The position numbers were made by a program, and so were the translations under genes. From assembly GCF_016820585.1 (NCBI RefSeq), contig NZ_JADHDX010000001.1, forward strand, positions 372,001 through 436,000: 64,000 bases of DNA, given 5' to 3'. Source of the DNA: Arthrobacter beigongshangensis. GTDB taxonomy: Bacteria; Bacillota; Bacilli; Bacillales_A; Planococcaceae. The notes under the pieces are model-generated. The model did not search any database, was not told the DNA's origin, and saw nothing but the letters and a program-made list of their open reading frames with translations. Shown piece after piece: positions 1 to 64,000 of the stretch (positions are counted from its first letter, which is position 1; every line of letters starts with the position of its first letter).

Positions 1-1490
1 ACGGATTGTATACCGGGGTCGATTTTGTTAGGGATTATCCGAATGGCGAGTTGTTATCGAGATTGCTTGGCTTTACAGGCTATGATCATGATGGATTGGC
101 CGGTATAGAGTATGCCTATGATCAAATTTTGCAAGGAACGGGCGATAAAATCCGTTTGTATACAGACGCGAAAGGAATACCCTTACCGCATGTTGACGAT
201 GGCTTCAAGATAGGTAACAAAGGCGCTAATATTGGACTAACGATTAATATCGATATGCAGAAGGTTGTTGAACGCGAGCTGTTGCAGGCGATGGAGAAAT
301 TCGATGCAACGCAAGCATTGGCGATCGTGATGAATCCTAAAACGGGTGAGTTATTGTCATTGGCCTCTGCGCCGACTTTCGATCCATCAAAATACCAGGA
401 CGTAGATCCGAGTATTTATAATCGGAATTTACCTGTTTGGATGACATTCGAGCCAGGATCTACCTTTAAAATTATAACTTTGGCTGCAGGACTTGAGGAA
501 AAAGTGATTGATCTTGAACATGACCAATTTTACGATCCCGGTTATGTGATGGTCGCTAATGCCAGATTACGCTGTTGGAAACGAGCAGGACATAAAGATC
601 AAACCTTTTTAGAAGTTGTTGAAAACTCTTGTAACCCTGGATTTGTAGAAATCGGCCAACGTTTAGGGCCAGAAAAATTAAATAAATATATACGTGACTT
701 TGGCTTTGGGCAAACAACAGGATCAGGTATTGCAGGAGAAGCGAAGGGAATTCTTTTTTCAGAAAAAAATTTCGGTCCCGTTGAACAAGCGACAACTGCA
801 TTTGGTCAAGGAATTTCAGTAACGCCTATTCAACAAGTGCAAGCTGTCGCAGCTGCGATAAATGGTGGTTATCTATATCGTCCGTATATTGTCAAGGAAA
901 TAACAGATGATAAAGGCAAGTTATTGCAATCATTTTCTCCAGACATGCAAAGGCGTGTTTTAAGTAAAGACACCTCTGAGCAAGTGAGAAAAGCTTTGGA
1001 GTCAGTTGTTGCCAATGGCTCTGGTGGAAAAGCATTTGTTGATGGACTTCGAGTAGGGGGAAAAACGGGGACTGCACAAAAAGTCGTTGATGGTCATTAT
1101 AAAGATGGTGATTATATCGTGTCATTCATTGGCTTTGCGCCGGCAGATGATCCTGAACTACTCGTATATGTTGCAATAGACAGCCCGAAAAACTCTGTCC
1201 AATTTGGCGGTGTAATTGCGGCACCGATTGTTGGTCGAATTATGGAAGAAATTGCTCCACTTGCAGGTATTGAGAAGCGACAAGACCAAATTGATAAGAA
1301 ATACAAATGGGGCGATGAAATGACACATCGGGTCCCGGATTTGATTGGTATGACAAAAAAGGAAATTACGGGGTCATTGTATACGTACCGTCTTGAATGG
1401 CATGGTGGTGGTGAGCAAGTGAAATCTCAATTACCGGTCGCTGACACATTAATAGCAGTCGACGATGTCATCCATTTATATACGGAATAA
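1..1490 (+). CDS. spoVD: Sporulation-type class B penicillin-binding protein SpoVD, 5' end missing
   Basis: Transpeptidase that cross-links peptidoglycan; SpoVD acts in spore cortex synthesis in the engulfing mother-cell membrane. The reading frame is open at the left edge, so the N-terminal membrane anchor is missing. The catalytic motifs are visible: GSTFK with the nucleophile Ser near nt 458, SCN near nt 629, and KTGTAQ near nt 1060. One PASTA repeat closes the protein (about nt 1320-1487). B. subtilis SpoVD has one PASTA and PBP2B has two, which with the position just before mraY favours SpoVD over PbpB. The neighbour in B. subtilis would be murE, which is absent here. The class is certain; the SpoVD rather than PbpB assignment is likely. 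Confidence 0.88.
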   Translation, partial: GLYTGVDFVRDYPNGELLSRLLGFTGYDHDGLAGIEYAYDQILQGTGDKIRLYTDAKGIPLPHVDDGFKIGNKGANIGLTINIDMQKVVERELLQAMEKFDATQALAIVMNPKTGELLSLASAPTFDPSKYQDVDPSIYNRNLPVWMTFEPGSTFKIITLAAGLEEKVIDLEHDQFYDPGYVMVANARLRCWKRAGHKDQTFLEVVENSCNPGFVEIGQRLGPEKLNKYIRDFGFGQTTGSGIAGEAKGILFSEKNFGPVEQATTAFGQGISVTPIQQVQAVAAAINGGYLYRPYIVKEITDDKGKLLQSFSPDMQRRVLSKDTSEQVRKALESVVANGSGGKAFVDGLRVGGKTGTAQKVVDGHYKDGDYIVSFIGFAPADDPELLVYVAIDSPKNSVQFGGVIAAPIVGRIMEEIAPLAGIEKRQDQIDKKYKWGDEMTHRVPDLIGMTKKEITGSLYTYRLEWHGGGEQVKSQLPVADTLIAVDDVIHLYTE

Positions 1491-1576
1491 CATATTTGAA
1501 ACAGCAGATGTGAATGAAGAGTCTGGAGTTGTTCATAAGAAGTGGCTGCTTCAGAGGATAGAAGGAGAAAAAGATC

Positions 1577-2548
1577 ATGACACTCGTCACAATATTAACG
1601 GCCATTGCCGTTGCATTCATAATTTCAGCACTATTGGGGTACTTTATCATCCCAGCCCTCAGAAGATTGAAGTTTGGGCAAAGCATTCGAGAGGAAGGAC
1701 CTAAAACCCATTTTAAAAAGGCAGGTACGCCAACAATGGGTGGACTGATATTTATCGGCTCGATCATATTGTCGACGTTAATACTTTCATACATAAACGA
1801 TGTTTTGACGACACAAACGATAGTTCTGTTACTCGTGTTCGTTGGCTTTGGTATCATTGGCTTTCTAGATGATTTCATTATCGTTGTGTTGAAAAGGAAT
1901 CTTGGATTGACCTCTATTCAAAAGTTAATCGGTCAAATCATTGTTGCAGTCATTGCATTCTTCCTTCTGAAGCTTGGTCCTTTTGAAACGATAGTTCAAA
2001 TTCCATTTACAAATTATGAAATGGAGCTTGGCATATTTTATGTAGCATTTCTAATCTTCTGGCTTGTTGGGTTTTCCAATGCCGTGAATTTATCGGATGG
2101 ATTAGATGGACTTGTTGCGGGCTCATCTTCCATTGCCTTTGGAGCATTTGGTGTTTTAGCGCTGATTTTTGGACAGCAGGATATCGCATTGTTTGCTTTT
2201 GTTGTAACGGGCGCAATGCTTGGCTTCCTCATTTTTAACGTTAAACCGGCTAAAATATTTATGGGTGATACGGGGTCATTGGCACTTGGTGGAGCACTTG
2301 CTATGTTGTCGGTATTGATCAAGCAAGAGTTCTTGCTGCTTGTCATTGGAGTTGTCTACGTCATTGAAACGTTGTCAGTCATTATTCAAGTCATTAGCTT
2401 TAAAACGACAGGGAAGCGAGTTTTCAAAATGAGTCCGATTCATCATCATTTTGAATTATCAGGCTGGTCTGAGTGGAAGATTGTTCTTGTGTTTTGGGGA
2501 ATTTCTTTATTAGCCGCTATCATTCCTGTCTTGTTGGAGGTGATGTAA
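1577..2548 (+). CDS. mraY: Phospho-N-acetylmuramoyl-pentapeptide-transferase MraY
   Basis: Transfers phospho-MurNAc-pentapeptide from UDP to undecaprenyl phosphate, forming lipid I on the inner face of the membrane. The 323-residue product has about ten hydrophobic segments and family motifs: an N-terminal KTHFKKAGTPTMGG box, FLDD near residue 98, SDGLDGL near 173, and MGDTGS followed by a PIHHHFEL motif near the C-terminus. A GAAGGAG ribosome site precedes the ATG. It sits directly after spoVD without murE and is followed immediately by murD, whose GTG begins at the next base. Confidence 0.97.
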   Translation: MTLVTILTAIAVAFIISALLGYFIIPALRRLKFGQSIREEGPKTHFKKAGTPTMGGLIFIGSIILSTLILSYINDVLTTQTIVLLLVFVGFGIIGFLDDFIIVVLKRNLGLTSIQKLIGQIIVAVIAFFLLKLGPFETIVQIPFTNYEMELGIFYVAFLIFWLVGFSNAVNLSDGLDGLVAGSSSIAFGAFGVLALIFGQQDIALFAFVVTGAMLGFLIFNVKPAKIFMGDTGSLALGGALAMLSVLIKQEFLLLVIGVVYVIETLSVIIQVISFKTTGKRVFKMSPIHHHFELSGWSEWKIVLVFWGISLLAAIIPVLLEVM

Positions 2549-3901
2549 GTGAAAAATGTAGAACAATTTCATGGCCTGAGAGTACTTGTGCTTGGCCTTG
2601 CTAAAAGTGGTTCGGCCGCTGCCCAACTACTGCATTCGCTCGGGGCGATTGTTACGGTGAATGATGCTTCGCCAGATGAAGGCAATGAAGAGGTAGCTAT
2701 ACTACGCTCGAAGGGCATTCAAGTAATATGCGGCGGTCATCCAATAGGGATTCTTGACAAAGGCTTTGATGTCGTCGTAAAAAATCCAGGCATTCCTTAT
2801 AGTAATCGGGTTGTAGTAGAAGCATTAGCGAAAGAAATTTCTGTTTGGACAGAAATCGAGCTGACATCGAGAATTAGTGAAGCACCAATTATTGCTATTA
2901 CGGGCTCTAATGGCAAAACGACGACAACTACTTTACTCTACCATATGCTGAATATTGGGGAACAGCAGCCACTCATCGCTGGTAATATTGGAACAGTGTC
3001 GTGCTCGGTTGCTGAAAAGGCCAAAGAAGAACAAGTCATTGTTTTAGAAGCCTCGTCATTTCAATTAATGGGGACAGAAACATTCCGTCCACATATTGCC
3101 GTTTGGACGAATTTGTATGATGCGCATCTCGATTATCACGGGTCGTCCGAAGCTTATGCTTTTGCAAAGTCGGCAATCACGACGAACCAAACACAAGAGG
3201 ATTACGTCATTTATAATGCTGATCAGCCAGGGCTTCTCCCTTATGTAATGGATTCATTAGCTGTGAAGATTCCATTTTCCCTTCTTGGTAGGAGGGAGCA
3301 GGGAATATCAGCGGATGATGAACAAATTTATTGGAACGGGGAACCTTATGTAAAGCGTTCTATCATTAAATTGCCAGGTCAGCATAATCTTGAAAATATA
3401 CTGGCGGCTACCGCTGCTGCGATTCTTTCTGGATGTGATAAAACAGCTATTGAAAATGTACTTAGCTCCTTTACAGGTGTCCGGCATCGAATGCAGTTTG
3501 TCAAAGAATTGCATGGTCGTAAATTTTACAATGATTCGAAAGCAACGAATACACTGGCGACGAAAAGCGCATTAGCAGCATTTCATGCGCCGATGATTTT
3601 ATTAGCAGGTGGATTGGATCGCGGACAGTCATTTGAAGATTTACGTCCTTACATGGAGACAGTTAAAGCTGTTGTCGCTTTAGGAGAAACTGCCGGGCGT
3701 TTCGCTGTTTTTGCCGCCTCCTGTGGCATTAAAGAAATTATTCATGCTGAAAATGTCAAGGATGCCGTGCAAAAGTCCTATCCATTGACTGAAGTAGGGG
3801 ATATTATTTTGTTATCGCCGGCGTGTGCAAGTTGGGATCAGTACGAAAGCTTTGAAGTACGTGGTGATGAATTTATAGAGGCGGTCATGCAGCTACAATG
3901 A
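2549..3901 (+). CDS. murD: UDP-N-acetylmuramoyl-L-alanine--D-glutamate ligase MurD
   Basis: Cytoplasmic Mur ligase that adds D-glutamate to UDP-MurNAc-L-alanine using ATP. The 450-residue protein has an N-terminal nucleotide-binding fold (LGLAKSGSAAA), the ATP-binding GSNGKTTTT loop near residue 121, the Mur-ligase HxxR region (GVRHRMQF) and the NDSKATN motif in the C-terminal half. It starts with GTG immediately after the mraY stop, with the ribosome site (TTGGAGGTGATG) inside the end of mraY, which suggests translational coupling. Confidence 0.97.
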   Translation: MKNVEQFHGLRVLVLGLAKSGSAAAQLLHSLGAIVTVNDASPDEGNEEVAILRSKGIQVICGGHPIGILDKGFDVVVKNPGIPYSNRVVVEALAKEISVWTEIELTSRISEAPIIAITGSNGKTTTTTLLYHMLNIGEQQPLIAGNIGTVSCSVAEKAKEEQVIVLEASSFQLMGTETFRPHIAVWTNLYDAHLDYHGSSEAYAFAKSAITTNQTQEDYVIYNADQPGLLPYVMDSLAVKIPFSLLGRREQGISADDEQIYWNGEPYVKRSIIKLPGQHNLENILAATAAAILSGCDKTAIENVLSSFTGVRHRMQFVKELHGRKFYNDSKATNTLATKSALAAFHAPMILLAGGLDRGQSFEDLRPYMETVKAVVALGETAGRFAVFAASCGIKEIIHAENVKDAVQKSYPLTEVGDIILLSPACASWDQYESFEVRGDEFIEAVMQLQ

Positions 3902-3921
3902 TTGAGTAATTTTGCGGAAGG

Positions 3922-5013
3922 ATGCGTTCACTGGAAGGTAAGTTGAAAACGTTATTTATCGTTTCGGCCGTGGCGCTGTCATTCATAGGGCTGGTTTTCG
4001 TTCACTCGGCGGGCTCGTATTGGGGAGCTGTTCATTATGGAGATTCTTCGCCATTCATTGTAAAACAAGCTATTTATATGGCGGTATCCATTGGAATTGC
4101 GATTGTCATAATGAAAAGTCCATTAACTTCCAGCCCGAAAATATGGACGGCATTTTATGTTGTTATGATTATACTACTTGTTGCTGTCCTTATCCCTGGT
4201 ATTGGGGCAGTAAGAAATGGCTCTCAAAGCTGGATTGCCTTTGGACCATTTAGTATACAACCTGCGGAATTCATTAAAGTTGCACTTATCGGCAAGCTAG
4301 CTTGTAGTCTGAATGATACGAAGGGGAAAGGTATTTTCCGTTTAAGTCATTTCGGGTTAATTCTTCTACCAGCAGGTCTTATTATGCTTCAACCGGATCT
4401 TGGTTCGGCGGTCATTATGATTGTTTCAGCTTTTGTCATTTTATTCATCGCTGGCTACCCACTAAAGTTTTTTGCGTTTCTTGGCGCAGGAGGAATTGCT
4501 GCCTTTGTCGCTTTAATTGCGGCAGCACCGTATCGTTTAGACCGTATCAAGTCATATATCGATCCTTGGAGTGATCCGCGTGGAACGGGCTTTCAAGGGA
4601 TTCAGTCGTTATTTGCTATCGCTCCCGGCGGATTGGTTGGGCATGGCTATGGCAATAGTCGTCAGAAGTATTTATATTTGCCAGAGCCACAAAACGATTT
4701 CATCTTTTCGATTATTGCGGAAGAAACGGGATTCATCGGTGCGACAGTGGTGTTATTGCTATTTGCCATGCTATTGGTGACAGCGTTTGGCATCGCTATC
4801 CGAACGGAGGGGCGTTATGCATTTCTGATGGTCGCTGGAATGGGTTCAATGATCCTTTTTCAAACCTTTTTGAATGTCGGTGTCGTCTCGGGATTACTTC
4901 CTGTAACAGGTGTTACACTGCCATTCATCAGTTACGGGGGCTCTTCCTTAATGACGACTTGGATGGCAGCTGGAACTATTATGCATTTTACAAATAAAAA
5001 GAAGCCAGTGTGA
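3922..5013 (+). CDS. spoVE: SEDS-family cell-wall polymerase SpoVE/FtsW-like
   Basis: Polytopic membrane glycosyltransferase that polymerises lipid II with a partner class B PBP, here probably the SpoVD encoded upstream. The 363-residue product has about ten membrane segments and SEDS signatures: QPAEFIKVALI near residue 112, the PEPQNDFIFSIIAEETG loop near 250, and PFISYGGSSL near 330. Its position after murD matches B. subtilis spoVE. The ATG at 3922 has its purine-rich site (GGAAGG) directly adjacent, which is too close. A TTG at 3943 has GGAAGG four bases ahead and would give a protein starting MKTLFIV, so the start is uncertain by seven codons. murG and murB, which follow in B. subtilis, are absent. 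Confidence 0.92.
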   Translation: MRSLEGKLKTLFIVSAVALSFIGLVFVHSAGSYWGAVHYGDSSPFIVKQAIYMAVSIGIAIVIMKSPLTSSPKIWTAFYVVMIILLVAVLIPGIGAVRNGSQSWIAFGPFSIQPAEFIKVALIGKLACSLNDTKGKGIFRLSHFGLILLPAGLIMLQPDLGSAVIMIVSAFVILFIAGYPLKFFAFLGAGGIAAFVALIAAAPYRLDRIKSYIDPWSDPRGTGFQGIQSLFAIAPGGLVGHGYGNSRQKYLYLPEPQNDFIFSIIAEETGFIGATVVLLLFAMLLVTAFGIAIRTEGRYAFLMVAGMGSMILFQTFLNVGVVSGLLPVTGVTLPFISYGGSSLMTTWMAAGTIMHFTNKKKPV

Positions 5014-5029
5014 GAGAGGAGGAGCCGAC

Positions 5030-5827
5030 ATGGATAAAGTCATTGATATTGAAGAGCGAATCCCTTCTATGCGTGAGAAGCGTCGTAGAAAGACAAATAA
5101 GAAATTCTTGTTCATGTTAATAATATTTGTTGTTGCGCTCCTCGCAATTCTCTATTTCCAATCAGACTTAAGTAAAATCGGTGACATTCATGTTAAAGGA
5201 GCAGGGCTCCATGAGTCATCGTTTTATGAAGAACAGAGCGGACTAACGATGGACAACCCTTTATGGAGTTTTAACATTTCGAATGTGGAAAATCGATTGA
5301 TGGACATTAAGGGTGTTGAGGAAGTAGTAGTCTCTCGAAAATGGCTGCGAAATATCGAAATTGTTATTACTGAATGGAACACGGTTGCTTATCTTGAAGA
5401 GAATGGGCAATATAGCTTGTTGCTTGAAAATGGCGATACATTCCCGACGGGGGTGTTATTGCGAGAAGCAGAGGCACCTATCCTTAATAACTTTACGAAT
5501 GAGGATAGCCTAAAGCGAATGTCTGCTCAATTGTTGAAAATGGAAAGTGATGTATACCATCTCATTTCTGAAATCATTTTCGATGGGGCGGCGGAAGATG
5601 AGGATAGTATTACTGTTTACATGGTTGATGGATTTGAAGTTCGCGCTATCATTTCAACATTTGCAGAAAAGATGGCATTCTATCCGGAAGTCACTGCACA
5701 ATTGAAGGACTATGAAAAAGGTGTTATAGATATGGAAGTGGGCACGTTCTTTGTGCCATTCACGAAAATGTATGGACTTCCAGATGAAGAAGAGGAGGTG
5801 GATCCCGTTGACGAAGAAGACGAATGA
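5030..5827 (+). CDS. divIB: Cell-division protein DivIB/FtsQ
   Basis: Bitopic divisome protein bridging early and late division proteins. A basic cytoplasmic N-terminus (REKRRRKTNKK) is followed by one membrane segment at about residues 26-44 and an extracytoplasmic POTRA domain beginning near KIGDIHVKGAG, then the FtsQ/DivIB beta domain. The 265-residue length is usual for the family. The C-terminus is a strongly acidic tail after YGLP. The ribosome site is GAGGAGGAG before ATG. The last 20 bases overlap the start of the first DUF881 gene. Confidence 0.93.
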   Translation: MDKVIDIEERIPSMREKRRRKTNKKFLFMLIIFVVALLAILYFQSDLSKIGDIHVKGAGLHESSFYEEQSGLTMDNPLWSFNISNVENRLMDIKGVEEVVVSRKWLRNIEIVITEWNTVAYLEENGQYSLLLENGDTFPTGVLLREAEAPILNNFTNEDSLKRMSAQLLKMESDVYHLISEIIFDGAAEDEDSITVYMVDGFEVRAIISTFAEKMAFYPEVTAQLKDYEKGVIDMEVGTFFVPFTKMYGLPDEEEEVDPVDEEDE

Positions 5828-6530
5828 TGAATATAAGAAAAGAGGGAGACATATTCTTTTTTCTGTCGTCTTTCTTGTTCTTGGTTTCATCCTAGCCTTT
5901 TCCTATCGAACACTTGGCACGCATGATGAAACTGACAATATTCAATCTGCATCCTTCCTCAATGAAGAAAAATATCGGGAAGATTTGATAAGTCAACAAG
6001 AACGTAACAAGGAGTTAACTGATGAAATCGCCGCTAAGCAGGAAGAGATTCGTGAGTATGAGCGTTCCTTTTCTACAAGGGAGGAAGATCATGCCGGTCT
6101 CGTTGAAGAGGCACAGGATCTTCGCTTGCTGCTTGGTGTAATACCAGCTGTTGGACAAGGTATCAAAATCACACTAAAAGATGCTGATTATGATCCAGTT
6201 GAACAAAATCCGAATGATTATATTGTTCATGAAAGCCATATTTTTCGGGTCATCAATGAACTTAAAATTTCGGGGGCACAAGGATTAGCGATAAATGGAC
6301 AAAGAATTACGTCAAATTCTTATATTAAATGTACAGGACCTGTCATTACGATTGATGGACGAACTTTTCCTGCTCCATTTGTAATCGAAGCGATCGGAGA
6401 TATGGATGTACTATCTGCCTCATTGCATTTAAAGGGCGGTGTCATAGATAGTCTCATTCATGATAATATCGTTGTAACAATGGAGCAATTAAAGGAAATC
6501 CAATTATCTGCATTGAGGACTGAAAGTTGA
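5808..6530 (+). CDS. ylxW: DUF881 family membrane protein (YlxW-like)
   Basis: First of two tandem DUF881 proteins of unknown biochemical role found between divIB and sbp in Bacillales. TTG at 5808 is chosen because GAGGAGG lies seven bases upstream, and the resulting N-terminus (MTKKTNDEYKKRGRH) is a short basic tail followed by one membrane segment at about residues 14-32. A predicted coiled coil (SQQERNKELTDEIAAKQEE) leads into the conserved DUF881 domain with its INGQRITSNSYIKCTGP motif. The start overlaps the end of divIB. The symbol follows B. subtilis synteny only. Confidence 0.85.
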   Translation: MTKKTNDEYKKRGRHILFSVVFLVLGFILAFSYRTLGTHDETDNIQSASFLNEEKYREDLISQQERNKELTDEIAAKQEEIREYERSFSTREEDHAGLVEEAQDLRLLLGVIPAVGQGIKITLKDADYDPVEQNPNDYIVHESHIFRVINELKISGAQGLAINGQRITSNSYIKCTGPVITIDGRTFPAPFVIEAIGDMDVLSASLHLKGGVIDSLIHDNIVVTMEQLKEIQLSALRTES

Positions 6531-6551
6531 AGGTAGGAGGAGGTTGGACGG

Positions 6552-7271
6552 GTGAAAAAAGTGATACATTGGAGATTCACATTAATCTTGCTAATCGTTG
6601 GGTTTATGATAGCCGTCCAATACAGTTCGATGAAAAGTCCAAAGGAGCGCGATACACGAGATATTTGGACAATTCGCAATGAGTTGTCCACAGAAAAACA
6701 GCTACACTCCGAATTGCTATCAGAAATCCGGGAGTTGGATAGGACCATTTATACCTATAGATCTTTAAGTGATGAAAATACGGGGAAAGCACTTACCGAA
6801 ACAGTTGACAAGTTGTATCGGCAGGCAGGTATGACGGATGTGGAAGGACCGGGTATTCTTATCGAGGTGCGACCATCGGCAGAAAGCATTGCATTCGGAA
6901 CACCAATTCGGGATATTTCTCCAGACTTACTAACCCGCTTTGTCAATGAAGTGAGTCGTTATAAAGGATTTACTCTTGAAATTGATGGTAAACGATTTAC
7001 AACATTAAGTTCAATCAGAGATATCAATGGTGTGACGACAGTGAACGGATTGAATGTGTCAACCCCACCGTTTTCAATAAAAATCATTTCACCGTCGCTG
7101 AAGGAAAGTGAAAAAATGTACAATTATTTAGCAGCCTCACCCATTCACGATGATTTTTATCTGGATAATCTTCTGTTGGATATCGGAAAACCAGTAGAAC
7201 AATTGGAAATCCGTGGCTTTCCAGAAAAATTCGACAACCAATTTTTGAAGGAAACGCCGAAAGGGGAATGA
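6552..7271 (+). CDS. ylxX: DUF881 family membrane protein (YlxX-like)
   Basis: Second DUF881 protein, paralogous to its upstream neighbour. It starts with GTG behind GGAGGAGGT. A short basic N-terminus and one membrane segment (about residues 8-24) precede a heptad-like stretch and the DUF881 domain; EIDGKRFTTLSSIRDINGVTTVNG corresponds to the INGQRITSNS region of the paralogue. The function is unknown; the conserved location between divIB and ftsA suggests a division or envelope role. The next gene begins two bases after the stop. Confidence 0.84.
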   Translation: MKKVIHWRFTLILLIVGFMIAVQYSSMKSPKERDTRDIWTIRNELSTEKQLHSELLSEIRELDRTIYTYRSLSDENTGKALTETVDKLYRQAGMTDVEGPGILIEVRPSAESIAFGTPIRDISPDLLTRFVNEVSRYKGFTLEIDGKRFTTLSSIRDINGVTTVNGLNVSTPPFSIKIISPSLKESEKMYNYLAASPIHDDFYLDNLLLDIGKPVEQLEIRGFPEKFDNQFLKETPKGE

Positions 7272-7273
7272 CT

Positions 7274-7645
7274 ATGTGGTTACCTTTGCTCGGATTAATT
7301 CTTGGAATTTCACTTGGTTTATTATCAGACATACAAATTCCACAAATTTATAGCAACTACTTATCGATTGCAGTGCTTGCTGCGCTCGATACGTTATTTG
7401 GAGGCATCAGGGCCTATTTACAGCAGGTGTACGATGATAAGGTGTTTGTGTCGGGGTTCTTCTTCAACATTGCTCTTGCGGCGATTCTAGCATTTCTAGG
7501 GGTGCATTTAGGAGTCGATTTGTATTTAGCGGCAGTTTTTGCTTTTGGTGTACGGTTATTCCAAAATATCGCCGTCATTAGGAGGATTATGCTCACAAAA
7601 TGGACGGAGCGGGGCAAGCATTCTTCAACAAATGCTTCGGAATAA
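7274..7645 (+). CDS. sbp: Small basic membrane protein Sbp (DUF1290)
   Basis: Small hydrophobic protein (123 residues from this start) conserved upstream of ftsA in Bacillales; role unknown. It has about four membrane segments and the family run SNYLSIAVLAALDTLFGG followed by VSGFFFNIALAAILAFLGVHLGVDLYLAA and a basic tail. ATG at 7274 is preferred over ATG at 7268 because AAGGGG then has normal spacing and the protein begins MWLP like the B. subtilis homologue. Confidence 0.88.
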   Translation: MWLPLLGLILGISLGLLSDIQIPQIYSNYLSIAVLAALDTLFGGIRAYLQQVYDDKVFVSGFFFNIALAAILAFLGVHLGVDLYLAAVFAFGVRLFQNIAVIRRIMLTKWTERGKHSSTNASE

Positions 7646-7671
7646 AAGGATTTGGACAAGAGATGTCGAAA
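7646..7671 (+). promoter_or_regulatory. Possible sigma-H-like promoter upstream of ftsA
   Basis: AAGGATTT at 7646-7653 fits the sigma-H -35 pattern (RAGGAWWT) exactly. Twelve bases later TCGAAA (7666-7671) is a partial match to its -10 element. In B. subtilis one ftsAZ promoter is sigma-H dependent. The -10 match is weak, so this is tentative. Confidence 0.35.
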
Positions 7672-7676
7672 ATATT

Positions 7677-7705
7677 TAGACAATGTACCTGTAATACAAT
7701 AGAAT
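7677..7705 (+). promoter_or_regulatory. Sigma-A promoter for ftsA-ftsZ
   Basis: TAGACA (7677-7682), a 17-base spacer and TAGAAT (7700-7705) form a reasonable housekeeping promoter about 55 bases before the ftsA start. It would give ftsAZ transcription independent of the upstream wall genes. Confidence 0.6.
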
Positions 7706-7759
7706 AAGATATGTATATAATATTAGTGTTTAGAAAGAGTTGCTATGGGAGGTGCTAGT

Positions 7760-9043
7760 TTGAGCCAATCAGAATTATATGTATCACTTGATATAGGTTC
7801 TTCAACAGTTAAAGTATTAATAGGCGAAGTAGATGGCGGGGCTTTACATGTCATTGGAGTAGGTAATGTCCAATCTGCTGGAATCCGCAAAGGGACAATT
7901 ATCGACATTGACGCAACCGTTCAATCCATCCGTAAGGCGGTTGATCAAGCGGAACGAATGATTGGAATGCAAATTCGCGAAGTCATTCTTGGTATTCCAG
8001 CAAACGGGATTTTATTGCAGGATGTTAAAGGTGTTGTAGCTGTGAACTCGGAAAACCGGGAAATTACAGACGATGACTTGGAACGAGTGATGAAATCGGC
8101 ACAAGTGATGTCCGTTCCGCCTGAACGGGAAATTGTTAATATTATTCCGAAGCAGTTCATAGTGGATGATTATGATGAAATTACAGATCCTCGTGGAATG
8201 ATCGGTGTACGTCTTGAAATGGATGGTACACTCATTACGACCTCTAAAACGCTTGTTCATAATATATTGCGTTGTGTCGAGCGGGCCGGCCTAGTCATTC
8301 GTGAAATTTACTTGCAACCGTTAGCCGCAGGAACGTTTGCATTGACGGATGATGAGAAAAATCACGGAACTGCCTTTATTGATATCGGCGGAGGTTCTAC
8401 AACAATTGCGATATTCGGAGAAAATCGTTTTATGGCGACGGCAGTTATCCCGGTAGGCGGCGACCATATTACAAAAGATTTATCGATTATTTTAAAAACA
8501 CCGACGGAACAGGCTAGGAAAATTAAACACCAATATGGTCATGCCTTTTCGGATGATGCTTCCGATGATGAATTATTTGAAGTACCTGTCATTGGAGCAG
8601 ATTCAAAAGATCAATATAGCCAACGATACATATCGGAAATTATAGGTGTCCGACTGGAAGAGCTCTTTGAACTCATTCTGGACGAGTTTTATCGGATGGG
8701 CATACGCGACTTACCGGGCGGTGTCGTACTAACTGGTGGGATTACGAAGCTCGATGGTATTTTACAGCTTGCTAGACATGTGTTGAAAACAAGAGTTCGA
8801 ATTCATACACCAGAATATATCGGTGTAAGAGAGCCGATGTATACGACGGCAGTAGGGTTAATACGTTATGCACATATGCAAGACACCTATTTTGGTCATG
8901 AATCGACTACGGAGACGGTGACAGGGACAGATCATCATGTACCCGCTCCGAGTAACAAGAACAAGCCGGTAGAACGCAACAAAGAAAAGAAGCCGGGTAT
9001 TTTGGATAAAGCAAAAAAAGTTTTTGACAATTTCTTTGAATAA
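7760..9043 (+). CDS. ftsA: Cell-division protein FtsA
   Basis: Actin-like ATPase that tethers FtsZ filaments to the membrane. TTG at 7760 is chosen: GGGAGGTG (7747-7754) is correctly spaced and the protein then starts MSQSELYVSLDIGSS like B. subtilis FtsA. An ATG at 7745 would overlap that ribosome site. Actin-fold phosphate loops are visible (LDIGSSTVKV near residue 10; FIDIGGGSTTIAIF near 205; VLTGGITKLDGI near 323). The C-terminal amphipathic membrane-targeting segment is GILDKAKKVFDNFFE. It is followed after 20 bases by ftsZ. Confidence 0.96.
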   Translation: MSQSELYVSLDIGSSTVKVLIGEVDGGALHVIGVGNVQSAGIRKGTIIDIDATVQSIRKAVDQAERMIGMQIREVILGIPANGILLQDVKGVVAVNSENREITDDDLERVMKSAQVMSVPPEREIVNIIPKQFIVDDYDEITDPRGMIGVRLEMDGTLITTSKTLVHNILRCVERAGLVIREIYLQPLAAGTFALTDDEKNHGTAFIDIGGGSTTIAIFGENRFMATAVIPVGGDHITKDLSIILKTPTEQARKIKHQYGHAFSDDASDDELFEVPVIGADSKDQYSQRYISEIIGVRLEELFELILDEFYRMGIRDLPGGVVLTGGITKLDGILQLARHVLKTRVRIHTPEYIGVREPMYTTAVGLIRYAHMQDTYFGHESTTETVTGTDHHVPAPSNKNKPVERNKEKKPGILDKAKKVFDNFFE

Positions 9044-9063
9044 GTAGATGAGGAGGAGAGACG

Positions 9064-10230
9064 ATGCTAGAATTTGATACGAATATCGACGCGCTTGCGG
9101 TTATCAAGGTAATCGGTGTTGGCGGCGGTGGGAATAATGCTGTAAATCGAATGATTGAACATGGTGTACGAGGTGTGGAGTTCATAGCAGTGAACACGGA
9201 TGCACAAGCTCTCAACCTTTCAAGTGCGGAAGTGAAATTACAAATAGGCGGTAAACTAACACGAGGGCTTGGAGCAGGTGCAAATCCGGAGGTTGGTAAA
9301 AAGGCTGCTGAAGAAAGTAAAGAACAGTTAGAGGAAGCGTTACGCGGTGCAGATATGGTATTTGTCACAGCTGGTATGGGCGGCGGAACAGGGACGGGTG
9401 CTGCTCCTGTTATCGCACAAATTGCCAAGGATCTTGGCGCACTGACAGTTGGTGTGGTTACAAGACCGTTTACATTTGAGGGACGCAAGCGTTCTACTCA
9501 AGCAATTGGTGGCATTACTGCGATGAAGGAATCTGTCGATACGCTCATCGTTATTCCGAACGATAAATTACTAGAAATAGTTGATAAAAATACACCGATG
9601 CTAGAAGCATTCCGCGAAGCGGATAATGTTCTACGTCAAGGGGTACAAGGGATCTCGGATTTAATCGCTGTACCGGGTCTTATTAACCTCGACTTTGCGG
9701 ATGTGAAAACAATTATGTCCAATAAAGGCTCAGCGCTAATGGGAATCGGGATGTCAACGGGTGAAAACCGGGCGGCAGAAGCGGCAAAGAAAGCTATTTC
9801 AAGCCCATTGCTCGAAACGTCTATTGACGGTGCAAAAGGCGTTTTGATGAATATTACGGGTGGTTCGAACTTGAGTCTATTTGAAGTGCAAGAAGCCGCA
9901 GATATTGTAGCCTCTGCATCAGATGAGGATGTCAATATGATTTTCGGATCTGTCATCAACGATGATTTAAAAGATGAAATTATCGTTACAGTTATTGCAA
10001 CTGGATTTAATGAAGCGCAACTAATGCAAGCGCGTCCTGCAAGAAGCGCAGGCTTCGGAACGGGTCGTCAACAGGCTGAACAATCAGCAACAACACAACA
10101 GCCGCTCACTCGTGAGCGTAGAGAAGAAGCGCCGCAGTTCCAACAACCAGAGCCAACGCGCCAGCAACAGAGCAGTCAGCAGGATGACACGCTCGATATC
10201 CCAACATTTTTACGCAATCGTCGTCGATAA
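9064..10230 (+). CDS. ftsZ: Cell-division GTPase FtsZ
   Basis: Tubulin-like GTPase that forms the Z-ring. The GTP-binding signature GGGTGTG lies near residues 106-112, and the NTD and DFADV regions of the polymer interface are present. A glutamine-rich, low-complexity linker (about residues 330-370) precedes the conserved C-terminal peptide [11 protein letters not shown], which binds FtsA, SepF and other partners; sepF is about 3.7 kb downstream. The 388-residue length is typical. AGGAGGAGAG precedes the ATG. A strong terminator follows. Confidence 0.98.
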
Positions 10231-10238
10231 AAAAAGAG

Positions 10239-10283
10239 AAGCTACGTCCTTGTCAATTTTGATGAGGACGTAGCTTTTTTATT
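10239..10283 (+). terminator. Terminator after ftsZ
   Basis: A 12-bp stem, AAGCTACGTCCT (10239-10250) paired with AGGACGTAGCTT (10265-10276), is followed by a T-rich run. It ends the division cluster. Confidence 0.9.
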
Positions 10284-10314
10284 TGAAAAAAAGATGCAGA
10301 AAAAGTGCAATATA

Positions 10315-10378
10315 TGTCGGTTATTTCATAGGATTTCCTCCTTGTTCCGACAAACATTTTAGCTTTTAAATGCTATCG
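10315..10378 (+). promoter_or_regulatory. spoIIGA promoter region with candidate Spo0A boxes
   Basis: TGTCGG at 10315-10320 and its inverse TCCGACA at 10346-10352 (reads TGTCGGA on the minus strand) resemble the Spo0A box TGTCGAA. A -10-like TGCTATCGT lies near 10370. In B. subtilis the spoIIG operon is activated by Spo0A-P at a sigma-A promoter. The fit to the 0A box is 6 of 7 at best, so this is a candidate. Confidence 0.5.
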
Positions 10379-10400
10379 TTGTTTGCAGGGAGGGCGGTCT

Positions 10401-11249
10401 ATGTACGGGGAAATCATTATTGGCGTGAATATGCTGTTCAATTATGCCATCCTGTCATTTGCGAACAAAGTAGGTAACGCTCATGCGACTCGAAGACGTC
10501 TCCTGCTCGCTTCCTTTGTAGGTGCACTACCTGTCACCATTTTTTCGTCATCCGCTGTCGCTGTTGTACTGTCTTTTATCGGCATGACCTATTGTGCTTT
10601 TGGCAAGGCTTTTGAGCCGTGGAAGAAATCTGCAACGATAGTGTTGATTGGAGCGGTATTTGCTGGTGGGTTATTAACAGCTTTCCATTTTCGCATCGAG
10701 ACAGTGAATTCTTCGTTGAATGTCCTTGCTTATGCAATCGTTGCCTATGCAGCTCTCTATGTCATGCATAAGAAATGGCTAGCTGTCAGGATAGCACGAC
10801 ATGTATCAGAATTGAAATCATTGTCAGTGCTTCATATATGGGGACAGGATATTCCGCTAACTGTGTTTGTCGATTCGGGAAATGGTTGTACGGAGCCACT
10901 GACTGGCGCGCCTGTCCATTTTGTTGCCCTAAAATCAGTCGATGCTTATTTACCTGAGGATTTGAAAGAGGCATTGTTGGCGTGGGATGCTCAAAATGGG
11001 TCTTCGCTAGCGGCGTTCCCAGATAGACATCAAAAATCACTGCGGCTAATTCGACTTGTAACGATTCAAGGACGTTCGTGGGCGGTAGGATTAAAATTTG
11101 AGCACTGGACAATTGAAAGCGGGAATTTGCTACAACCTGGCTATATCGTACTTACGGTAAATGATCGTCGGTACCCAGATGGTGCCCAAGCCATTTTACA
11201 CGTATCTGCAATGGAATCATTAAAAGGAGGAACTGTAGATGTTGCATGA
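10401..11249 (+). CDS. spoIIGA: Pro-sigma-E processing peptidase SpoIIGA
   Basis: Membrane aspartic protease that removes the pro-sequence of sigma-E in the mother cell after asymmetric division, in response to SpoIIR. The ATG at 10401 has GGGAGG eight bases upstream. About five membrane segments fill roughly the first 125 residues. The soluble C-terminal half carries the catalytic DSGN motif at residues 158-161. The product has 282 residues, somewhat shorter than the B. subtilis protein. The end overlaps sigE by 11 bases, the usual pairing of protease and substrate. Confidence 0.93.
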
Positions 11250-11949
11250 AATGAAAAAGTGGATGTCGGTAATTGCCAGCTTTTTTAAACGAAAAAACGG
11301 CGTATACTACATCGGAGGACATGAATCATTACCTAAACCATTAACACGTGAGGAGGAAGCAAAAGCAATTCATGCATTTATGGAGGGCGATATGAATGCA
11401 AGAGACACACTCATTGAAAAAAATCTTCGTCTCGTCGTGTACATTGCTCGTCGTTTTGATAATACCAATACGCATATCGAAGATCTCATTAGTATTGGAG
11501 CGATTGGACTTATCAAAGCGATTGAGACATTTAAAATTGATAAAAATATAAAATTAGCAACGTATGCATCGCGCTGTATTGAAAATGAAATTCTCATGCA
11601 TTTACGGAAAACGAATCGAACGCGCTCTGAAATCTCGTTTGACGAACCACTTAATTCAGATGCGGATGGTAATGAACTACTTCTTTCAGATATTCTTGGC
11701 ACAGATGAGCATATTATTACTGATGATGTTGAAAAGAAAATTGAACGTCAGCACATGATTGAGGCGATTGGAACGCTTGACGAACGAGAACGTTATATTA
11801 TGGAATGTCGATTTGGTTTGACTGGACAAGTGGAGATGACGCAAAAGGAAGTAGCAGAATTGCTTGGAATTTCCCAGTCCTATATTTCACGGCTTGAAAA
11901 GAAAATTATTATGGATTTACGCGAGAGGCTAAATCATTCCATCGTATGA
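11239..11949 (+). CDS. sigE: Mother-cell sigma factor pro-sigma-E
   Basis: Sigma-70 family factor for early mother-cell gene expression, made as an inactive precursor. The first about 23 residues form a basic/hydrophobic pro-sequence ending before YYIGG; by analogy with B. subtilis, SpoIIGA would cut within this region. Region 2 ([39 protein letters not shown]) and the region 4 helix-turn-helix ([22 protein letters not shown]) are intact. AAAGGAGG precedes the ATG, and the start lies inside the end of spoIIGA. Confidence 0.97.
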
Positions 11950-11976
11950 TGGTTGAAATTGGAGATGTGATTCCCC

Positions 11977-12005
11977 GCATATTCTGGATGACTGCGGACA
12001 GACTA
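11977..12005 (+). promoter_or_regulatory. Candidate sigma-F/sigma-G promoter for sigG
   Basis: GCATA (11977-11981) fits the forespore sigma -35 element, and GGACAGACTA (11996-12005) fits most positions of the -10 pattern. The 14-base gap is slightly shorter than usual. In B. subtilis sigG is transcribed by sigma-F in the forespore. The -35 and -10 lie within the hairpin described next. Confidence 0.5.
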
Positions 12006-12027
12006 CTGTTACAGTCATCTACAGAAT
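11981..12027 (+). promoter_or_regulatory. Long hairpin in the sigE-sigG interval
   Basis: ATTCTGGATGACTG (11981-11994) pairs with CAGTCATC-TA-CAGAAT (12012-12027): 14 base pairs with a two-base bulge and a 17-base loop. No T-run follows, so it is not an ordinary terminator. The 3' arm ends two bases before the GGAGGA ribosome site of sigG at 12030. Confidence 0.75.
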
Positions 12028-12042
12028 ACGGAGGAAGAGCGA

Positions 12043-12828
12043 ATGGTGCGTACAAGAGTAGAAATATGTGGAATCGATACGTCCGAATTGCCATTACTCA
12101 CGAATGAAGTGATGAAAGCAACGTTTATTAGGCTACAAAGCGGCGATCATTCCGCAAGGGAAGAGCTAGTCATCGGTAATTTGCGACTTGTTCTTAGTTT
12201 AGTTCAGCGTTTTGCGTATAGAGGCGAGCAAGCGGATGATTTATTTCAAGTCGGCTGCATTGGCTTACTAAAATCAATTGACAACTTCGACTTGAAACAT
12301 AATGTACGATTCTCAACGTATGCAGTGCCAATGATTGTTGGAGAGATTAAACGACATTTGCGGGATCATCATTCTATTCGAGTTTCAAGATCACTGCGCG
12401 ACATTGCGTATAAAGCAATTCGTGCGAAGGAACAATTTATCAATGATAACCAAAAGGAACCGCGCATTTCCGATTTGTCGGAAGCGACGGGAATACCCGC
12501 GGATGATATTTTGTTTGCACTCGATGCAATTCAAGATCCGATGTCACTCCATGAGCCAATTAATAGTGACGGCGGAGATCCCGTCTATATGATGGATCAG
12601 CTACAGGATAAAACGGTCTCAGAAGAACGCTGGTTGACGTATGTCGCTGTAAAAGAGACGGTATCTGAAATGGATGAGCGGCAGCAGACGATTCTTTCCA
12701 AGCGATTTTATTTAGGACAGACGCAGACGGAGATTGCAAAGGAATTAGGTATTTCGCAAGCGCAAATTTCAAGATTGGAAAAAAATGCAGTGAAAATTAT
12801 TCGGGATGGCATGGACCAGAAAATATAA
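12043..12828 (+). CDS. sigG: Late forespore sigma factor sigma-G
   Basis: Sigma factor controlling late forespore genes after engulfment. The 261-residue sequence has the SigG N-terminus (VEICGIDTSELP), region 2 with DDLFQVGCIGLLKSIDNFD and FSTYAVPMIVGEIKRHLRD, the IRVSRSLRDIAYKA segment, and a C-terminal helix-turn-helix (TQTEIAKELGISQAQISRLEKNA). GGAGGA is seven bases before the ATG. It follows sigE as in B. subtilis. Its leader holds a long hairpin and a candidate sigma-F promoter. Confidence 0.97.
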   Translation: MVRTRVEICGIDTSELPLLTNEVMKATFIRLQSGDHSAREELVIGNLRLVLSLVQRFAYRGEQADDLFQVGCIGLLKSIDNFDLKHNVRFSTYAVPMIVGEIKRHLRDHHSIRVSRSLRDIAYKAIRAKEQFINDNQKEPRISDLSEATGIPADDILFALDAIQDPMSLHEPINSDGGDPVYMMDQLQDKTVSEERWLTYVAVKETVSEMDERQQTILSKRFYLGQTQTEIAKELGISQAQISRLEKNAVKIIRDGMDQKI

Positions 12829-12833
12829 TTGTT

Positions 12834-12867
12834 AAAAACGAGATGCCAAAATGGTATCTCGTTTTTA
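12834..12867 (+). terminator. Terminator after sigG
   Basis: AAAAACGAGATGCC (12834-12847) pairs with GGTATCTCGTTTTT (12853-12866) with one G-T pair, ending in five Ts. Confidence 0.88.
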
Positions 12868-12895
12868 ATCATATAGTCATTCTAAGGAGGGGTTC

Positions 12896-13144
12896 ATGAT
12901 GAGATTTTCAGAAATTCAAAAAAAAGAAGTTATTGATGCAACGAAAGGTTCATTCCTTGGGTTTGTACAGGATGCGACGATTGACAGCAAGAATGGGAAA
13001 GTGGAGTCATTGCATGTAGGCGGTGGGGATCGAGGTTTGTTTTTCGAAGCTAAAGATAAGAATACAAAACGGGTTAGACTCGAGGATATTATGACAATCG
13101 GAAAAGATATTGTATTAGTTGGTAAAAAAGACAACGAAAAATGA
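12896..13144 (+). CDS. ylmC: YlmC/YmxH family PRC-barrel sporulation-associated protein
   Basis: Small PRC-barrel-like protein (82 residues) of the YlmC/YmxH family. It begins MMRFSEIQKKEVID and contains the GxxLGFVQDATID pattern typical of the barrel, with basic C-terminal residues. The exact role is unknown. AAGGAGGGG lies at good spacing to the double ATG (12896 or 12899). In B. subtilis it also follows sigG; the ABC-transporter gene ylmA (before it) and ylmD (after it) are not present here. Confidence 0.82.
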   Translation: MMRFSEIQKKEVIDATKGSFLGFVQDATIDSKNGKVESLHVGGGDRGLFFEAKDKNTKRVRLEDIMTIGKDIVLVGKKDNEK

Positions 13145-13151
13145 CTTATTA

Positions 13152-13180
13152 TTGATATGTAGGCGCCCACTTGTTACAAT
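13152..13180 (+). promoter_or_regulatory. Sigma-A promoter for ylmE-sepF
   Basis: TTGATA (13152-13157), a 17-base spacer and TACAAT (13175-13180) make a near-consensus promoter about 25-30 bases before the ylmE start, giving a short leader. Confidence 0.8.
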
Positions 13181-13210
13181 GTAGTGTAAGAACTATGAAA
13201 AGTAGTGATA

Positions 13211-13906
13211 ATGGTGAGTAGTTTACAACAAAGAATTGAAAAAATTGAAATTGATATACAGGATGCTTGTGACCGATCAGGTCGAAAGCGCTCAGAAATT
13301 ACAGTTGTTGCTGTGACGAAAGAAGTGTCTGCGGCAAGAGCTTCAGATGTGATTGAAGCGGGTTTTGCCAATCTTGGTGAAAACCGTCCTGAAGTTTTAC
13401 TTGAAAAACAGGAAGCGATTCAGAACGGGGCGACCTGGCATTTCATCGGTAATGTTCAAAGCCGAAAAGTGAAAGATATTATCAATCGAATTGATTACTT
13501 ACATTCTGTTGATCGATTGAGCCTAGCAAAAGAAGTTCAAAAGCGTGCAGAGCAACCTGTTGACTGCTTCATCCAAGTGAACGTATCGGGTGAGGTGAGT
13601 AAATCGGGGGTTACGCCAGCTGAACTACCTGCTTTTATCGAACAGATGAGAGCTTACGATAAAATCCGTGTCATTGGTTTAATGACGATGGCACCATTCA
13701 CGGAGGATATGGATATAGTTCGAGCGGTTTTCCGTTCGTTGCGGGAGCTTCGTGACGGCATAGCAGCTCAAGGATTGTCATATGCACCGTGCACACAATT
13801 GTCTATGGGAATGTCCAATGACTTCATAATCGCAATCGAGGAAGGTGCAACTCATGTCAGAATCGGGACTGCACTTGTCGGAGCAGAAAGCGGGGAGGAC
13901 GCATGA
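13211..13906 (+). CDS. ylmE: PLP-binding homeostasis protein (YggS/YlmE family)
   Basis: Pyridoxal-phosphate carrier of the YggS/PROSC family, fold type III, without known enzyme activity; it helps control cellular PLP and amino-acid pools. The PLP lysine is in VAVTK at residue 37. [21 protein letters not shown] and the C-terminal [27 protein letters not shown] phosphate-binding region are intact. Start choice is uncertain: GTG 13205, ATG 13211 and GTG 13214 are in frame and none has a strong ribosome site. It overlaps sepF by four bases (ATGA). Confidence 0.9.
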
Positions 13907-14364
13907 GTATTAAAAATAAATTCGAAAAATGGTTTTACTTAGACGATGAAGAGGATGTTAGTCAAGAACAACAGCCAGGTCATGAGGAGCCACGCGCTTC
14001 CCAAGAACCACCACCGCAGCGTAAGGCGCAGCCACGAAGACAGAAACAGCCAATGGGCGAAGCACAACAAGCTGCGACAGTCGTCAGCCTGCAAAGCGTT
14101 CAGAAATCGTCTAAAGTGATACTTATCGAACCACGTGTTTATGCAGAAGCGCAAGATATTTCGGAGCATTTGAAAAACAAACGGGCAGTTGTCGTCAACT
14201 TACAGCGGATTGAACGTGACCAAGGTATTCGCATTGTGGATTTCCTAAGTGGAACGGTCTATGCGTTAAGTGGAGATATTCAACGCATCGGAACGGATAT
14301 ATTCCTTTGCACGCCTGAAAATGTAGAAGTTGCTGGAGCGATCTCTGACTACTTTGAACGATAG
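13903..14364 (+). CDS. sepF: Cell-division protein SepF
   Basis: Membrane-binding FtsZ-bundling protein that can act with FtsA. The N-terminal amphipathic segment ([13 protein letters not shown]) is the membrane anchor, followed by a Gln/Pro/Arg-rich linker (about residues 22-50) and the globular domain from about residue 63 ([60 protein letters not shown]). The 153-residue length is typical. It is translationally coupled to ylmE. A repeat element begins two bases after the stop. Confidence 0.95.
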
Positions 14365-14365
14365 A

Positions 14366-14561
14366 AATCAATCACGCCAAGGCGTGATTGCGTCCGGATT
14401 TTTTCGAGCTTGCTCGAAAAGTACCTTTGAAAATCCGTGACATCCGCCGGAGGCTAAACTTAAATCAGCATGGAGATTGAACACCCACTGATTTGAAATA
14501 CAACACAGCGCCTATCCTGCCATCTATGGAAGTGGAGGACTTTTGCTGAATTAAGTTGAAT
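14366..14561 (+). repeat. Repeat family A, copy 1 (plus orientation)
   Basis: Intergenic element of about 196 bp between sepF and ylmG. It opens with a hairpin (CAATCACGCC 14369-14378 / GGCGTGATTG 14381-14390). A nested stem follows (outer GGATTTT/AAAATCC, inner TTCGAGC/GCTCGAA), then the constant block GTGACATCCGCCGGAGGCT, a variable middle, and a closing segment GCTGAATTAAGTTGAA that is inversely related to AAACTTAAATCAGC. It matches the copies at 23499-23629 and 38737-38935. Its end provides part of the ylmG leader. Confidence 0.9.
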
Positions 14562-14578
14562 GAGGTGTATGAATTAGT

Positions 14579-14848
14579 ATGGTAGTTTTACTTTATAACG
14601 GTGTATATTGGGCATTTCAAATTTATACAATAGCGCTAGTTATTTATATTTTGATGTCATGGGTACCATCCACACGCGAAACAAAAATTGGTCAATTTCT
14701 TGCGGTTATTGTAGAGCCGTATTTGAGTTTCTTCAGGAAATTCATCCCGCCACTAGGCATGATTGACATATCGCCAATTGTTGCGCTGTTTGCGCTAAGC
14801 TTAATTCGTGCGGGTGTTATTTCAATATTGAATATTGTTTTCTTCTAA
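14579..14848 (+). CDS. ylmG: YggT family membrane protein YlmG
   Basis: Small membrane protein (89 residues) with two hydrophobic segments (about residues 5-28 and 64-88) around a conserved [15 protein letters not shown]...[24 protein letters not shown] core. The family is linked to division or nucleoid and membrane organisation; its biochemical role is unknown. The GAGGTG site is 11 bases from the ATG, a wide spacing caused by the repeat element ending just upstream. Confidence 0.88.
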
Positions 14849-14858
14849 AATATCATGC

Positions 14859-14885
14859 AAATCCTCACCTAGGTGAGGATTTTTG
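14859..14885 (+). terminator. Terminator after ylmG
   Basis: AAATCCTCAC (14859-14868) pairs with GTGAGGATTT (14873-14882) around a CTAG loop, followed by Ts. It ends only about 20 bases before the ylmH start, so it may work as a partial terminator. Confidence 0.8.
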
Positions 14886-14903
14886 TATAAGAGAGGTAAA
14901 ATC

Positions 14904-15680
14904 ATGGAAACGATTTTGCAGCATTTTCGTAAGGACGAGCAGCCGTTCATTGAGATGGCGGTTGGCTGGATACGTGAGGTTGAGGATAGCTATGCCCCTA
15001 AATTGACGGGATTTCTAGACCCGAGACAGCAGTTTATTGTTGAATCACTAGCACGTAACTCTATGTTGTTGGTTGGCTCGTACGGGGCATTTGCCGAGGC
15101 AGAGCGACAGCGGATTTTAATCTATCCTGATTATTATGTGCCCGAAACGGAGGATTATCAAATTGCGATATTCAATGTGAAATACGCTACGAAATTTTTG
15201 CAGCTGGAGCATAAAGACATTCTTGGATCGATGATGTCGCTGGGCATTGACCGTTCAAAATTTGGTGATATTCGTGTAGGAGAGGATGAAGTACAATTTT
15301 CAGTTGCTGATGAGCTGAAGGATTATATGACGGCTAATTTTGTTTCTATCGGCAAAGCGAAGGTGACGGTCGAGGAAAGTAATCAACCGGAAGACTGGAT
15401 TACTTCGGCAGATAGCTGGACGGAAGAAATGCATATTGTCAGTTCCTTACGACTTGATACAGTTATTGCAGCGCTGGCAAATGTCTCAAGACAAAAAGCG
15501 GCATCTCTTATTCATGGAGACAAAGTAAAAGTGAACTGGGCAGTAAGAGATCAGCCTGCGTTTGAACTCCAAGAGTCGGATATGTTATCTATAAGAGGTT
15601 CCGGCAGATTTAAAGTGATGGCGATTGAAGGAAGAACACGAAAAGACAAAATTCGCCTCGTCATTGGAAAGTTAGAATGA
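14904..15680 (+). CDS. ylmH: S4-domain RNA-binding protein YlmH
   Basis: Ribosome-associated S4-domain protein of 258 residues. The N-terminal two-thirds is the YlmH domain (MLLVGSYGAFAEAERQRILIYP; SLGIDRSKFGDI) and the C-terminal S4 fold runs from about residue 185 (LRLDTVIAALANVSRQKAASLIHGDKVKVNWAV). YlmH has been linked to ribosome quality control and alanine tailing together with RqcH; an rqcH gene lies at 36029-37720 in this window. The ATG at 14904 with GAGAGGT seven bases ahead is preferred over an in-frame TTG at 14883 inside the terminator. Confidence 0.9.
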   Translation: METILQHFRKDEQPFIEMAVGWIREVEDSYAPKLTGFLDPRQQFIVESLARNSMLLVGSYGAFAEAERQRILIYPDYYVPETEDYQIAIFNVKYATKFLQLEHKDILGSMMSLGIDRSKFGDIRVGEDEVQFSVADELKDYMTANFVSIGKAKVTVEESNQPEDWITSADSWTEEMHIVSSLRLDTVIAALANVSRQKAASLIHGDKVKVNWAVRDQPAFELQESDMLSIRGSGRFKVMAIEGRTRKDKIRLVIGKLE

Positions 15681-15731
15681 TTTTTCAGATAATAGTTTTC
15701 GAAAAATGCTGTTTTCTAACACTTTAGCATG

Positions 15732-15737
15732 TATAAT
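15732..15737 (+). promoter_or_regulatory. Likely -10 element for divIVA
   Basis: A perfect TATAAT lies 35 bases before the divIVA ATG. The -35 region (CTGTTT at 17-base spacing) is poor. Confidence 0.45.
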
Positions 15738-15771
15738 AGAATGTAAATGATGTTGTAGGGGGATGCGTTGA

Positions 15772-16278
15772 ATGGCTCTATCACCAATCGATATACATAA
15801 TAAAGAATTCACAAGTAAATTCCGCGGCTATGATGAGGATGAGGTCAACGAATTTCTAGAGCAAATCATGAAAGATTTTGAAAATCTTCTTGAAGAAAAT
15901 AAAACATTGAAAAATAGCTTGAAGCAATCGACTGAACAAGTTACTCATTTCAATTCGATTGAACAAACGCTACAAAAGTCTATCCTAGTTGCACAGGAGG
16001 CGGCAGAGGATGTTCGTCGTAACTCCATGAAAGAATCTAAGTTAATTGTGAAAGAAGCAGAAAAAAATGCAGATCGAATTGTCAATGAAGCACTCACACG
16101 TGCCCGTCGAATTTCGGTGGAAATTGAAGATTTGAAAAAGCAATCAAAAGTATTCCGTACTCGTTTCAAAATGCTGATTGAAGCACAGCTGGACTTGATT
16201 CAATCTGATGATTGGGATAGTCTAATGGAGTACGAAATTGATACAGAACGGTTAGAAATGGTAGCGGATAACGAGTAA
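15772..16278 (+). CDS. divIVA: Cell-pole and septum protein DivIVA
   Basis: Coiled-coil protein that recognises negatively curved membrane at poles and septa and recruits division-site and sporulation factors. The N-terminal lipid-binding domain is conserved (IHNKEFTSKFRGYDEDEVNEFL), with the membrane-inserting Phe17 and neighbouring Arg18. Long coiled-coil segments follow to about residue 150 and the C-terminus is acidic. The 168-residue length is usual. Gene order ylmH-divIVA-ileS is conserved in Bacilli. Confidence 0.97.
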   Translation: MALSPIDIHNKEFTSKFRGYDEDEVNEFLEQIMKDFENLLEENKTLKNSLKQSTEQVTHFNSIEQTLQKSILVAQEAAEDVRRNSMKESKLIVKEAEKNADRIVNEALTRARRISVEIEDLKKQSKVFRTRFKMLIEAQLDLIQSDDWDSLMEYEIDTERLEMVADNE

Positions 16279-16280
16279 GC

Positions 16281-16310
16281 TTGACATTTATCTAATTGTA
16301 CACTTATAAT
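16281..16310 (+). promoter_or_regulatory. Sigma-A promoter of the ileS T-box leader
   Basis: Consensus TTGACA (16281-16286), an 18-base spacer and consensus TATAAT (16305-16310), immediately after the divIVA stop. Confidence 0.92.
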
Positions 16311-16317
16311 TGTCTCC

Positions 16318-16562
16318 ATATATTTAGAATGGCATTGACAGAGATAGTAATTTTCAAATTTGTGCAAAGCGAGTCGGGGATGGTGAGAGCCCGGTCAACA
16401 AATTGGAAATGAAGATCACTCCTGAGCCGGATTGCGGAAAGTATACACAATCCCGGAAACACCCCGTTACGGTGTCTGAGTGGTAGCAAATTCGTTTGCT
16501 GCAAGTAGGGTGGTAACGCGAGAATAATTCTTCGTCCCTTTTAGGGGCGGGGGATTTTTTTA
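16318..16562 (+). promoter_or_regulatory. Isoleucine T-box riboswitch
   Basis: tRNA-sensing leader controlling ileS. Stem I features are visible: an AGTA turn near 16338, the distal GGTGAGAGCC loop near 16382, and a specifier codon ATC followed by A (16415-16417), which is isoleucine. The T-box sequence AGGGTGGTAACGCG lies at 16507-16520. The terminator pairs CTTCGTCCC with GGGGCGGGGG and ends in seven Ts at 16555-16561. Uncharged isoleucine tRNA would stabilise the antiterminator. The match to the class is strong; secondary structure was not computed. Confidence 0.95.
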
Positions 16563-16614
16563 TGTTCGCAAGTTTCGATTCTCTCTATATGTTGAATGAA
16601 TGATCCTATATAAT

Positions 16615-16815
16615 CTCTAGCGAAGGCGCCTTACTGGGGTAGCCGAAGCAATAATTTTTTTAACTCAGCTACCATTTTACAGGGGGATTGCTCCGGCATG
16701 CCTTGTATAATTTCTGCAAAGGACGCAGAAATTATACAAACCGAACCCTTCGCTGTTCGATTGACAGTGATCTTCTGTCTGGCTTATTGCGGGAGGCATC
16801 CCCAAGCGCCAAGCG
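16615..16815 (+). repeat. Repeat family B, long copy, in the ileS leader
   Basis: This element lies between the T-box terminator and ileS. Its outer arms, CTCTAGCGAAGGCGCCTTAC onwards and the 3' GGCATCCCCAAGCGCC, match the copy at 45520-45616. The arms are imperfectly inverted to each other. The central insert of about 130 bases is unique to this copy and holds a perfect 15-bp inverted repeat (16703-16717 with 16725-16739). The rest of the interval 16563-16879 holds no gene that I can see. Confidence 0.85.
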
Positions 16816-16879
16816 TTGTTAGTAAGATTTTATTTATCAGCATATAGCAATTTTTCAACATTAAAAGGAGGAATACAAG

Positions 16880-19642
16880 ATGGAATACAAAGATACACTA
16901 CTAATGCCGAAAACAGGTTTCCCAATGCGTGGAGGTTTACCGACAAATGAGCCTAAAATGCAAGAAAAATGGGGAGAGATGGATATTTATAAATTAGTGC
17001 AAGAACGGACAGCGGGTCGCCCGTTCTTCATTCTGCATGACGGACCTCCATACGCGAATGGCGATCTTCATATGGGTCACGCTCTTAACAAAGTGCTAAA
17101 AGATATGATTGTCCGCCATAAATCAATGACTGGCTTCCATGCACCATACGTTCCCGGTTGGGATACACACGGTCTGCCAATCGAGCAGGCGCTCGTCAAT
17201 AAAGGTGTCAAACGCAAAGAACACTCACTTGCTGAATTCCGTAAAATGTGTGAAGACTATGCGTACAGTCAAATCGATAGCCAGCGTTCACAATTTAAAC
17301 GGATTGGTGTTCGTGGCGATTGGGATAATCCATACATTACGCTGAAACCTGAATTCGAAGCTCGTCAAATCAAAGTATTTGGTGATATGGCGAAAAAAGG
17401 TTATATCTACAAAGGTTTGAAACCTGTTTACTGGTCACCTTCAAGTGAATCAGCACTTGCAGAAGCAGAAATTGAATATCAGGATAAAAAATCAGCATCG
17501 ATTTACGTTGGTTTCCCTGTTAAAGACGGTTTAGGTGTACTTGATACAGACGTACAATTCCTAATTTGGACGACGACTCCATGGACGATTCCTGCCAATC
17601 TTGGGATTTCGGTTCACCCAGAGTTCACATACGTAATTGTTAAAGTAGGAGAAGAGAAATTCCTGATTGCGAAAGATCTTCTTGCTTTCGTAGCAACAGA
17701 AATCGGTTGGGAAGATTATGTCGTTGAACGTGAATTGAAAGGCTCTGAATTGGATCGCGTTGTTGCGAAACATCCATTGTATGACCGCGATTCACTCGTT
17801 ATGCTTGGTGAACACGTTACAGCAGAAGCGGGTACTGGATGTGTCCATACAGCACCTGGTCACGGGGAAGATGACTTCTACATCTCGAAAGCTTACGGCA
17901 TTGATGCATTATCGCCAATTGATGATCGTGGTGTGATGACAGACGAAGCACCTGGCTTTGCAGGATTGTTTTATGAAGATGCGAATAAAGCAATTACAGA
18001 AGCGCTCGACAAAGTAGGCGCACTGAAGAAGTTATCATTTATTACACACTCGTACCCACATGATTGGCGCACGAAAAAACCGGTTATTTACCGGGCGACG
18101 GCACAATGGTTCGCTTCCATCGAATCATTCCGTACAGAATTGCTAGATGCCATCAACAATACGAAATTCACGCCGGCTTGGGGGGAAACACGTCTGTATA
18201 ATATGGTTCGTGACCGCGGTGACTGGTGTATTTCACGTCAACGTGTGTGGGGTGTTCCAATTCCTGTGTTCTACGCGGAAAATGGCGAGCCAATTATTAC
18301 AGATGAAACGATTGATCATGTTGCACAATTATTCCGCGAGCACGGTTCAAATGTTTGGTTTGAACGTGAAGCGAAGGATCTTCTGCCAGCAGGCTTTACG
18401 CATGAAGGAAGTCCAAATGGAGAATTTACAAAAGAAACGGACATTATGGACGTTTGGTTTGACTCAGGTACAACGCATCAAGGCGTACTCGTCGAAAGAG
18501 ATGACCTTGTCTACCCAGCTGATTTGTATTTAGAAGGATCTGACCAATACCGTGGTTGGTTTAACTCGTCTCTAACGACAAGTGTTGCCATCAATGGCCA
18601 TGCACCTTATAAGGGCTTGCTAAGCCACGGTTTCACACTGGATGGCGAAGGACGTAAAATGAGTAAATCAATCGGTAATGTAATCGTACCTGCAAAAGTG
18701 ATGAACCAGCTTGGAGCTGACATTCTTCGTCTATGGGTTTCTTCTGTTGATTACACGGCGGATGTGCGGGTTTCGGATTCGAACTTCAAGCAAGTATCTG
18801 AAGTATATCGTAAAATCCGTAATACACTGCGCTTCTTGCATGGTAATACGTCTGACTTCAATCCTGCAACAGATGCAGTTGCGTTCGCAGATATGCGCCC
18901 TGTAGATCAATTTGTCTATGTGAAATTACAGGATTTGATCAAAGAAGTTCGCGAAGCATATGACAATTATGAATTCGCAACGGTTTACCATGCAGTGAAC
19001 AACTTCTGTACAGGTGAATTGAGCTCGTTCTACTTGGATATTGCCAAGGATGTTGTCTATATCGAAGGTGCTGACCATCCACATCGTCGTGCGATGCAAA
19101 CGGTCATGTATGACACATTGATGGCATTGTTGAAATTGTTGACACCAATCGTGCCACATACAACTGATGAAATGTGGGCGTATATCGAGCATAAGGATGA
19201 AGTGAGTATCCAGCTAACAGATATGCCGGAAGCGCAAGATCTTGGAGAACAAGCACAGGCACTGCGTGAACGTTTTGCAACGCTAATGCTTGTACGTGAT
19301 GATGTCTTGAAAGCGCTGGAGGAAGCTCGTAATAGCAAAGTTATTGGTAAATCACTTGAAGCAAAAGTGACGGTTGCAGTTCCTGAAAACTTACAAGGTG
19401 TCTTTGCAGCAGAGGATATCGACTTTGCTCAATTCTTTATCGTATCGAAATTTGCTGAGGGCGATGTTACAAACATGCCTGAAGGAACATTGAAACTGGA
19501 TACAGTCAGCGTTCTTGTTGAACCAGCAGATGGTGAGAAATGTGAGCGTTGTTGGACAATTTCTGAAACAGTTGGTCAGGATGATACACACGCAACGCTA
19601 TGTGTACGTTGTGCGGATGTTGTGAAAACATACTACGCTTAA
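16880..19642 (+). CDS. ileS: Isoleucyl-tRNA synthetase
   Basis: Class I aminoacyl-tRNA synthetase that charges tRNA-Ile and edits mischarged valine. The 920-residue protein has the HMGH motif at residues 64-67, an editing domain with the TTPWTIPAN motif, the KMSKS loop near residues 593-597, and a C-terminal zinc site formed by CERCW and CVRC. AAAGGAGG precedes the ATG. It is controlled by the T-box leader with an ATC specifier. A terminator follows. Confidence 0.98.
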
Positions 19643-19655
19643 TTTTTCGGAAAAG

Positions 19656-19704
19656 AAGCGGCTGCGGCAGTCTAATTGGAAGACTTGCCGTGGCCGTTTT
19701 TTTG
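19656..19704 (+). terminator. Terminator after ileS
   Basis: A GC-rich stem (AGCGGCTGCGGCAGTCT, about 19657-19673, with AGACTTGCCGTGGCCGT, 19681-19697) is followed by seven Ts. Confidence 0.85.
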
Positions 19705-19776
19705 TTTTATCTAATCTCGAGCGGCAGTCATCCCAAAGCGTTGTTAAAAAGAATCTCAACGTCAGCCTACTAGTTA

Positions 19777-19807
19777 GTGACACCCTAGCCTCTTAATGTG
19801 GTAAAAT
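19777..19807 (+). promoter_or_regulatory. Possible promoter for lspA-rluD
   Basis: GTGACA (19777-19782) and TAAAAT (19802-19807) are separated by 19 bases, a little long. It lies about 30 bases before the lspA start. Confidence 0.4.
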
Positions 19808-19839
19808 AATACGTAATCTGTTGGACGGGGGTATCGGGA

Positions 19840-20316
19840 TTGTTTATTTATTATGGATTGGCAGCATTCGTCATTATTTTGGATCAGTTGACGAAATGGC
19901 TCGTCGTTACAAACATGGAACTTCGTGAAAGAATCAGTATTGTAGATCCCTATTTAGGCCTACTTTCTCATCGTAATAGAGGAGCGGCATGGGGAATGCT
20001 TGAAGGACAAATGTGGTTATTTTATATCGTCACAGTTCTTGTCGTGGCAGGCATCATCTACTTCTTCCATAAAGAAGCGAAAGGCTCTGCCTTATTCGGG
20101 TTTAGTTTAATGTTCCTTCTCGGTGGAGCGATTGGCAACTTTATCGATCGTCTATGGCGCAAGGAAGTCGTCGATTTTGTCGATGTCATCATCCCGGTTA
20201 TCAATTACGATTTCCCGATTTTCAATGTTGCCGATGCCGCATTGACCGTTGGTGTAGTCATGATCATCATCCATGTCATTTTGGATGAAAAAAAGAATAA
20301 GAAAAAGGTGTCCTAA
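19840..20316 (+). CDS. lspA: Lipoprotein signal peptidase II
   Basis: Membrane aspartic protease that removes signal peptides from prolipoproteins after lipid attachment. The 158-residue product has four membrane segments and the two catalytic aspartates in GNFIDR (Asp103) and FNVADAA (Asp132). The start is TTG at 19840, behind a G-rich site (GACGGGGGT). The stop overlaps the rluD start by one base. A lipoprotein substrate candidate is encoded at 33198-34103. Confidence 0.95.
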   Translation: MFIYYGLAAFVIILDQLTKWLVVTNMELRERISIVDPYLGLLSHRNRGAAWGMLEGQMWLFYIVTVLVVAGIIYFFHKEAKGSALFGFSLMFLLGGAIGNFIDRLWRKEVVDFVDVIIPVINYDFPIFNVADAALTVGVVMIIIHVILDEKKNKKKVS

Positions 20317-21242
20317 TGGATCAATTTGAAATTGTAATAACGGAAGAGCAAGCAAATAGTCGTATTGATAAAGCTTTGACAACAGTGAACCCTGACTGGT
20401 CACGAACGCAAGTCCAGCAATGGCTGAAGGACGGCTTAGTGCTAGTAGGCGGTGTTCAAGTTAAACCTAATTATAAAGTGAAGCAAGGCGATACAATTAT
20501 TGTAAATGAACCGGTGCCAGAGGAACTCGACGTCATTGCAGAGGATTTAAATCTTGATATTATTTATGAAGATAAAGACGTCCTCGTTGTCAATAAACCA
20601 CGCGGTATGGTTGTCCATCCAGCACCAGGACATTCGACAGGAACAGTCGTCAATGGACTAATGTATCACTGCAAGGACTTGTCGGGTATTAACGGCGTGC
20701 TTCGCCCTGGAATTGTTCATCGAACAGATAAAGATACATCAGGACTTCTAATGGTAGCCAAAAATGATCAGGCTCATGTGTCGTTGGTGGATCAGCTTGT
20801 TGCTAAATCGGTCACACGCGTTTACTGGGCACTTGTTCATGGGCATATTCCACATGATAATGGTACGATTGATGCGCCGATTGGTCGTGATCAACGCGAT
20901 CGCCAAAGTATGGCCATTGTCGATAAAGGAAAGCATGCAGTGACTCATTTTAAAGTGCTCGAGCGCTTCGGAAATTATACGCTTGTTGAATGCCGATTAG
21001 AAACTGGAAGAACGCATCAAATTCGTGTTCATATGAAGTATATCGGTTATCCACTTGTGGGAGATCCGAAATATGGCCCGAAAAAAACGCTTGAATTTGG
21101 CGGACAAGTACTGCATGCGGGAACACTCGGATTTAACCATCCGACAACAGGGGAATACATGGAGTTTTCAAGTCCTCTGCCAGAAGATTTTCAAGCTTTG
21201 ATTGACAAACTTCGAAAAGGCGTTGACAAATCAGAAGAGTGA
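20316..21242 (+). CDS. rluD: RluD-type 23S rRNA pseudouridine synthase (YlyB)
   Basis: Pseudouridine synthase of the RluA/RluD family, predicted to modify large-subunit rRNA. An N-terminal S4 domain (residues about 12-60, SRTQVQQWLKDGLVLVGG) precedes the catalytic domain with HRTDKDTSGLL near residue 136 (the catalytic Asp follows the Arg) and the RLETGRTHQIRVHM motif near 230. The usual HRLDKDTSG carries Thr instead of Leu here. The 3' end contains the pyr operon promoter. Confidence 0.93.
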   Translation: MDQFEIVITEEQANSRIDKALTTVNPDWSRTQVQQWLKDGLVLVGGVQVKPNYKVKQGDTIIVNEPVPEELDVIAEDLNLDIIYEDKDVLVVNKPRGMVVHPAPGHSTGTVVNGLMYHCKDLSGINGVLRPGIVHRTDKDTSGLLMVAKNDQAHVSLVDQLVAKSVTRVYWALVHGHIPHDNGTIDAPIGRDQRDRQSMAIVDKGKHAVTHFKVLERFGNYTLVECRLETGRTHQIRVHMKYIGYPLVGDPKYGPKKTLEFGGQVLHAGTLGFNHPTTGEYMEFSSPLPEDFQALIDKLRKGVDKSEE

Positions 21243-21252
21243 AGTCTATACT
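21223..21252 (+). promoter_or_regulatory. Sigma-A promoter of the pyr operon
   Basis: Consensus TTGACA (21223-21228), an 18-base spacer and TATACT (21247-21252). The -35 lies within the last codons of rluD. Confidence 0.88.
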
Positions 21253-21275
21253 AAACAAAGAAATTGAATAGCGAT

Positions 21276-21402
21276 ACCTTTAACATCAGTCCAGAGAGGC
21301 TGGGAAGGTTGCACGGAAGTACAACAGAGCTGCTGCGCGCAGTTTCTTTGTACAGTTTTTTCTGCACATATACCCTCCCGCCGTCTAAGGCAGGAGGGTT
21401 TT
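21276..21402 (+). promoter_or_regulatory. PyrR-responsive attenuator ahead of pyrR
   Basis: The PyrR binding loop is at 21276-21309: ACCTT and CAG arms enclose the conserved TCCAGAGAGGCT and close with AAGGT. The terminator is ACCCTCCCGCC (21372-21382) paired with GGCAGGAGGGT (21389-21399), then Ts. GGGAAGGT of the binding loop can pair with ACCCTCCC to form the competing antiterminator. Known mechanism: UMP-bound PyrR stabilises the binding hairpin, so the terminator forms. Confidence 0.93.
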
Positions 21403-21457
21403 TAATTTGAATTAGTGGGGAGTTCAAACCCCTTACTGATTCTAGCCTTAGACTTAA

Positions 21458-22024
<567 letters not shown>

Positions 22025-22091
22025 TCAGATCAAATCTAGCAGGGATTTAAACCCCTATAAAATGAAGAAATAGATTCGGGGGAAATTAACA

Positions 22092-23378
22092 ATGACTGAA
22101 AAAGTATTAGATGTACATGAAAAGCCTAGGGTAGACAGATGGCTGATCCTTAGCTTACAGCATATGTTCGCCATGTTTGGTGCAACGATTTTAGTTCCAC
22201 AGCTTGTTGGATTAAGCCCAGCAATTGCGCTACTCACAAGTGGAATTGCAACGATTGTTTTCATAGTTGTAACACGCTTCCAAGTGCCGGCGTACCTAGG
22301 CTCATCCTTCGCCTTCATCATTCCAATCCAAGTAGCCACTGAAGCAGGTGGTGTTGGTAGTGCGATGATTGGCAGCATGTTCGTTGCACTCGTTTACGGA
22401 ATCGTTTCCTTAGTTATTTGGAAAACTGGTCATAGCTGGATTATGAAAGTGTTACCACCGATTGTTGTAGCACCTGTCATTATCGTCATCGGCTTAGCTT
22501 TATCGCCAACAGCAATAGGCATGGCAAGCACAATCCAAGTTGGTGAAGAATCAGTATACAGTCTGTTGCATTTCTCAGCGGCACTGGTGACGCTAGCGAC
22601 TGCGATTATTTGTCTGATGTTTTTCAAAGGCATGATTAGCTTAATGCCAATCTTAATAGGAATTATCGTCGGCTATATCTACTCAGCATTCATCGGCATT
22701 CTTGATTTTACAAAAGTACTGGAAGCCAAGTGGTTTGAGTTTCCGAAAATGCTAATTCCGGGTATCGATTATGACTTTGTTGTTACACCTACGCTGCTCA
22801 TGGTTATGGTACCTATCGCGATTGTCACGATTTCCGAACATATCGGTCATCAACTCGTCTTGGGGCGAATTGTGGAACGAGATTACATAGAAAGTCCTGG
22901 TTTACATCGATCACTTCTCGGTGATGGACTAGGTACACTCATTAGTGGGTTTGTCGGTGGACCACCGAAAACAACCTACGGTGAGAATATAGGCGTACTA
23001 GCATTGACACGTGTTTACAGCATTTATGTCATTTTAGGGGCGGCAGTCTTTGCCATAGCTTTCTCATTTTTAGGAAAAGTCATGGCAGTCATTGCAACGA
23101 TTCCGACTGCGGTACTCGGAGGTGTGTCGATTCTTTTATTCGGGATTATCGCATCATCTGGATTACGTATGCTCGTCGATCATAAAATCGATTTTGGTCA
23201 ACAGCGAAACCTTGTCATCGCATCCGTGATTTTGGTTATTGGAATCGGTGGTGCTACCATCAAGTTCAGCGAGACATTCCAAATCGAAGGAATGGCATTA
23301 GCCGCCATCGTTGGTGTTTTACTCAATCTAGTCCTGCCAGGAAAAACAAATAAATCTTTAGCTGACGAAACAAAATAA
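22092..23378 (+). CDS. pyrP: Uracil permease
   Basis: Nucleobase:cation symporter-2 family transporter that imports uracil. The 428-residue protein has about twelve to fourteen membrane segments and family motifs QHMFAMFGATILVP near the start, SEHIGHQLVLGRI near residue 250, and GGPPKTTYGENIGV near residue 296. It lies between pyrR and pyrB as in B. subtilis, but the 67 bases between pyrR and pyrP contain no PyrR binding motif. Confidence 0.96.
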   Translation: MTEKVLDVHEKPRVDRWLILSLQHMFAMFGATILVPQLVGLSPAIALLTSGIATIVFIVVTRFQVPAYLGSSFAFIIPIQVATEAGGVGSAMIGSMFVALVYGIVSLVIWKTGHSWIMKVLPPIVVAPVIIVIGLALSPTAIGMASTIQVGEESVYSLLHFSAALVTLATAIICLMFFKGMISLMPILIGIIVGYIYSAFIGILDFTKVLEAKWFEFPKMLIPGIDYDFVVTPTLLMVMVPIAIVTISEHIGHQLVLGRIVERDYIESPGLHRSLLGDGLGTLISGFVGGPPKTTYGENIGVLALTRVYSIYVILGAAVFAIAFSFLGKVMAVIATIPTAVLGGVSILLFGIIASSGLRMLVDHKIDFGQQRNLVIASVILVIGIGGATIKFSETFQIEGMALAAIVGVLLNLVLPGKTNKSLADETK

Positions 23379-23380
23379 TG

Positions 23381-23500
23381 ACCTTTTAAGATTGTCCAGA
23401 GAGGCAATGAAAGGTTCGTTTGACTCCGTTCTTTACAACTAGTAAAGAACGTGGATTGTCATGTGAAACGAGCCTTTCCGCCTGTCGGGAAGGCTCGTTT
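23381..23500 (+). promoter_or_regulatory. PyrR-responsive attenuator between pyrP and pyrB
   Basis: The binding hairpin (23381-23415) has ACCTTT/AAAGGT and ATTG/CAAT arms around GTCCAGAGAGG. The terminator stem is AAACGAGCCTT (23466-23476) with AAGGCTCGTTT (23490-23500). AAAGGTTCGTTT in the binding region can pair with AAACGAGCCTTT to form the antiterminator. A perfect 10-bp hairpin, CGTTCTTTAC/GTAAAGAACG, sits in the antiterminator loop. The T-run after the stem is only three bases because repeat A copy 2 abuts it. Confidence 0.9.
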
Positions 23501-23629
23501 AAGTTGAATCAGCAAAAGTACCTGCTGATTCAACTTAAGCCTCCGGCGGATGTCACAAATTTTGAGGGGAGTTAATTGCGCAAGCGCAATTCAAAATTAG
23601 GACGCAATTACGCCGAGGCGTAATTGATT
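23499..23629 (-). repeat. Repeat family A, copy 2 (minus orientation, shortened)
   Basis: Reverse-oriented copy of the element at 14366-14561 and 38737-38935. Read on the minus strand it begins AATCAATTACGCC, holds the nested hairpin with inner AATTGCGC/GCGCAATT, then the constant block GTGACATCCGCCGGAGGCT. The middle (about 65 bases) is missing and the ends form a perfect 15-bp hairpin, TTAAGTTGAATCAGC (23499-23513) with GCTGATTCAACTTAA (23524-23538). It abuts the pyr attenuator stem. Confidence 0.9.
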
Positions 23630-23669
23630 ACTGTATACAAGCACTAGGCACATCAAAGGAGGCAACATA

Positions 23670-24548
23670 ATGGATCACCTAGTATCGATGAAGCAATTAT
23701 CGGAAGAAGAAATTATGGCACTTCTTGAACGGGCGGAGACATTTAAAAAATTAGGTGTGCGAGAATTTCCCGGGAAATATACAATAAGCAATTTGTTTTT
23801 CGAACCAAGCACTCGAACGAAAATGAGCTTTGAAATGGCTGAACGACAACTTGGCCTTGACGTATTACCATTCGAATCTAGTTTCTCTAGCACGCTAAAA
23901 GGGGAAACCTTATATGATACGGTGAAAACACTAGAGGCAATCGGTGTAGATGCACTCGTTATCCGGCATCCTGAAGATGGTTATTATGAGGAGCTCATAG
24001 GTCGGACAAGCATATCCATTATTAACGGTGGGGATGGTTCAGGCCAGCATCCGACACAGTCAATGTTAGATTTATTTACGATACGAGAAGAATTTGGCTC
24101 ATTCAAAGGGCTGAATGTCTTAATTGCAGGAGATATTGTACATAGCCGTGTGGCGCGATCCAATGCGGATGCATTAGAAAAACTAGGCGCCAACGTAACA
24201 TTTCTTTGTCCAGCTGAATGGGCAGGAGAATTCAACAGCATCAGCTCATGGGATGAAGTAATTGAAACAAGTGATGTTGTCATGCTCCTACGTGTCCAGC
24301 ATGAAAGACATGGAGGAGAAGAGCTCTTTACGAAAGAAAGTTATCACGAACAATATGGATTAACAGAACAACGTGCAAAACAAATGAAAGAACATGCAAT
24401 CATTATGCATCCAGGTCCTTTTAACCGAGGTGTTGAAATAGCAGACAGTCTAATAGAATGTAAGCAATCACGAATTTTTAAACAGATGGAGAATGGTGTA
24501 TTCATACGGGCAGCCGTATTAGAAGCGATTTTGAAAGGGAGGAATTAA
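23670..24548 (+). CDS. pyrB: Aspartate carbamoyltransferase catalytic chain
   Basis: Condenses carbamoyl phosphate with aspartate, the committed step of pyrimidine synthesis. The carbamoyl-phosphate motif STRT is at residues 47-50 ([12 protein letters not shown]). [12 protein letters not shown], the aspartate-binding [10 protein letters not shown] region and the [10 protein letters not shown] motif are present. At 292 residues it is slightly short for the family but complete. AAAGGAGG precedes the ATG. The next gene starts two bases after the stop. Confidence 0.97.
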
Positions 24549-24549
24549 C

Positions 24550-25827
24550 ATGGAGAAATTGATTCAAGGCGTACAAATGTTAAACGAAGCAGGCGAATTA
24601 ATCACGGGGGATGTCAAAATTACAGGTGATAAAATTTCGGAAATTGGTAACGGGCTTGACAAGGGTAATGCGGAAACGATTGACGGTAAAGGCCTATTCT
24701 TAGCGCCAGGATTCATTGATGTACATGTGCATTTGCGTGAGCCAGGCGGCGAACATAAGGAAACCATTGCAAGTGGAACGCATGCAGCCGCTAAAGGTGG
24801 TTACACAACAATTTGTGCGATGCCGAATACACGCCCTGTGCCTGATACGAAAGAAAATTTAACAGTTGTCAATGAATTGATCGAAAAAAATGCACGCATC
24901 CGTGTCCTTCCTTACGCATCTATTACGATTCGAGAAGCAGGGAAAGAGCGTACAAACTTGACTGAATTAAAAGAACATGGCGCATTCGCCTTTACAGATG
25001 ATGGCGTTGGTGTGCAAGAGGCGGGCATGATGTACGAAGCGATGCAAGATGCAGCTACAATTGGAATGCCGATTGTGGCGCACTGTGAAGATAATACGCT
25101 AATTTACGGCGGTGCCATGCATGAAGGCAAGAAAAACAAAGAGCTTGGTCTGCCAGGTATTCCTTCGATAGCAGAATCGGTTCATATCGCACGTGATATT
25201 TTACTTGCGGAAGCTGCAGGAGCGCATTACCATGTGTGTCACGTTAGTACGAAGGAATCGGTTCGTGTCATTCGCGATGCGAAACGGGCGGGTATTCACG
25301 TAACAGGGGAAGTGAGTCCGCACCATCTTCTACTTTGTGAAGATGATATTCCCGGTGATGATGCCGATTGGAAAATGAATCCGCCACTTCGTGGACAAGA
25401 GGATCTTGAGGCGCTACGTGAGGGTTTACTTGATGGAACTCTTGATTTCATTGCAACAGACCATGCTCCACATACAGCAGAAGAAAAAGCAAATGGCATG
25501 AAAAAAGCACCATTCGGTATTACAGGATTTGAAACAGCGTTCCCACTGCTCTATACGAACTTTGTTCAAAAAGGGACATGGACGTTGAAGCAACTGATTG
25601 ATTGGATGACGCAAAAACCAGCGGATGTCTTCGGAATGCCTTACGGTAAACTCGAAGTTGGTGCAACAGCGGATTTGGTATTAATTGATTTAAATAAAGA
25701 ACAAAAAATTGACCGTGCAACATTCGTATCACAAGGGAAGAATACACCGTTTGACGGTTGGACGTGCACGGGCTGGCCGGTAACAACAATTTTCGGCGGA
25801 CAAGTCGTTTGGGAGGATGGACAATGA
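24550..25827 (+). CDS. pyrC: Dihydroorotase
   Basis: Zinc amidohydrolase that cyclises carbamoyl aspartate to dihydroorotate. The metal-binding HVH motif is at residues 59-61 ([16 protein letters not shown]). Further metal ligands are visible in IVAHCEDN and CHVSTKES, with the catalytic Asp in [10 protein letters not shown]. The 425-residue length fits type I bacterial dihydroorotases. The stop overlaps the carA start (ATGA). Confidence 0.97.
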
Positions 25828-26927
25828 TGAAAAAACGCATGCTCATTTTAGAAGATGGTACGATTTTTGAAGGAATCGCATTTGGTTCTGACGCTGCTTC
25901 AATTGGTGAAACGATCTTTACAACAGGTATGACGGGCTATCAGGAAACCATTTCGAATCCATCAGGGTGCGGACAAATTATTGTTATGACTTACCCGCTA
26001 ATTGGGAACTACGGCATTAACCGCGATGACTACGAATCCATCGAGCCTGTGGCGAGTGGTGTTGTTGTCCGTGAATTGGAAGACGAGCCATCTAACTTCC
26101 GTAGTGGAATGACGCTTTGTGAACTGTTGACTTTAAAAGGGATTCCGGGTATTCAGGGCATTGATACAAGAAAGCTGACGCGTCTATTGCGTGACAAAGG
26201 ACCACTAAAAGGCATCCTGACAGCAGCTGGAGAAGAAGTAGATGTTGAAGCGACGATTGCTGAGGTAGCTAGCTATGTATTGCCAACTGATCTTGTCGCA
26301 CGAGTATCTACGAAAAAATCGTATGCAAGTCCAGGCAGTGAAGAACGTGTTGTTCTCATTGATTACGGAATGAAGCATGGTATTTTACGCGAATTAAATA
26401 AACGTAACTGTGACGTCATCGTTGTTCCTTATAATACATCTACGAAAGACATTCTGTCATTATTCCCAGATGGCATTGTACTCTCCAACGGACCAGGTAA
26501 CCCTGAAGATGTTGAAGGCGCGGTAGCAACGATCAAAGCATTACTAGGCAAAGCACCGATTTTTGGAATTGGACTTGGTCATCAGTTACTTGCGCTAGCT
26601 TGCGGCGCACGTACAGTTAAGTTGAAAAATGGTCACTATGGCGGCAATCATCCCGTCAAAGACTTGCTAACGGGGCGTACTGAATTGACTTCTCAAGGTC
26701 ATAGCTATGCGGTCGTTGAAGCATCACTTGAAGGAACGAATTTAGAAGTAACGCACAAAGCACTTAACGATAGTTCGGTTGAAGGAATCAAGAGCACAGA
26801 ATACGAAGCATTTTCTGTCCAATTCCATCCAGAGGCTTCACCTGGACCAGAGGATTCGAATCACTTGTTTGACCGCTTCACAGCTATCATGAAAACGAGC
26901 AGCCGAAAGGAGAATTTCAATGCCTAA
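25824..26927 (+). CDS. carA: Carbamoyl phosphate synthetase small (glutaminase-like) subunit lacking the catalytic Cys
   Basis: Partner of CarB that normally hydrolyses glutamine and channels ammonia to it. The 367-residue product has the N-terminal CPSase domain ([37 protein letters not shown]) and a class I amidotransferase domain. The nucleophile motif, normally GICLGHQ, reads GIGLGHQ: residue 250 is Gly (nt 26571-26573). QNHG, which contacts glutamine, reads QGHS (residues 291-294). His335 and Glu337 (FHPE) are kept. Folding and CarB contact may remain, but glutamine hydrolysis is probably lost. ATG 25824 has GGGAGG seven bases upstream. Confidence 0.93.
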
Positions 26928-29900
26928 ACGTCAAGATATTGAAACTATACTAGTAATCGGATCAGGTCCAATCGTTATTGGACAGGCGGCAGAGTTTGAC
27001 TATGCTGGGACACAAGCTTGTCTGTCCTTAAAAGAAGAGGGTTACCGTGTTATTCTCATTAACTCAAACCCTGCAACGATTATGACAGATACAGAAGTGG
27101 CCGATAAAGTCTACATTGAGCCAATCACACTTGAATTTGTCAGCCGTATCATTCGCAAAGAACGTCCTGATGCATTACTACCGACGCTCGGTGGGCAAAC
27201 GGGACTAAACATGGCGATTGAATTGCATGAATCAGGTATTTTAGACGAACTTAACATTGAAATTCTAGGAACAAAGCTCAATGCGATTCATCAAGCTGAG
27301 GACCGTGATTTATTCCGCACGCTGATGAATGAACTAGGTGAGCCTGTGCCAGAAAGTGATATTATTCATAACCTTGAAGAGGCATATGCATTCGTTGAAA
27401 GAATTGGCTATCCAGTCATTGTTCGCCCTGCATTTACGCTTGGTGGTACAGGTGGAGGGATTTGTCATGACAATAAAGAACTTGAAGAAATCGTCGCAAG
27501 TGGCTTGAAATATAGCCCGGTGACACAATGTCTACTGGAAAAATCAATTGCGGGCTTTAAAGAAATCGAATACGAAGTCATGCGTGACTCAGCAGACAAC
27601 GCGATTGTTGTTTGTAATATGGAAAACGTCGATGCAGTCGGTATCCATACAGGTGACTCCATCGTTGCGGCACCAAGCCAAACGATGACAGACCGTGAAA
27701 ATCAAATGCTACGCAATGTATCATTGAAAATTATTCGTGCGCTTGGTATCGAAGGTGGATGTAACGTCCAGCTGGCACTTGATCCGCACAGTTTCGATTA
27801 TTACATCATTGAGGTAAACCCACGTGTTAGCCGATCATCTGCACTGGCATCGAAAGCAACAGGCTACCCAATTGCAAAATTGGCTGCGAAAATTGCGGTA
27901 GGTTTAACGTTAGATGAAATGATGAACCCTGTCACAGGCACAACATACGCTTGTTTCGAACCAGCACTCGATTATATTGTGACAAAAATTCCACGCTGGC
28001 CATTCGATAAATTCGAATCAGCAAAACGAAATTTAGGTACACAAATGAAAGCGACAGGCGAAGTAATGGCGATTGGCCGCACATTTGAAGAGTCTATCTT
28101 GAAAGCTGTGCGCTCACTTGAAACAGGGCAATTCGGTTTATCCTTGAAAAACGGCGCGGATATGACAGATGAATGGATTGAAAAACGCATCCGTCGTGCT
28201 GGTGATGAGCGACTCTTCTTCATTGGTGAAGCATTCCGTAGAGGTGTAACGGTTGCGACGATTCATGAATGGAGTCAAATCGACGTCTTCTTCCTACGCA
28301 AGTTAGAGAAAATCGTTCAGTTTGAAGCGGTTCTACAAGCAAGACCTTTCGACCTTGTAACATTGCGGACTGCAAAACGTATGGGCTTCTCCGACGTAAC
28401 AGTTGCAGAACTGTGGAATACGAATGAGCGTGCTATCTATGATTGGCGTAAAGAGCAAGGACTTATTCCCGTCTATAAGAAAGTCGATACTTGCGCAGGT
28501 GAATTTGAATCGGATACACCATATTTCTATGGCACATATGAAGATGAAAATGAATCGGTTAAATCAGAGAAGAAAAGTGTCATCGTTTTAGGTTCAGGTC
28601 CAATTCGAATCGGACAAGGTGTTGAGTTTGACTACGCGACAGTACACTCTGTTTGGGCAATTCAGCAGGCGGGTTACGAGGCAATCATCATCAACAACAA
28701 CCCAGAAACGGTGTCAACGGACTTCTCGATATCCGATAAATTATACTTTGAGCCACTAACAATTGAAGATGTGATGCACATCATCGATTTGGAGCAGCCA
28801 GAAGGCGTTATCGTTCAGTTTGGTGGACAGACAGCTATCAATCTGGCGGATGGACTGGAAGCACGTGGCGTGAAAATTCTAGGCACATCCCTTGAGGACA
28901 TCGATCGTGCAGAAAATCGAGATAAGTTCGAGAGTGCATTACGTGAAATCGGCATTCCCCAACCACTTGGCAAGACAGCTATGTCAGTAGAAGAAGCAGT
29001 CGTCATTGCCAATGAAATCGGTTATCCAGTACTCGTTAGACCTTCCTATGTACTTGGAGGGCGTGCAATGGAAATCGTCTACCGCGAAGAAGAGCTACTT
29101 CATTATATGGAGCATGCAGTAGAAACAAGCCCTGACCATCCAATTCTTGTTGACCGTTATTTAACAGGAATCGAAATTGAAGTTGATGGTATTTGTGACG
29201 GAGAAAACGTCTTAATTCCAGGCATCATGGAGCATATCGAACGTGCTGGAGTTCACTCAGGTGATTCGATTGCTGTTTATCCGCCACAAAGCTTGTCGGC
29301 TTCTCAAATGGAAACCATCACGGATTATACGACACGCCTGGCAAAAGGCTTGAAAATCGTCGGTTTGCTTAACATTCAGTTCGTTATTTCAGAAGGGCAA
29401 GTGTACGTCATCGAAGTGAATCCACGTTCGAGCCGAACAGTGCCGTTCCTAAGTAAAATTACAGATATCCCGATGGCGAACATCGCAACAAAAGCGATTC
29501 TCGGACAGTCAATCCTTGAACAGGGCTATAAAAATGGATTGGCAGAAGCACCTGCTGGCGTTTACGTCAAAGTACCTGTGTTTTCATTCGCGAAATTGCG
29601 TCGGGTTGACATTACACTCGGACCTGAAATGAAATCGACTGGTGAGGTTATGGGGAAAGATACAACGCTTGAAAAAGCATTGTATAAAGGCCTCGTAGCA
29701 GCGGGTATGGAAATTAAAGAATACGGCTCCGTGCTCATGACTGTATCGGATAAAGATAAAGAAGAAATGGTTGGCATTGCAAAACGTTTTACAGCAATCG
29801 GCTATCGTATTTTGGCAACAGAAGGTACGGCAAAAGTATTGAGAAATCTAGATATCCCAGTGAAAGTTGTCGATAAAATCGGTTCTGAAGGACCAACTCT

Positions 29901-30104
29901 TCTCGACGTGATTCAAAAAGGAGAGGCGCAAGTCGTCATCAATACGTTGACAAAAGGGAAACAACCAGAGCGTGACGGCTTTAGAATTCGCCGAGAATCG
30001 GTTGAAAATGGCGTTCCTTGCTTCACTTCTCTTGATACAGCAGATGCGATGCTACGGGTTATTGAATCAATGACGTTCCAAACGGAGGAAATGGGGATAC
30101 AACA

Positions 30105-30108
<4 letters not shown>
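26920..30108 (+). CDS. carB: Carbamoyl phosphate synthetase large subunit
   Basis: ATP-dependent synthase making carbamoyl phosphate from bicarbonate, ammonia and two ATP. The 1062-residue protein contains the duplicated ATP-grasp halves (each opening with [11 protein letters not shown] or [11 protein letters not shown]) and glycine loops FTLGGTGGG and YVLGGRAME. An oligomerisation linker and a C-terminal MGS-like regulatory domain (about residues 930-1060) follow. It is full length and looks active, unlike the small subunit. The start overlaps carA by eight bases and is preceded by AAAGGAG. Confidence 0.97.
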
Positions 30109-32495
<2,387 letters not shown>

Positions 32496-32499
<4 letters not shown>

Positions 32500-33131
32500 T
32501 GACGCAGAAAAAAGACATCGCCAAAATCCTATTAAACTTAGGGGCAGTTGAATTAAGCCCACATGAGCCATTCACATGGGCATCAGGCATCGAATCACCG
32601 ATTTACTGCGATAACCGTTTAACAATGTCTGATCCAGTTGGACGCAAACAAATCGCACAAGGACTTGCGGATATCATTCGTGAAAAGTACCCAGAGACAA
32701 CAGTGATTGCTGGAACAGCGACAGCGGGCATTCCGCATGCCGCTTGGGTAGCGGACATTCTTGAATTACCAATGGTCTACATCCGTTCAAAAGCAAAAGG
32801 ACACGGACGTAGCCGTCAAATCGAGGGTAAAATTGATGTCGCTGATAAAGCAATCATCATTGAAGATTTGATTTCCACTGGCGGTAGTAGCTTGAATGCA
32901 GCGGAAGCACTTCGTTCTGAAGGTATTGCGGTGACAGGAGTTGTTTCGATCTTTACATATGAACTCCAAAGCGCTGACGAAACATTCGCATCTGCAGGAC
33001 TGACGTATACAAGCTTGACCGATTTTGGTGCACTCGCTGAAGCGGCACAGGAAAGCGGTGCGATTAGTGAAGAGTCGATCGGCAGTTTGTTGGAGTGGCA
33101 TGGGAAATTGAAGGCTGGTTTGTTGAAGTAA
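32496..33131 (+). CDS. pyrE: Orotate phosphoribosyltransferase
   Basis: Joins orotate to PRPP, giving OMP. The 211-residue protein has FTWASGIESPIYCDNR near residue 27, the KAKGHGRSRQIEG catalytic loop, and the PRPP motif AIIIEDLISTGGSSL near residue 120. ATG 32496 overlaps the pyrF stop, with GGAAGGGG upstream. It is the last gene of the pyr operon and is followed by a terminator. Confidence 0.97.
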
Positions 33132-33133
33132 AG

Positions 33134-33178
33134 AGAAAAGCTATTCCACGGGTGTTTGACCTGTAGAATAGCTTTTCT
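33134..33178. terminator. Bidirectional terminator between pyrE and the opuAC-like gene
   Basis: AGAAAAGCTATTC (33134-33146) pairs with GAATAGCTTTTCT (33166-33178). A/T tracts on both sides allow use by the converging genes. Confidence 0.85.
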
Positions 33179-33197
33179 AATTGGCACTCGGAAATAA

Positions 33198-34103
33198 TTA
33201 CTTTTTTAAATCCTCAATGGAATTAACGTCTTCCATATAGGTAGGTACAGCCAATCCTTGTTTAACACCGACCATATTCACTCCGATATCGTCCAATTGT
33301 CCATCGAACTTTTCTACATATGTTTTATGGGTATTCGGTAACCAAGCGGCAAATGTTGCATCTGCACTTCCATCAGCAACAGCTGAAAACATTGGACCTG
33401 GTTCAACCATTGCTAATTGAACAGTGTAACCCATATCTTCGAGGACGATTTTCATCATATTATGGCTCGCAAGTTCACTGTCCCATGGCGCATAGGCAAG
33501 CTTGATTGTATCTCCGTCCACGGTAGCAACTCCATCCGTCCATTCTGCTACTTTTTCTGGATTGTCATCAATCCATGTTTGTGCAGCTTCTTCAGGCTTG
33601 ACACCATCTTCAATGGCAATCATAATCTGAGCCATGTCATCCATATCCCACTCGAAACGCTCGAAAATCGCATAGGCTTCAGGGAGATCTTCTTTCAACC
33701 CAATACGACCAATAGAATGGATTTCTTCAGCATCCCCGTAGATTAGTTTTGGATCATCCAAATACTTTAAATCGAATTTTGAAAACTTCCAATGTGGACT
33801 CCAAGCAGTTATGATAATGGGTTCTTCTTTATCATAGGCCCTTTTCAAAGCGGCTGTCATAGTGGCACCAGATCCCGAAGTTACATTCCAATCTGGCAGA
33901 TCGTATTCTTGAAGTACTTTCGCCGTTAATTCCATATGACCTGATCCAGGGTCAATCCCTACGATTGTATGGTCTACGGATTCACCGACTGCTGCATTTG
34001 TGCCTGTCGTTTTATCCTCATTGCTGTCACTACTACAAGCTGCAAGCCCTAACGCCAACAACGCAGCAGTTCCAATCCCAGTTACCTTTTTTAAAAGTGT
34101 CAT
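33198..34103 (-). CDS. Glycine betaine/proline-betaine ABC transporter substrate-binding lipoprotein, OpuAC-like, orphan
   Basis: Substrate-binding lipoprotein of the OpuAC family. The signal peptide ends with lipobox LAAC (Cys23), followed by an acidic Ser/Asp/Asn linker. The mature protein has the QAT-family opening VGIDPGSGHMELT and Trp residues in ITAWSPHWKF, YAPWDSE and AAWLPNTH that could form the aromatic cage for a quaternary amine. The 301-residue length is complete. No permease or ATPase gene is nearby, so it must use components encoded elsewhere or act as a receptor. GGAGGAA precedes the ATG. The exact ligand cannot be told. Confidence 0.88.
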   Translation of the reverse strand: MTLLKKVTGIGTAALLALGLAACSSDSNEDKTTGTNAAVGESVDHTIVGIDPGSGHMELTAKVLQEYDLPDWNVTSGSGATMTAALKRAYDKEEPIIITAWSPHWKFSKFDLKYLDDPKLIYGDAEEIHSIGRIGLKEDLPEAYAIFERFEWDMDDMAQIMIAIEDGVKPEEAAQTWIDDNPEKVAEWTDGVATVDGDTIKLAYAPWDSELASHNMMKIVLEDMGYTVQLAMVEPGPMFSAVADGSADATFAAWLPNTHKTYVEKFDGQLDDIGVNMVGVKQGLAVPTYMEDVNSIEDLKK

Positions 34104-34782
34104 GTTCTTATTTCCTCCTTAATTTTTCCATATATGATATGGATTAAAAATTAATCGGGTATAAGTAAGCGCAATAGGTGTAAATAGAAATTACCAGAAG
34201 AGGGGGGGTTGAAACCCTCCATTAAAGAAGAATGACAAAGAAGGCAATTCTTTATAGCCTTATCGGATAAAGAATTTGCTGTAGTATGGGGAGTTTCTCT
34301 AGCGAAGAATGATTGTACATTCGCCTTTTCGTGCATCCATACAAATGGTTGACAATTCCCTTTTTTATTTCCAACAAAACAATAGCCTCTTCCATGTTGA
34401 GCGGCGTGCATTTTATAGTAAGTTATCTATTATCGATACTAGCCCCCTTATGATAATGATATGTGTTCAACAAACCGCAAATTAACTACATGTAAATCCC
34501 TTAATGATCTGGACTGTTCACCATCAGCCATTCATTACCCAACAACAGCTTAACATACTTTTGGTCGTCTTTCTTTTTACATTATTTGAATACTCGCTTT
34601 TAATAGTTCTTTATACTTATTCTTTAAAAGGGGGATACTTGGTGATAGTGAAGATAAAGGATTCCTATACCTAGTGTAGTCAAGCGATGTAAGAGGTGTC
34701 TGAAACCTTAATATAATTTGACGGTTTAAATAAAATGGAACAGGATTTAATTTTAATAAAAAAGTACTTTTTCACTAATAAT
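34104..34782. other. Gene-poor interval with one hairpin
   Basis: About 680 bases without a gene I can support. The stretch near 34104-34140 is the ribosome-site and promoter side of the minus-strand lipoprotein gene. GCAATTCTTTAT (34244-34255) and ATAAAGAATTTGC (34267-34279) form a hairpin with one bulge. An 86-codon minus-strand frame at 34151-34411 is Cys/His-rich in places, has no recognisable domain, and is not called. The rest is A/T-rich and unassigned. Confidence 0.6.
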
Positions 34783-34820
34783 AAAAGGGGTGCCTCGTGT
34801 GAGACAGCCCTTTGCTTTTA
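34783..34820 (-). terminator. Terminator after the MOSC gene
   Basis: AAAAGGGGTGCCTC and GAGACAGCCCTTT form an imperfect stem around GTGT, with A/T tracts on both flanks. It lies just past the minus-strand MOSC stop. Confidence 0.65.
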
Positions 34821-34840
34821 GTTCATGTTCTACTGGAGTG

Positions 34841-35512
34841 TCATAATGAATATGAAGGATTGGTCAATTTCTCCAATCGCTTCGTCAATCGTTCCCGCCA
34901 ATCTTCAGCCAGATCCTGAACCGCCAACACTTGTTGGATTCCCTTAATATCCTTCGGACGGTGGAAATAAAGTTGATTGGCAAACAGGATGGACACTTGT
35001 TGAGGATGGGATTCGACTAATGTAATGGTCGAATCTTCGCGAACAATGCCTTCTTTTAGCACACGACATAAATAACCTGTAAATCCTGTATCGACCATCC
35101 CTTTCATAAGGGGAGGAAGTTCAGTTCTTTTGGTAATTGTGCTACAGGGAATGCGTCCTTGAGTCACTTGAATAACCGCTTCCCCAAGGCGGAAAACATC
35201 TCCAATATGAACGTCTTGTTCGAGCATATGGCTCACAGTTATATTTTCCCCGAAAGCTGCGGGTGGTAGAGGCTTGTTAAACTTCTGCTCCCAAAGCGCG
35301 TAGTGCTCATATGGATAGACACAAACAGCGCGGTCAAGCCCGCCATGATGTTGTAAATCTGCTACACCATCACCCCGAAAGCCATCTTTTGCTAGAAAGA
35401 CTTCCTCTACTGTTTCTTTACAAATAGCTGTTTCAAGCTCTTTGTCCGTACCATACTTCATTTTTTTCGGCAATCCGATTGATAAGTTTTTTAATTCAAT
35501 GATGGTTGTCAT
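34841..35512 (-). CDS. MOSC domain protein (YiiM-like)
   Basis: MOSC domain protein of 223 residues from the ATG at 35512; a longer in-frame frame reaches 35581 without a good start. MOSC domains carry sulfur or act in molybdenum-cofactor-dependent detoxification such as N-hydroxylated compound reduction. The domain is seen in FRGDGVADLQHHGGLDRAVCVYPYEHY, FGENITV and the conserved Cys in GRIPCSTI. The C-terminal region resembles the 3-alpha domain found in YiiM-type proteins. It appears monocistronic. The substrate is unknown. Confidence 0.85.
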   Translation of the reverse strand: MTTIIELKNLSIGLPKKMKYGTDKELETAICKETVEEVFLAKDGFRGDGVADLQHHGGLDRAVCVYPYEHYALWEQKFNKPLPPAAFGENITVSHMLEQDVHIGDVFRLGEAVIQVTQGRIPCSTITKRTELPPLMKGMVDTGFTGYLCRVLKEGIVREDSTITLVESHPQQVSILFANQLYFHRPKDIKGIQQVLAVQDLAEDWRERLTKRLEKLTNPSYSL

Positions 35513-35733
35513 ATTATGTACCTGCTTTCCGCCAAGTTCAACTTTTCTTATAATTAAACCACAGCGGAACGACGTTATCAAAATAATTTAAGGCACCTGT
35601 AAATTGTGTTGAATGAGAGTATGACAATTTTAGATGAAAGACTTGGTACGAAGTGAAATGGATATGATAGTAGAAAGAGGAGGGAACTGTAGATTAGGAA
35701 GAGAGATTTAAAGCATGCGAGGAGTTAAAAATT

Positions 35734-35985
35734 ATGAAAGAGTTTAAAATAACTTATTTTTTCAGTGAAAATCATTACATCAGAAGATTTATTCATATGG
35801 AATCTTTTGGAAGTGCGGAAGAGCTAATCCGAGGTGAGCGAGATCAATATATATCGTTTCAGGATAGCAGGGGAATCTATCATGAATTGAATACAAAAGG
35901 TGTTCGGGTTGTTCAACTATCCGAGTATTTTAGAGTTGATAGAAGTAACGGAGTTAAACAAGAAGGCGAACGTATAGAAAAATAA
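35734..35985 (+). CDS. Small protein of unknown function
   Basis: 83-residue product that I do not recognise. GAGGAG (35719-35724) is nine bases before the ATG, supporting expression. It is mixed charged and aromatic (MKEFKITYFFSENHYIRRFIHMESF) with a basic, polar C-terminus, no signal peptide and no membrane segment. It lies in the variable region between the MOSC gene and rqcH, divergent from the MOSC gene, and ends at a shared terminator. Confidence 0.6.
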   Translation: MKEFKITYFFSENHYIRRFIHMESFGSAEELIRGERDQYISFQDSRGIYHELNTKGVRVVQLSEYFRVDRSNGVKQEGERIEK

Positions 35986-35991
35986 AAACGA

Positions 35992-36021
35992 CCGTTGATT
36001 CCATGCAAATGGAATCAACGG
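35992..36021. terminator. Bidirectional terminator between the small protein gene and rqcH
   Basis: A perfect 13-bp stem, CCGTTGATTCCAT (35992-36004) with ATGGAATCAACGG (36009-36021), around GCAA; A-rich upstream and T-rich downstream. Confidence 0.88.
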
Positions 36022-36028
36022 CCGCTTT

Positions 36029-37720
36029 TCATTTTCGAAGCTTCATTACAACATCTTCATCAGGCGTGACAAACATTGTCTTCTGCTCGAAATAAATGAC
36101 AAATCCAGGCTTCGATCCATTCGGCTTTTTCACATGCCGCACTTCCGTGTAGTCGACAGGTACGGAAGAAGAACCGCGTGCTTTGCTGAAATAAGCAGAT
36201 AATGTCGCTGCTTCTCTAATCGTTTCTTCATCGGGATTCGTATCGTGAATGACGACGTGCGATCCAGGAATGTCTTTTGTGTGGAGCCAGACATTATCGC
36301 GTGCAGCCATCTTGAACGTCAAATAGTCATTTTGTTTATTGTTTTTACCGACTGAAATTTTGACTCCAGCAGAAGATACATAGGTTTCCGGTGCTGGTTT
36401 CTTCGGTTTAATCTTCTTTTTTAGCTTGCGTGCTTTCAGAAAACCGAGTTCCGCAAGTTCTTCGCGTATTTCTTCGATGTCTTCAGGGGAGGCTTGCATG
36501 ACCTGCTGTTTAATCATTTCAAAGTAGGCAATGTCCTCGGCTGCTTTTTCTAGTTGTTCCGCAATCATTATGAGAGCTGTTTTCGCTTTTACATAGCGTG
36601 AATAATAACGCTGAGCATTGTCAATTGGCGTTTTACGAGGATCGAGTGGAATGGATACCGTCGTACCTTCCTCATAATAATTATCTACAACTGCCTCTGT
36701 CATCCCTTTTTGCAACGCATAGCTATTGGCGGTCAGTAACTCACCGTACAGCTGAAATGTATCTAACTTCCCAGCAGCATCTTGTTCCTTCGAAAGTTTT
36801 TTCACTTTTAAATTTAACTTGGCAATTTCGTTGTCGAGCCAGCGTTCCAAATCCGCTGCCTGTGATTTGACGCGCTCTCTTTCTGCCCGTGCAAAATAGA
36901 CCTTATCCAATAAATTACCAAGTGTCTCGTATGAGGCAACCGTTTTATCCGCATGTGATAACATAGCTGCGGAAAATACCGTTTTCGTCCCGATTTCTGC
37001 AATATTTGGTGTACTAGCTATTCCTTTAAATGAAGCGAGAAATGCTGCAAATAAAGCGAATGTTTCATTCGCAGGGACGCCCCTCATTCTAAATAATAAT
37101 TCTTCCGCATTAATGGGTGAGAAGCCTGAAAAGGCTCCAACAACGTCCCGAGCACTTTCGAACTGTGGGAACAATGAATTGAATTGTTGCTCGGTTACAC
37201 TAAATGGATCTGTTTTGTCTTGTGGCGGCGCGGGTATGAAAGGCTGCCCTGGTAACACTGTTCGGTAACTGTTCACAGAAGGTGGTAAATGTTTCATACT
37301 ATCAATGATCATGTCGCGCTCCGGATCGACGATTAACAAGTTACTGTGCCGGCCCATAATTTCAATATACAATCTTCGACTAATGTCATCCCCGATTTCA
37401 TTTTTCGCCTGAATATCGAACGTAATAATTCTGTCTGTGCCGAATTGATCGACAGCTGTAATCGTTCCGCCTTCTAGATGTTTGCGCAATACCATACAAA
37501 ACATCGGAGGTTCAGAAGGGTTTGTAATTGCCTCTTCTGTTAACTGGACGCGTGAATAAGATGAATGGATAGAGATAAGAAGTTTATGATTTTTGCCGCC
37601 TGAACGGATAAGAAATACGACTTCTTGTGTGTTGGGCTGATGAATTTTGGAAATGCGTCCGTTTTTCAGAACCTGCAATTCCTGCACCATCGCCGTAGTG
37701 AATAAACCGTCAAATGCCAT
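36029..37720 (-). CDS. rqcH: Ribosome quality-control protein RqcH (NFACT family, formerly YloA/FbpA)
   Basis: Binds obstructed 50S subunits and recruits tRNA-Ala to add C-terminal alanine tails marking stalled nascent chains for degradation; earlier annotated as a fibronectin-binding protein. The 563-residue product has the NFACT-N domain (MAFDGLFTTAMVQEL, IEIMGRHSNLLIVD near residue 120), helix-hairpin-helix and long coiled-coil regions (about 280-430), and the NFACT-R domain (DNVWLHTKDIPGSHVVI near residue 480). GAAAGAGG precedes the ATG. It is divergent from gmk. Confidence 0.94.
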   Translation of the reverse strand: MAFDGLFTTAMVQELQVLKNGRISKIHQPNTQEVVFLIRSGGKNHKLLISIHSSYSRVQLTEEAITNPSEPPMFCMVLRKHLEGGTITAVDQFGTDRIITFDIQAKNEIGDDISRRLYIEIMGRHSNLLIVDPERDMIIDSMKHLPPSVNSYRTVLPGQPFIPAPPQDKTDPFSVTEQQFNSLFPQFESARDVVGAFSGFSPINAEELLFRMRGVPANETFALFAAFLASFKGIASTPNIAEIGTKTVFSAAMLSHADKTVASYETLGNLLDKVYFARAERERVKSQAADLERWLDNEIAKLNLKVKKLSKEQDAAGKLDTFQLYGELLTANSYALQKGMTEAVVDNYYEEGTTVSIPLDPRKTPIDNAQRYYSRYVKAKTALIMIAEQLEKAAEDIAYFEMIKQQVMQASPEDIEEIREELAELGFLKARKLKKKIKPKKPAPETYVSSAGVKISVGKNNKQNDYLTFKMAARDNVWLHTKDIPGSHVVIHDTNPDEETIREAATLSAYFSKARGSSSVPVDYTEVRHVKKPNGSKPGFVIYFEQKTMFVTPDEDVVMKLRK

Positions 37721-37750
37721 GCTGATTCCTCTTTCAATTCGTTTTGTCCC

Positions 37751-37759
37751 ATTTTACCA
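37751..37759 (-). promoter_or_regulatory. Extended -10 promoter for rqcH
   Basis: On the minus strand the sequence reads TGGTAAAAT, an extended -10 element, about 30 bases before the rqcH ATG. No convincing -35 was found. Confidence 0.55.
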
Positions 37760-37775
37760 CTCTATGCGTGTGGTA

Positions 37776-37784
37776 TGGTATAAT
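37776..37784 (+). promoter_or_regulatory. Extended -10 promoter for gmk-rpoZ
   Basis: TGGTATAAT is an extended -10 with a perfect TATAAT hexamer. The -35 region is weak. It lies back to back with the rqcH promoter. Confidence 0.68.
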
Positions 37785-37806
37785 AAGTGTAGATTGTTTT
37801 GATTGA

Positions 37807-38496
<690 letters not shown>

Positions 38497-38499
38497 ACG

Positions 38500-38724
38500 A
38501 TGTTAACACCAACACTGGATTCATTAAAAGAGAAAGTCGATTCTAAATATACACTAGTCACTCTTGCCTCAAAACGAGCACGTCAAATGCAGGAGGAAGG
38601 TACGAAGCTCTTAACTTCGTACAGATCACATAAAAATGTTGGAAAAGCACTTGAGGAAGTCGCAGCAGGCGTTTTATCAAAAGAAAAACAAGATGATTCT
38701 ATCATTTACGAAGACGAAGTGTAA
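38500..38724 (+). CDS. rpoZ: RNA polymerase omega subunit
   Basis: Small subunit aiding assembly of RNA polymerase beta-prime. The 74-residue product carries the family core LDSLKEKVDSKYTLVTLASKRARQMQ and VGKALEEVAAGVL. GGAAGGGG precedes the ATG. It is co-transcribed with gmk. Repeat A copy 3 begins about 12 bases after the stop. Confidence 0.94.
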   Translation: MLTPTLDSLKEKVDSKYTLVTLASKRARQMQEEGTKLLTSYRSHKNVGKALEEVAAGVLSKEKQDDSIIYEDEV

Positions 38725-38736
38725 GTTTAAACCATC

Positions 38737-38935
38737 AATCAATTACGCCTCGGCGTAATTGCGTCCAAATTTTGAATTGCGCTTGCGCAATTGACTCCCT
38801 TCAAAATTTGTGACATCCGCCGGAGGCTTAACTTAAATCAGCCGGGGCTTGAACTTTCACTGAATTTGAAGGTATATCTAGCATTCATCCCACCACTTAT
38901 AGAAGTGAAGGATTTCTGCTGAATTTAGTTAAAAT
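38737..38935 (+). repeat. Repeat family A, copy 3 (plus orientation)
   Basis: About 199 bp between rpoZ and coaBC. Hairpin 1 is CAATTACGCC (38740-38749) / GGCGTAATTG (38752-38761). The nested hairpin has a perfect 10-bp outer stem, AAATTTTGAA (38767-38776) with TTCAAAATTT (38800-38809), and an inner AATTGCGC/GCGCAATT. The constant block GTGACATCCGCCGGAGGCT follows at about 38810-38828, then a middle region and GCTGAATTTAGTTAA at the end. Arms differ from copy 1 by paired changes. Confidence 0.9.
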
Positions 38936-38948
38936 AAGCATACGCCAT

Positions 38949-38986
38949 ACTCCCTTAGAAACGAATTTTCTTTGGGAGTTTGTCAT
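38949..38986 (+). terminator. Weak terminator-like hairpin before coaBC
   Basis: ACTCCC (38949-38954) and GGGAGT (38974-38979) flank a partly paired AGAAA/TTTCT region, followed by a T-rich run. It may end the gmk-rpoZ transcript. Confidence 0.5.
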
Positions 38987-39005
38987 TTTAGAAAGGATGA
39001 GAACT

Positions 39006-40223
39006 ATGTTAGTGAACAAAAAAATCCTCCTTTGTGTTACCGGTGGAATCGCAGTCTATAAAGCGGTTGCACTCGTTAGTAAGCTTTCGCAGGCTGGGGC
39101 GGATGTGAAGGTCATGATGACGGAGTCGGCACAGCAATTTGTCACACCGTTAACTTTCCAAGCGATGTCTCGAAACGATGTTTTTTATGATACGTTTGAC
39201 GAAAAAGATTCTCGAGTTATTGCGCATATTGACTTGGCAGATTGGGCTGATCTTGTTGTTGTTGCACCTGCAACAGCAAATGTCATTGGTAAACTGGCAA
39301 ATGGCATTGCAGATAATATGGTGACGACGACATTACTTGCGACGACAGCTAAGGTGTGGATAGCTCCAGCAATGAATGTTCATATGTATGAAAATAAAGC
39401 CGTTATTCGCAATATCAATACGTTGCATGCCGATGGCTATCAGTTTATCGAGCCGTCCGAGGGCTTCTTGGCATGTGGTTACGTAGGGAAAGGTCGCTTA
39501 GAAGAACCAGAAAAAATTGTGGAATTGATTAGGGAGCACTTTACGACGCAAAAAAATCTTCCGTTAGTGGGGAAGAAAGTGGTCATTACAGCGGGCCCAA
39601 CGCGTGAACGAATCGATCCAGTGCGCTATGTGTCAAACTTCTCGAGCGGAAAAATGGGCTATGCAATGGCAGAAGCGGCAGCTGCGCTAGGAGCAGAAAC
39701 AGTTCTTATTTCTGGGCCTGTTGGGCTGGATAAGCCGACTGGCATGACAGTTATTGATGTTGAAAGTGCGGCTGACATGCTGGAGGCTGTGCAAGCGCAA
39801 TTCGCTGATGCACATATTGTCGTCAAATCGGCAGCTGTCGCGGACTACCGCCCAAAGCATATTCATCCAGAAAAGATGAAAAAACAAGTGGGTGATTCGG
39901 TTATTGAACTCGAACGAACGACAGATATATTAAAAACAATGGGTGATGGAAAGACCCGTCAAATACTTGTAGGCTTTGCTGCGGAAACGAATAATGCTGT
40001 TGAGTACGGTAAGGACAAGCTTGCGAGAAAAAATCTAGATTATATTATCGTCAATGATGTTACGGATCCAGATGCAGGATTTGGAAAAGATACGAATGTT
40101 GTTACACTACTATCCAAGCGTGGGACACATCAGCATTTCGAAGCAATGGCAAAAAAAGAATTAGCGAAGGTATTATTTGAAGCTATTTTACAAGAGGAAA
40201 GTGAACAACGCAATGATCGCTGA
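39006..40223 (+). CDS. coaBC: Coenzyme A biosynthesis bifunctional protein CoaBC
   Basis: Makes 4'-phosphopantetheine from phosphopantothenate and cysteine. The N-terminal flavin decarboxylase (CoaC) domain has VTGGIAVYKAV, ADLVVVAPATANVIGKLANGIADN, and APAMNVHMYE with the catalytic region near residue 130. The CoaB ligase domain starts near residue 185 with VVITAGPTRERIDPVRYVSNFSSGKMGYA. The 405-residue length is usual. ATG 39006 gives MLVNKKILLCVTGG like B. subtilis; ATG 38997 sits on the ribosome site. Confidence 0.96.
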   Translation: MLVNKKILLCVTGGIAVYKAVALVSKLSQAGADVKVMMTESAQQFVTPLTFQAMSRNDVFYDTFDEKDSRVIAHIDLADWADLVVVAPATANVIGKLANGIADNMVTTTLLATTAKVWIAPAMNVHMYENKAVIRNINTLHADGYQFIEPSEGFLACGYVGKGRLEEPEKIVELIREHFTTQKNLPLVGKKVVITAGPTRERIDPVRYVSNFSSGKMGYAMAEAAAALGAETVLISGPVGLDKPTGMTVIDVESAADMLEAVQAQFADAHIVVKSAAVADYRPKHIHPEKMKKQVGDSVIELERTTDILKTMGDGKTRQILVGFAAETNNAVEYGKDKLARKNLDYIIVNDVTDPDAGFGKDTNVVTLLSKRGTHQHFEAMAKKELAKVLFEAILQEESEQRNDR

Positions 40224-42624
40224 AGTCATTGTAGATGTATCGGCTTATCCGATTGACAGGCCTTTCGATTATCTTGTGCCTGACACGATGGCTGCCGTCA
40301 TTGAAGTGGGTATTCGCGTGAAGGTACCGTTTGGACCACGAAAAGTACTCGGATATGTAACAGCTTTAAAAGAGGAAAGTGGACTGGATGTAGCCAAATT
40401 GAAGCCGATTGATGAGTTGATTGATTTGGAGCCGGTCATTTCGAAAGAACTACTAGCATTATCTGGTTGGCTGGCGAGGCAAACATTGGCTTATGAAATT
40501 GATGCACTTCAAGTGATGCTACCAGCTGCGATGCGTGCAAAATATGAAAAATTCATCGTTGTGGAACAAGCAGAAAGCATTAAAGATGAGGATTTTCTTC
40601 ACCTCCTGGCAGGAAGACAACGGGTTGCGTTAAAAGAAGCGGAAACGCTGGAGATGTTGAAGACAGTGAAACGCTATGCTGAACAAGGCATTGTGACTGT
40701 CGATACAGCTATTAACCAGAAAACAGCTGTCAAAAAAGTGCGCATGATTCAAATAGCCAGCGCTGAAATGCTACTAGCAGTCCTCAATGGTGTACATACC
40801 AATGCGAAAAAACAAATTGAATTGCTACACTGGATGCAAGAACATGCTGGTCAATTGATACTTGCGAAACAACTGATGGAGCAATCAGGCATTCAGCCTG
40901 CCGTGTTAAAAGCGGTGATCGAAAGAGGAGCGGCTACAGAAGAATATACAGAAGTGTACAGAGAGCCTCAAGCACCGGGGTTAAAGGATACAGCGATACC
41001 TGTTAACTTGACTGACGAACAATGTATTGCACTTGAGAAGGTCAAAAATTCCGCGGATCAGCAAAAAGCAGAGACATTTCTTCTCCATGGTATTACTGGA
41101 AGTGGAAAAACGGAAATCTATTTGCAGGCTATTAAACATGTACTAGACAAAGGGCAGGAAGCGATTGTTCTCGTGCCCGAAATTTCATTGACACCGCAAA
41201 TGACATTACGATTTAAAGAACGTTTCGGTCCACTCGTTGCGGTGATGCACAGTGGATTATCGGCAGGAGAGAAATACGATGAGTGGCGCAAGATTCAACG
41301 AGGTGAAGTCAAGGTTGTTGTTGGCGCAAGATCAGCGATATTTGCCCCGTTTGAAAATATCGGTATCATCATTCTCGATGAAGAACATGAATCGACCTAT
41401 AAGCAGGAGGATACACCACGCTATCACGCGCGGGATGTTGCCATTAAACGATCTGAATATTATGGCTGTCCGGTTATTTTAGGAAGCGCAACACCCTCAT
41501 TGGAATCCTACGCGCGAGCATCTAAAGGGGTCTACACATTGCTGACGTTGACAAGACGAGCAAAAGACCAGGAACTTCCTACGGTAACGGTCGTCGATAT
41601 GCGAGATGAATTAAAAAATGGTAACCGTTCGATGTTTTCATTGCCGTTGGCGGAAGCGGTTCGTTTACGATTGGCGAGAGGGGAACAGACGGTTTTATTC
41701 CTCAATAAACGTGGGTTTTCTTCTTTTGTATTGTGTAGGGATTGTGGAACGGTAGTGGAATGTCCGAACTGTGATATTTCACTGACCTATCATCGTGCCA
41801 ACGAAAGGCTGAAATGTCATTATTGCGGTCACGAGGAACATGTACCTCTTCAATGTCCACAATGTGAAAGTGACTATATCCGATTCTTTGGGACGGGGAC
41901 TCAAAAAGCGCAGGAAGAAATTGCGAAACTGTTTCCAGAAGCACGTGTCATACGAATGGATGTCGATACGACACGACAAAAAGGGTCTCATGAACGGCTA
42001 TTAAGGCAGTTCAGTGAAGGGCAAGCGGATATTTTACTTGGAACGCAAATGATTGCGAAGGGACTCGACTTTCCAAATATTACTCTTGTCGGCGTACTTG
42101 CCGCGGATACGACATTGCATCTTGCAGATTTCCGTGCCGCAGAAAAAACATTTCAACTGATGACACAAGTGAGCGGACGAGCTGGCCGCCATGAGTTGCC
42201 GGGGGAAGTATTCATCCAAACCTATTCTCCTGAACACTACGCCATCGACTTGGCGAAAGCGCAACATTACGAACCATTTTATAATTTAGAGATGGCGGCC
42301 AGAAGACAATATGGCTACCCACCATTTTATTTTGTGGCACTCGTCCAGTTTACGCATGAGGATTTGCTAAAAGTAGCCGACTTTGCGGAAAAAGGGGCTA
42401 GGTTTTTAAAAGGGAACCTATCGCCCGATACCGTCATCATCGGTCCAACTGCGGCTGCCATTAGCCGTGTGAATAATAGATATCGTTACCAATGTTTGAT
42501 AAAATACAAAAAAGAGCCGAAGTTGACAGAGGCGCTTCAACAGCTCATTAAGTACTACAGGACAGACTGGATTAAAGCAGGCCTAACGATGACGGTTGAT
42601 CTGGAGCCAGTGTCCATTTATTAA
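40213..42624 (+). CDS. priA: Primosomal replication restart helicase PriA
   Basis: 3'-5' helicase that reloads the replisome at stalled forks. The 803-residue product has an N-terminal DNA-binding domain (VIVDVSAYPIDRPFDYLVP), Walker A GITGSGKTEIY near residue 300, the DEEH box, and a zinc region with CRDCGTVVECPNC and CHYCG...CPQC (about residues 510-550). Helicase motif VSGRAGRHELPG is also present. The ATG at 40213 overlaps coaBC by 11 bases; a GTG at 40201 is in frame and neither has ideal ribosome-site spacing. Confidence 0.96.
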   Translation: MIAEVIVDVSAYPIDRPFDYLVPDTMAAVIEVGIRVKVPFGPRKVLGYVTALKEESGLDVAKLKPIDELIDLEPVISKELLALSGWLARQTLAYEIDALQVMLPAAMRAKYEKFIVVEQAESIKDEDFLHLLAGRQRVALKEAETLEMLKTVKRYAEQGIVTVDTAINQKTAVKKVRMIQIASAEMLLAVLNGVHTNAKKQIELLHWMQEHAGQLILAKQLMEQSGIQPAVLKAVIERGAATEEYTEVYREPQAPGLKDTAIPVNLTDEQCIALEKVKNSADQQKAETFLLHGITGSGKTEIYLQAIKHVLDKGQEAIVLVPEISLTPQMTLRFKERFGPLVAVMHSGLSAGEKYDEWRKIQRGEVKVVVGARSAIFAPFENIGIIILDEEHESTYKQEDTPRYHARDVAIKRSEYYGCPVILGSATPSLESYARASKGVYTLLTLTRRAKDQELPTVTVVDMRDELKNGNRSMFSLPLAEAVRLRLARGEQTVLFLNKRGFSSFVLCRDCGTVVECPNCDISLTYHRANERLKCHYCGHEEHVPLQCPQCESDYIRFFGTGTQKAQEEIAKLFPEARVIRMDVDTTRQKGSHERLLRQFSEGQADILLGTQMIAKGLDFPNITLVGVLAADTTLHLADFRAAEKTFQLMTQVSGRAGRHELPGEVFIQTYSPEHYAIDLAKAQHYEPFYNLEMAARRQYGYPPFYFVALVQFTHEDLLKVADFAEKGARFLKGNLSPDTVIIGPTAAAISRVNNRYRYQCLIKYKKEPKLTEALQQLIKYYRTDWIKAGLTMTVDLEPVSIY

Positions 42625-42628
42625 ATTC

Positions 42629-42669
42629 GGTGATAGTACTGCCATTATTCAAAGGGCGGTACTATCACC
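42629..42669 (+). other. Hairpin between priA and def
   Basis: GGTGATAGTACTGCC (42629-42643) pairs with GGCGGTACTATCACC (42655-42669) with one mismatch. Only two Ts follow, so it is a poor intrinsic terminator. It may stabilise mRNA or pause transcription. Confidence 0.6.
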
Positions 42670-42696
42670 TTAACTAGATAGAAAAGAGGAATTGGA

Positions 42697-43203
42697 TTGG
42701 CAATACGTAAAATTGTGGAGCACCCAGCACCGGTGCTACGACAAATGTGTAAAGAAGTAGTGAAATTTGATAAGAAGCTTGCGAAGCTTTTGGATGATAT
42801 GTATGACACGATGGTTGCGGCGGATGGTGTAGGCCTTGCAGCACCACAAATTGGTGAAGCGATACGTGTCGCTATTGTTGATATGGGAGAGGGACAGGAC
42901 GTAATTGAAATGGTCAACCCTGTTGTGACAGCTATCGGAGGCTCTGAAGTTGAAATTGAAGGCTGTCTTAGTTTCCCAGGTCTATACGGTGAAGTAGAGA
43001 GACCATTTTTTGTCCGTGTAGAAGCACAGGAACGGGATGGTTCCTTGTACCAAATTGAAGCTGAGGATTATGAAGCACGCGCTATTCTTCATGAAATCGA
43101 TCATTTAAATGGTGTGCTGTTTGATTCGAAAATCATTCGAGTGGTCGATCCATCTGAATTTGAAGAAATGGACGAGGAAGAGGAGGCAAGTGAACATGAC
43201 TAA
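42697..43203 (+). CDS. def: Peptide deformylase
   Basis: Metalloenzyme that removes the formyl group from nascent proteins. Motifs are [10 protein letters not shown] (residues 45-53), EGCLSFP with the metal ligand Cys90, and HEIDH at residues 132-136. The start is TTG at 42697, with AAGAGGA six bases upstream. The 168-residue length is usual, with an acidic C-terminal tail. It overlaps fmt by eight bases. Confidence 0.96.
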
Positions 43204-44137
43204 TATCGTATTTATGGGCACGCCAGAATTTTCGGTATCAGTCCTCACAATGCTGCATGAGGAAGGGCATACAATTTCGGCAGTCGTCACGCAACCCGAT
43301 CGACCGGTTGGACGCAAACGTGTTTTAACGCCGCCACCTGTAAAAGTAGAGGCGCTACGACTCGGCTTACCGATTATTCAGCCTGAAAAACTAACAGGCT
43401 CTAGTGAATTAGCGGAAATTATTGCACTCAAACCAGATCTCATTGTAACTGCAGCCTTCGGTCAAATTTTACCGAAAGAATTGCTGGAAGTTCCAAGGCT
43501 GGGTTGCATTAATGTCCATGCTTCTTTATTGCCAAAATACCGTGGCGGCGCGCCAATCCATCAGTCTATTATGGACGGGGAAACGGAAACAGGCGTGACG
43601 ATTATGTATATGGTTGAAAAATTAGATGCAGGCGATATTATTTCACAAGTGGTTGTGCCGATTGCTGACACAGACCATACGGGATTGCTCTTTGATTCAT
43701 TGTCTGTGGCGGGAACAAAGTTATTGAAGGAAACACTTCCTTCTATAATAGATGGTACAAATAATAAAACGGTCCAAGATGAATCACTTGTGACATTTGC
43801 GCGTAATATCTCACGTGAACAAGAGCGGATTGATTGGTCCCAAGGCGGAAAAGCCATCTATGATCAAGTTCGTGGACTCCATCCTTGGCCGGTTGCCTAC
43901 ACGACGATGCAAGGTGAAAACGTCAAGGTTTGGTGGAGTGAAAAGGTTGCAACGCAGTTAGATGCTGAACCGGGTACAATTCTTAAAATTGAACCAGATC
44001 GAATTATTGTTAAAGCAGGCGATGATGTCGCTGTCGCGATAACGGATCTCCAACCAGCCGGAAAAAACCGGATGCCAGCGGATGTATTTGTTCGTGGAAC
44101 CGGATCGAAGTGGAACGAAGGGGACCGATTTGTATGA
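43196..44137 (+). CDS. fmt: Methionyl-tRNA formyltransferase
   Basis: Formylates initiator Met-tRNA, the counterpart of def. The 313-residue protein has MGTPEFSV at the N-terminus, the catalytic [14 protein letters not shown] segment near residue 108, [15 protein letters not shown]-type sequence, and a C-terminal OB-fold with WPVAYTT. ATG 43196 follows GAGGAGG and lies inside the end of def; longer in-frame starts are within def. It overlaps rsmB by four bases. Confidence 0.97.
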
Positions 44138-45492
44138 ATACTAGACCGAAAAAGAAAATCTGGAACGGCAATGTCCGGGACGCGGCATTATCTATTTTAA
44201 TGGAAATTAATAATAACCAAGCATACAGTAATTTATTGCTACACCGAACAATTGAAAAATATGGTATCGAAACGAAAGACCGTGGGCTATTGACGGAATT
44301 GACATATGGTACATTACAACATCGCATGGCACTCGATTATTATTTGGAACCTTTTGTTCGTGGGAAACTGGACGGCTGGGTGCGAGAATTGCTTAGAATG
44401 TCAATTTATCAAATTGTCTACCTAACGAAAATTCCGCCACATGCGGTTGTCCATGAAGCGGTTGAAATTGCGAAAAGACGTGGTCATAAACGCATTGCGC
44501 CAACAGTCAACGGTATTCTTCGTTCGGTCTTACGCAAAGGTGTTCGTTCGTTGGATGATATGGCGGATGGCATCGCAAAAACAGCGATTGAAACGAGCCA
44601 TCCTGAATGGCTTATTAAGCGCTGGAGTGAACAGTTTGGCGAGGAAGAAGCTGCGATTATGGCGCACGAAAACAATAATCCACCTGCAATGACAGTTCGT
44701 GTCAATACAGCTAAAACAACAGTAGCCGAAGCGATTGCATCACTTGAAGCAGAAGGTATTGAAGTCAGAATAGGTGAAGTGGTCCCAGAATGTATCGTTT
44801 CCGTCACTAGCAATCCAGCGAATACAGAAGCCTATAAAAAGGGTTGGATTACCATTCAAGACGAAAGCTCCATGCTGCCTGTACTAGCATTAGACGCACA
44901 ACCTGGCATGAAAGTGCTTGACATGTGTGCAGCGCCAGGTGGGAAAACGACTCATATTGCTGAGAAGATGAAAGATACAGGCGAAGTGTTCGCACATGAT
45001 ATTCATGAACATAAATTGGCTTTGATTGAAGCGAATGCTTCACGACTTGGTTTAACATCCATTCAAGCAAAAAGTGGGGATAGCCGAAAGTTGACGGAAA
45101 TATACGCTGCATCCTCTTTCGATCGTATCCTTGTTGACGCACCATGCAGTGGACTAGGAGTCATTCGGAGAAAGCCTGAAATTAAGTACAATAAGACAGA
45201 AGCTGATTTCAATGGACTCGTACAAATCCAATCTGACCTACTCGATACAGCCCGCGAACTGATTAAACCGGACGGCATCATCGTCTATAGTACATGTACA
45301 GTAGAGCATATGGAAAACCGTGGCATGGTGGAACATTTCTTAGCGCGCCATTCAGACATGGAAAAAGTTCCATTAACTCAGTTAAATGACATCGACAAAT
45401 TAGCAATCGAAGACGATACACTCCAAGTCCTACCACAGCACTTCGGCAGCGACGGATTCTTCGTCACCGTATTCCGTAAAAAACAGCAATAA
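44134..45492 (+). CDS. rsmB: 16S rRNA m5C967 methyltransferase RsmB
   Basis: SAM-dependent rRNA methyltransferase. The NusB-like RNA-binding N-terminal domain occupies roughly residues 1-150. The catalytic domain has the SAM loop [18 protein letters not shown] near residue 260 and the two conserved cysteines in [17 protein letters not shown] and [12 protein letters not shown]. The product has 452 residues. ATG 44134 overlaps the fmt stop. In B. subtilis rlmN follows; here a family B repeat takes that place. Confidence 0.95.
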
Positions 45493-45519
45493 GTATTTGA
45501 GCTACTGACTTTATTTATT

Positions 45520-45616
45520 CTCTAGCGAAGGCGCCTTACTGGGGTAGCTGAAGCGATAAGACCGAGGGTGGTTTTCCGTCAGGCTTATCGTGGGAAGCAT
45601 CCCCAAGCGCCGAGCG
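45520..45616 (+). repeat. Repeat family B, short copy
   Basis: 97-bp element between rsmB and prpC. It starts CTCTAGCGAAGGCGCCTTAC and ends AAGCATCCCCAAGCGCCGAGCG. Its arms are imperfectly inverted; GCGATAAG and CTTATCGT pair near the loop, where the copy at 16615-16815 has GCAATAA and TTATTGC, a paired change. The remaining bases up to prpC show nothing else clear. Confidence 0.85.
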
Positions 45617-45676
45617 AATTTCAATGGGATCACTTAATTTCACAGAGAACTCGAAACAAACAAGGGGGGATGGACG

Positions 45677-46435
45677 TTGCAATTCGAAATCTTATCAGAC
45701 GTAGGTAGGAAAAGAACCGTTAACGAAGATCGCGCAGCCGTGTACACATTGCCAAACGGCATCATTCTGGCGGTGATAGCAGATGGAATGGGTGGTCACC
45801 AGGGCGGAGATTATGCCAGCTCAACAGCTATCCAACTAATTGGCGAGCAATTTATGAAGCTGGATAGTACCAGCTTTGAAGAGGACCAGCATTGGGTAGA
45901 ATGGCTTCGCGAAGCCGTCAATCATGTCAACAGAGTAATTTATAATTATGCCAATGATAATGAGAACCTGAAAGGAATGGGGACAACATTAGAGGCGGCG
46001 CTTATTCGTGGGCGTAGCTGTCTTGTTTCCCATACAGGCGATAGTCGCGTTTATGCTATTAATGATAACGGGATTTGTCAGGTGACACGTGATCATTCCT
46101 ACGTCAATGTGCTACTTGATAGTGGTGAAATAACGGAGGCGGAGGCGGCTGTCCATCCCCAAAAAAATTGGATTATGAAGGCAATCGGTTCTGAAAAGAC
46201 GATTGAACCTGATCATTATTCAATTGAATTGGATGAAAAAACTTATTTGCTCCTATGTACAGACGGTTTGAGTAATAAAGTCGATCAACAGCTTATGCGT
46301 GAAGTGGTCCTTTCGGATGCTACGCTACATGATAAAGCAAAAAAACTTGTAGATTTAGCAAATGAAATGGGTGGAGAGGATAATATCTCAGTCATTTTGG
46401 TTGATTCTACCAAGTCGGAGGTGAATAATCCATGA
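45677..46435 (+). CDS. prpC: PP2C-type Ser/Thr phosphatase PrpC/Stp
   Basis: Metal-dependent phosphatase that opposes PrkC. The 252-residue protein has the metal-binding RxxNEDR start (GRKRTVNEDRAAV), ADGMGGHQGG, SHTGDSRVY, LCTDGLSN and GGEDNISVIL motifs. The start is TTG at 45677 behind GGGGGGAT. Its ATGA overlap with prkC couples the phosphatase and kinase. rlmN, which precedes it in B. subtilis, is absent. Confidence 0.95.
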   Translation: MQFEILSDVGRKRTVNEDRAAVYTLPNGIILAVIADGMGGHQGGDYASSTAIQLIGEQFMKLDSTSFEEDQHWVEWLREAVNHVNRVIYNYANDNENLKGMGTTLEAALIRGRSCLVSHTGDSRVYAINDNGICQVTRDHSYVNVLLDSGEITEAEAAVHPQKNWIMKAIGSEKTIEPDHYSIELDEKTYLLLCTDGLSNKVDQQLMREVVLSDATLHDKAKKLVDLANEMGGEDNISVILVDSTKSEVNNP

Positions 46436-48426
46436 TTGGAAGTAGAATCGGAGAACGTTATGAAATACTTAAAAGTATTGGTGACGGAGGGATGTCGAAG
46501 GTTTACTTAGCACATGACATCATTTTAAACCGAGATGTAGCTATTAAAGTTTTGAACTATGATTTCGCGAATGAAGAAGAATTGAAGCGCAGGTTCCAGC
46601 GAGAGGCATTGTCTGCTACAAGCTTAACGCATCCACATATTGTCGATATTTTTGATGTGGGTGAGGAGGGAGAACTACTCTATCTTGTAATGGAGTATGT
46701 AGAAGGCCAGACGCTGAAAAAATTCATTCAAACAAATGGTCCATTATCTCCTAAACAGGCATTGCCAATTATGCGACAGCTCGTTTCCGCTATATCAAAT
46801 GCCCATCATAATGGTATTGTGCACCGTGATATTAAGCCGCAAAATATTTTGATGGATGCAGAGGGAAATTTGAAAATTACAGACTTTGGTATTGCGATGG
46901 CGCTCAGTGCAACTGCCCATACGAAAACCAATTCGGTAGTTGGTACAGTCCATTATTTATCACCTGAGCAAGCACGTGGTGGGATGGCAACAAAAAAATC
47001 TGATATTTATTCACTGGGTATTGTTTTTTATGAATTATTAACAGGCGAACTTCCGTTTTCAGCAGAAACGGCTGTTGCGATTGCACTAAAGCATTTACAG
47101 GAGGAAACGCCTTCTGTTCGTGCCTTATTCCCAGCCATTCCACAAAGTGTAGAAAATATCATTCTGAAAGCAACAACGAAAGATGCTGCACATCGTTATC
47201 GGTCGGCTGATGAAATGTATGACGATTTACTGACGGCATTGTCATCGGAGCGAGCTGCAGAGCCGAAATTTGTTGTACCATTTGACGACGATCGGACGCA
47301 TGCGATTCCGGTTGTTACAGAGGCATCCAAGTTTGAAGTGCTGGAAATGACAAAAAAAGTGGAGCCAGTTATCGTAGTTGATCCTCCGCAAATCCCTGTT
47401 AAAAAGCGGAAAAAGTGGCCACTCATTGTCGGCGGAATTGCTGGTGCATTTGTGATAGTCCTCCTATTGCTGCTATTACCAGGCTTATTAGGACCTAAAA
47501 AAGAATTCATTCCAGAAGTTGCTGGAAAAACGGAAGCTGAAGCAATTGATATTTTATTGGAGGCAGGCTTTAAGTTGGAGGAAACACTGAAACAGCCATC
47601 TGAAGAGTTTGAAGAAGGGCAAATTATCCGTACCATCCCGGAAGAAGGAAAGAAGCGGGATGTCGGTTCTGCAGTTACTTTGTATATGAGCACAGGGAAA
47701 GATAAGGTGGAGTTTGAGGATTATACAGATCAGGACTATGAACGAGTAGCAGATTTCCTAACAAAGAAAGGCTACAAAGTAGACTCTAAAGAAGCTTTTT
47801 CGGATAAAGAGCCAGGTACTATTTTAGAGCAGGATCCGGTAGAGGGGACAGCTGTAGTGCCAGAAGATACAGATGTAGTCTTTACGATAAGTAAGGGAAA
47901 AAAACTTCAAAAACTTGAGGATCTCAGAGGGTATGATAAACAAGCGTTGAATGACTATGCGAAGACATCAGGGCTTGCGATTACTGTAGTGGGGGAAGAA
48001 TATTCACCTACAGTGCCAGCAGGACATGTCATTTGGCAAACACCTAAACAAGGGACGGACATGAAAGATGGGGATAAGGTAGAGGTTGCCCTCTCGAAAG
48101 GTGAAGAGAAGAAACCGGATAAGGTCATTGTTCACAACGTGACGATTGAATATTTACCAGAGGAGATTGATGTCGGCGACGGAGAAGTAGATGAGGATGG
48201 CAATTGGGTACCGCCCGCACCACCTGTTCTAGTTCCGCAAGAGATTAAGATTTATGTGCAAGATAAGACCAATAATATGGCTAAGCCTGTAGAGGTTTTC
48301 ACGATTATGGAAAATACTAAGAAGAAGATTAGTGTTGAATTAGAAGAAGGTCAACGCGGGGCTTATATGATTACACGCGATGGCAAAATTATCGTTGAGC
48401 AGGCTGTTGATTATAATGAAAAATAG
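46432..48426 (+). CDS. prkC: PASTA-domain Ser/Thr protein kinase PrkC
   Basis: Membrane kinase sensing muropeptides or lipid II; in B. subtilis it can trigger spore germination and affects wall metabolism. The kinase domain (residues about 1-270) has GDGGMSKVYLA, the ATP Lys in VAIKVL, HRDIKPQN and DFGIA. A membrane segment lies near residues 328-346. Three PASTA repeats (about 357-560) are followed by a C-terminal beta-rich domain. It overlaps prpC by four bases. Confidence 0.96.
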   Translation: MIGSRIGERYEILKSIGDGGMSKVYLAHDIILNRDVAIKVLNYDFANEEELKRRFQREALSATSLTHPHIVDIFDVGEEGELLYLVMEYVEGQTLKKFIQTNGPLSPKQALPIMRQLVSAISNAHHNGIVHRDIKPQNILMDAEGNLKITDFGIAMALSATAHTKTNSVVGTVHYLSPEQARGGMATKKSDIYSLGIVFYELLTGELPFSAETAVAIALKHLQEETPSVRALFPAIPQSVENIILKATTKDAAHRYRSADEMYDDLLTALSSERAAEPKFVVPFDDDRTHAIPVVTEASKFEVLEMTKKVEPVIVVDPPQIPVKKRKKWPLIVGGIAGAFVIVLLLLLLPGLLGPKKEFIPEVAGKTEAEAIDILLEAGFKLEETLKQPSEEFEEGQIIRTIPEEGKKRDVGSAVTLYMSTGKDKVEFEDYTDQDYERVADFLTKKGYKVDSKEAFSDKEPGTILEQDPVEGTAVVPEDTDVVFTISKGKKLQKLEDLRGYDKQALNDYAKTSGLAITVVGEEYSPTVPAGHVIWQTPKQGTDMKDGDKVEVALSKGEEKKPDKVIVHNVTIEYLPEEIDVGDGEVDEDGNWVPPAPPVLVPQEIKIYVQDKTNNMAKPVEVFTIMENTKKKISVELEEGQRGAYMITRDGKIIVEQAVDYNEK

Positions 48427-48440
48427 AAAGAAGGTATTGG

Positions 48441-49334
48441 ATGCCGGAAGGACAAATTAGAAAAGCGATTAGTGGGTTTTATTATGTAGAGCAGGATGGG
48501 CAATTGATACAGTGTAAGAGTCGTGGGGTGTTTAGAAATCGTGGGATTCATCCACTTGTGGGAGATCATGTAACGTTTGTGCCTGATGGGGATAATGATG
48601 CGCTTATTACCGCTGTCCACGAGCGCCGCAATGAGCTCGTACGCCCACCGATTTCTAATATCGATCAAGCCTTGCTTGTGTTTTCGATGGTAGAACCGGC
48701 TTTTAGCCCGCACCTGCTGGATCGATTTTTGGTTGTCGTCGAATCGTTTGACGTGCAGCCTGTCATTTGTTTGACGAAAAAGGATTTAGCGGATGGTGAG
48801 GAGCTTAAGAAAGTTGCAGAAGCGGCAGCTTATTACAAAAAAATTGGATATGACGTTATTGAAACCTTTATTGATGATGAGTCTCTTTCTGCTACGCTAG
48901 AACCTTATTTAAAAGGAAAGACAACCGTTTTAGCAGGGCAGTCTGGTGTTGGAAAGTCGACTTTATTGAATACAGTGTTACCGATCCTTGCGTTGAAAAC
49001 AGGTGAAATTTCAGAAGCACTTGGTCGGGGGAAACACACGACTCGACATGTAGAGTTACTTGAGATTGCAGGAGGACTTGTTGCAGATACACCGGGCTTC
49101 AGTTCACTCGATTTTGATCATATTGAAAAGGAACAATTATCCCATTACTTTGTTGATATGGATGAACTGTCCACGATGTGTAAATTTCGGGGATGCTTAC
49201 ACTTAAAGGAACCAAAGTGTGCCGTGAAAGAGCAGGTAGAGGCTGGCGGAATGCCACGCCATCGGTATGAAAACTACTTGCAATTTATGCAAGAAATATT
49301 AGACAGGAAGCCGAGGTACGACAAACATGATTAA
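48441..49334 (+). CDS. rsgA: Ribosome small-subunit GTPase RsgA (CpgA/YloQ)
   Basis: Circularly permuted GTPase in 30S maturation. The 297-residue protein has an OB-fold N-terminus (QLIQCKSRGVFRNRGIHPLVGDHV), LTKKDL (G4) ahead of the P-loop GQSGVGKST near residues 165-174, DTPGFSSLDF (G3), and a zinc knuckle CKFRGCLHLKEPKC. It is preceded by GAAAGAAGG. The stop overlaps the rpe start by eight bases. Confidence 0.96.
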   Translation: MPEGQIRKAISGFYYVEQDGQLIQCKSRGVFRNRGIHPLVGDHVTFVPDGDNDALITAVHERRNELVRPPISNIDQALLVFSMVEPAFSPHLLDRFLVVVESFDVQPVICLTKKDLADGEELKKVAEAAAYYKKIGYDVIETFIDDESLSATLEPYLKGKTTVLAGQSGVGKSTLLNTVLPILALKTGEISEALGRGKHTTRHVELLEIAGGLVADTPGFSSLDFDHIEKEQLSHYFVDMDELSTMCKFRGCLHLKEPKCAVKEQVEAGGMPRHRYENYLQFMQEILDRKPRYDKHD

Positions 49335-49995
49335 AATAGCACCTTCTATTTTAGCAGCTGATTTTTCAAAACTTGCCGACGAGGTAAGAGAAGTAGAAGC
49401 AGCAGGGGCAGAGTTGATTCATATCGATGTAATGGATGGTCATTTTGTTCCTAATATTACGATGGGACCAATTGTTGTGGAGGCACTAAGACCAGTGACA
49501 AAGCTACCGTTAGATGTCCATTTGATGATTAGCAATCCTGATGCGTATATTGAGCAATTTGCAAAAGCAGGAGCAGACTATATCACGGTTCATGTGGAAG
49601 CATGCCCGCATTTGCATCGCACTTTACAGCTCATTAAATCACTCGGTGTAAAATCAGGTGTCGTCTTGAATCCGCATACACCGATTGAAACGATTCAACA
49701 TGTTCTGGAGGAAGTTGACATGGTGCTGTTTATGACGGTGAATCCTGGATTCGGGGGTCAGAAATTCATCCATTCAGTACTTCCAAAAGTGAAGCAATTG
49801 GCGGATATCATCCGCAATCGTAACTTGCCAATTGAAATTGAAATTGACGGCGGTGTCAACGAAGAAACGATTATACCTTGTGTAGAAGCGGGAGCAACAA
49901 TCCTTGTTGCCGGATCGGCTGTTTTTAATGCATCGGACCGCGCGGCAGCATTACAGCGCATCAAGCTTGCAGGTGAAGGTGCGTTAATAAAATGA
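49327..49995 (+). CDS. rpe: Ribulose-phosphate 3-epimerase
   Basis: TIM-barrel metal enzyme interconverting ribulose-5-P and xylulose-5-P in the pentose phosphate pathway. Motifs: APSILAADFSKL, HIDVMDGHFVPNIT (metal His and catalytic Asp), DVHLMI, FMTVNPGFGGQKFI, and EIDGGVNEETI. Its 222-residue length is typical. It overlaps rsgA by eight bases and thiN by four. Confidence 0.97.
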   Translation: MIKIAPSILAADFSKLADEVREVEAAGAELIHIDVMDGHFVPNITMGPIVVEALRPVTKLPLDVHLMISNPDAYIEQFAKAGADYITVHVEACPHLHRTLQLIKSLGVKSGVVLNPHTPIETIQHVLEEVDMVLFMTVNPGFGGQKFIHSVLPKVKQLADIIRNRNLPIEIEIDGGVNEETIIPCVEAGATILVAGSAVFNASDRAAALQRIKLAGEGALIK

Positions 49996-50645
49996 CAATT
50001 GCCGTCGTTTGCGCGGGTGGCCCTCATTCAGAAATTGTAGATATGATGGAATTTCGGTGTGAGGACACAGTTTTCATCGGGGCGGATAGAGGTGCATTAC
50101 ACTTATTGCAACAAGGTATTATTCCACATGAAGCTGTCGGTGATTTCGATTCGGTGTCGATTGATGAATATAATCAAATTGTGGCAGCTGTTCATAAAGT
50201 TGGGCGGTTCCGTTCGGAAAAGAATGAAACTGACACGGAACTAGCCGTCGACTGTGCACTCTCGTATAATCCAAACCATGTTATTTTGACAGGTGTTACA
50301 GGTGGCAGGCTGGATCATATGGAGTCCGCCCTTCACCTGTTGTACCGTCTTCAGATGAAACATAAAGAAATTCGTTTTTCAATACGCAATACAACGAATG
50401 AGTTGTCTATCCTACTGACAGGTCAACATGAATGCGCACGTGATGACCGTTTTCCATACGTTTCTTTCTTCCCTTTTGGCGGGGATGTGGTTGGTCTTAC
50501 ATTATCGGGTTTTAAATACGAGACGCAAGATGAGAGACTCGAAACCGGCATGACTAAATTTACGAGTAACGAACCCGCGGCAGAAGTCTGTACTATCTCA
50601 TTCCATCGGGGCATATGCTTAATGGTAAGGAGTTCAGATTCCTGA
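49992..50645 (+). CDS. thiN: Thiamine pyrophosphokinase
   Basis: Converts thiamine to thiamine pyrophosphate with ATP. The 217-residue protein has GADRGALHLLQQGIIPHEAVGDFDSVS, SEKNETDTELAVD (metal and ATP binding), and GVTGGRLDHMESAL. The C-terminal beta-sandwich domain ends FHRGICLMVRSSDS. It is the last gene before spoVM; the spoVM ribosome site lies around its stop codon. Confidence 0.93.
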   Translation: MTIAVVCAGGPHSEIVDMMEFRCEDTVFIGADRGALHLLQQGIIPHEAVGDFDSVSIDEYNQIVAAVHKVGRFRSEKNETDTELAVDCALSYNPNHVILTGVTGGRLDHMESALHLLYRLQMKHKEIRFSIRNTTNELSILLTGQHECARDDRFPYVSFFPFGGDVVGLTLSGFKYETQDERLETGMTKFTSNEPAAEVCTISFHRGICLMVRSSDS

Positions 50646-50658
50646 AAGGAGTGGGGAA

Positions 50659-50802
50659 TTGCGCGTTTATACATTTACGATGCCGAAAGTTGTGAGTGGT
50701 TTCGTCCGGAAGTGCTTGGTTGTTTTTCAAAAAGAGGATCCGCCAAAGGTTACTGCTAGTAATAAATCTAGAAAAAAGAAAAGAGAAAAAACACCAGGCT
50801 GA
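50659..50802 (+). CDS. spoVM: Spore coat anchor SpoVM, C-terminally extended
   Basis: Short amphipathic protein that binds the convex forespore membrane and anchors SpoIVA. TTG at 50659 lies seven bases after GGAG. The first 27 residues read like B. subtilis SpoVM (MKFYTIKLPKFLGGIVRA): MRVYTFTMPKVVSGFVRK, then CLVVFQKED. The essential Pro9 and Arg17 are kept. Position between thiN and rpmB also matches. The frame runs on to 47 codons, giving about 20 extra Lys/Arg-rich residues; B. subtilis SpoVM has 26. The stop falls inside the following terminator stem. Confidence 0.85.
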   Translation: MRVYTFTMPKVVSGFVRKCLVVFQKEDPPKVTASNKSRKKKREKTPG

Positions 50803-50825
50803 AGGAATTCAGCCTGGTGTTTTAT
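50788..50825 (+). terminator. Terminator after spoVM
   Basis: ACACCAGGCTGAA pairs with TTCAGCCTGGTGT (13 bp, loop GGAA), followed by four Ts and preceded by As. Confidence 0.9.
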
Positions 50826-50835
50826 TTCCGTTCAT

Positions 50836-50870
50836 GTTTAATTTTACGGCGTTAGCCTATAAAATTAAAC
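50836..50870 (-). terminator. Terminator-like hairpin at the end of rpmB
   Basis: GTTTAATTTTA and TAAAATTAAAC flank a GGC/GCC pair around a short loop. It overlaps the rpmB stop codon on the minus strand. Confidence 0.6.
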
Positions 50871-51053
50871 GCGTTGAACTTTACCTGATTTAAGGGCTCT
50901 TGCAGAGACCCATACACGTTTAGGTTTACCGTTAACGAGAATACGGACTTTTTGAAGGTTCGCACCCCAAGTACGTCTGTTAGAGTTCATCGCGTGTGAA
51001 CGAGAGTTTCCCGCACGGGCTTTGCGTCCTGAAATAACACATTCTTTAGCCAT
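50865..51053 (-). CDS. rpmB: 50S ribosomal protein L28
   Basis: 62-residue ribosomal protein. It begins [23 protein letters not shown] and contains [14 protein letters not shown] and the basic C-terminal [16 protein letters not shown]. It is a zinc-free L28 type, since no CxxC pairs are present. AAGGAGGT precedes the ATG. It is transcribed against its neighbours, as in B. subtilis. Confidence 0.97.
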
Positions 51054-51485
51054 AGTTAGTACCTCCTTGCGAATGATGATTAAGCGATTTACTTGTTATT
51101 CGCATACCATAATAATGTATCATATGACAAACGGTGTTGCAACCTTTTTTACGACATCTTTCAAGGTGAATGCCTTTACAGACTTTTTTAGTCCGAAAAA
51201 TAATAAAGTTGTGCACTCTGTGTATAGTTATTTTGGAACGCCTTAGATTGAACAAATTCTATACGATTATCGTGATGTGTTTTATATACAGGGATGCGGC
51301 ATCGCCGCATTTCTACACATTTATTCTCGCGGTAATTTTGTCGTGGATAATTCGCCGAAAAGCGAACCGAAAATGATCCAGTGGAAAATGATGCCTTTAT
51401 TCAGAATACGAATGCTTTCTTTTATTATGATTGTAGATATAGTACAATAGGGGCAAGTGAGAAAAGATGCAGGAGGGACCTAACC
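51054..51485. other. Divergent interval between rpmB and asp23
   Basis: About 430 bases that hold the rpmB promoter on the minus strand, a short hairpin (ATGCGG/CCGCAT near 51285-51303) and, close to asp23, a -10-like TATAGT/TACAAT region at about 51437-51449. A 68-codon hydrophobic plus-strand frame at 51170-51376 lacks a good ribosome site and is not called. Confidence 0.6.
51114..51142 (-). promoter_or_regulatory. Sigma-A promoter for rpmB
   Basis: On the minus strand TTGCAA (51137-51142), a 17-base spacer and TACATT (51114-51119), about 60 bases before the start. Confidence 0.6.
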
Positions 51486-51848
51486 ATGTCAGTTGAAGTG
51501 AAAAATGAATACGGCAAAATCGATATTACAAACGACGTCATTGCTCAAGTAGTTGGCGAAGCGACGATTGAATGTTACGGCATTGTTGGAATGGCTTCAA
51601 GGCATCAGATTCGAGATGGATTGACAGAGATACTTCGTAAAGAAAGCTTTGCGCGGGGAGTCATCGTCCGTAACGTTGGAGATGATACGCATATTGATAT
51701 GTACGTCATTGTTGGATATGGTACTAAAATTTCCGAAGTTGCCTACCAAGTCCAATCGAAAGTAAAGTATACATTGCAAAAAACAATTGGTATGACTGTT
51801 AAATCGGTAAATATTTTTGTCCAGGGAGTCCGAGTGACTAACCTGTAG
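51486..51848 (+). CDS. yloU: Asp23/Gls24 family envelope stress response protein YloU
   Basis: 120-residue Asp23 (DUF322) protein; relatives are alkaline-shock or membrane-associated proteins. The domain is seen in YGKIDITNDVIAQVVGEATIECYGIVGMAS, followed by VDMYVIVGYGTKISEVAYQVQSKVK-type sequence and the C-terminal VNIFVQGVRV. ATG 51486 follows GGAGGGACC; a longer in-frame frame from 51381 lacks a ribosome site. It pairs with fakA/yloV, 18 bases downstream. Confidence 0.92.
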   Translation: MSVEVKNEYGKIDITNDVIAQVVGEATIECYGIVGMASRHQIRDGLTEILRKESFARGVIVRNVGDDTHIDMYVIVGYGTKISEVAYQVQSKVKYTLQKTIGMTVKSVNIFVQGVRVTNL

Positions 51849-51866
51849 AAGGAGGAAGTAATTTTA

Positions 51867-53534
51867 ATGAAGTCCATAGATGGTTTAAAGTTTGCAGAAA
51901 TGATAAAGATGGGTGCTCATCACCTCTATCAAAATGCGGACTATGTCGATTCACTTAACGTTTTTCCAGTGCCAGACGGTGATACGGGTACAAATATGAA
52001 TTTGTCCATGTCATCAGGGGCAAAAGAAACAGAGGTAAACGCTGTTGCCCACCTAGGAGAAACCGCAAATGCATTATCAAAAGGTTTACTTATGGGTGCA
52101 CGCGGAAATTCGGGTGTCATTTTGTCACAATTATTCCGTGGCTTTGGAAAGTCAGTTGAGAATGAAGCGACTTTAGATGGCGAGAAATTTTCAGTTGCCT
52201 TGAAATATGGTGTTGAAACTGCCTATAAAGCAGTGATGAAGCCAGTAGAAGGAACGATTTTGACGGTTGCCAAGGATGCTGCAAATGTTGGTGTAGAAAA
52301 AGCGAAAGCAACTGAGGATATCATCGCAGTGATGGAAGCAATCGTGGAGGAAGCGAAAGCATCGCTAGAGCGGACGCCGGATTTATTGCCCGTTTTAAAG
52401 GAAGTTGGCGTCGTAGATAGCGGCGGTCAAGGTCTCGTTTATGTATACGAGGGCTTTTTAGCATGTCTAAAAGGCGAAGAACTTCCAGAAAGAACAGTTG
52501 TTGGATCGATGGATGACCTAGTGAATGCTGAGCACCATCGTAGTGTTCAAGGCTTCATGAATACGGAAGATATCGAATTTGGCTATTGTACAGAATTTAT
52601 GGTGAAATTTGCAGCGGATAAATTAGCAACAAATCCGTATGATGAATCTGAATTCCGCCAAGCATTAAGTGAGTTTGGTGATTCACTGCTTGTCATTTCT
52701 GATGAGGAAGTTGCCAAAGTACATATTCATACAGAAGAACCAGGCGACGCCCTTAATTATGGACAAAAATTCGGTTCGCTAATCAAAATTAAAATTGAAA
52801 ACATGCGTGAACAACATATGGAGATTGTCGGTGAGAACTATTCAGCACAAACTCCAACAAAAAAACAGGCGGTCAAACATCCATATGCAGTTGTGACAGT
52901 TGCGATGGGGTCTGGTATTGCTGATTTACTGAGAAGTGTAGGGGCATCTGCCGTTATTGAAGGTGGACAAACAATGAACCCATCAACGGAGGATATTGTT
53001 AAGGCGATTCAAGAAGTAGGCGCAGAGCGTGTTCTTATTTTACCGAACAATAAAAACATCATTATGGCAGCTGAACAAGCGGCAGAAGTAATCGGTATTG
53101 AAGCGGCTGTTGTACCTACAAAAACAGTGCCAGAAGGTCTTGCAGCTATTTTAGCTTTCAATCCGGAAGTAGAAGTGACTGCGAATGCGAATGTGATGAA
53201 GGAAGCTGCATCATTTGTCAAAACAGGACAAGTCACATACGCTGTACGCGACACGTCAATAGATGGTGTCGATATTAAAAAAGATGACTTCATGGGTATT
53301 GCAGGTGGAAAAATTATTATTTCAACACCTTCACTTGAAGAAGTGATGAAGGCGTTACTCGCTTCACTCGTTGAAGAAGACGATGAAATTGTCACGATTT
53401 TATATGGTGAAGATGTTAGTGAAGAACAAGCAGCCGCGATGGTAGATTATGTAGAGAATAACTTTAGTCATACGGAAGTTGAGTTGTATGATGGAAAGCA
53501 GCCGCTATATCCGTATATCATTTCAGTGGAATAA
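51867..53534 (+). CDS. fakA: Fatty acid kinase catalytic subunit FakA (YloV, DhaL/DegV-like)
   Basis: DAK2/DhaL-domain kinase that, with a FakB lipid-binding partner, phosphorylates fatty acids for phospholipid synthesis. The N-terminal DhaL domain (residues about 8-200) has the Mg-ATP motif PVPDGDTGTNM near residue 36 and MGARGNSGVILSQLFRGF. The middle and C-terminal domains follow (VGSMDDLVNAEHHRSVQGF..., FKVPNNKNIIMAA-type segment). 555 residues is the normal length. AAGGAGG precedes the ATG. No fakB is nearby; plsX, which can also feed the pathway, is downstream. Confidence 0.93.
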   Translation: MKSIDGLKFAEMIKMGAHHLYQNADYVDSLNVFPVPDGDTGTNMNLSMSSGAKETEVNAVAHLGETANALSKGLLMGARGNSGVILSQLFRGFGKSVENEATLDGEKFSVALKYGVETAYKAVMKPVEGTILTVAKDAANVGVEKAKATEDIIAVMEAIVEEAKASLERTPDLLPVLKEVGVVDSGGQGLVYVYEGFLACLKGEELPERTVVGSMDDLVNAEHHRSVQGFMNTEDIEFGYCTEFMVKFAADKLATNPYDESEFRQALSEFGDSLLVISDEEVAKVHIHTEEPGDALNYGQKFGSLIKIKIENMREQHMEIVGENYSAQTPTKKQAVKHPYAVVTVAMGSGIADLLRSVGASAVIEGGQTMNPSTEDIVKAIQEVGAERVLILPNNKNIIMAAEQAAEVIGIEAAVVPTKTVPEGLAAILAFNPEVEVTANANVMKEAASFVKTGQVTYAVRDTSIDGVDIKKDDFMGIAGGKIIISTPSLEEVMKALLASLVEEDDEIVTILYGEDVSEEQAAAMVDYVENNFSHTEVELYDGKQPLYPYIISVE

Positions 53535-53539
53535 GGTTT

Positions 53540-53583
53540 AAAGGAGCAGTGCACCGTATTTGTGGTGTACTGCTCCTTTAATG
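53540..53583 (+). terminator. Terminator after fakA
   Basis: AAAGGAGCAGTGCACC (53540-53555) pairs with GGTGTACTGCTCCTTT (53564-53579) with one G-T pair; the T-run is short. Confidence 0.75.
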
Positions 53584-53606
53584 ATATTATCTAAAAACAA
53601 TATTTT

Positions 53607-53635
53607 TTGTTTTAAACCATTTATTCATGTAAAAT
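53607..53635 (+). promoter_or_regulatory. Sigma-A promoter for sdaAB-sdaAA-recG
   Basis: TTGTTT (53607-53612), a 17-base spacer and TAAAAT (53630-53635), about 40 bases before sdaAB. Confidence 0.7.
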
Positions 53636-53674
53636 GAACAGAGTACTATTTCATTTAAAAGGGGATAATATAAG

Positions 53675-54337
53675 ATGAAATTTAGATCCGTTTTTGAAAT
53701 TATTGGTCCGGTCATGATTGGTCCGTCTTCTTCACATACTGCTGGTGCCGCAAGGATTGGTCGTGTTGCACGGACACTTTTTGGTCGTCAACCTGAGTGG
53801 GCAAGAATCCATCTGTATGGTTCGTTCGCACAAACGTATAAAGGTCACGGAACGGATGTAGCAATTATTGGGGGATTGTTAGATTACGATACGTTTGACG
53901 AACGCATTAAAACAGCGTTTGAAGAAGCTGCGCAATTGGGGATGACATTTGAATTCATCGCTGAAGAGGAAGAGGCTGACCATCCAAACACAGCACGACT
54001 TGTCATTGGCGATAGTAAAGGGACGATGGAGTTAACGGGCATTTCGATTGGCGGGGGAACGATGGAAGTTGTCGATTTGAATGGTTTTCCGTTACGTTTA
54101 TCAGGACATTATCCAGCGCTTCTTGTTGTTCACGATGATCGTTCTGGTGTCATTGCAAGCGTTTCCAATGTTATTGCGAAGCAGGGCATGAATATCGCTC
54201 ATATGGAAGTGGGCCGCAAGGAAAAAGGGGAAATGGCTCTTATGGTCATTGAGGTAGATCAGATGATTGACGATACACTATTGAACGAGCTACAGGCCTT
54301 GCCGAATGTCACACAAGTTTCAACGTTAGCGAACTAA
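53675..54337 (+). CDS. sdaAB: L-serine dehydratase, beta subunit
   Basis: Half of the iron-sulfur L-serine deaminase that makes pyruvate and ammonia. The 220-residue product has the GPVMIGPSSSHTAGAARIGR motif near the start and a C-terminal ACT domain (LLVVHDDRSGVIASVSNVIAKQGMNIAHMEVGR). AAAAGGGG precedes the ATG. It is split from the alpha subunit as in B. subtilis, with 14 bases between them. Confidence 0.95.
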   Translation: MKFRSVFEIIGPVMIGPSSSHTAGAARIGRVARTLFGRQPEWARIHLYGSFAQTYKGHGTDVAIIGGLLDYDTFDERIKTAFEEAAQLGMTFEFIAEEEEADHPNTARLVIGDSKGTMELTGISIGGGTMEVVDLNGFPLRLSGHYPALLVVHDDRSGVIASVSNVIAKQGMNIAHMEVGRKEKGEMALMVIEVDQMIDDTLLNELQALPNVTQVSTLAN

Positions 54338-54351
54338 GGAGGAGAACATAT

Positions 54352-55260
54352 ATGGAGATTTTATTTGGTACGGTTAAAGAGCTAGTGGCACTTGCGGAAA
54401 CGCAACAAAAACCGATTTCAGAAATTATGATTGAACAAGAAATGCTAGTAACGAAACGATCACGTCAAGATATTATTGCACAAATGGATAACAACTTGAC
54501 TGTAATGGAAAATGCGATTGAAAGAGGGCTTCAGGGCGTGCAATCGACATCTGGTTTAACGGGTGGAGATGCGGTTCTTATGCAAAATTATATCGCGACA
54601 GGTAAAGGCTTATCAGGTGATTTGCTATTGGATGCAGTTAGTAAAGCGGTCGCCACAAATGAAGTGAATGCTGCGATGGGCACGATTTGTGCGACACCAA
54701 CTGCTGGTGCAGCCGGTATTGTACCAGGAACATTATTTGCCGTGAAAAATAAGTTGAATCCAACACGAGAGCAAATGATTAACTATCTCTTTACGACAGG
54801 TGCATTCGGTTTTATCGTCGCGAATAATGCCTCGATTTCAGGTGCAGCTGGTGGCTGTCAGGCTGAAACCGGTTCAGCAGGTTCTATGGCAGCAGCTGCT
54901 ATTGTGGAAATGGCTGGAGGGACACCTCAACAAAGTGCAGAAGCCTTTTCGATTGTGATGAAAAACATGCTTGGACTTGTTTGTGACCCAGTAGCAGGTT
55001 TGGTAGAAGTGCCTTGTGTGAAACGCAATGCGATGGGAGCGGCTAAAGCACTTGTTGGAGCAGATATGGCGCTTGCAGGTATCGTTAGTCGTATTCCAAC
55101 AGATGAAGTCATTGAAGCGATGCATAAAATCGGTCAGTCTATGCCTTCTGCACTACGGGAAACAGCAAAAGGTGGTTTAGCTGCAACACCGACAGGAAAA
55201 GCGCTAGAGGCAAAAATATTCGGGAAGGATAATGCTAACAGTGACCTCGTCAATTCATGA
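54352..55260 (+). CDS. sdaAA: L-serine dehydratase, alpha subunit
   Basis: Catalytic half of the oxygen-sensitive [4Fe-4S] serine deaminase. Cluster-binding cysteines are likely in GGCQAETGSAGSM and CDPVAGLVEVPC, and TSGLTGGDAVLMQNY and TPTAGAAGIVPG are family segments. The 302-residue length is usual. AAGGAGGAG precedes the ATG. Its end overlaps recG by 29 bases. Confidence 0.95.
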   Translation: MEILFGTVKELVALAETQQKPISEIMIEQEMLVTKRSRQDIIAQMDNNLTVMENAIERGLQGVQSTSGLTGGDAVLMQNYIATGKGLSGDLLLDAVSKAVATNEVNAAMGTICATPTAGAAGIVPGTLFAVKNKLNPTREQMINYLFTTGAFGFIVANNASISGAAGGCQAETGSAGSMAAAAIVEMAGGTPQQSAEAFSIVMKNMLGLVCDPVAGLVEVPCVKRNAMGAAKALVGADMALAGIVSRIPTDEVIEAMHKIGQSMPSALRETAKGGLAATPTGKALEAKIFGKDNANSDLVNS

Positions 55261-57289
55261 TGCCGTTACGACAATCAAGGGTGTCGGAAAATCGACAGGT
55301 GAACAATTAGAAGCACTTGGGATATCCACAATTTACGACTTTGTCATGACATTCCCGTACCGCCATGAAGATTTTAGATTGAAGGATTTGACTGAAACAC
55401 CACATAACGAACGGGTGACGATTGAAGGAAGGGTCGAAAGCGAGCCTTCCGTTCTTTTTTTAGGCAAAAATAGGTCGCGTCTACAAATCCGTCTTCTTGC
55501 TGGCAGTCATCTCGTGAAGGCGGTCTTTTTCAATCAGCATTATTTAAAGGATCGTTTAGTACCTGGCATGATTGTGACTGTTACAGGCAAGTGGGACCGT
55601 GGCAGGCAAGTCATCAATGTGAGCAATTTTAAAGATGGACCAAAGACCGAGCAAGCTGACTTTGAGCCTGTCTATAGCTTAAAGGGCATCATGCATCAAA
55701 AGACATTTCGCCGTTTTATGCGCAATGCATTGGATGCCGCTGTTGGGCAATATGAAGAAGCGCTTCCTTTTGATATTCGCGAGGCTTATCGCTTACCTGA
55801 AATCGGGCAGGCACTTGAAATGGTTCATTTCCCCACAAGTCCTGAAGATGTTAAGCATGGAAGAAGACGTTTTGTCTATGAGGAATTGCTGCTATTCCAA
55901 CTAAAAATGCTAGGCATGAAAAAGGCGCGAAAAGAAGCAGAGCAAGGCGTCGCCATTGACTATGATTTGACGAAAGTAAAAGCCTTTATTGCGAGCTTGC
56001 CCTTTGAATTGACAGGTGCCCAAAAGCGAGTCGTAAATGAGTTATGCTCAGAATTGAAAAGTCCAATTCGCATGAATCGTCTATTACAAGGTGATGTTGG
56101 ATCGGGGAAGACAGTTGTGGCGGCTATCGCCCTATACGCGGCTATTACAGCGGGCTTTCAAGGGGCACTGATGGCGCCAACAGAAATCCTGGCCGAGCAA
56201 CATGCGGCATCACTTGCCGAATGGCTGGAGCCGCATGGTGTTACGGTGGCGTTTTTAGCAGGATCGACGAAGGCGAAGGCGAGAAAAGCTTTGCTAGAAC
56301 AGCTAGAGTCAGGTGGAATTGATTTGCTAATCGGTACACATGCACTAATCCAACCGGACGTTGTTTTTAGTAATCCTGGATTAGTCATCACGGATGAACA
56401 GCATCGTTTCGGTGTCGAGCAACGTCGTATTTTGAGGGATAAAGGATTAAATCCAGACGTCCTATTCATGACGGCGACGCCGATTCCAAGGACGCTGGCT
56501 ATTACCGCGTTTGGTGAAATGGATGTGTCGATTTTGGATGAATTACCTGCTGGGCGGAAGAAAATCGAAACGCATTGGTTGAAAGAGGATTCACTATTGC
56601 CTGTATTACGCAAGATGGAAACAGAGCTGAGCGCAGGACGTCAGGCCTATGTGATTTGCCCTTTGATTGAGGAATCCGATAAGCTGGATGTTCAAAATGC
56701 GGTAGATGTGCACGGCCAACTGGCGACTCATTTTGCCGGGAAATATAATGTTGGCCTCATGCACGGTCGTCTTCATGCGGACGATAAGGATGCCATTATG
56801 CGTGAATTTAGCGATGGGGACATTCACATATTGGTTTCGACGACAGTCGTAGAAGTTGGGGTGAACGTCCCGAATGCGACGTTTATGCTTATCTATGATG
56901 CGACACGCTTTGGACTTGCGCAACTCCATCAATTAAGGGGGCGAGTAGGTCGTGGAGCTGATCAGTCCTATTGTGTTTTGCTAGCCGATCCGAAAACGGA
57001 GGAAGGCAAGGAGCGGATGCAAATTATGACGGAGACGAATGATGGCTTTGTTTTAGCAGAAAAGGATTTAGAATTAAGAGGAGCAGGAGATTTCTTCGGA
57101 AGAAAGCAAAGTGGGATGCCTGAGTTTAAAGTGGCAGATCCTGTACATGACTATCGAGCACTCGAAACAGCTAGGAAAGATGCAGAACGATTATTGGGCT
57201 CCACTCAGTTTTGGGAAAATCCCGAATATGCTGTTCTTCAATCACAACTGGAGCAATCTGGCGCGCTTAGTATGGAAAGGCTGGATTAA
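55232..57289 (+). CDS. recG: ATP-dependent DNA helicase RecG
   Basis: Branch-migrating helicase that remodels stalled forks and Holliday junctions. The 685-residue protein has a wedge/OB-fold N-terminal domain, Walker A LLQGDVGSGKTVVA near residue 290, DEQHRFG, TATPIPRTLAI, and the C-terminal VVEVGVNVPNAT and QLRGRVGRG motifs. The start lies within sdaAA, with GGGAAGGA close upstream. It is followed by about 75 bases and then the fapR promoter. Confidence 0.95.
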   Translation: MLTVTSSIHDAVTTIKGVGKSTGEQLEALGISTIYDFVMTFPYRHEDFRLKDLTETPHNERVTIEGRVESEPSVLFLGKNRSRLQIRLLAGSHLVKAVFFNQHYLKDRLVPGMIVTVTGKWDRGRQVINVSNFKDGPKTEQADFEPVYSLKGIMHQKTFRRFMRNALDAAVGQYEEALPFDIREAYRLPEIGQALEMVHFPTSPEDVKHGRRRFVYEELLLFQLKMLGMKKARKEAEQGVAIDYDLTKVKAFIASLPFELTGAQKRVVNELCSELKSPIRMNRLLQGDVGSGKTVVAAIALYAAITAGFQGALMAPTEILAEQHAASLAEWLEPHGVTVAFLAGSTKAKARKALLEQLESGGIDLLIGTHALIQPDVVFSNPGLVITDEQHRFGVEQRRILRDKGLNPDVLFMTATPIPRTLAITAFGEMDVSILDELPAGRKKIETHWLKEDSLLPVLRKMETELSAGRQAYVICPLIEESDKLDVQNAVDVHGQLATHFAGKYNVGLMHGRLHADDKDAIMREFSDGDIHILVSTTVVEVGVNVPNATFMLIYDATRFGLAQLHQLRGRVGRGADQSYCVLLADPKTEEGKERMQIMTETNDGFVLAEKDLELRGAGDFFGRKQSGMPEFKVADPVHDYRALETARKDAERLLGSTQFWENPEYAVLQSQLEQSGALSMERLD

Positions 57290-57364
57290 GAGATGTGAGT
57301 CAAGCGGGAAGCTTATTGGATAAAGGCTAAATTCCTTTAAACGGCGCCTTCCGCATTTCTATAC

Positions 57365-57393
57365 TTGCATTCTCTTTTCCGTCTTTATATACT
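57365..57393 (+). promoter_or_regulatory. Sigma-A promoter of the fapR operon
   Basis: TTGCAT (57365-57370), a 17-base spacer and TATACT (57388-57393). The FapR operator covers the expected start of transcription. Confidence 0.82.
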
Positions 57394-57396
57394 ACT

Positions 57397-57415
57397 ATTA
57401 GTACCAAGTGCTAAT
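57397..57415 (+). promoter_or_regulatory. FapR operator
   Basis: ATTAGTACCAAGTGCTAAT is an imperfect palindrome that closely matches the FapR box (ATTAGTACCTAGTACTAAT type). It starts four bases after the -10 element, which indicates direct repression relieved by malonyl-CoA. Confidence 0.9.
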
Positions 57416-57431
57416 CCGGAAGGTGAAACGA

Positions 57432-58016
57432 TTGAGAATGCCTAAAAAGGAACGGCAACGACAGCTTGGATTGTTGCTTGAAGAAAACCCGTTTTTAACA
57501 GATGGGGAATTAGCGGAGCATTTTACAGTGAGTGTACAGACGATTCGATTGGATCGACTTGAGGGCGGTATCCCAGAGCTAAGGGAACGATTAAAGACTG
57601 TTGCTACACGTACGATGCAAGAAGAAGTGAAGTCACTTCATTCCGACGAAATTATTGGAGATATTATAGATATTGAACTTGATAAAAGGGCTTTGTCCAT
57701 TTTCGATGTGACGCAGGATCATGTTTTCCAACGCAATGGTATTGCGCGCGGGCATCACCTTTTCGCTCAAGCTAATTCATTGGCAGTTGCGGTGATGGAT
57801 GATGATTTGGCATTGACCGTCAAATCGTCTATTCACTTTTTAAAGCCCGTGAAAGCAGGTGAGCGCGTTGTCGCGCGCGCTGAAGTGAAGAAAGAAAGCT
57901 TAGTAGAAAAAAGGACGCTCGTTGAGGTTGTTTCAACAGTTGGTGATGAAACAGTGTTCACGGGAGAGTTTTATATGTACCGGACGACGGATAGGAAGCA
58001 GGTAGAAATCATATGA
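57432..58016 (+). CDS. fapR: Fatty-acid and phospholipid synthesis repressor FapR
   Basis: Repressor of lipid synthesis genes whose inducer is malonyl-CoA. An N-terminal helix-turn-helix ([33 protein letters not shown]) is joined by a short linker to a hot-dog fold effector domain ([32 protein letters not shown]). The start is TTG at 57432: GGAAGG lies eight bases upstream and the product (194 residues) begins [13 protein letters not shown]. It is autoregulated through the operator at 57397-57415. plsX overlaps by four bases. Confidence 0.96.
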
Positions 58017-59005
58017 TTATAGCGCTAGATGGAATGGGCGGGGATCATGCACCTGGTGAAATTATTGCGGGTGCATTGGAAAGTCTCGCTGCATTTGATG
58101 ACATACACATACATATTTATGGTGATGAGCAAGCTATGTCGCCATTCTTACAACAACATGAGCGTTTGAAGGTTATCCACTGTACAGAAAAAATTGAGGC
58201 GGATGACGAACCAGTTCGAGCAATCCGTCGGAAAAAAGATGCATCTATGGTTAGAATGGCGCAAGCCGTGAAAGATGGCGAAGCGGCGGCATGTGTATCC
58301 GCAGGCAATACAGGAGCACTAATGGCCGCAGGCTTGTTTGTCGTTGGACGAATTGACGGTATTGAACGTCCTGCGCTTGCCCCGACACTTCCAACTGTGG
58401 ATGGCAAAGGCTTCGTTATGCTAGACCTTGGTGCTAATGCAGATGCAAAGCCGTCCCAGCTTGGGCAATATGCGGTAATGGGAAGTATTTACGCAGAAAA
58501 AGTGCGAGGCATTGACAATCCGCGTGTAGGTTTACTGAATATAGGCACAGAAGAAGGTAAAGGCAATGAACTGACGAAAGCTGCTTTTGGTGTTCTAACA
58601 GAAGCGCCGATTAATTTTATCGGTAATGTGGAGGCGCGTGATTTATTGACCGGTGTAGCGGATGTTGTGGTGACGGATGGTTTTACAGGGAATGTTGTGT
58701 TAAAGACCATTGAAGGAACCGCGGGTGCATTCTTCTCGATGCTAAAAGAAGTTTATGGTAGTTCAGTGAAAACGAAATTGTCTGCTGCACTTGTAAAAAA
58801 TGACTTGCGTGGCTTGAAAAATAAAATGGATTATACAGAATATGGCGGAGCCGGGTTATTTGGCTTAAATTCTCCCGTTATTAAAGCACATGGCTCGTCC
58901 AATGCCAATGCTATTTTGAATGCCATCCGACAAGCAAGAACAATGGTGCAATACGATGTTACTGGAACTATTCGCGAAACAGTAAGGAAGGTGGACATTC
59001 AATGA
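58013..59005 (+). CDS. plsX: Phosphate acyltransferase PlsX
   Basis: Makes acyl phosphate from acyl-ACP, the first step of phospholipid synthesis in Gram-positives. The 330-residue protein starts [31 protein letters not shown] near residue 105 and the C-terminal [24 protein letters not shown] region are typical. It overlaps fapR and fabD by four bases each. Confidence 0.97.
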
Positions 59006-59946
59006 CGAAAGTAGCATTCATATTCCCAGGACAAGGCTCACAAGCAGTAGGGATGGGAACAGAATTGGCAGCAACCTATGCCGATAGTAAGCAATTTTTT
59101 AAGCAAGCTGATGAGGTCCTTGGATTTCAACTAAGTCAGCTTCTTACAGAAGGACCTCAAGCTGAATTGACACTCACTTACAACGCACAGCCGGCGCTTT
59201 TAACAGTCGGTTCAATGATTGCCGCACGATTAGTAGAAGCTGGTATCACACCGGATTATACGGCAGGACATAGTCTAGGCGAGTATACAGCGCTTGTTGC
59301 TTCAGGCGTTCTGACATTTGCGGATGGTGTGTCTATCGTTCATCAGCGTGGATTATTTATGAACGAAGCTGTTCCGGCAGGTGAAGGGGCAATGGCAGCC
59401 ATTTTAGGACTGGATGGTGACAAGCTAAAGGCCGTTACTGATGCAATTACGGCAGAGGGCTTTGCCGTTCAACCCGCCAATTTAAATTGTCCGGGACAAA
59501 TTGTCATTTCCGGCACGAAGGCAGGCGTCGAGAAAGCTTGTGTAGCGTTGAAAGAAGCAGGCGCTAAAAGAGCGATTCCACTCGATGTAAGCGGACCATT
59601 CCATTCATCATTGATGGAACCTGCGGCGCAAAAGTTACGTGCGGCGTTGGACGAAGTAACAATGTCAGATGCCACGATTCCGGTCATTGCTAATGTGAAT
59701 GCATCAGTAGTTACTCATTCGAATGACATCAAAGGCTTCCTTGTTGAACAGCTTTATTCACCTGTTCTGTGGGAGGATTCGGTTCGCACATTGCTGGAGC
59801 AAGGCGTTACGCATTTCATCGAATGTGGGCCAGGGAAAGTATTGAGTGGGCTTGTCAAAAAAATAGACCGTAGTGCCACTGTCCTGCCGGTTTATGATGA
59901 AGAAACGTTACAAGCTGTCATCGAAGCTTCGAAAGGGTGGTCGTAA
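59002..59946 (+). CDS. fabD: Malonyl CoA-acyl carrier protein transacylase
   Basis: Loads malonyl groups onto ACP. The 314-residue product starts with [14 protein letters not shown], has the nucleophile Ser91 in [10 protein letters not shown], the QRG Arg in HQRGLFM, and His in SGPFHSSLM. It lies between plsX and fabG; the stop overlaps the fabG start by one base. Confidence 0.97.
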
Positions 59947-60692
59947 TGGGGAGATTTGCAGGGAAAACAGCGATTGTTACAGGAGCTTCACGGGGAATTG
60001 GACGTGAAATTGCATTGCTTTTAGCTAAGGAAGGCGCGCGTGTAGCGGTTAATTATAGTGGAAGTAAAGGCAAAGCCGATGAAGTCGTTCAATTGATCAC
60101 GGAGTCTGGTGGAGAGGCATTTGCAATCCAAGCAGACGTTTCAAATGCAGACAGTGTGAAGGTGATGGTCGATCAAACGCTAGAGACTTTTGGTTCGATT
60201 GATATTCTCGTTAACAATGCAGGCATTACAAGAGATAATTTGCTAATGCGAATGAAGGATGATGAATGGGATGATGTTATCAACATCAACCTAAAAGGTG
60301 TTTTCCTGTGCACGAAAGGTGTTACACGCCAAATGATGAGACAGCGTGCTGGTAAAATTGTCAACGTTGCATCAATCGTTGGCGTATCAGGAAATCCGGG
60401 TCAAGCAAACTATGTAGCTGCAAAAGCGGGAGTTATTGGTTTCACGAAAACCGCCGCTAAAGAGCTTGCGTCACGTAATATCAATGTCAATGCTGTAGCT
60501 CCAGGCTTTATTACGACGGACATGACCGATGCGTTGAATGAAGAAGTGACAAAACAAATGCTAACAGCAATTCCACTCGGCAAGTTGGGAAGTCCAGCAG
60601 ATGTAGCGAAAACCGTCCTGTTTTTATTATCAGACGATGCCGCTTATATCACAGGACAGACTATCCATGTTGACGGTGGAATGGTAATGTAA
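59946..60692 (+). CDS. fabG: 3-oxoacyl-[acyl-carrier-protein] reductase
   Basis: NADPH-dependent short-chain dehydrogenase of fatty-acid elongation. TGASRGIG is at residues 12-19, NNAGIT near 90, the catalytic Ser in [10 protein letters not shown], and YVAAK for the Tyr-Lys pair. ATG 59946 gives 248 residues, starting [14 protein letters not shown], with AAAGGGTGG ahead; a GTG at 59937 is in frame but overlaps that site. A repeat separates it from acpP. Confidence 0.96.
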
Positions 60693-60762
60693 TAAAGGTG
60701 TATTGCAACAGATGTGTGGTGATTGTTTGTTCGGTTGTGCGCACATTTTAAGTTTTACTCTT

Positions 60763-60889
60763 GTTGATTGTAGCGTAAGGCGGCGACTCCAGCGGGAATA
60801 GCTTGAGCTGAAGACCCTGGACTGAGCGTGGCGAGGGAAGCGGCTGAAGCCAAGCCCGCGGAAAGCGTCCGCCTGAAGCGGAAATCAAC
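60763..60889 (+). repeat. GC-rich intergenic repeat of the Bacillales type (family C)
   Basis: 127-bp element between fabG and acpP with inverted ends, GTTGATT (60763-60769) and AATCAAC (60883-60889), and inner AGGCGG/CCGCCT pairing. It holds the phrases GGCGGCGACTCCAGCGGGAA, GCTTGAGCTGAAGACC and GCGTCCGCCTGAAGCGGAAA. I recognise this as resembling a dispersed element common in Bacillales intergenic regions. Only one copy is in the window. GC content is visibly above the surroundings. Confidence 0.75.
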
Positions 60890-60926
60890 CTTGTTCGGAT
60901 TATGACATTGAGAGGAGGTGACAAAT

Positions 60927-61163
60927 TTGTCAACAGTACTTGAACGTGTAACGAAAGTAATCGTCGATCGCCTTGGTGTCGATGAAAGTGAAGTTAAATT
61001 AGAAGCTTCTTTCCGTGACGATCTAGGCGCAGATTCATTGGACGTCGTAGAACTTGTTATGGAATTAGAAGATGAATTCGAAATGGAAATTTCTGATGAT
61101 GATGCTGAAAAGGTGACGACTGTAGGAGATACAGTTTCGTATATCGAATCAAAAATCAACTAA
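60927..61163 (+). CDS. acpP: Acyl carrier protein
   Basis: Carries growing acyl chains on 4'-phosphopantetheine. The 78-residue acidic protein has the attachment Ser37 in [22 protein letters not shown] at 60927 is the start: AGGAGGTGA is five bases ahead and the sequence ([18 protein letters not shown]) aligns with B. subtilis AcpA. A GTG at 60918 lies within that site. It is followed by a strong terminator. Confidence 0.97.
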
Positions 61164-61177
61164 TAGTTATGCCGATT

Positions 61178-61222
61178 GAGACTCCTTCATCCTTTCTATA
61201 AAGGGTGAAGGAGTCTCTTTTC
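61178..61222 (+). terminator. Terminator after acpP
   Basis: GAGACTCCTTCATCCTTT pairs with AAAGGGTGAAGGAGTCTC (one G-T pair), followed by TTTT. It ends the fap operon. Confidence 0.92.
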
Positions 61223-61241
61223 AATTTTTTACGAATCTTTT

Positions 61242-61270
61242 TTGCACAAAGGCATCGAAAAGGGTAAAAT
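61242..61270 (+). promoter_or_regulatory. Sigma-A promoter for rnc-smc
   Basis: TTGCAC (61242-61247), a 17-base spacer and TAAAAT (61265-61270), about 34 bases before the rnc ATG. Confidence 0.8.
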
Positions 61271-61303
61271 TAAATCATTATGTTTTGAAAGGCAGAATCG
61301 GTT

Positions 61304-62068
61304 ATGAACACTAGACGAACTAACGGAAAAACTATCACTGCGACACTCCCAGTTGCGACTCGTACTAAATTTGACGAGCTACAACAAAGATTGGATATTC
61401 AATTTAAAAATCATGCACTATTGTACAATGCGTTTACGCATTCATCTTATGTGAATGAGCACCGAAGAAAAAACTTCACTGATAATGAAAGGCTTGAATT
61501 TTTAGGAGATGCAGTGCTTGAACTCGGGGTTTCTCAGTTCCTGTATGCAACTGAGCCTGGTATGAGCGAAGGAGAGCTGACGAAATTAAGGGCAGCTATT
61601 GTTTGTGAGCCTTCCCTCGTTAAGTTTTCAAACGAACTCCATTTTGGTGATTATATTCTTCTAGGAAAAGGCGAAGAACAAACAGGTGGACGGATGCGAC
61701 CGGCTCTTCTAGCAGACGTATTTGAAGCGTTTATCGGAGCGCTATACATAGACCAAGGAATGGAAGCAGTCGTGCCGTTTCTTGAGAAAGTCGTCTTTCC
61801 TAAAATCAGTATCGGTGCTTTTTCGCATGTGATGGATTATAAAAGTCGTCTACAGGAAATTGTTCAGCAAAAAAATAATGGTCAACTCCAATATGAAATT
61901 ATTGAAGAGAAAGGTCCGGCTCATGCTAAAAAATTCGTCACTGTTGTTCGTCTCGGGGATGTAGAGCTTGGAACAGGTCTCGGGAAATCGAAAAAAGAAG
62001 CTGAACAGGAAGCAGCCCGTCATGCGATTCAAGAACTTAAGAGTCGACAGGCCGAAGGGGAGAGCTAA
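61304..62068 (+). CDS. rnc: Ribonuclease III
   Basis: Double-strand-specific endoribonuclease for rRNA and mRNA processing. The 254-residue protein has the catalytic signature [14 protein letters not shown] at residues 61-74, a second acidic cluster in [16 protein letters not shown], and a C-terminal dsRNA-binding domain from about residue 177 ([12 protein letters not shown]...[21 protein letters not shown]). A weak AAAGG site lies ahead of the ATG. smc follows after two bases, as in B. subtilis. Confidence 0.96.
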
Positions 62069-62070
62069 TT

Positions 62071-64000
62071 GTGTTTCTGAAAAGACTTGAAATTATGGGG
62101 TTTAAATCGTTTGCCGAGCGTGTGGGCGTCGATTTTGTGCCGGGCGTGACAGCGGTTGTCGGTCCAAATGGTAGTGGCAAAAGTAATATTACAGATGCCA
62201 TTCGTTGGGTTCTTGGGGAGCAGTCTGCTAAATCACTTCGGGGTGCGAAGATGGAGGATGTAATTTTCGCAGGGAGTGATTCCCGAAAACCACTTAACTT
62301 TGCAGAGGTAACACTTATTTTGGACAATAGCAAAGGGCTATTTCCGCTCGATTATACGGAAATTAGTGTTAGCAGACGGGTGTTTCGTTCTGGGGAAAGT
62401 GCGTACTTACTAAATGGTCAGCAATGTCGATTGAAAGACGTCAATGATGTCTTTATGGATTCAGGGCTTGGCAAAGAAGCGTTCTCCATTATATCCCAAG
62501 GTCGTGTTGATGAAATTCTCAATAGTCGACCGGAAGATCGCCGGAGTATTTTCGATGAAGCAGCCGGGGTTTTGAAATATAAAACGAGAAAAAAGAAAGC
62601 GGAGCACAAGTTATTTGAAACCGAAGATAACTTAGATCGTATTCTTGATATTTTGAAGGAGCTCGATTCGAGAATAGGTCCGCTACAAGAAAGCGCGGAA
62701 GCGGCTAAAACACATAGCATACTTACAGAAGAAATGCGTGAGGCAGATGTGAGCTTACTCAACTTCGATGCCAAAAATCTAAGCGATGCCATCATTGCAA
62801 AATCAGAGGAAGCTGAAAAGTTTAAGCAAAGTAAAGAGCAGCTAGAATCTGAAGTGGGAAGTGCGGAGCAGCAGTCGGTTGCATTGACTCAACAGTTGAA
62901 TGCGATAGATGAACAGCTGGATACTTTACAAAAAAAGCTTGTGGAAGCGAGCGCAGAGGCGGAAAAATGGGAAGGTAGACGTTTGCTGTCCTTGGAAAAA
63001 CGCCGAAACACTGACCAGCAGCTCGAAAGGATTCAGCAGGAGCTTGTTGTGCATGAAGAGGAAAAGCTAGTCCTAGCAGAAAAACTACTATCGGCTCGTG
63101 AGAAATTGGCATTGACGGAGACGGATTATGGCGTGATTTCTGTTGAAATGGATGGTATTTCTCAAATTTTGAAACGCTCTGTTAAAGAGACGGAGCAGCA
63201 AATTGAAGAGTTAAAGTCGACTTATATTGATTTACTCAATGAGGAAGCGACAATCCGTAATGATTTGAAGCATATAGACGAACGTCTTGAAGGCGAAAAA
63301 ACTTCATCGGAAAAAATTACACAGCAGACAACGATTCTGAAGGAGAGATTTCAAGAACTCACGAAAGAAAAGGCTGTAAAAGTTGCTGCGTTAGCAGAAT
63401 TGAAACGACGATTGACAGAGGCTGATGTAGCTTATCGTGAAGTATCGAAGGCTTTGCGGGAAAAAGAAGATGATCTCAATGCCCAGCAGGAGCTTGTGCA
63501 AACAGCGTTGAATAAGCAACATGAAATGCGTGGTCGGTTACATGCTTTGGAAAGTATGGAAGCAGATTTTTCTGGCTTTTATTCTGGCGTCAAAGAAGTA
63601 TTGATTGCGAAAAAATCCGGTAAATTACTCGGTATCGATGGTGCAGTCGCTGAATTGATTTCCGTGGATACTGGCTTTATTAAAGCAGTGGAAACAGCAC
63701 TTGGTGGTGCCATGCAGCATATTATTACTGCGACCGAGCTGGAAGCGCGAAAAGCCATTGCTTATTTAAAGGCTAAAAATGCTGGGAGAGCTACATTTTT
63801 ACCAAGAGATGTCATGAAATCGCGGAAGATTCAACCGTCTGCATTGCGTGCCGTGGAGCAACATCCGGAATTTATAGGTACTGCGGATCGTCTTGTGCAA
63901 ACCGATGAGGCGTATGCGATCATTACTGAAAATCTACTAGGTAATACAATTGTTGCTAAAACACTTGCCGGTGCTTCGGCAATTGCAAAAGCACTTAACT
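62071..64000 (+). CDS. smc: Chromosome partition protein SMC, 3' end beyond the window
   Basis: ATPase of the SMC-ScpAB condensin complex that organises and segregates the chromosome. Start is GTG at 62071, with AAGGGGAGAG ahead. The frame is open to the window end, giving 643 codons of an expected roughly 1180. Visible parts are the N-terminal head (MFLKRLEIMGFKSFAERV, Walker A GPNGSGKSN near residues 32-40, LGEQSAKSLRG), a long coiled coil (about 165-490) rich in Glu, Lys and Gln, and the start of the hinge (KLLGIDGAVAELI onward). The signature motif, Walker B and the returning coil are missing. Confidence 0.97.
   Translation, partial: MFLKRLEIMGFKSFAERVGVDFVPGVTAVVGPNGSGKSNITDAIRWVLGEQSAKSLRGAKMEDVIFAGSDSRKPLNFAEVTLILDNSKGLFPLDYTEISVSRRVFRSGESAYLLNGQQCRLKDVNDVFMDSGLGKEAFSIISQGRVDEILNSRPEDRRSIFDEAAGVLKYKTRKKKAEHKLFETEDNLDRILDILKELDSRIGPLQESAEAAKTHSILTEEMREADVSLLNFDAKNLSDAIIAKSEEAEKFKQSKEQLESEVGSAEQQSVALTQQLNAIDEQLDTLQKKLVEASAEAEKWEGRRLLSLEKRRNTDQQLERIQQELVVHEEEKLVLAEKLLSAREKLALTETDYGVISVEMDGISQILKRSVKETEQQIEELKSTYIDLLNEEATIRNDLKHIDERLEGEKTSSEKITQQTTILKERFQELTKEKAVKVAALAELKRRLTEADVAYREVSKALREKEDDLNAQQELVQTALNKQHEMRGRLHALESMEADFSGFYSGVKEVLIAKKSGKLLGIDGAVAELISVDTGFIKAVETALGGAMQHIITATELEARKAIAYLKAKNAGRATFLPRDVMKSRKIQPSALRAVEQHPEFIGTADRLVQTDEAYAIITENLLGNTIVAKTLAGASAIAKALN

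Follow-up and report, generated by a model that had tools for sequence, protein, structure and literature searches.

The window, the whole stretch of 64,000 nucleotides of DNA that was analysed, had the gene order spoIIGA, sigE and sigG, all on the + strand. The sigE stop and the sigG start were 93 nt apart, with one direction of transcription throughout. The features of this region were as follows.

Upstream of sigE, + strand: spoIIGA (weak profile match, 82 bits against a cut-off of 210)
11239..11949, + strand: sigE, encoding SigE of 236 aa (NF006158 SigE, 349 bits against a cut-off of 339)
11971..11977, + strand: outer 5′ arm of the hairpin, UUCC and CCG, pairing with the Shine-Dalgarno region at 12029-12036 with A12032 bulged (MFE and centroid structures)
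11977..11981, + strand: -35 element GCATA of a sigma-F/G-type promoter, read from the sequence
11980..11994, + strand: 5′ arm of the main stem (7 + 8 nt), predicted fold
11996..12005, + strand: -10 element GGACAGACTA, read from the sequence
11997..12010, + strand: inner 5-bp hairpin at the apex, 11997-12001 with 12006-12010, predicted fold
12011..12013, + strand: predicted sigma-F transcript start, placed from the promoter position about 7 nt past the -10 element
12012..12028, + strand: 3′ arm of the main stem, with a bulge at 12020-12021; nearly invariant in the 58-row genus alignment
12030..12036, + strand: sigG Shine-Dalgarno sequence GGAGGAA, read from the sequence; all paired in the fold except A12032
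12043..12828, + strand: sigG, encoding SigG of 261 aa from an ATG start (NF006071 SigG, 401 bits against a cut-off of 372)

The promoter preceding sigG had the layout GCATA-14 bp-GGACAGACTA, which we take to be of the sigma-F/G type, the consensus assumed here agreeing with that used in Mearls 2018. Position 12013 was used as the sigma-F start in the energy calculations. A 14-bp spacing was present in 243 of the 268 class leaders located below; the passage of Mearls 2018 (PMC5942855) on PsigG spacing reports it for 14 of 15 Bacilli and calls it 'suboptimal'. An earlier note on this DNA had proposed that a transcript starting near 12012 would lack the 5′ arm of the hairpin. This was borne out, as the last base of the arm, 11994, precedes the -10 element that begins at 11996, so RNA from this promoter cannot carry the arm, whatever its exact 5′ end. 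The promoter had also been placed inside the stem; the two do overlap, but GCATA lies across the stem base and the -10 element in the apical part of the hairpin.

The main stem was predicted to comprise 15 bp between 11980-11994 and 12012-12028, in two helices (11987-11994 with 12012-12019, and 11980-11986 with 12022-12028) separated by a 2-nt bulge. The coordinates of the 14-bp stem described earlier (11981-11994 with 12012-12027) were right, the bulge at 12020-12021 and the fifteenth pair (11980/12028) having gone unmentioned. That stem had been said to lie directly before the ribosome site; it is present, but the structure is larger, extending to 11971 and taking the Shine-Dalgarno (SD) sequence itself into the pairing. 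In the outer helices CCG (11975-11977) was paired with CGG (12029-12031) and UUCC (11971-11974) with GGAA (12033-12036), which left one base of GGAGG (12030-12034) unpaired in the predicted fold. The hairpin in total had 22 pairs plus the inner 5-bp hairpin, with the SD occluded, and was kept in the MFE structure of a longer, 281-nt stretch. The energy of the 111-nt fold was -35.7 kcal/mol, whereas shuffled sequences averaged -23.42 (sd 2.97), giving a z of -4.13; one of 200 shuffles was as stable. Positions 11900-12100 gave no Rfam match at E<=1.

Being long, stable and intergenic, the hairpin could be a transcription terminator or an RNase processing site between sigE and sigG. We regard this as highly improbable: there is no U-run after the stem, a + strand terminator scan of 10200-12900 found none (at low sensitivity, as it also missed the evident hairpin and T-run after sigG), and a processing site would not need pairing with the SD.

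Opening of the SD core in the window was calculated to cost 7.7 kcal/mol in read-through RNA versus 1.1 kcal/mol in the predicted sigma-F RNA, and the corresponding MFE values were -35.1 and -1.6 kcal/mol (the latter for the leader plus 15 nt). In shuffles of the 5′ part that left the -35 and -10 elements unchanged, the cost of 7.7 kcal/mol was reached by one of 100.

A large hairpin of 20+ bp between sigE and sigG of B. subtilis has been proposed to block translation of spoIIG read-through RNA only, a proposal that the relevant passages of Mearls 2018 (PMC5942855) credit to Masuda 1988 and Sun 1991. The same passages state that this hairpin cannot form in PsigG transcripts, and an excerpt of PMC2530871 repeats that the read-through is not translated. 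Mearls 2018 also describes a small RBS hairpin of B. subtilis sigG, which is on the sigma-F/G transcript, lowers translation and has an energy of -6.0 to -8.9 kcal/mol (PMC5942855). Going by these passages, the mechanism put forward in the earlier note is not new and was already published for B. subtilis (PMC5942855). Its remark that B. subtilis is reported to limit sigG expression through leader structure merged the small hairpin of the sigma-F transcript with the large one of the read-through RNA.

The window hairpin resembled the large B. subtilis hairpin in lying between sigE and sigG, in having 20+ pairs, an occluded SD and a 14-bp promoter spacing, and in having its 5′ arm upstream of the predicted PsigG start and absent from PsigG RNA. 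The small B. subtilis hairpin also covers the sigG SD, but in the sigma-F/G RNA; the window's RNA folded weakly there, and a small RBS hairpin in that energy range was not found in the sigma-F leader plus 15 nt, at only -1.6 kcal/mol. The SD partner in the window was mainly upstream of the -35 element (11971-11977), whereas it was the -35/-10 spacer in most other Bacilli sampled. We consider the window hairpin likely to be a read-through hairpin of the B. subtilis type with a rewired 5′ arm, for which the comparisons below offer new support. No class-wide test of the large sigG hairpin was found in the searches made of open-access papers.

For these comparisons, relatives were drawn at genus, family and order level around the window's genome (G000), whose gene set suggests a Sporosarcina-like organism. 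Of 273 sigG loci located, five (L129-L132 and L145) had no start or SD by rule and were removed, leaving 268. A further 14 (L108, L112, L114, L143, L153, L154, L157, L158, L159, L174, L192, L194, L201 and L206) were excluded on the promoter score or for a leader of more than 75 nt, leaving 254; this filter removed nearly all of the long-leader family f22. The 254 leaders were reduced by similarity to 139, and with L177 left out of folding there were 138 non-redundant leaders. L069 was retained in the leader set although its promoter was wrongly picked. The 80 named loci were the best 80 of 561 and were rich in Paenibacillus and Bacillus. sigE was upstream and close in most loci, the sigE-sigG gap being below 250 nt in 249 of 268. 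Three of the excluded loci (L108, L112 and L114) had gaps of 319-504 nt, with the promoter far 5′ of the SD and extra sequence between, and L147 had a 909-nt gap resembling an inserted reading frame, with the promoter and hairpin kept.

The read-through cost of opening the SD was at least 2 kcal/mol above the sigma-F cost in 11 of 18 leaders of the window's genus, 23 of 26 from other genera of the family and 86 of 94 from the rest of the Bacilli. All 32 sampled families had this difference in at least half of their leaders. Against 100 motif-keeping shuffles (null 50) the mean rank was 39.7 for the genus, 22.3 for the family and 14.3 for the class, with Wilcoxon p values, not corrected for relatedness, of 0.16, 4.6e-5 and 7e-16 respectively. 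The SD partners were upstream of the -10 element in 125 of 138 MFE folds. In the read-through MFE folds, 75% of SD positions in the family and 83% in the class were paired with the -35/-10 spacer; this was 18% in the genus, where 43% were paired upstream of the -35 element. A sigma-F leader MFE of -6 or lower, counted with our own leader boundaries rather than by the published measure, was found in 54 of 94 other Bacilli, 0 of 26 family leaders and 3 of 18 genus leaders, and sigG had an ATG start in 48 of 94, 24 of 26 and 18 of 18 respectively. By these counts the window's family seems to have lost what restrains the proper transcript and mostly kept the read-through block.

Judged from the aligned leaders, the exact stem is poorly conserved in the genus and lost in one clade. 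In the alignment of 58 genus rows, 70.2% of the cells of the 22-bp stem were paired and one pair was changed on both sides. The inner 8 bp had 7 or 8 of 8 pairs in 11 of 58 rows, while the next helix had all 7 pairs in 29 of 58 and only 2 in 7 of 58 (the L044 type). Outer pairs reaching the SD were common in the genus. The L001 stem and an alternative register each had 1 pair changed on both sides, with shuffles averaging 2.2 and 2.3, and there were 15 cells with changes on both sides, above all 500 shuffles. A conserved genus-wide structure was sought with RNAalifold, which gave no consensus for the 58 distinct leaders of this alignment. The sigG leader (12012-12036) varied hardly at all across the genus, including rows whose 5′ arm had lost its pairing with it, so a second role of the 3′ arm or the leader is possible.

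Poor conservation of the inner pairs is what would be expected if the 14-bp inner stem were a local accident of the window species atop a conserved promoter and SD, and the genus rank test, like the genus swap test below, was not significant. We hold this to be unlikely in view of the fold z of -4.13, the single motif-keeping shuffle in 100 that equalled the window, the outer SD-reaching pairs common in the genus and the same logic in 32 of 32 families sampled.

In the swap test, which asked whether a species' promoter region pairs its own leader better than the leaders of other species, the own pairing was reached by 336 of 2000 permutations in the genus (not significant) and by 0 of 2000 in both the class and the family group. 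When each of 32 families was represented by a single leader (5 draws), the own energy was -24.9 kcal/mol versus -20.1 kcal/mol for swapped pairs, with z of -8.2 to -9.2 and 0 of 2000 permutations in each of the 5 draws; with both promoter motifs masked, z was -7.6 to -8.6. The stretch upstream of the promoter, used as a control, gave z of +0.1 to -1.9. The coding sequence control gave z of -1.5 to -3.2 (3 to 132 of 2000) and was not fully null, so a small part of the swap signal may be composition. The class-wide results of own against swapped pairs support selection for promoter-leader pairing.

Outside the class, the best 30 of 103 genomes with a match were sampled (L281-L310), of which 28 leaders were folded and 22 entered the swap test after removal of near-duplicates. 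For these leaders from elsewhere in the phylum, ranks averaged 45.7 (null 50; 28 leaders), a 2 kcal/mol difference was found in 6 of 28 leaders, and the own pairing was reached by 72 of 2000 permutations (22 leaders). The pairing signal in the 28 leaders outside the Bacilli was weak; a few had strong hairpins, for example L283, L308 and L309. sigE was not found upstream of sigG in 11 of the 30 outside-class stretches examined, and the contrast between the Bacilli and the other classes may therefore partly reflect gene order.

The inverted repeat overlaps the promoter, and it could act as DNA, as a protein-binding palindrome or through promoter geometry, with the RNA fold as a by-product. Strand and wobble tests bear on this. 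For own pairs, the gain was larger on the sense than on the antisense strand in a set of 120 leaders from outside the genus (0 of 5000); when each family contributed a single leader, this advantage was not significant (86 to 210 of 2000 permutations). Wobble pairs against A-C mismatches stood at 176:92 in own pairs and 933:659 in swapped pairs, a slight excess (p 0.03). These two tests lean towards selection at the RNA level without settling it. Outside the genus the SD is targeted by the spacer, which partners 75 to 83% of its positions, and the swap signal survives masking of both promoter motifs; a role at the DNA level is in our judgement quite improbable.

The explanation we favour, and consider probable, is that the hairpin is a transcript-specific translation block on sigG read-through RNA. 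RNA from upstream (spoIIGA-sigE) would carry 11971-11994, which would fold onto 12012-12036 and bury the sigG SD, and little SigG would then be made from it. RNA made with sigma-F (later sigma-G) would start at about 12011-12013, inside the hairpin, without the 5′ arm and with the SD open. The promoter DNA would thus also encode the arm that masks the SD in the wrong transcript. The sequence, fold, energy difference and class-wide own-over-swapped complementarity were established here by computation, whereas we infer the transcription start, read-through in the window's organism, an effect on translation and its purpose, which would be to have no SigG outside the forespore. The blocked read-through need not be that of the mother cell, and could also precede division. 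The same logic is seen in the protection of IS10/Tn10 from external transcription, where the start site is hidden in read-through RNA and open in the element's own transcript, but that is a mobile element in a Gram-negative host. Gene e (lysozyme) of phage T4 has a switch that works as proposed for sigG: in the account given in part of PMC3014915, long early transcripts form a hairpin that sequesters the SD, and late promoters are located where its 5′ strand is encoded, which lets late RNA escape. It differs in concerning a phage lysis gene and a late sigma factor, and is unrelated by descent.

A predicted terminator followed sigE in 14 of 98 class leaders, and their hairpins were equally strong (p 0.71). 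As the hairpin is not relaxed where sigE has a predicted terminator, this counts against a guard on sigE read-through alone. The idea of the earlier note that the hairpin could reduce sigG translation only on a wrong, mother-cell transcript is supported in part, by the geometry, the energies and the class-wide swap tests. The assignment of that transcript to the mother cell in particular, actual read-through in this organism and conservation of the exact stem in the genus did not gain such support, and the missing effect of a predicted sigE terminator does not fit a guard of this kind alone. The hairpin might instead give general insulation, blocking translation from any upstream transcript (vegetative, antisense-derived or residual). 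It was also strong in loci with gaps of 250-900 nt (for example L147, L196, L236, L242 and L246), and Mearls 2018 (PMC5942855) discusses the toxicity of SigG to vegetative cells of B. subtilis. The predicted terminators may however be leaky, and with gaps below 250 nt in 249 of 268 loci this alternative is poorly separable from sigE read-through; we think it a substantial possibility that falls short of probable.

Taking the block on read-through RNA together with the comparisons, a wider reading can be offered tentatively, at rather less than even confidence for the whole. The sigG promoter region of the Bacilli would be dual-coding, serving as sigma-F/G promoter DNA and as an anti-SD arm present in read-through RNA only; this would apply above all to the -35/-10 spacer. 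Promoter region and leader would have evolved together throughout the history of the class, and the 'suboptimal' spacing of 14 bp may belong to this second role or be tolerated on account of it. The arm of the window's genus would have moved upstream of and into the -35 element, and the family would rely on the block alone, with the small RBS hairpin and weak start codons largely lost. If this is true, a single stretch of DNA initiates the correct transcript and inactivates the wrong one, and two cell types sharing a gene pair need no terminator between the genes. The comparative signal, with its clear contrast to the other Bacillota classes sampled, turns a single-species proposal of 1988 into a prediction for the whole class, open to reporter tests.

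Between sigE and PsigG, a motif with the core AA[AT]TTGG was present at 11951-11962 (GGTTGAAATTGG) of the window. It was found in 59 of 61 genus stretches, 43 of 48 from the rest of the family and 3 of 140 from the rest of the class. The end of the motif was 13-14 nt 5′ of the -35 element in 98 of 102 genus and family stretches; the motif thus goes with the promoter, its distance to the -35 element being fixed even where that to the sigE stop varies. No AA[AT]TTGG regulon was found among the other genome matches, many of which were on sight without a promoter-like setting. Upstream of spoIIGA, Spo0A boxes were sought with the loose pattern TGNCGAA, which occurred at chance level in the window (49 versus 44.3 expected).

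The SigG of the window scored 382 bits against the TIGR02850 cut-off of 457, though it passed NF006071, and the TIGR02850 cut-off was missed by SigG in all eight family genomes with a match. On these profile scores, the SigG of the window's family is a divergent SigG lineage. The sigG of one genus member (L015, genome G060) contained an internal TAG. A hairpin and T-run, read from the sequence 3′ of the window's sigG at about 12835-12870, is likely to be a terminator.
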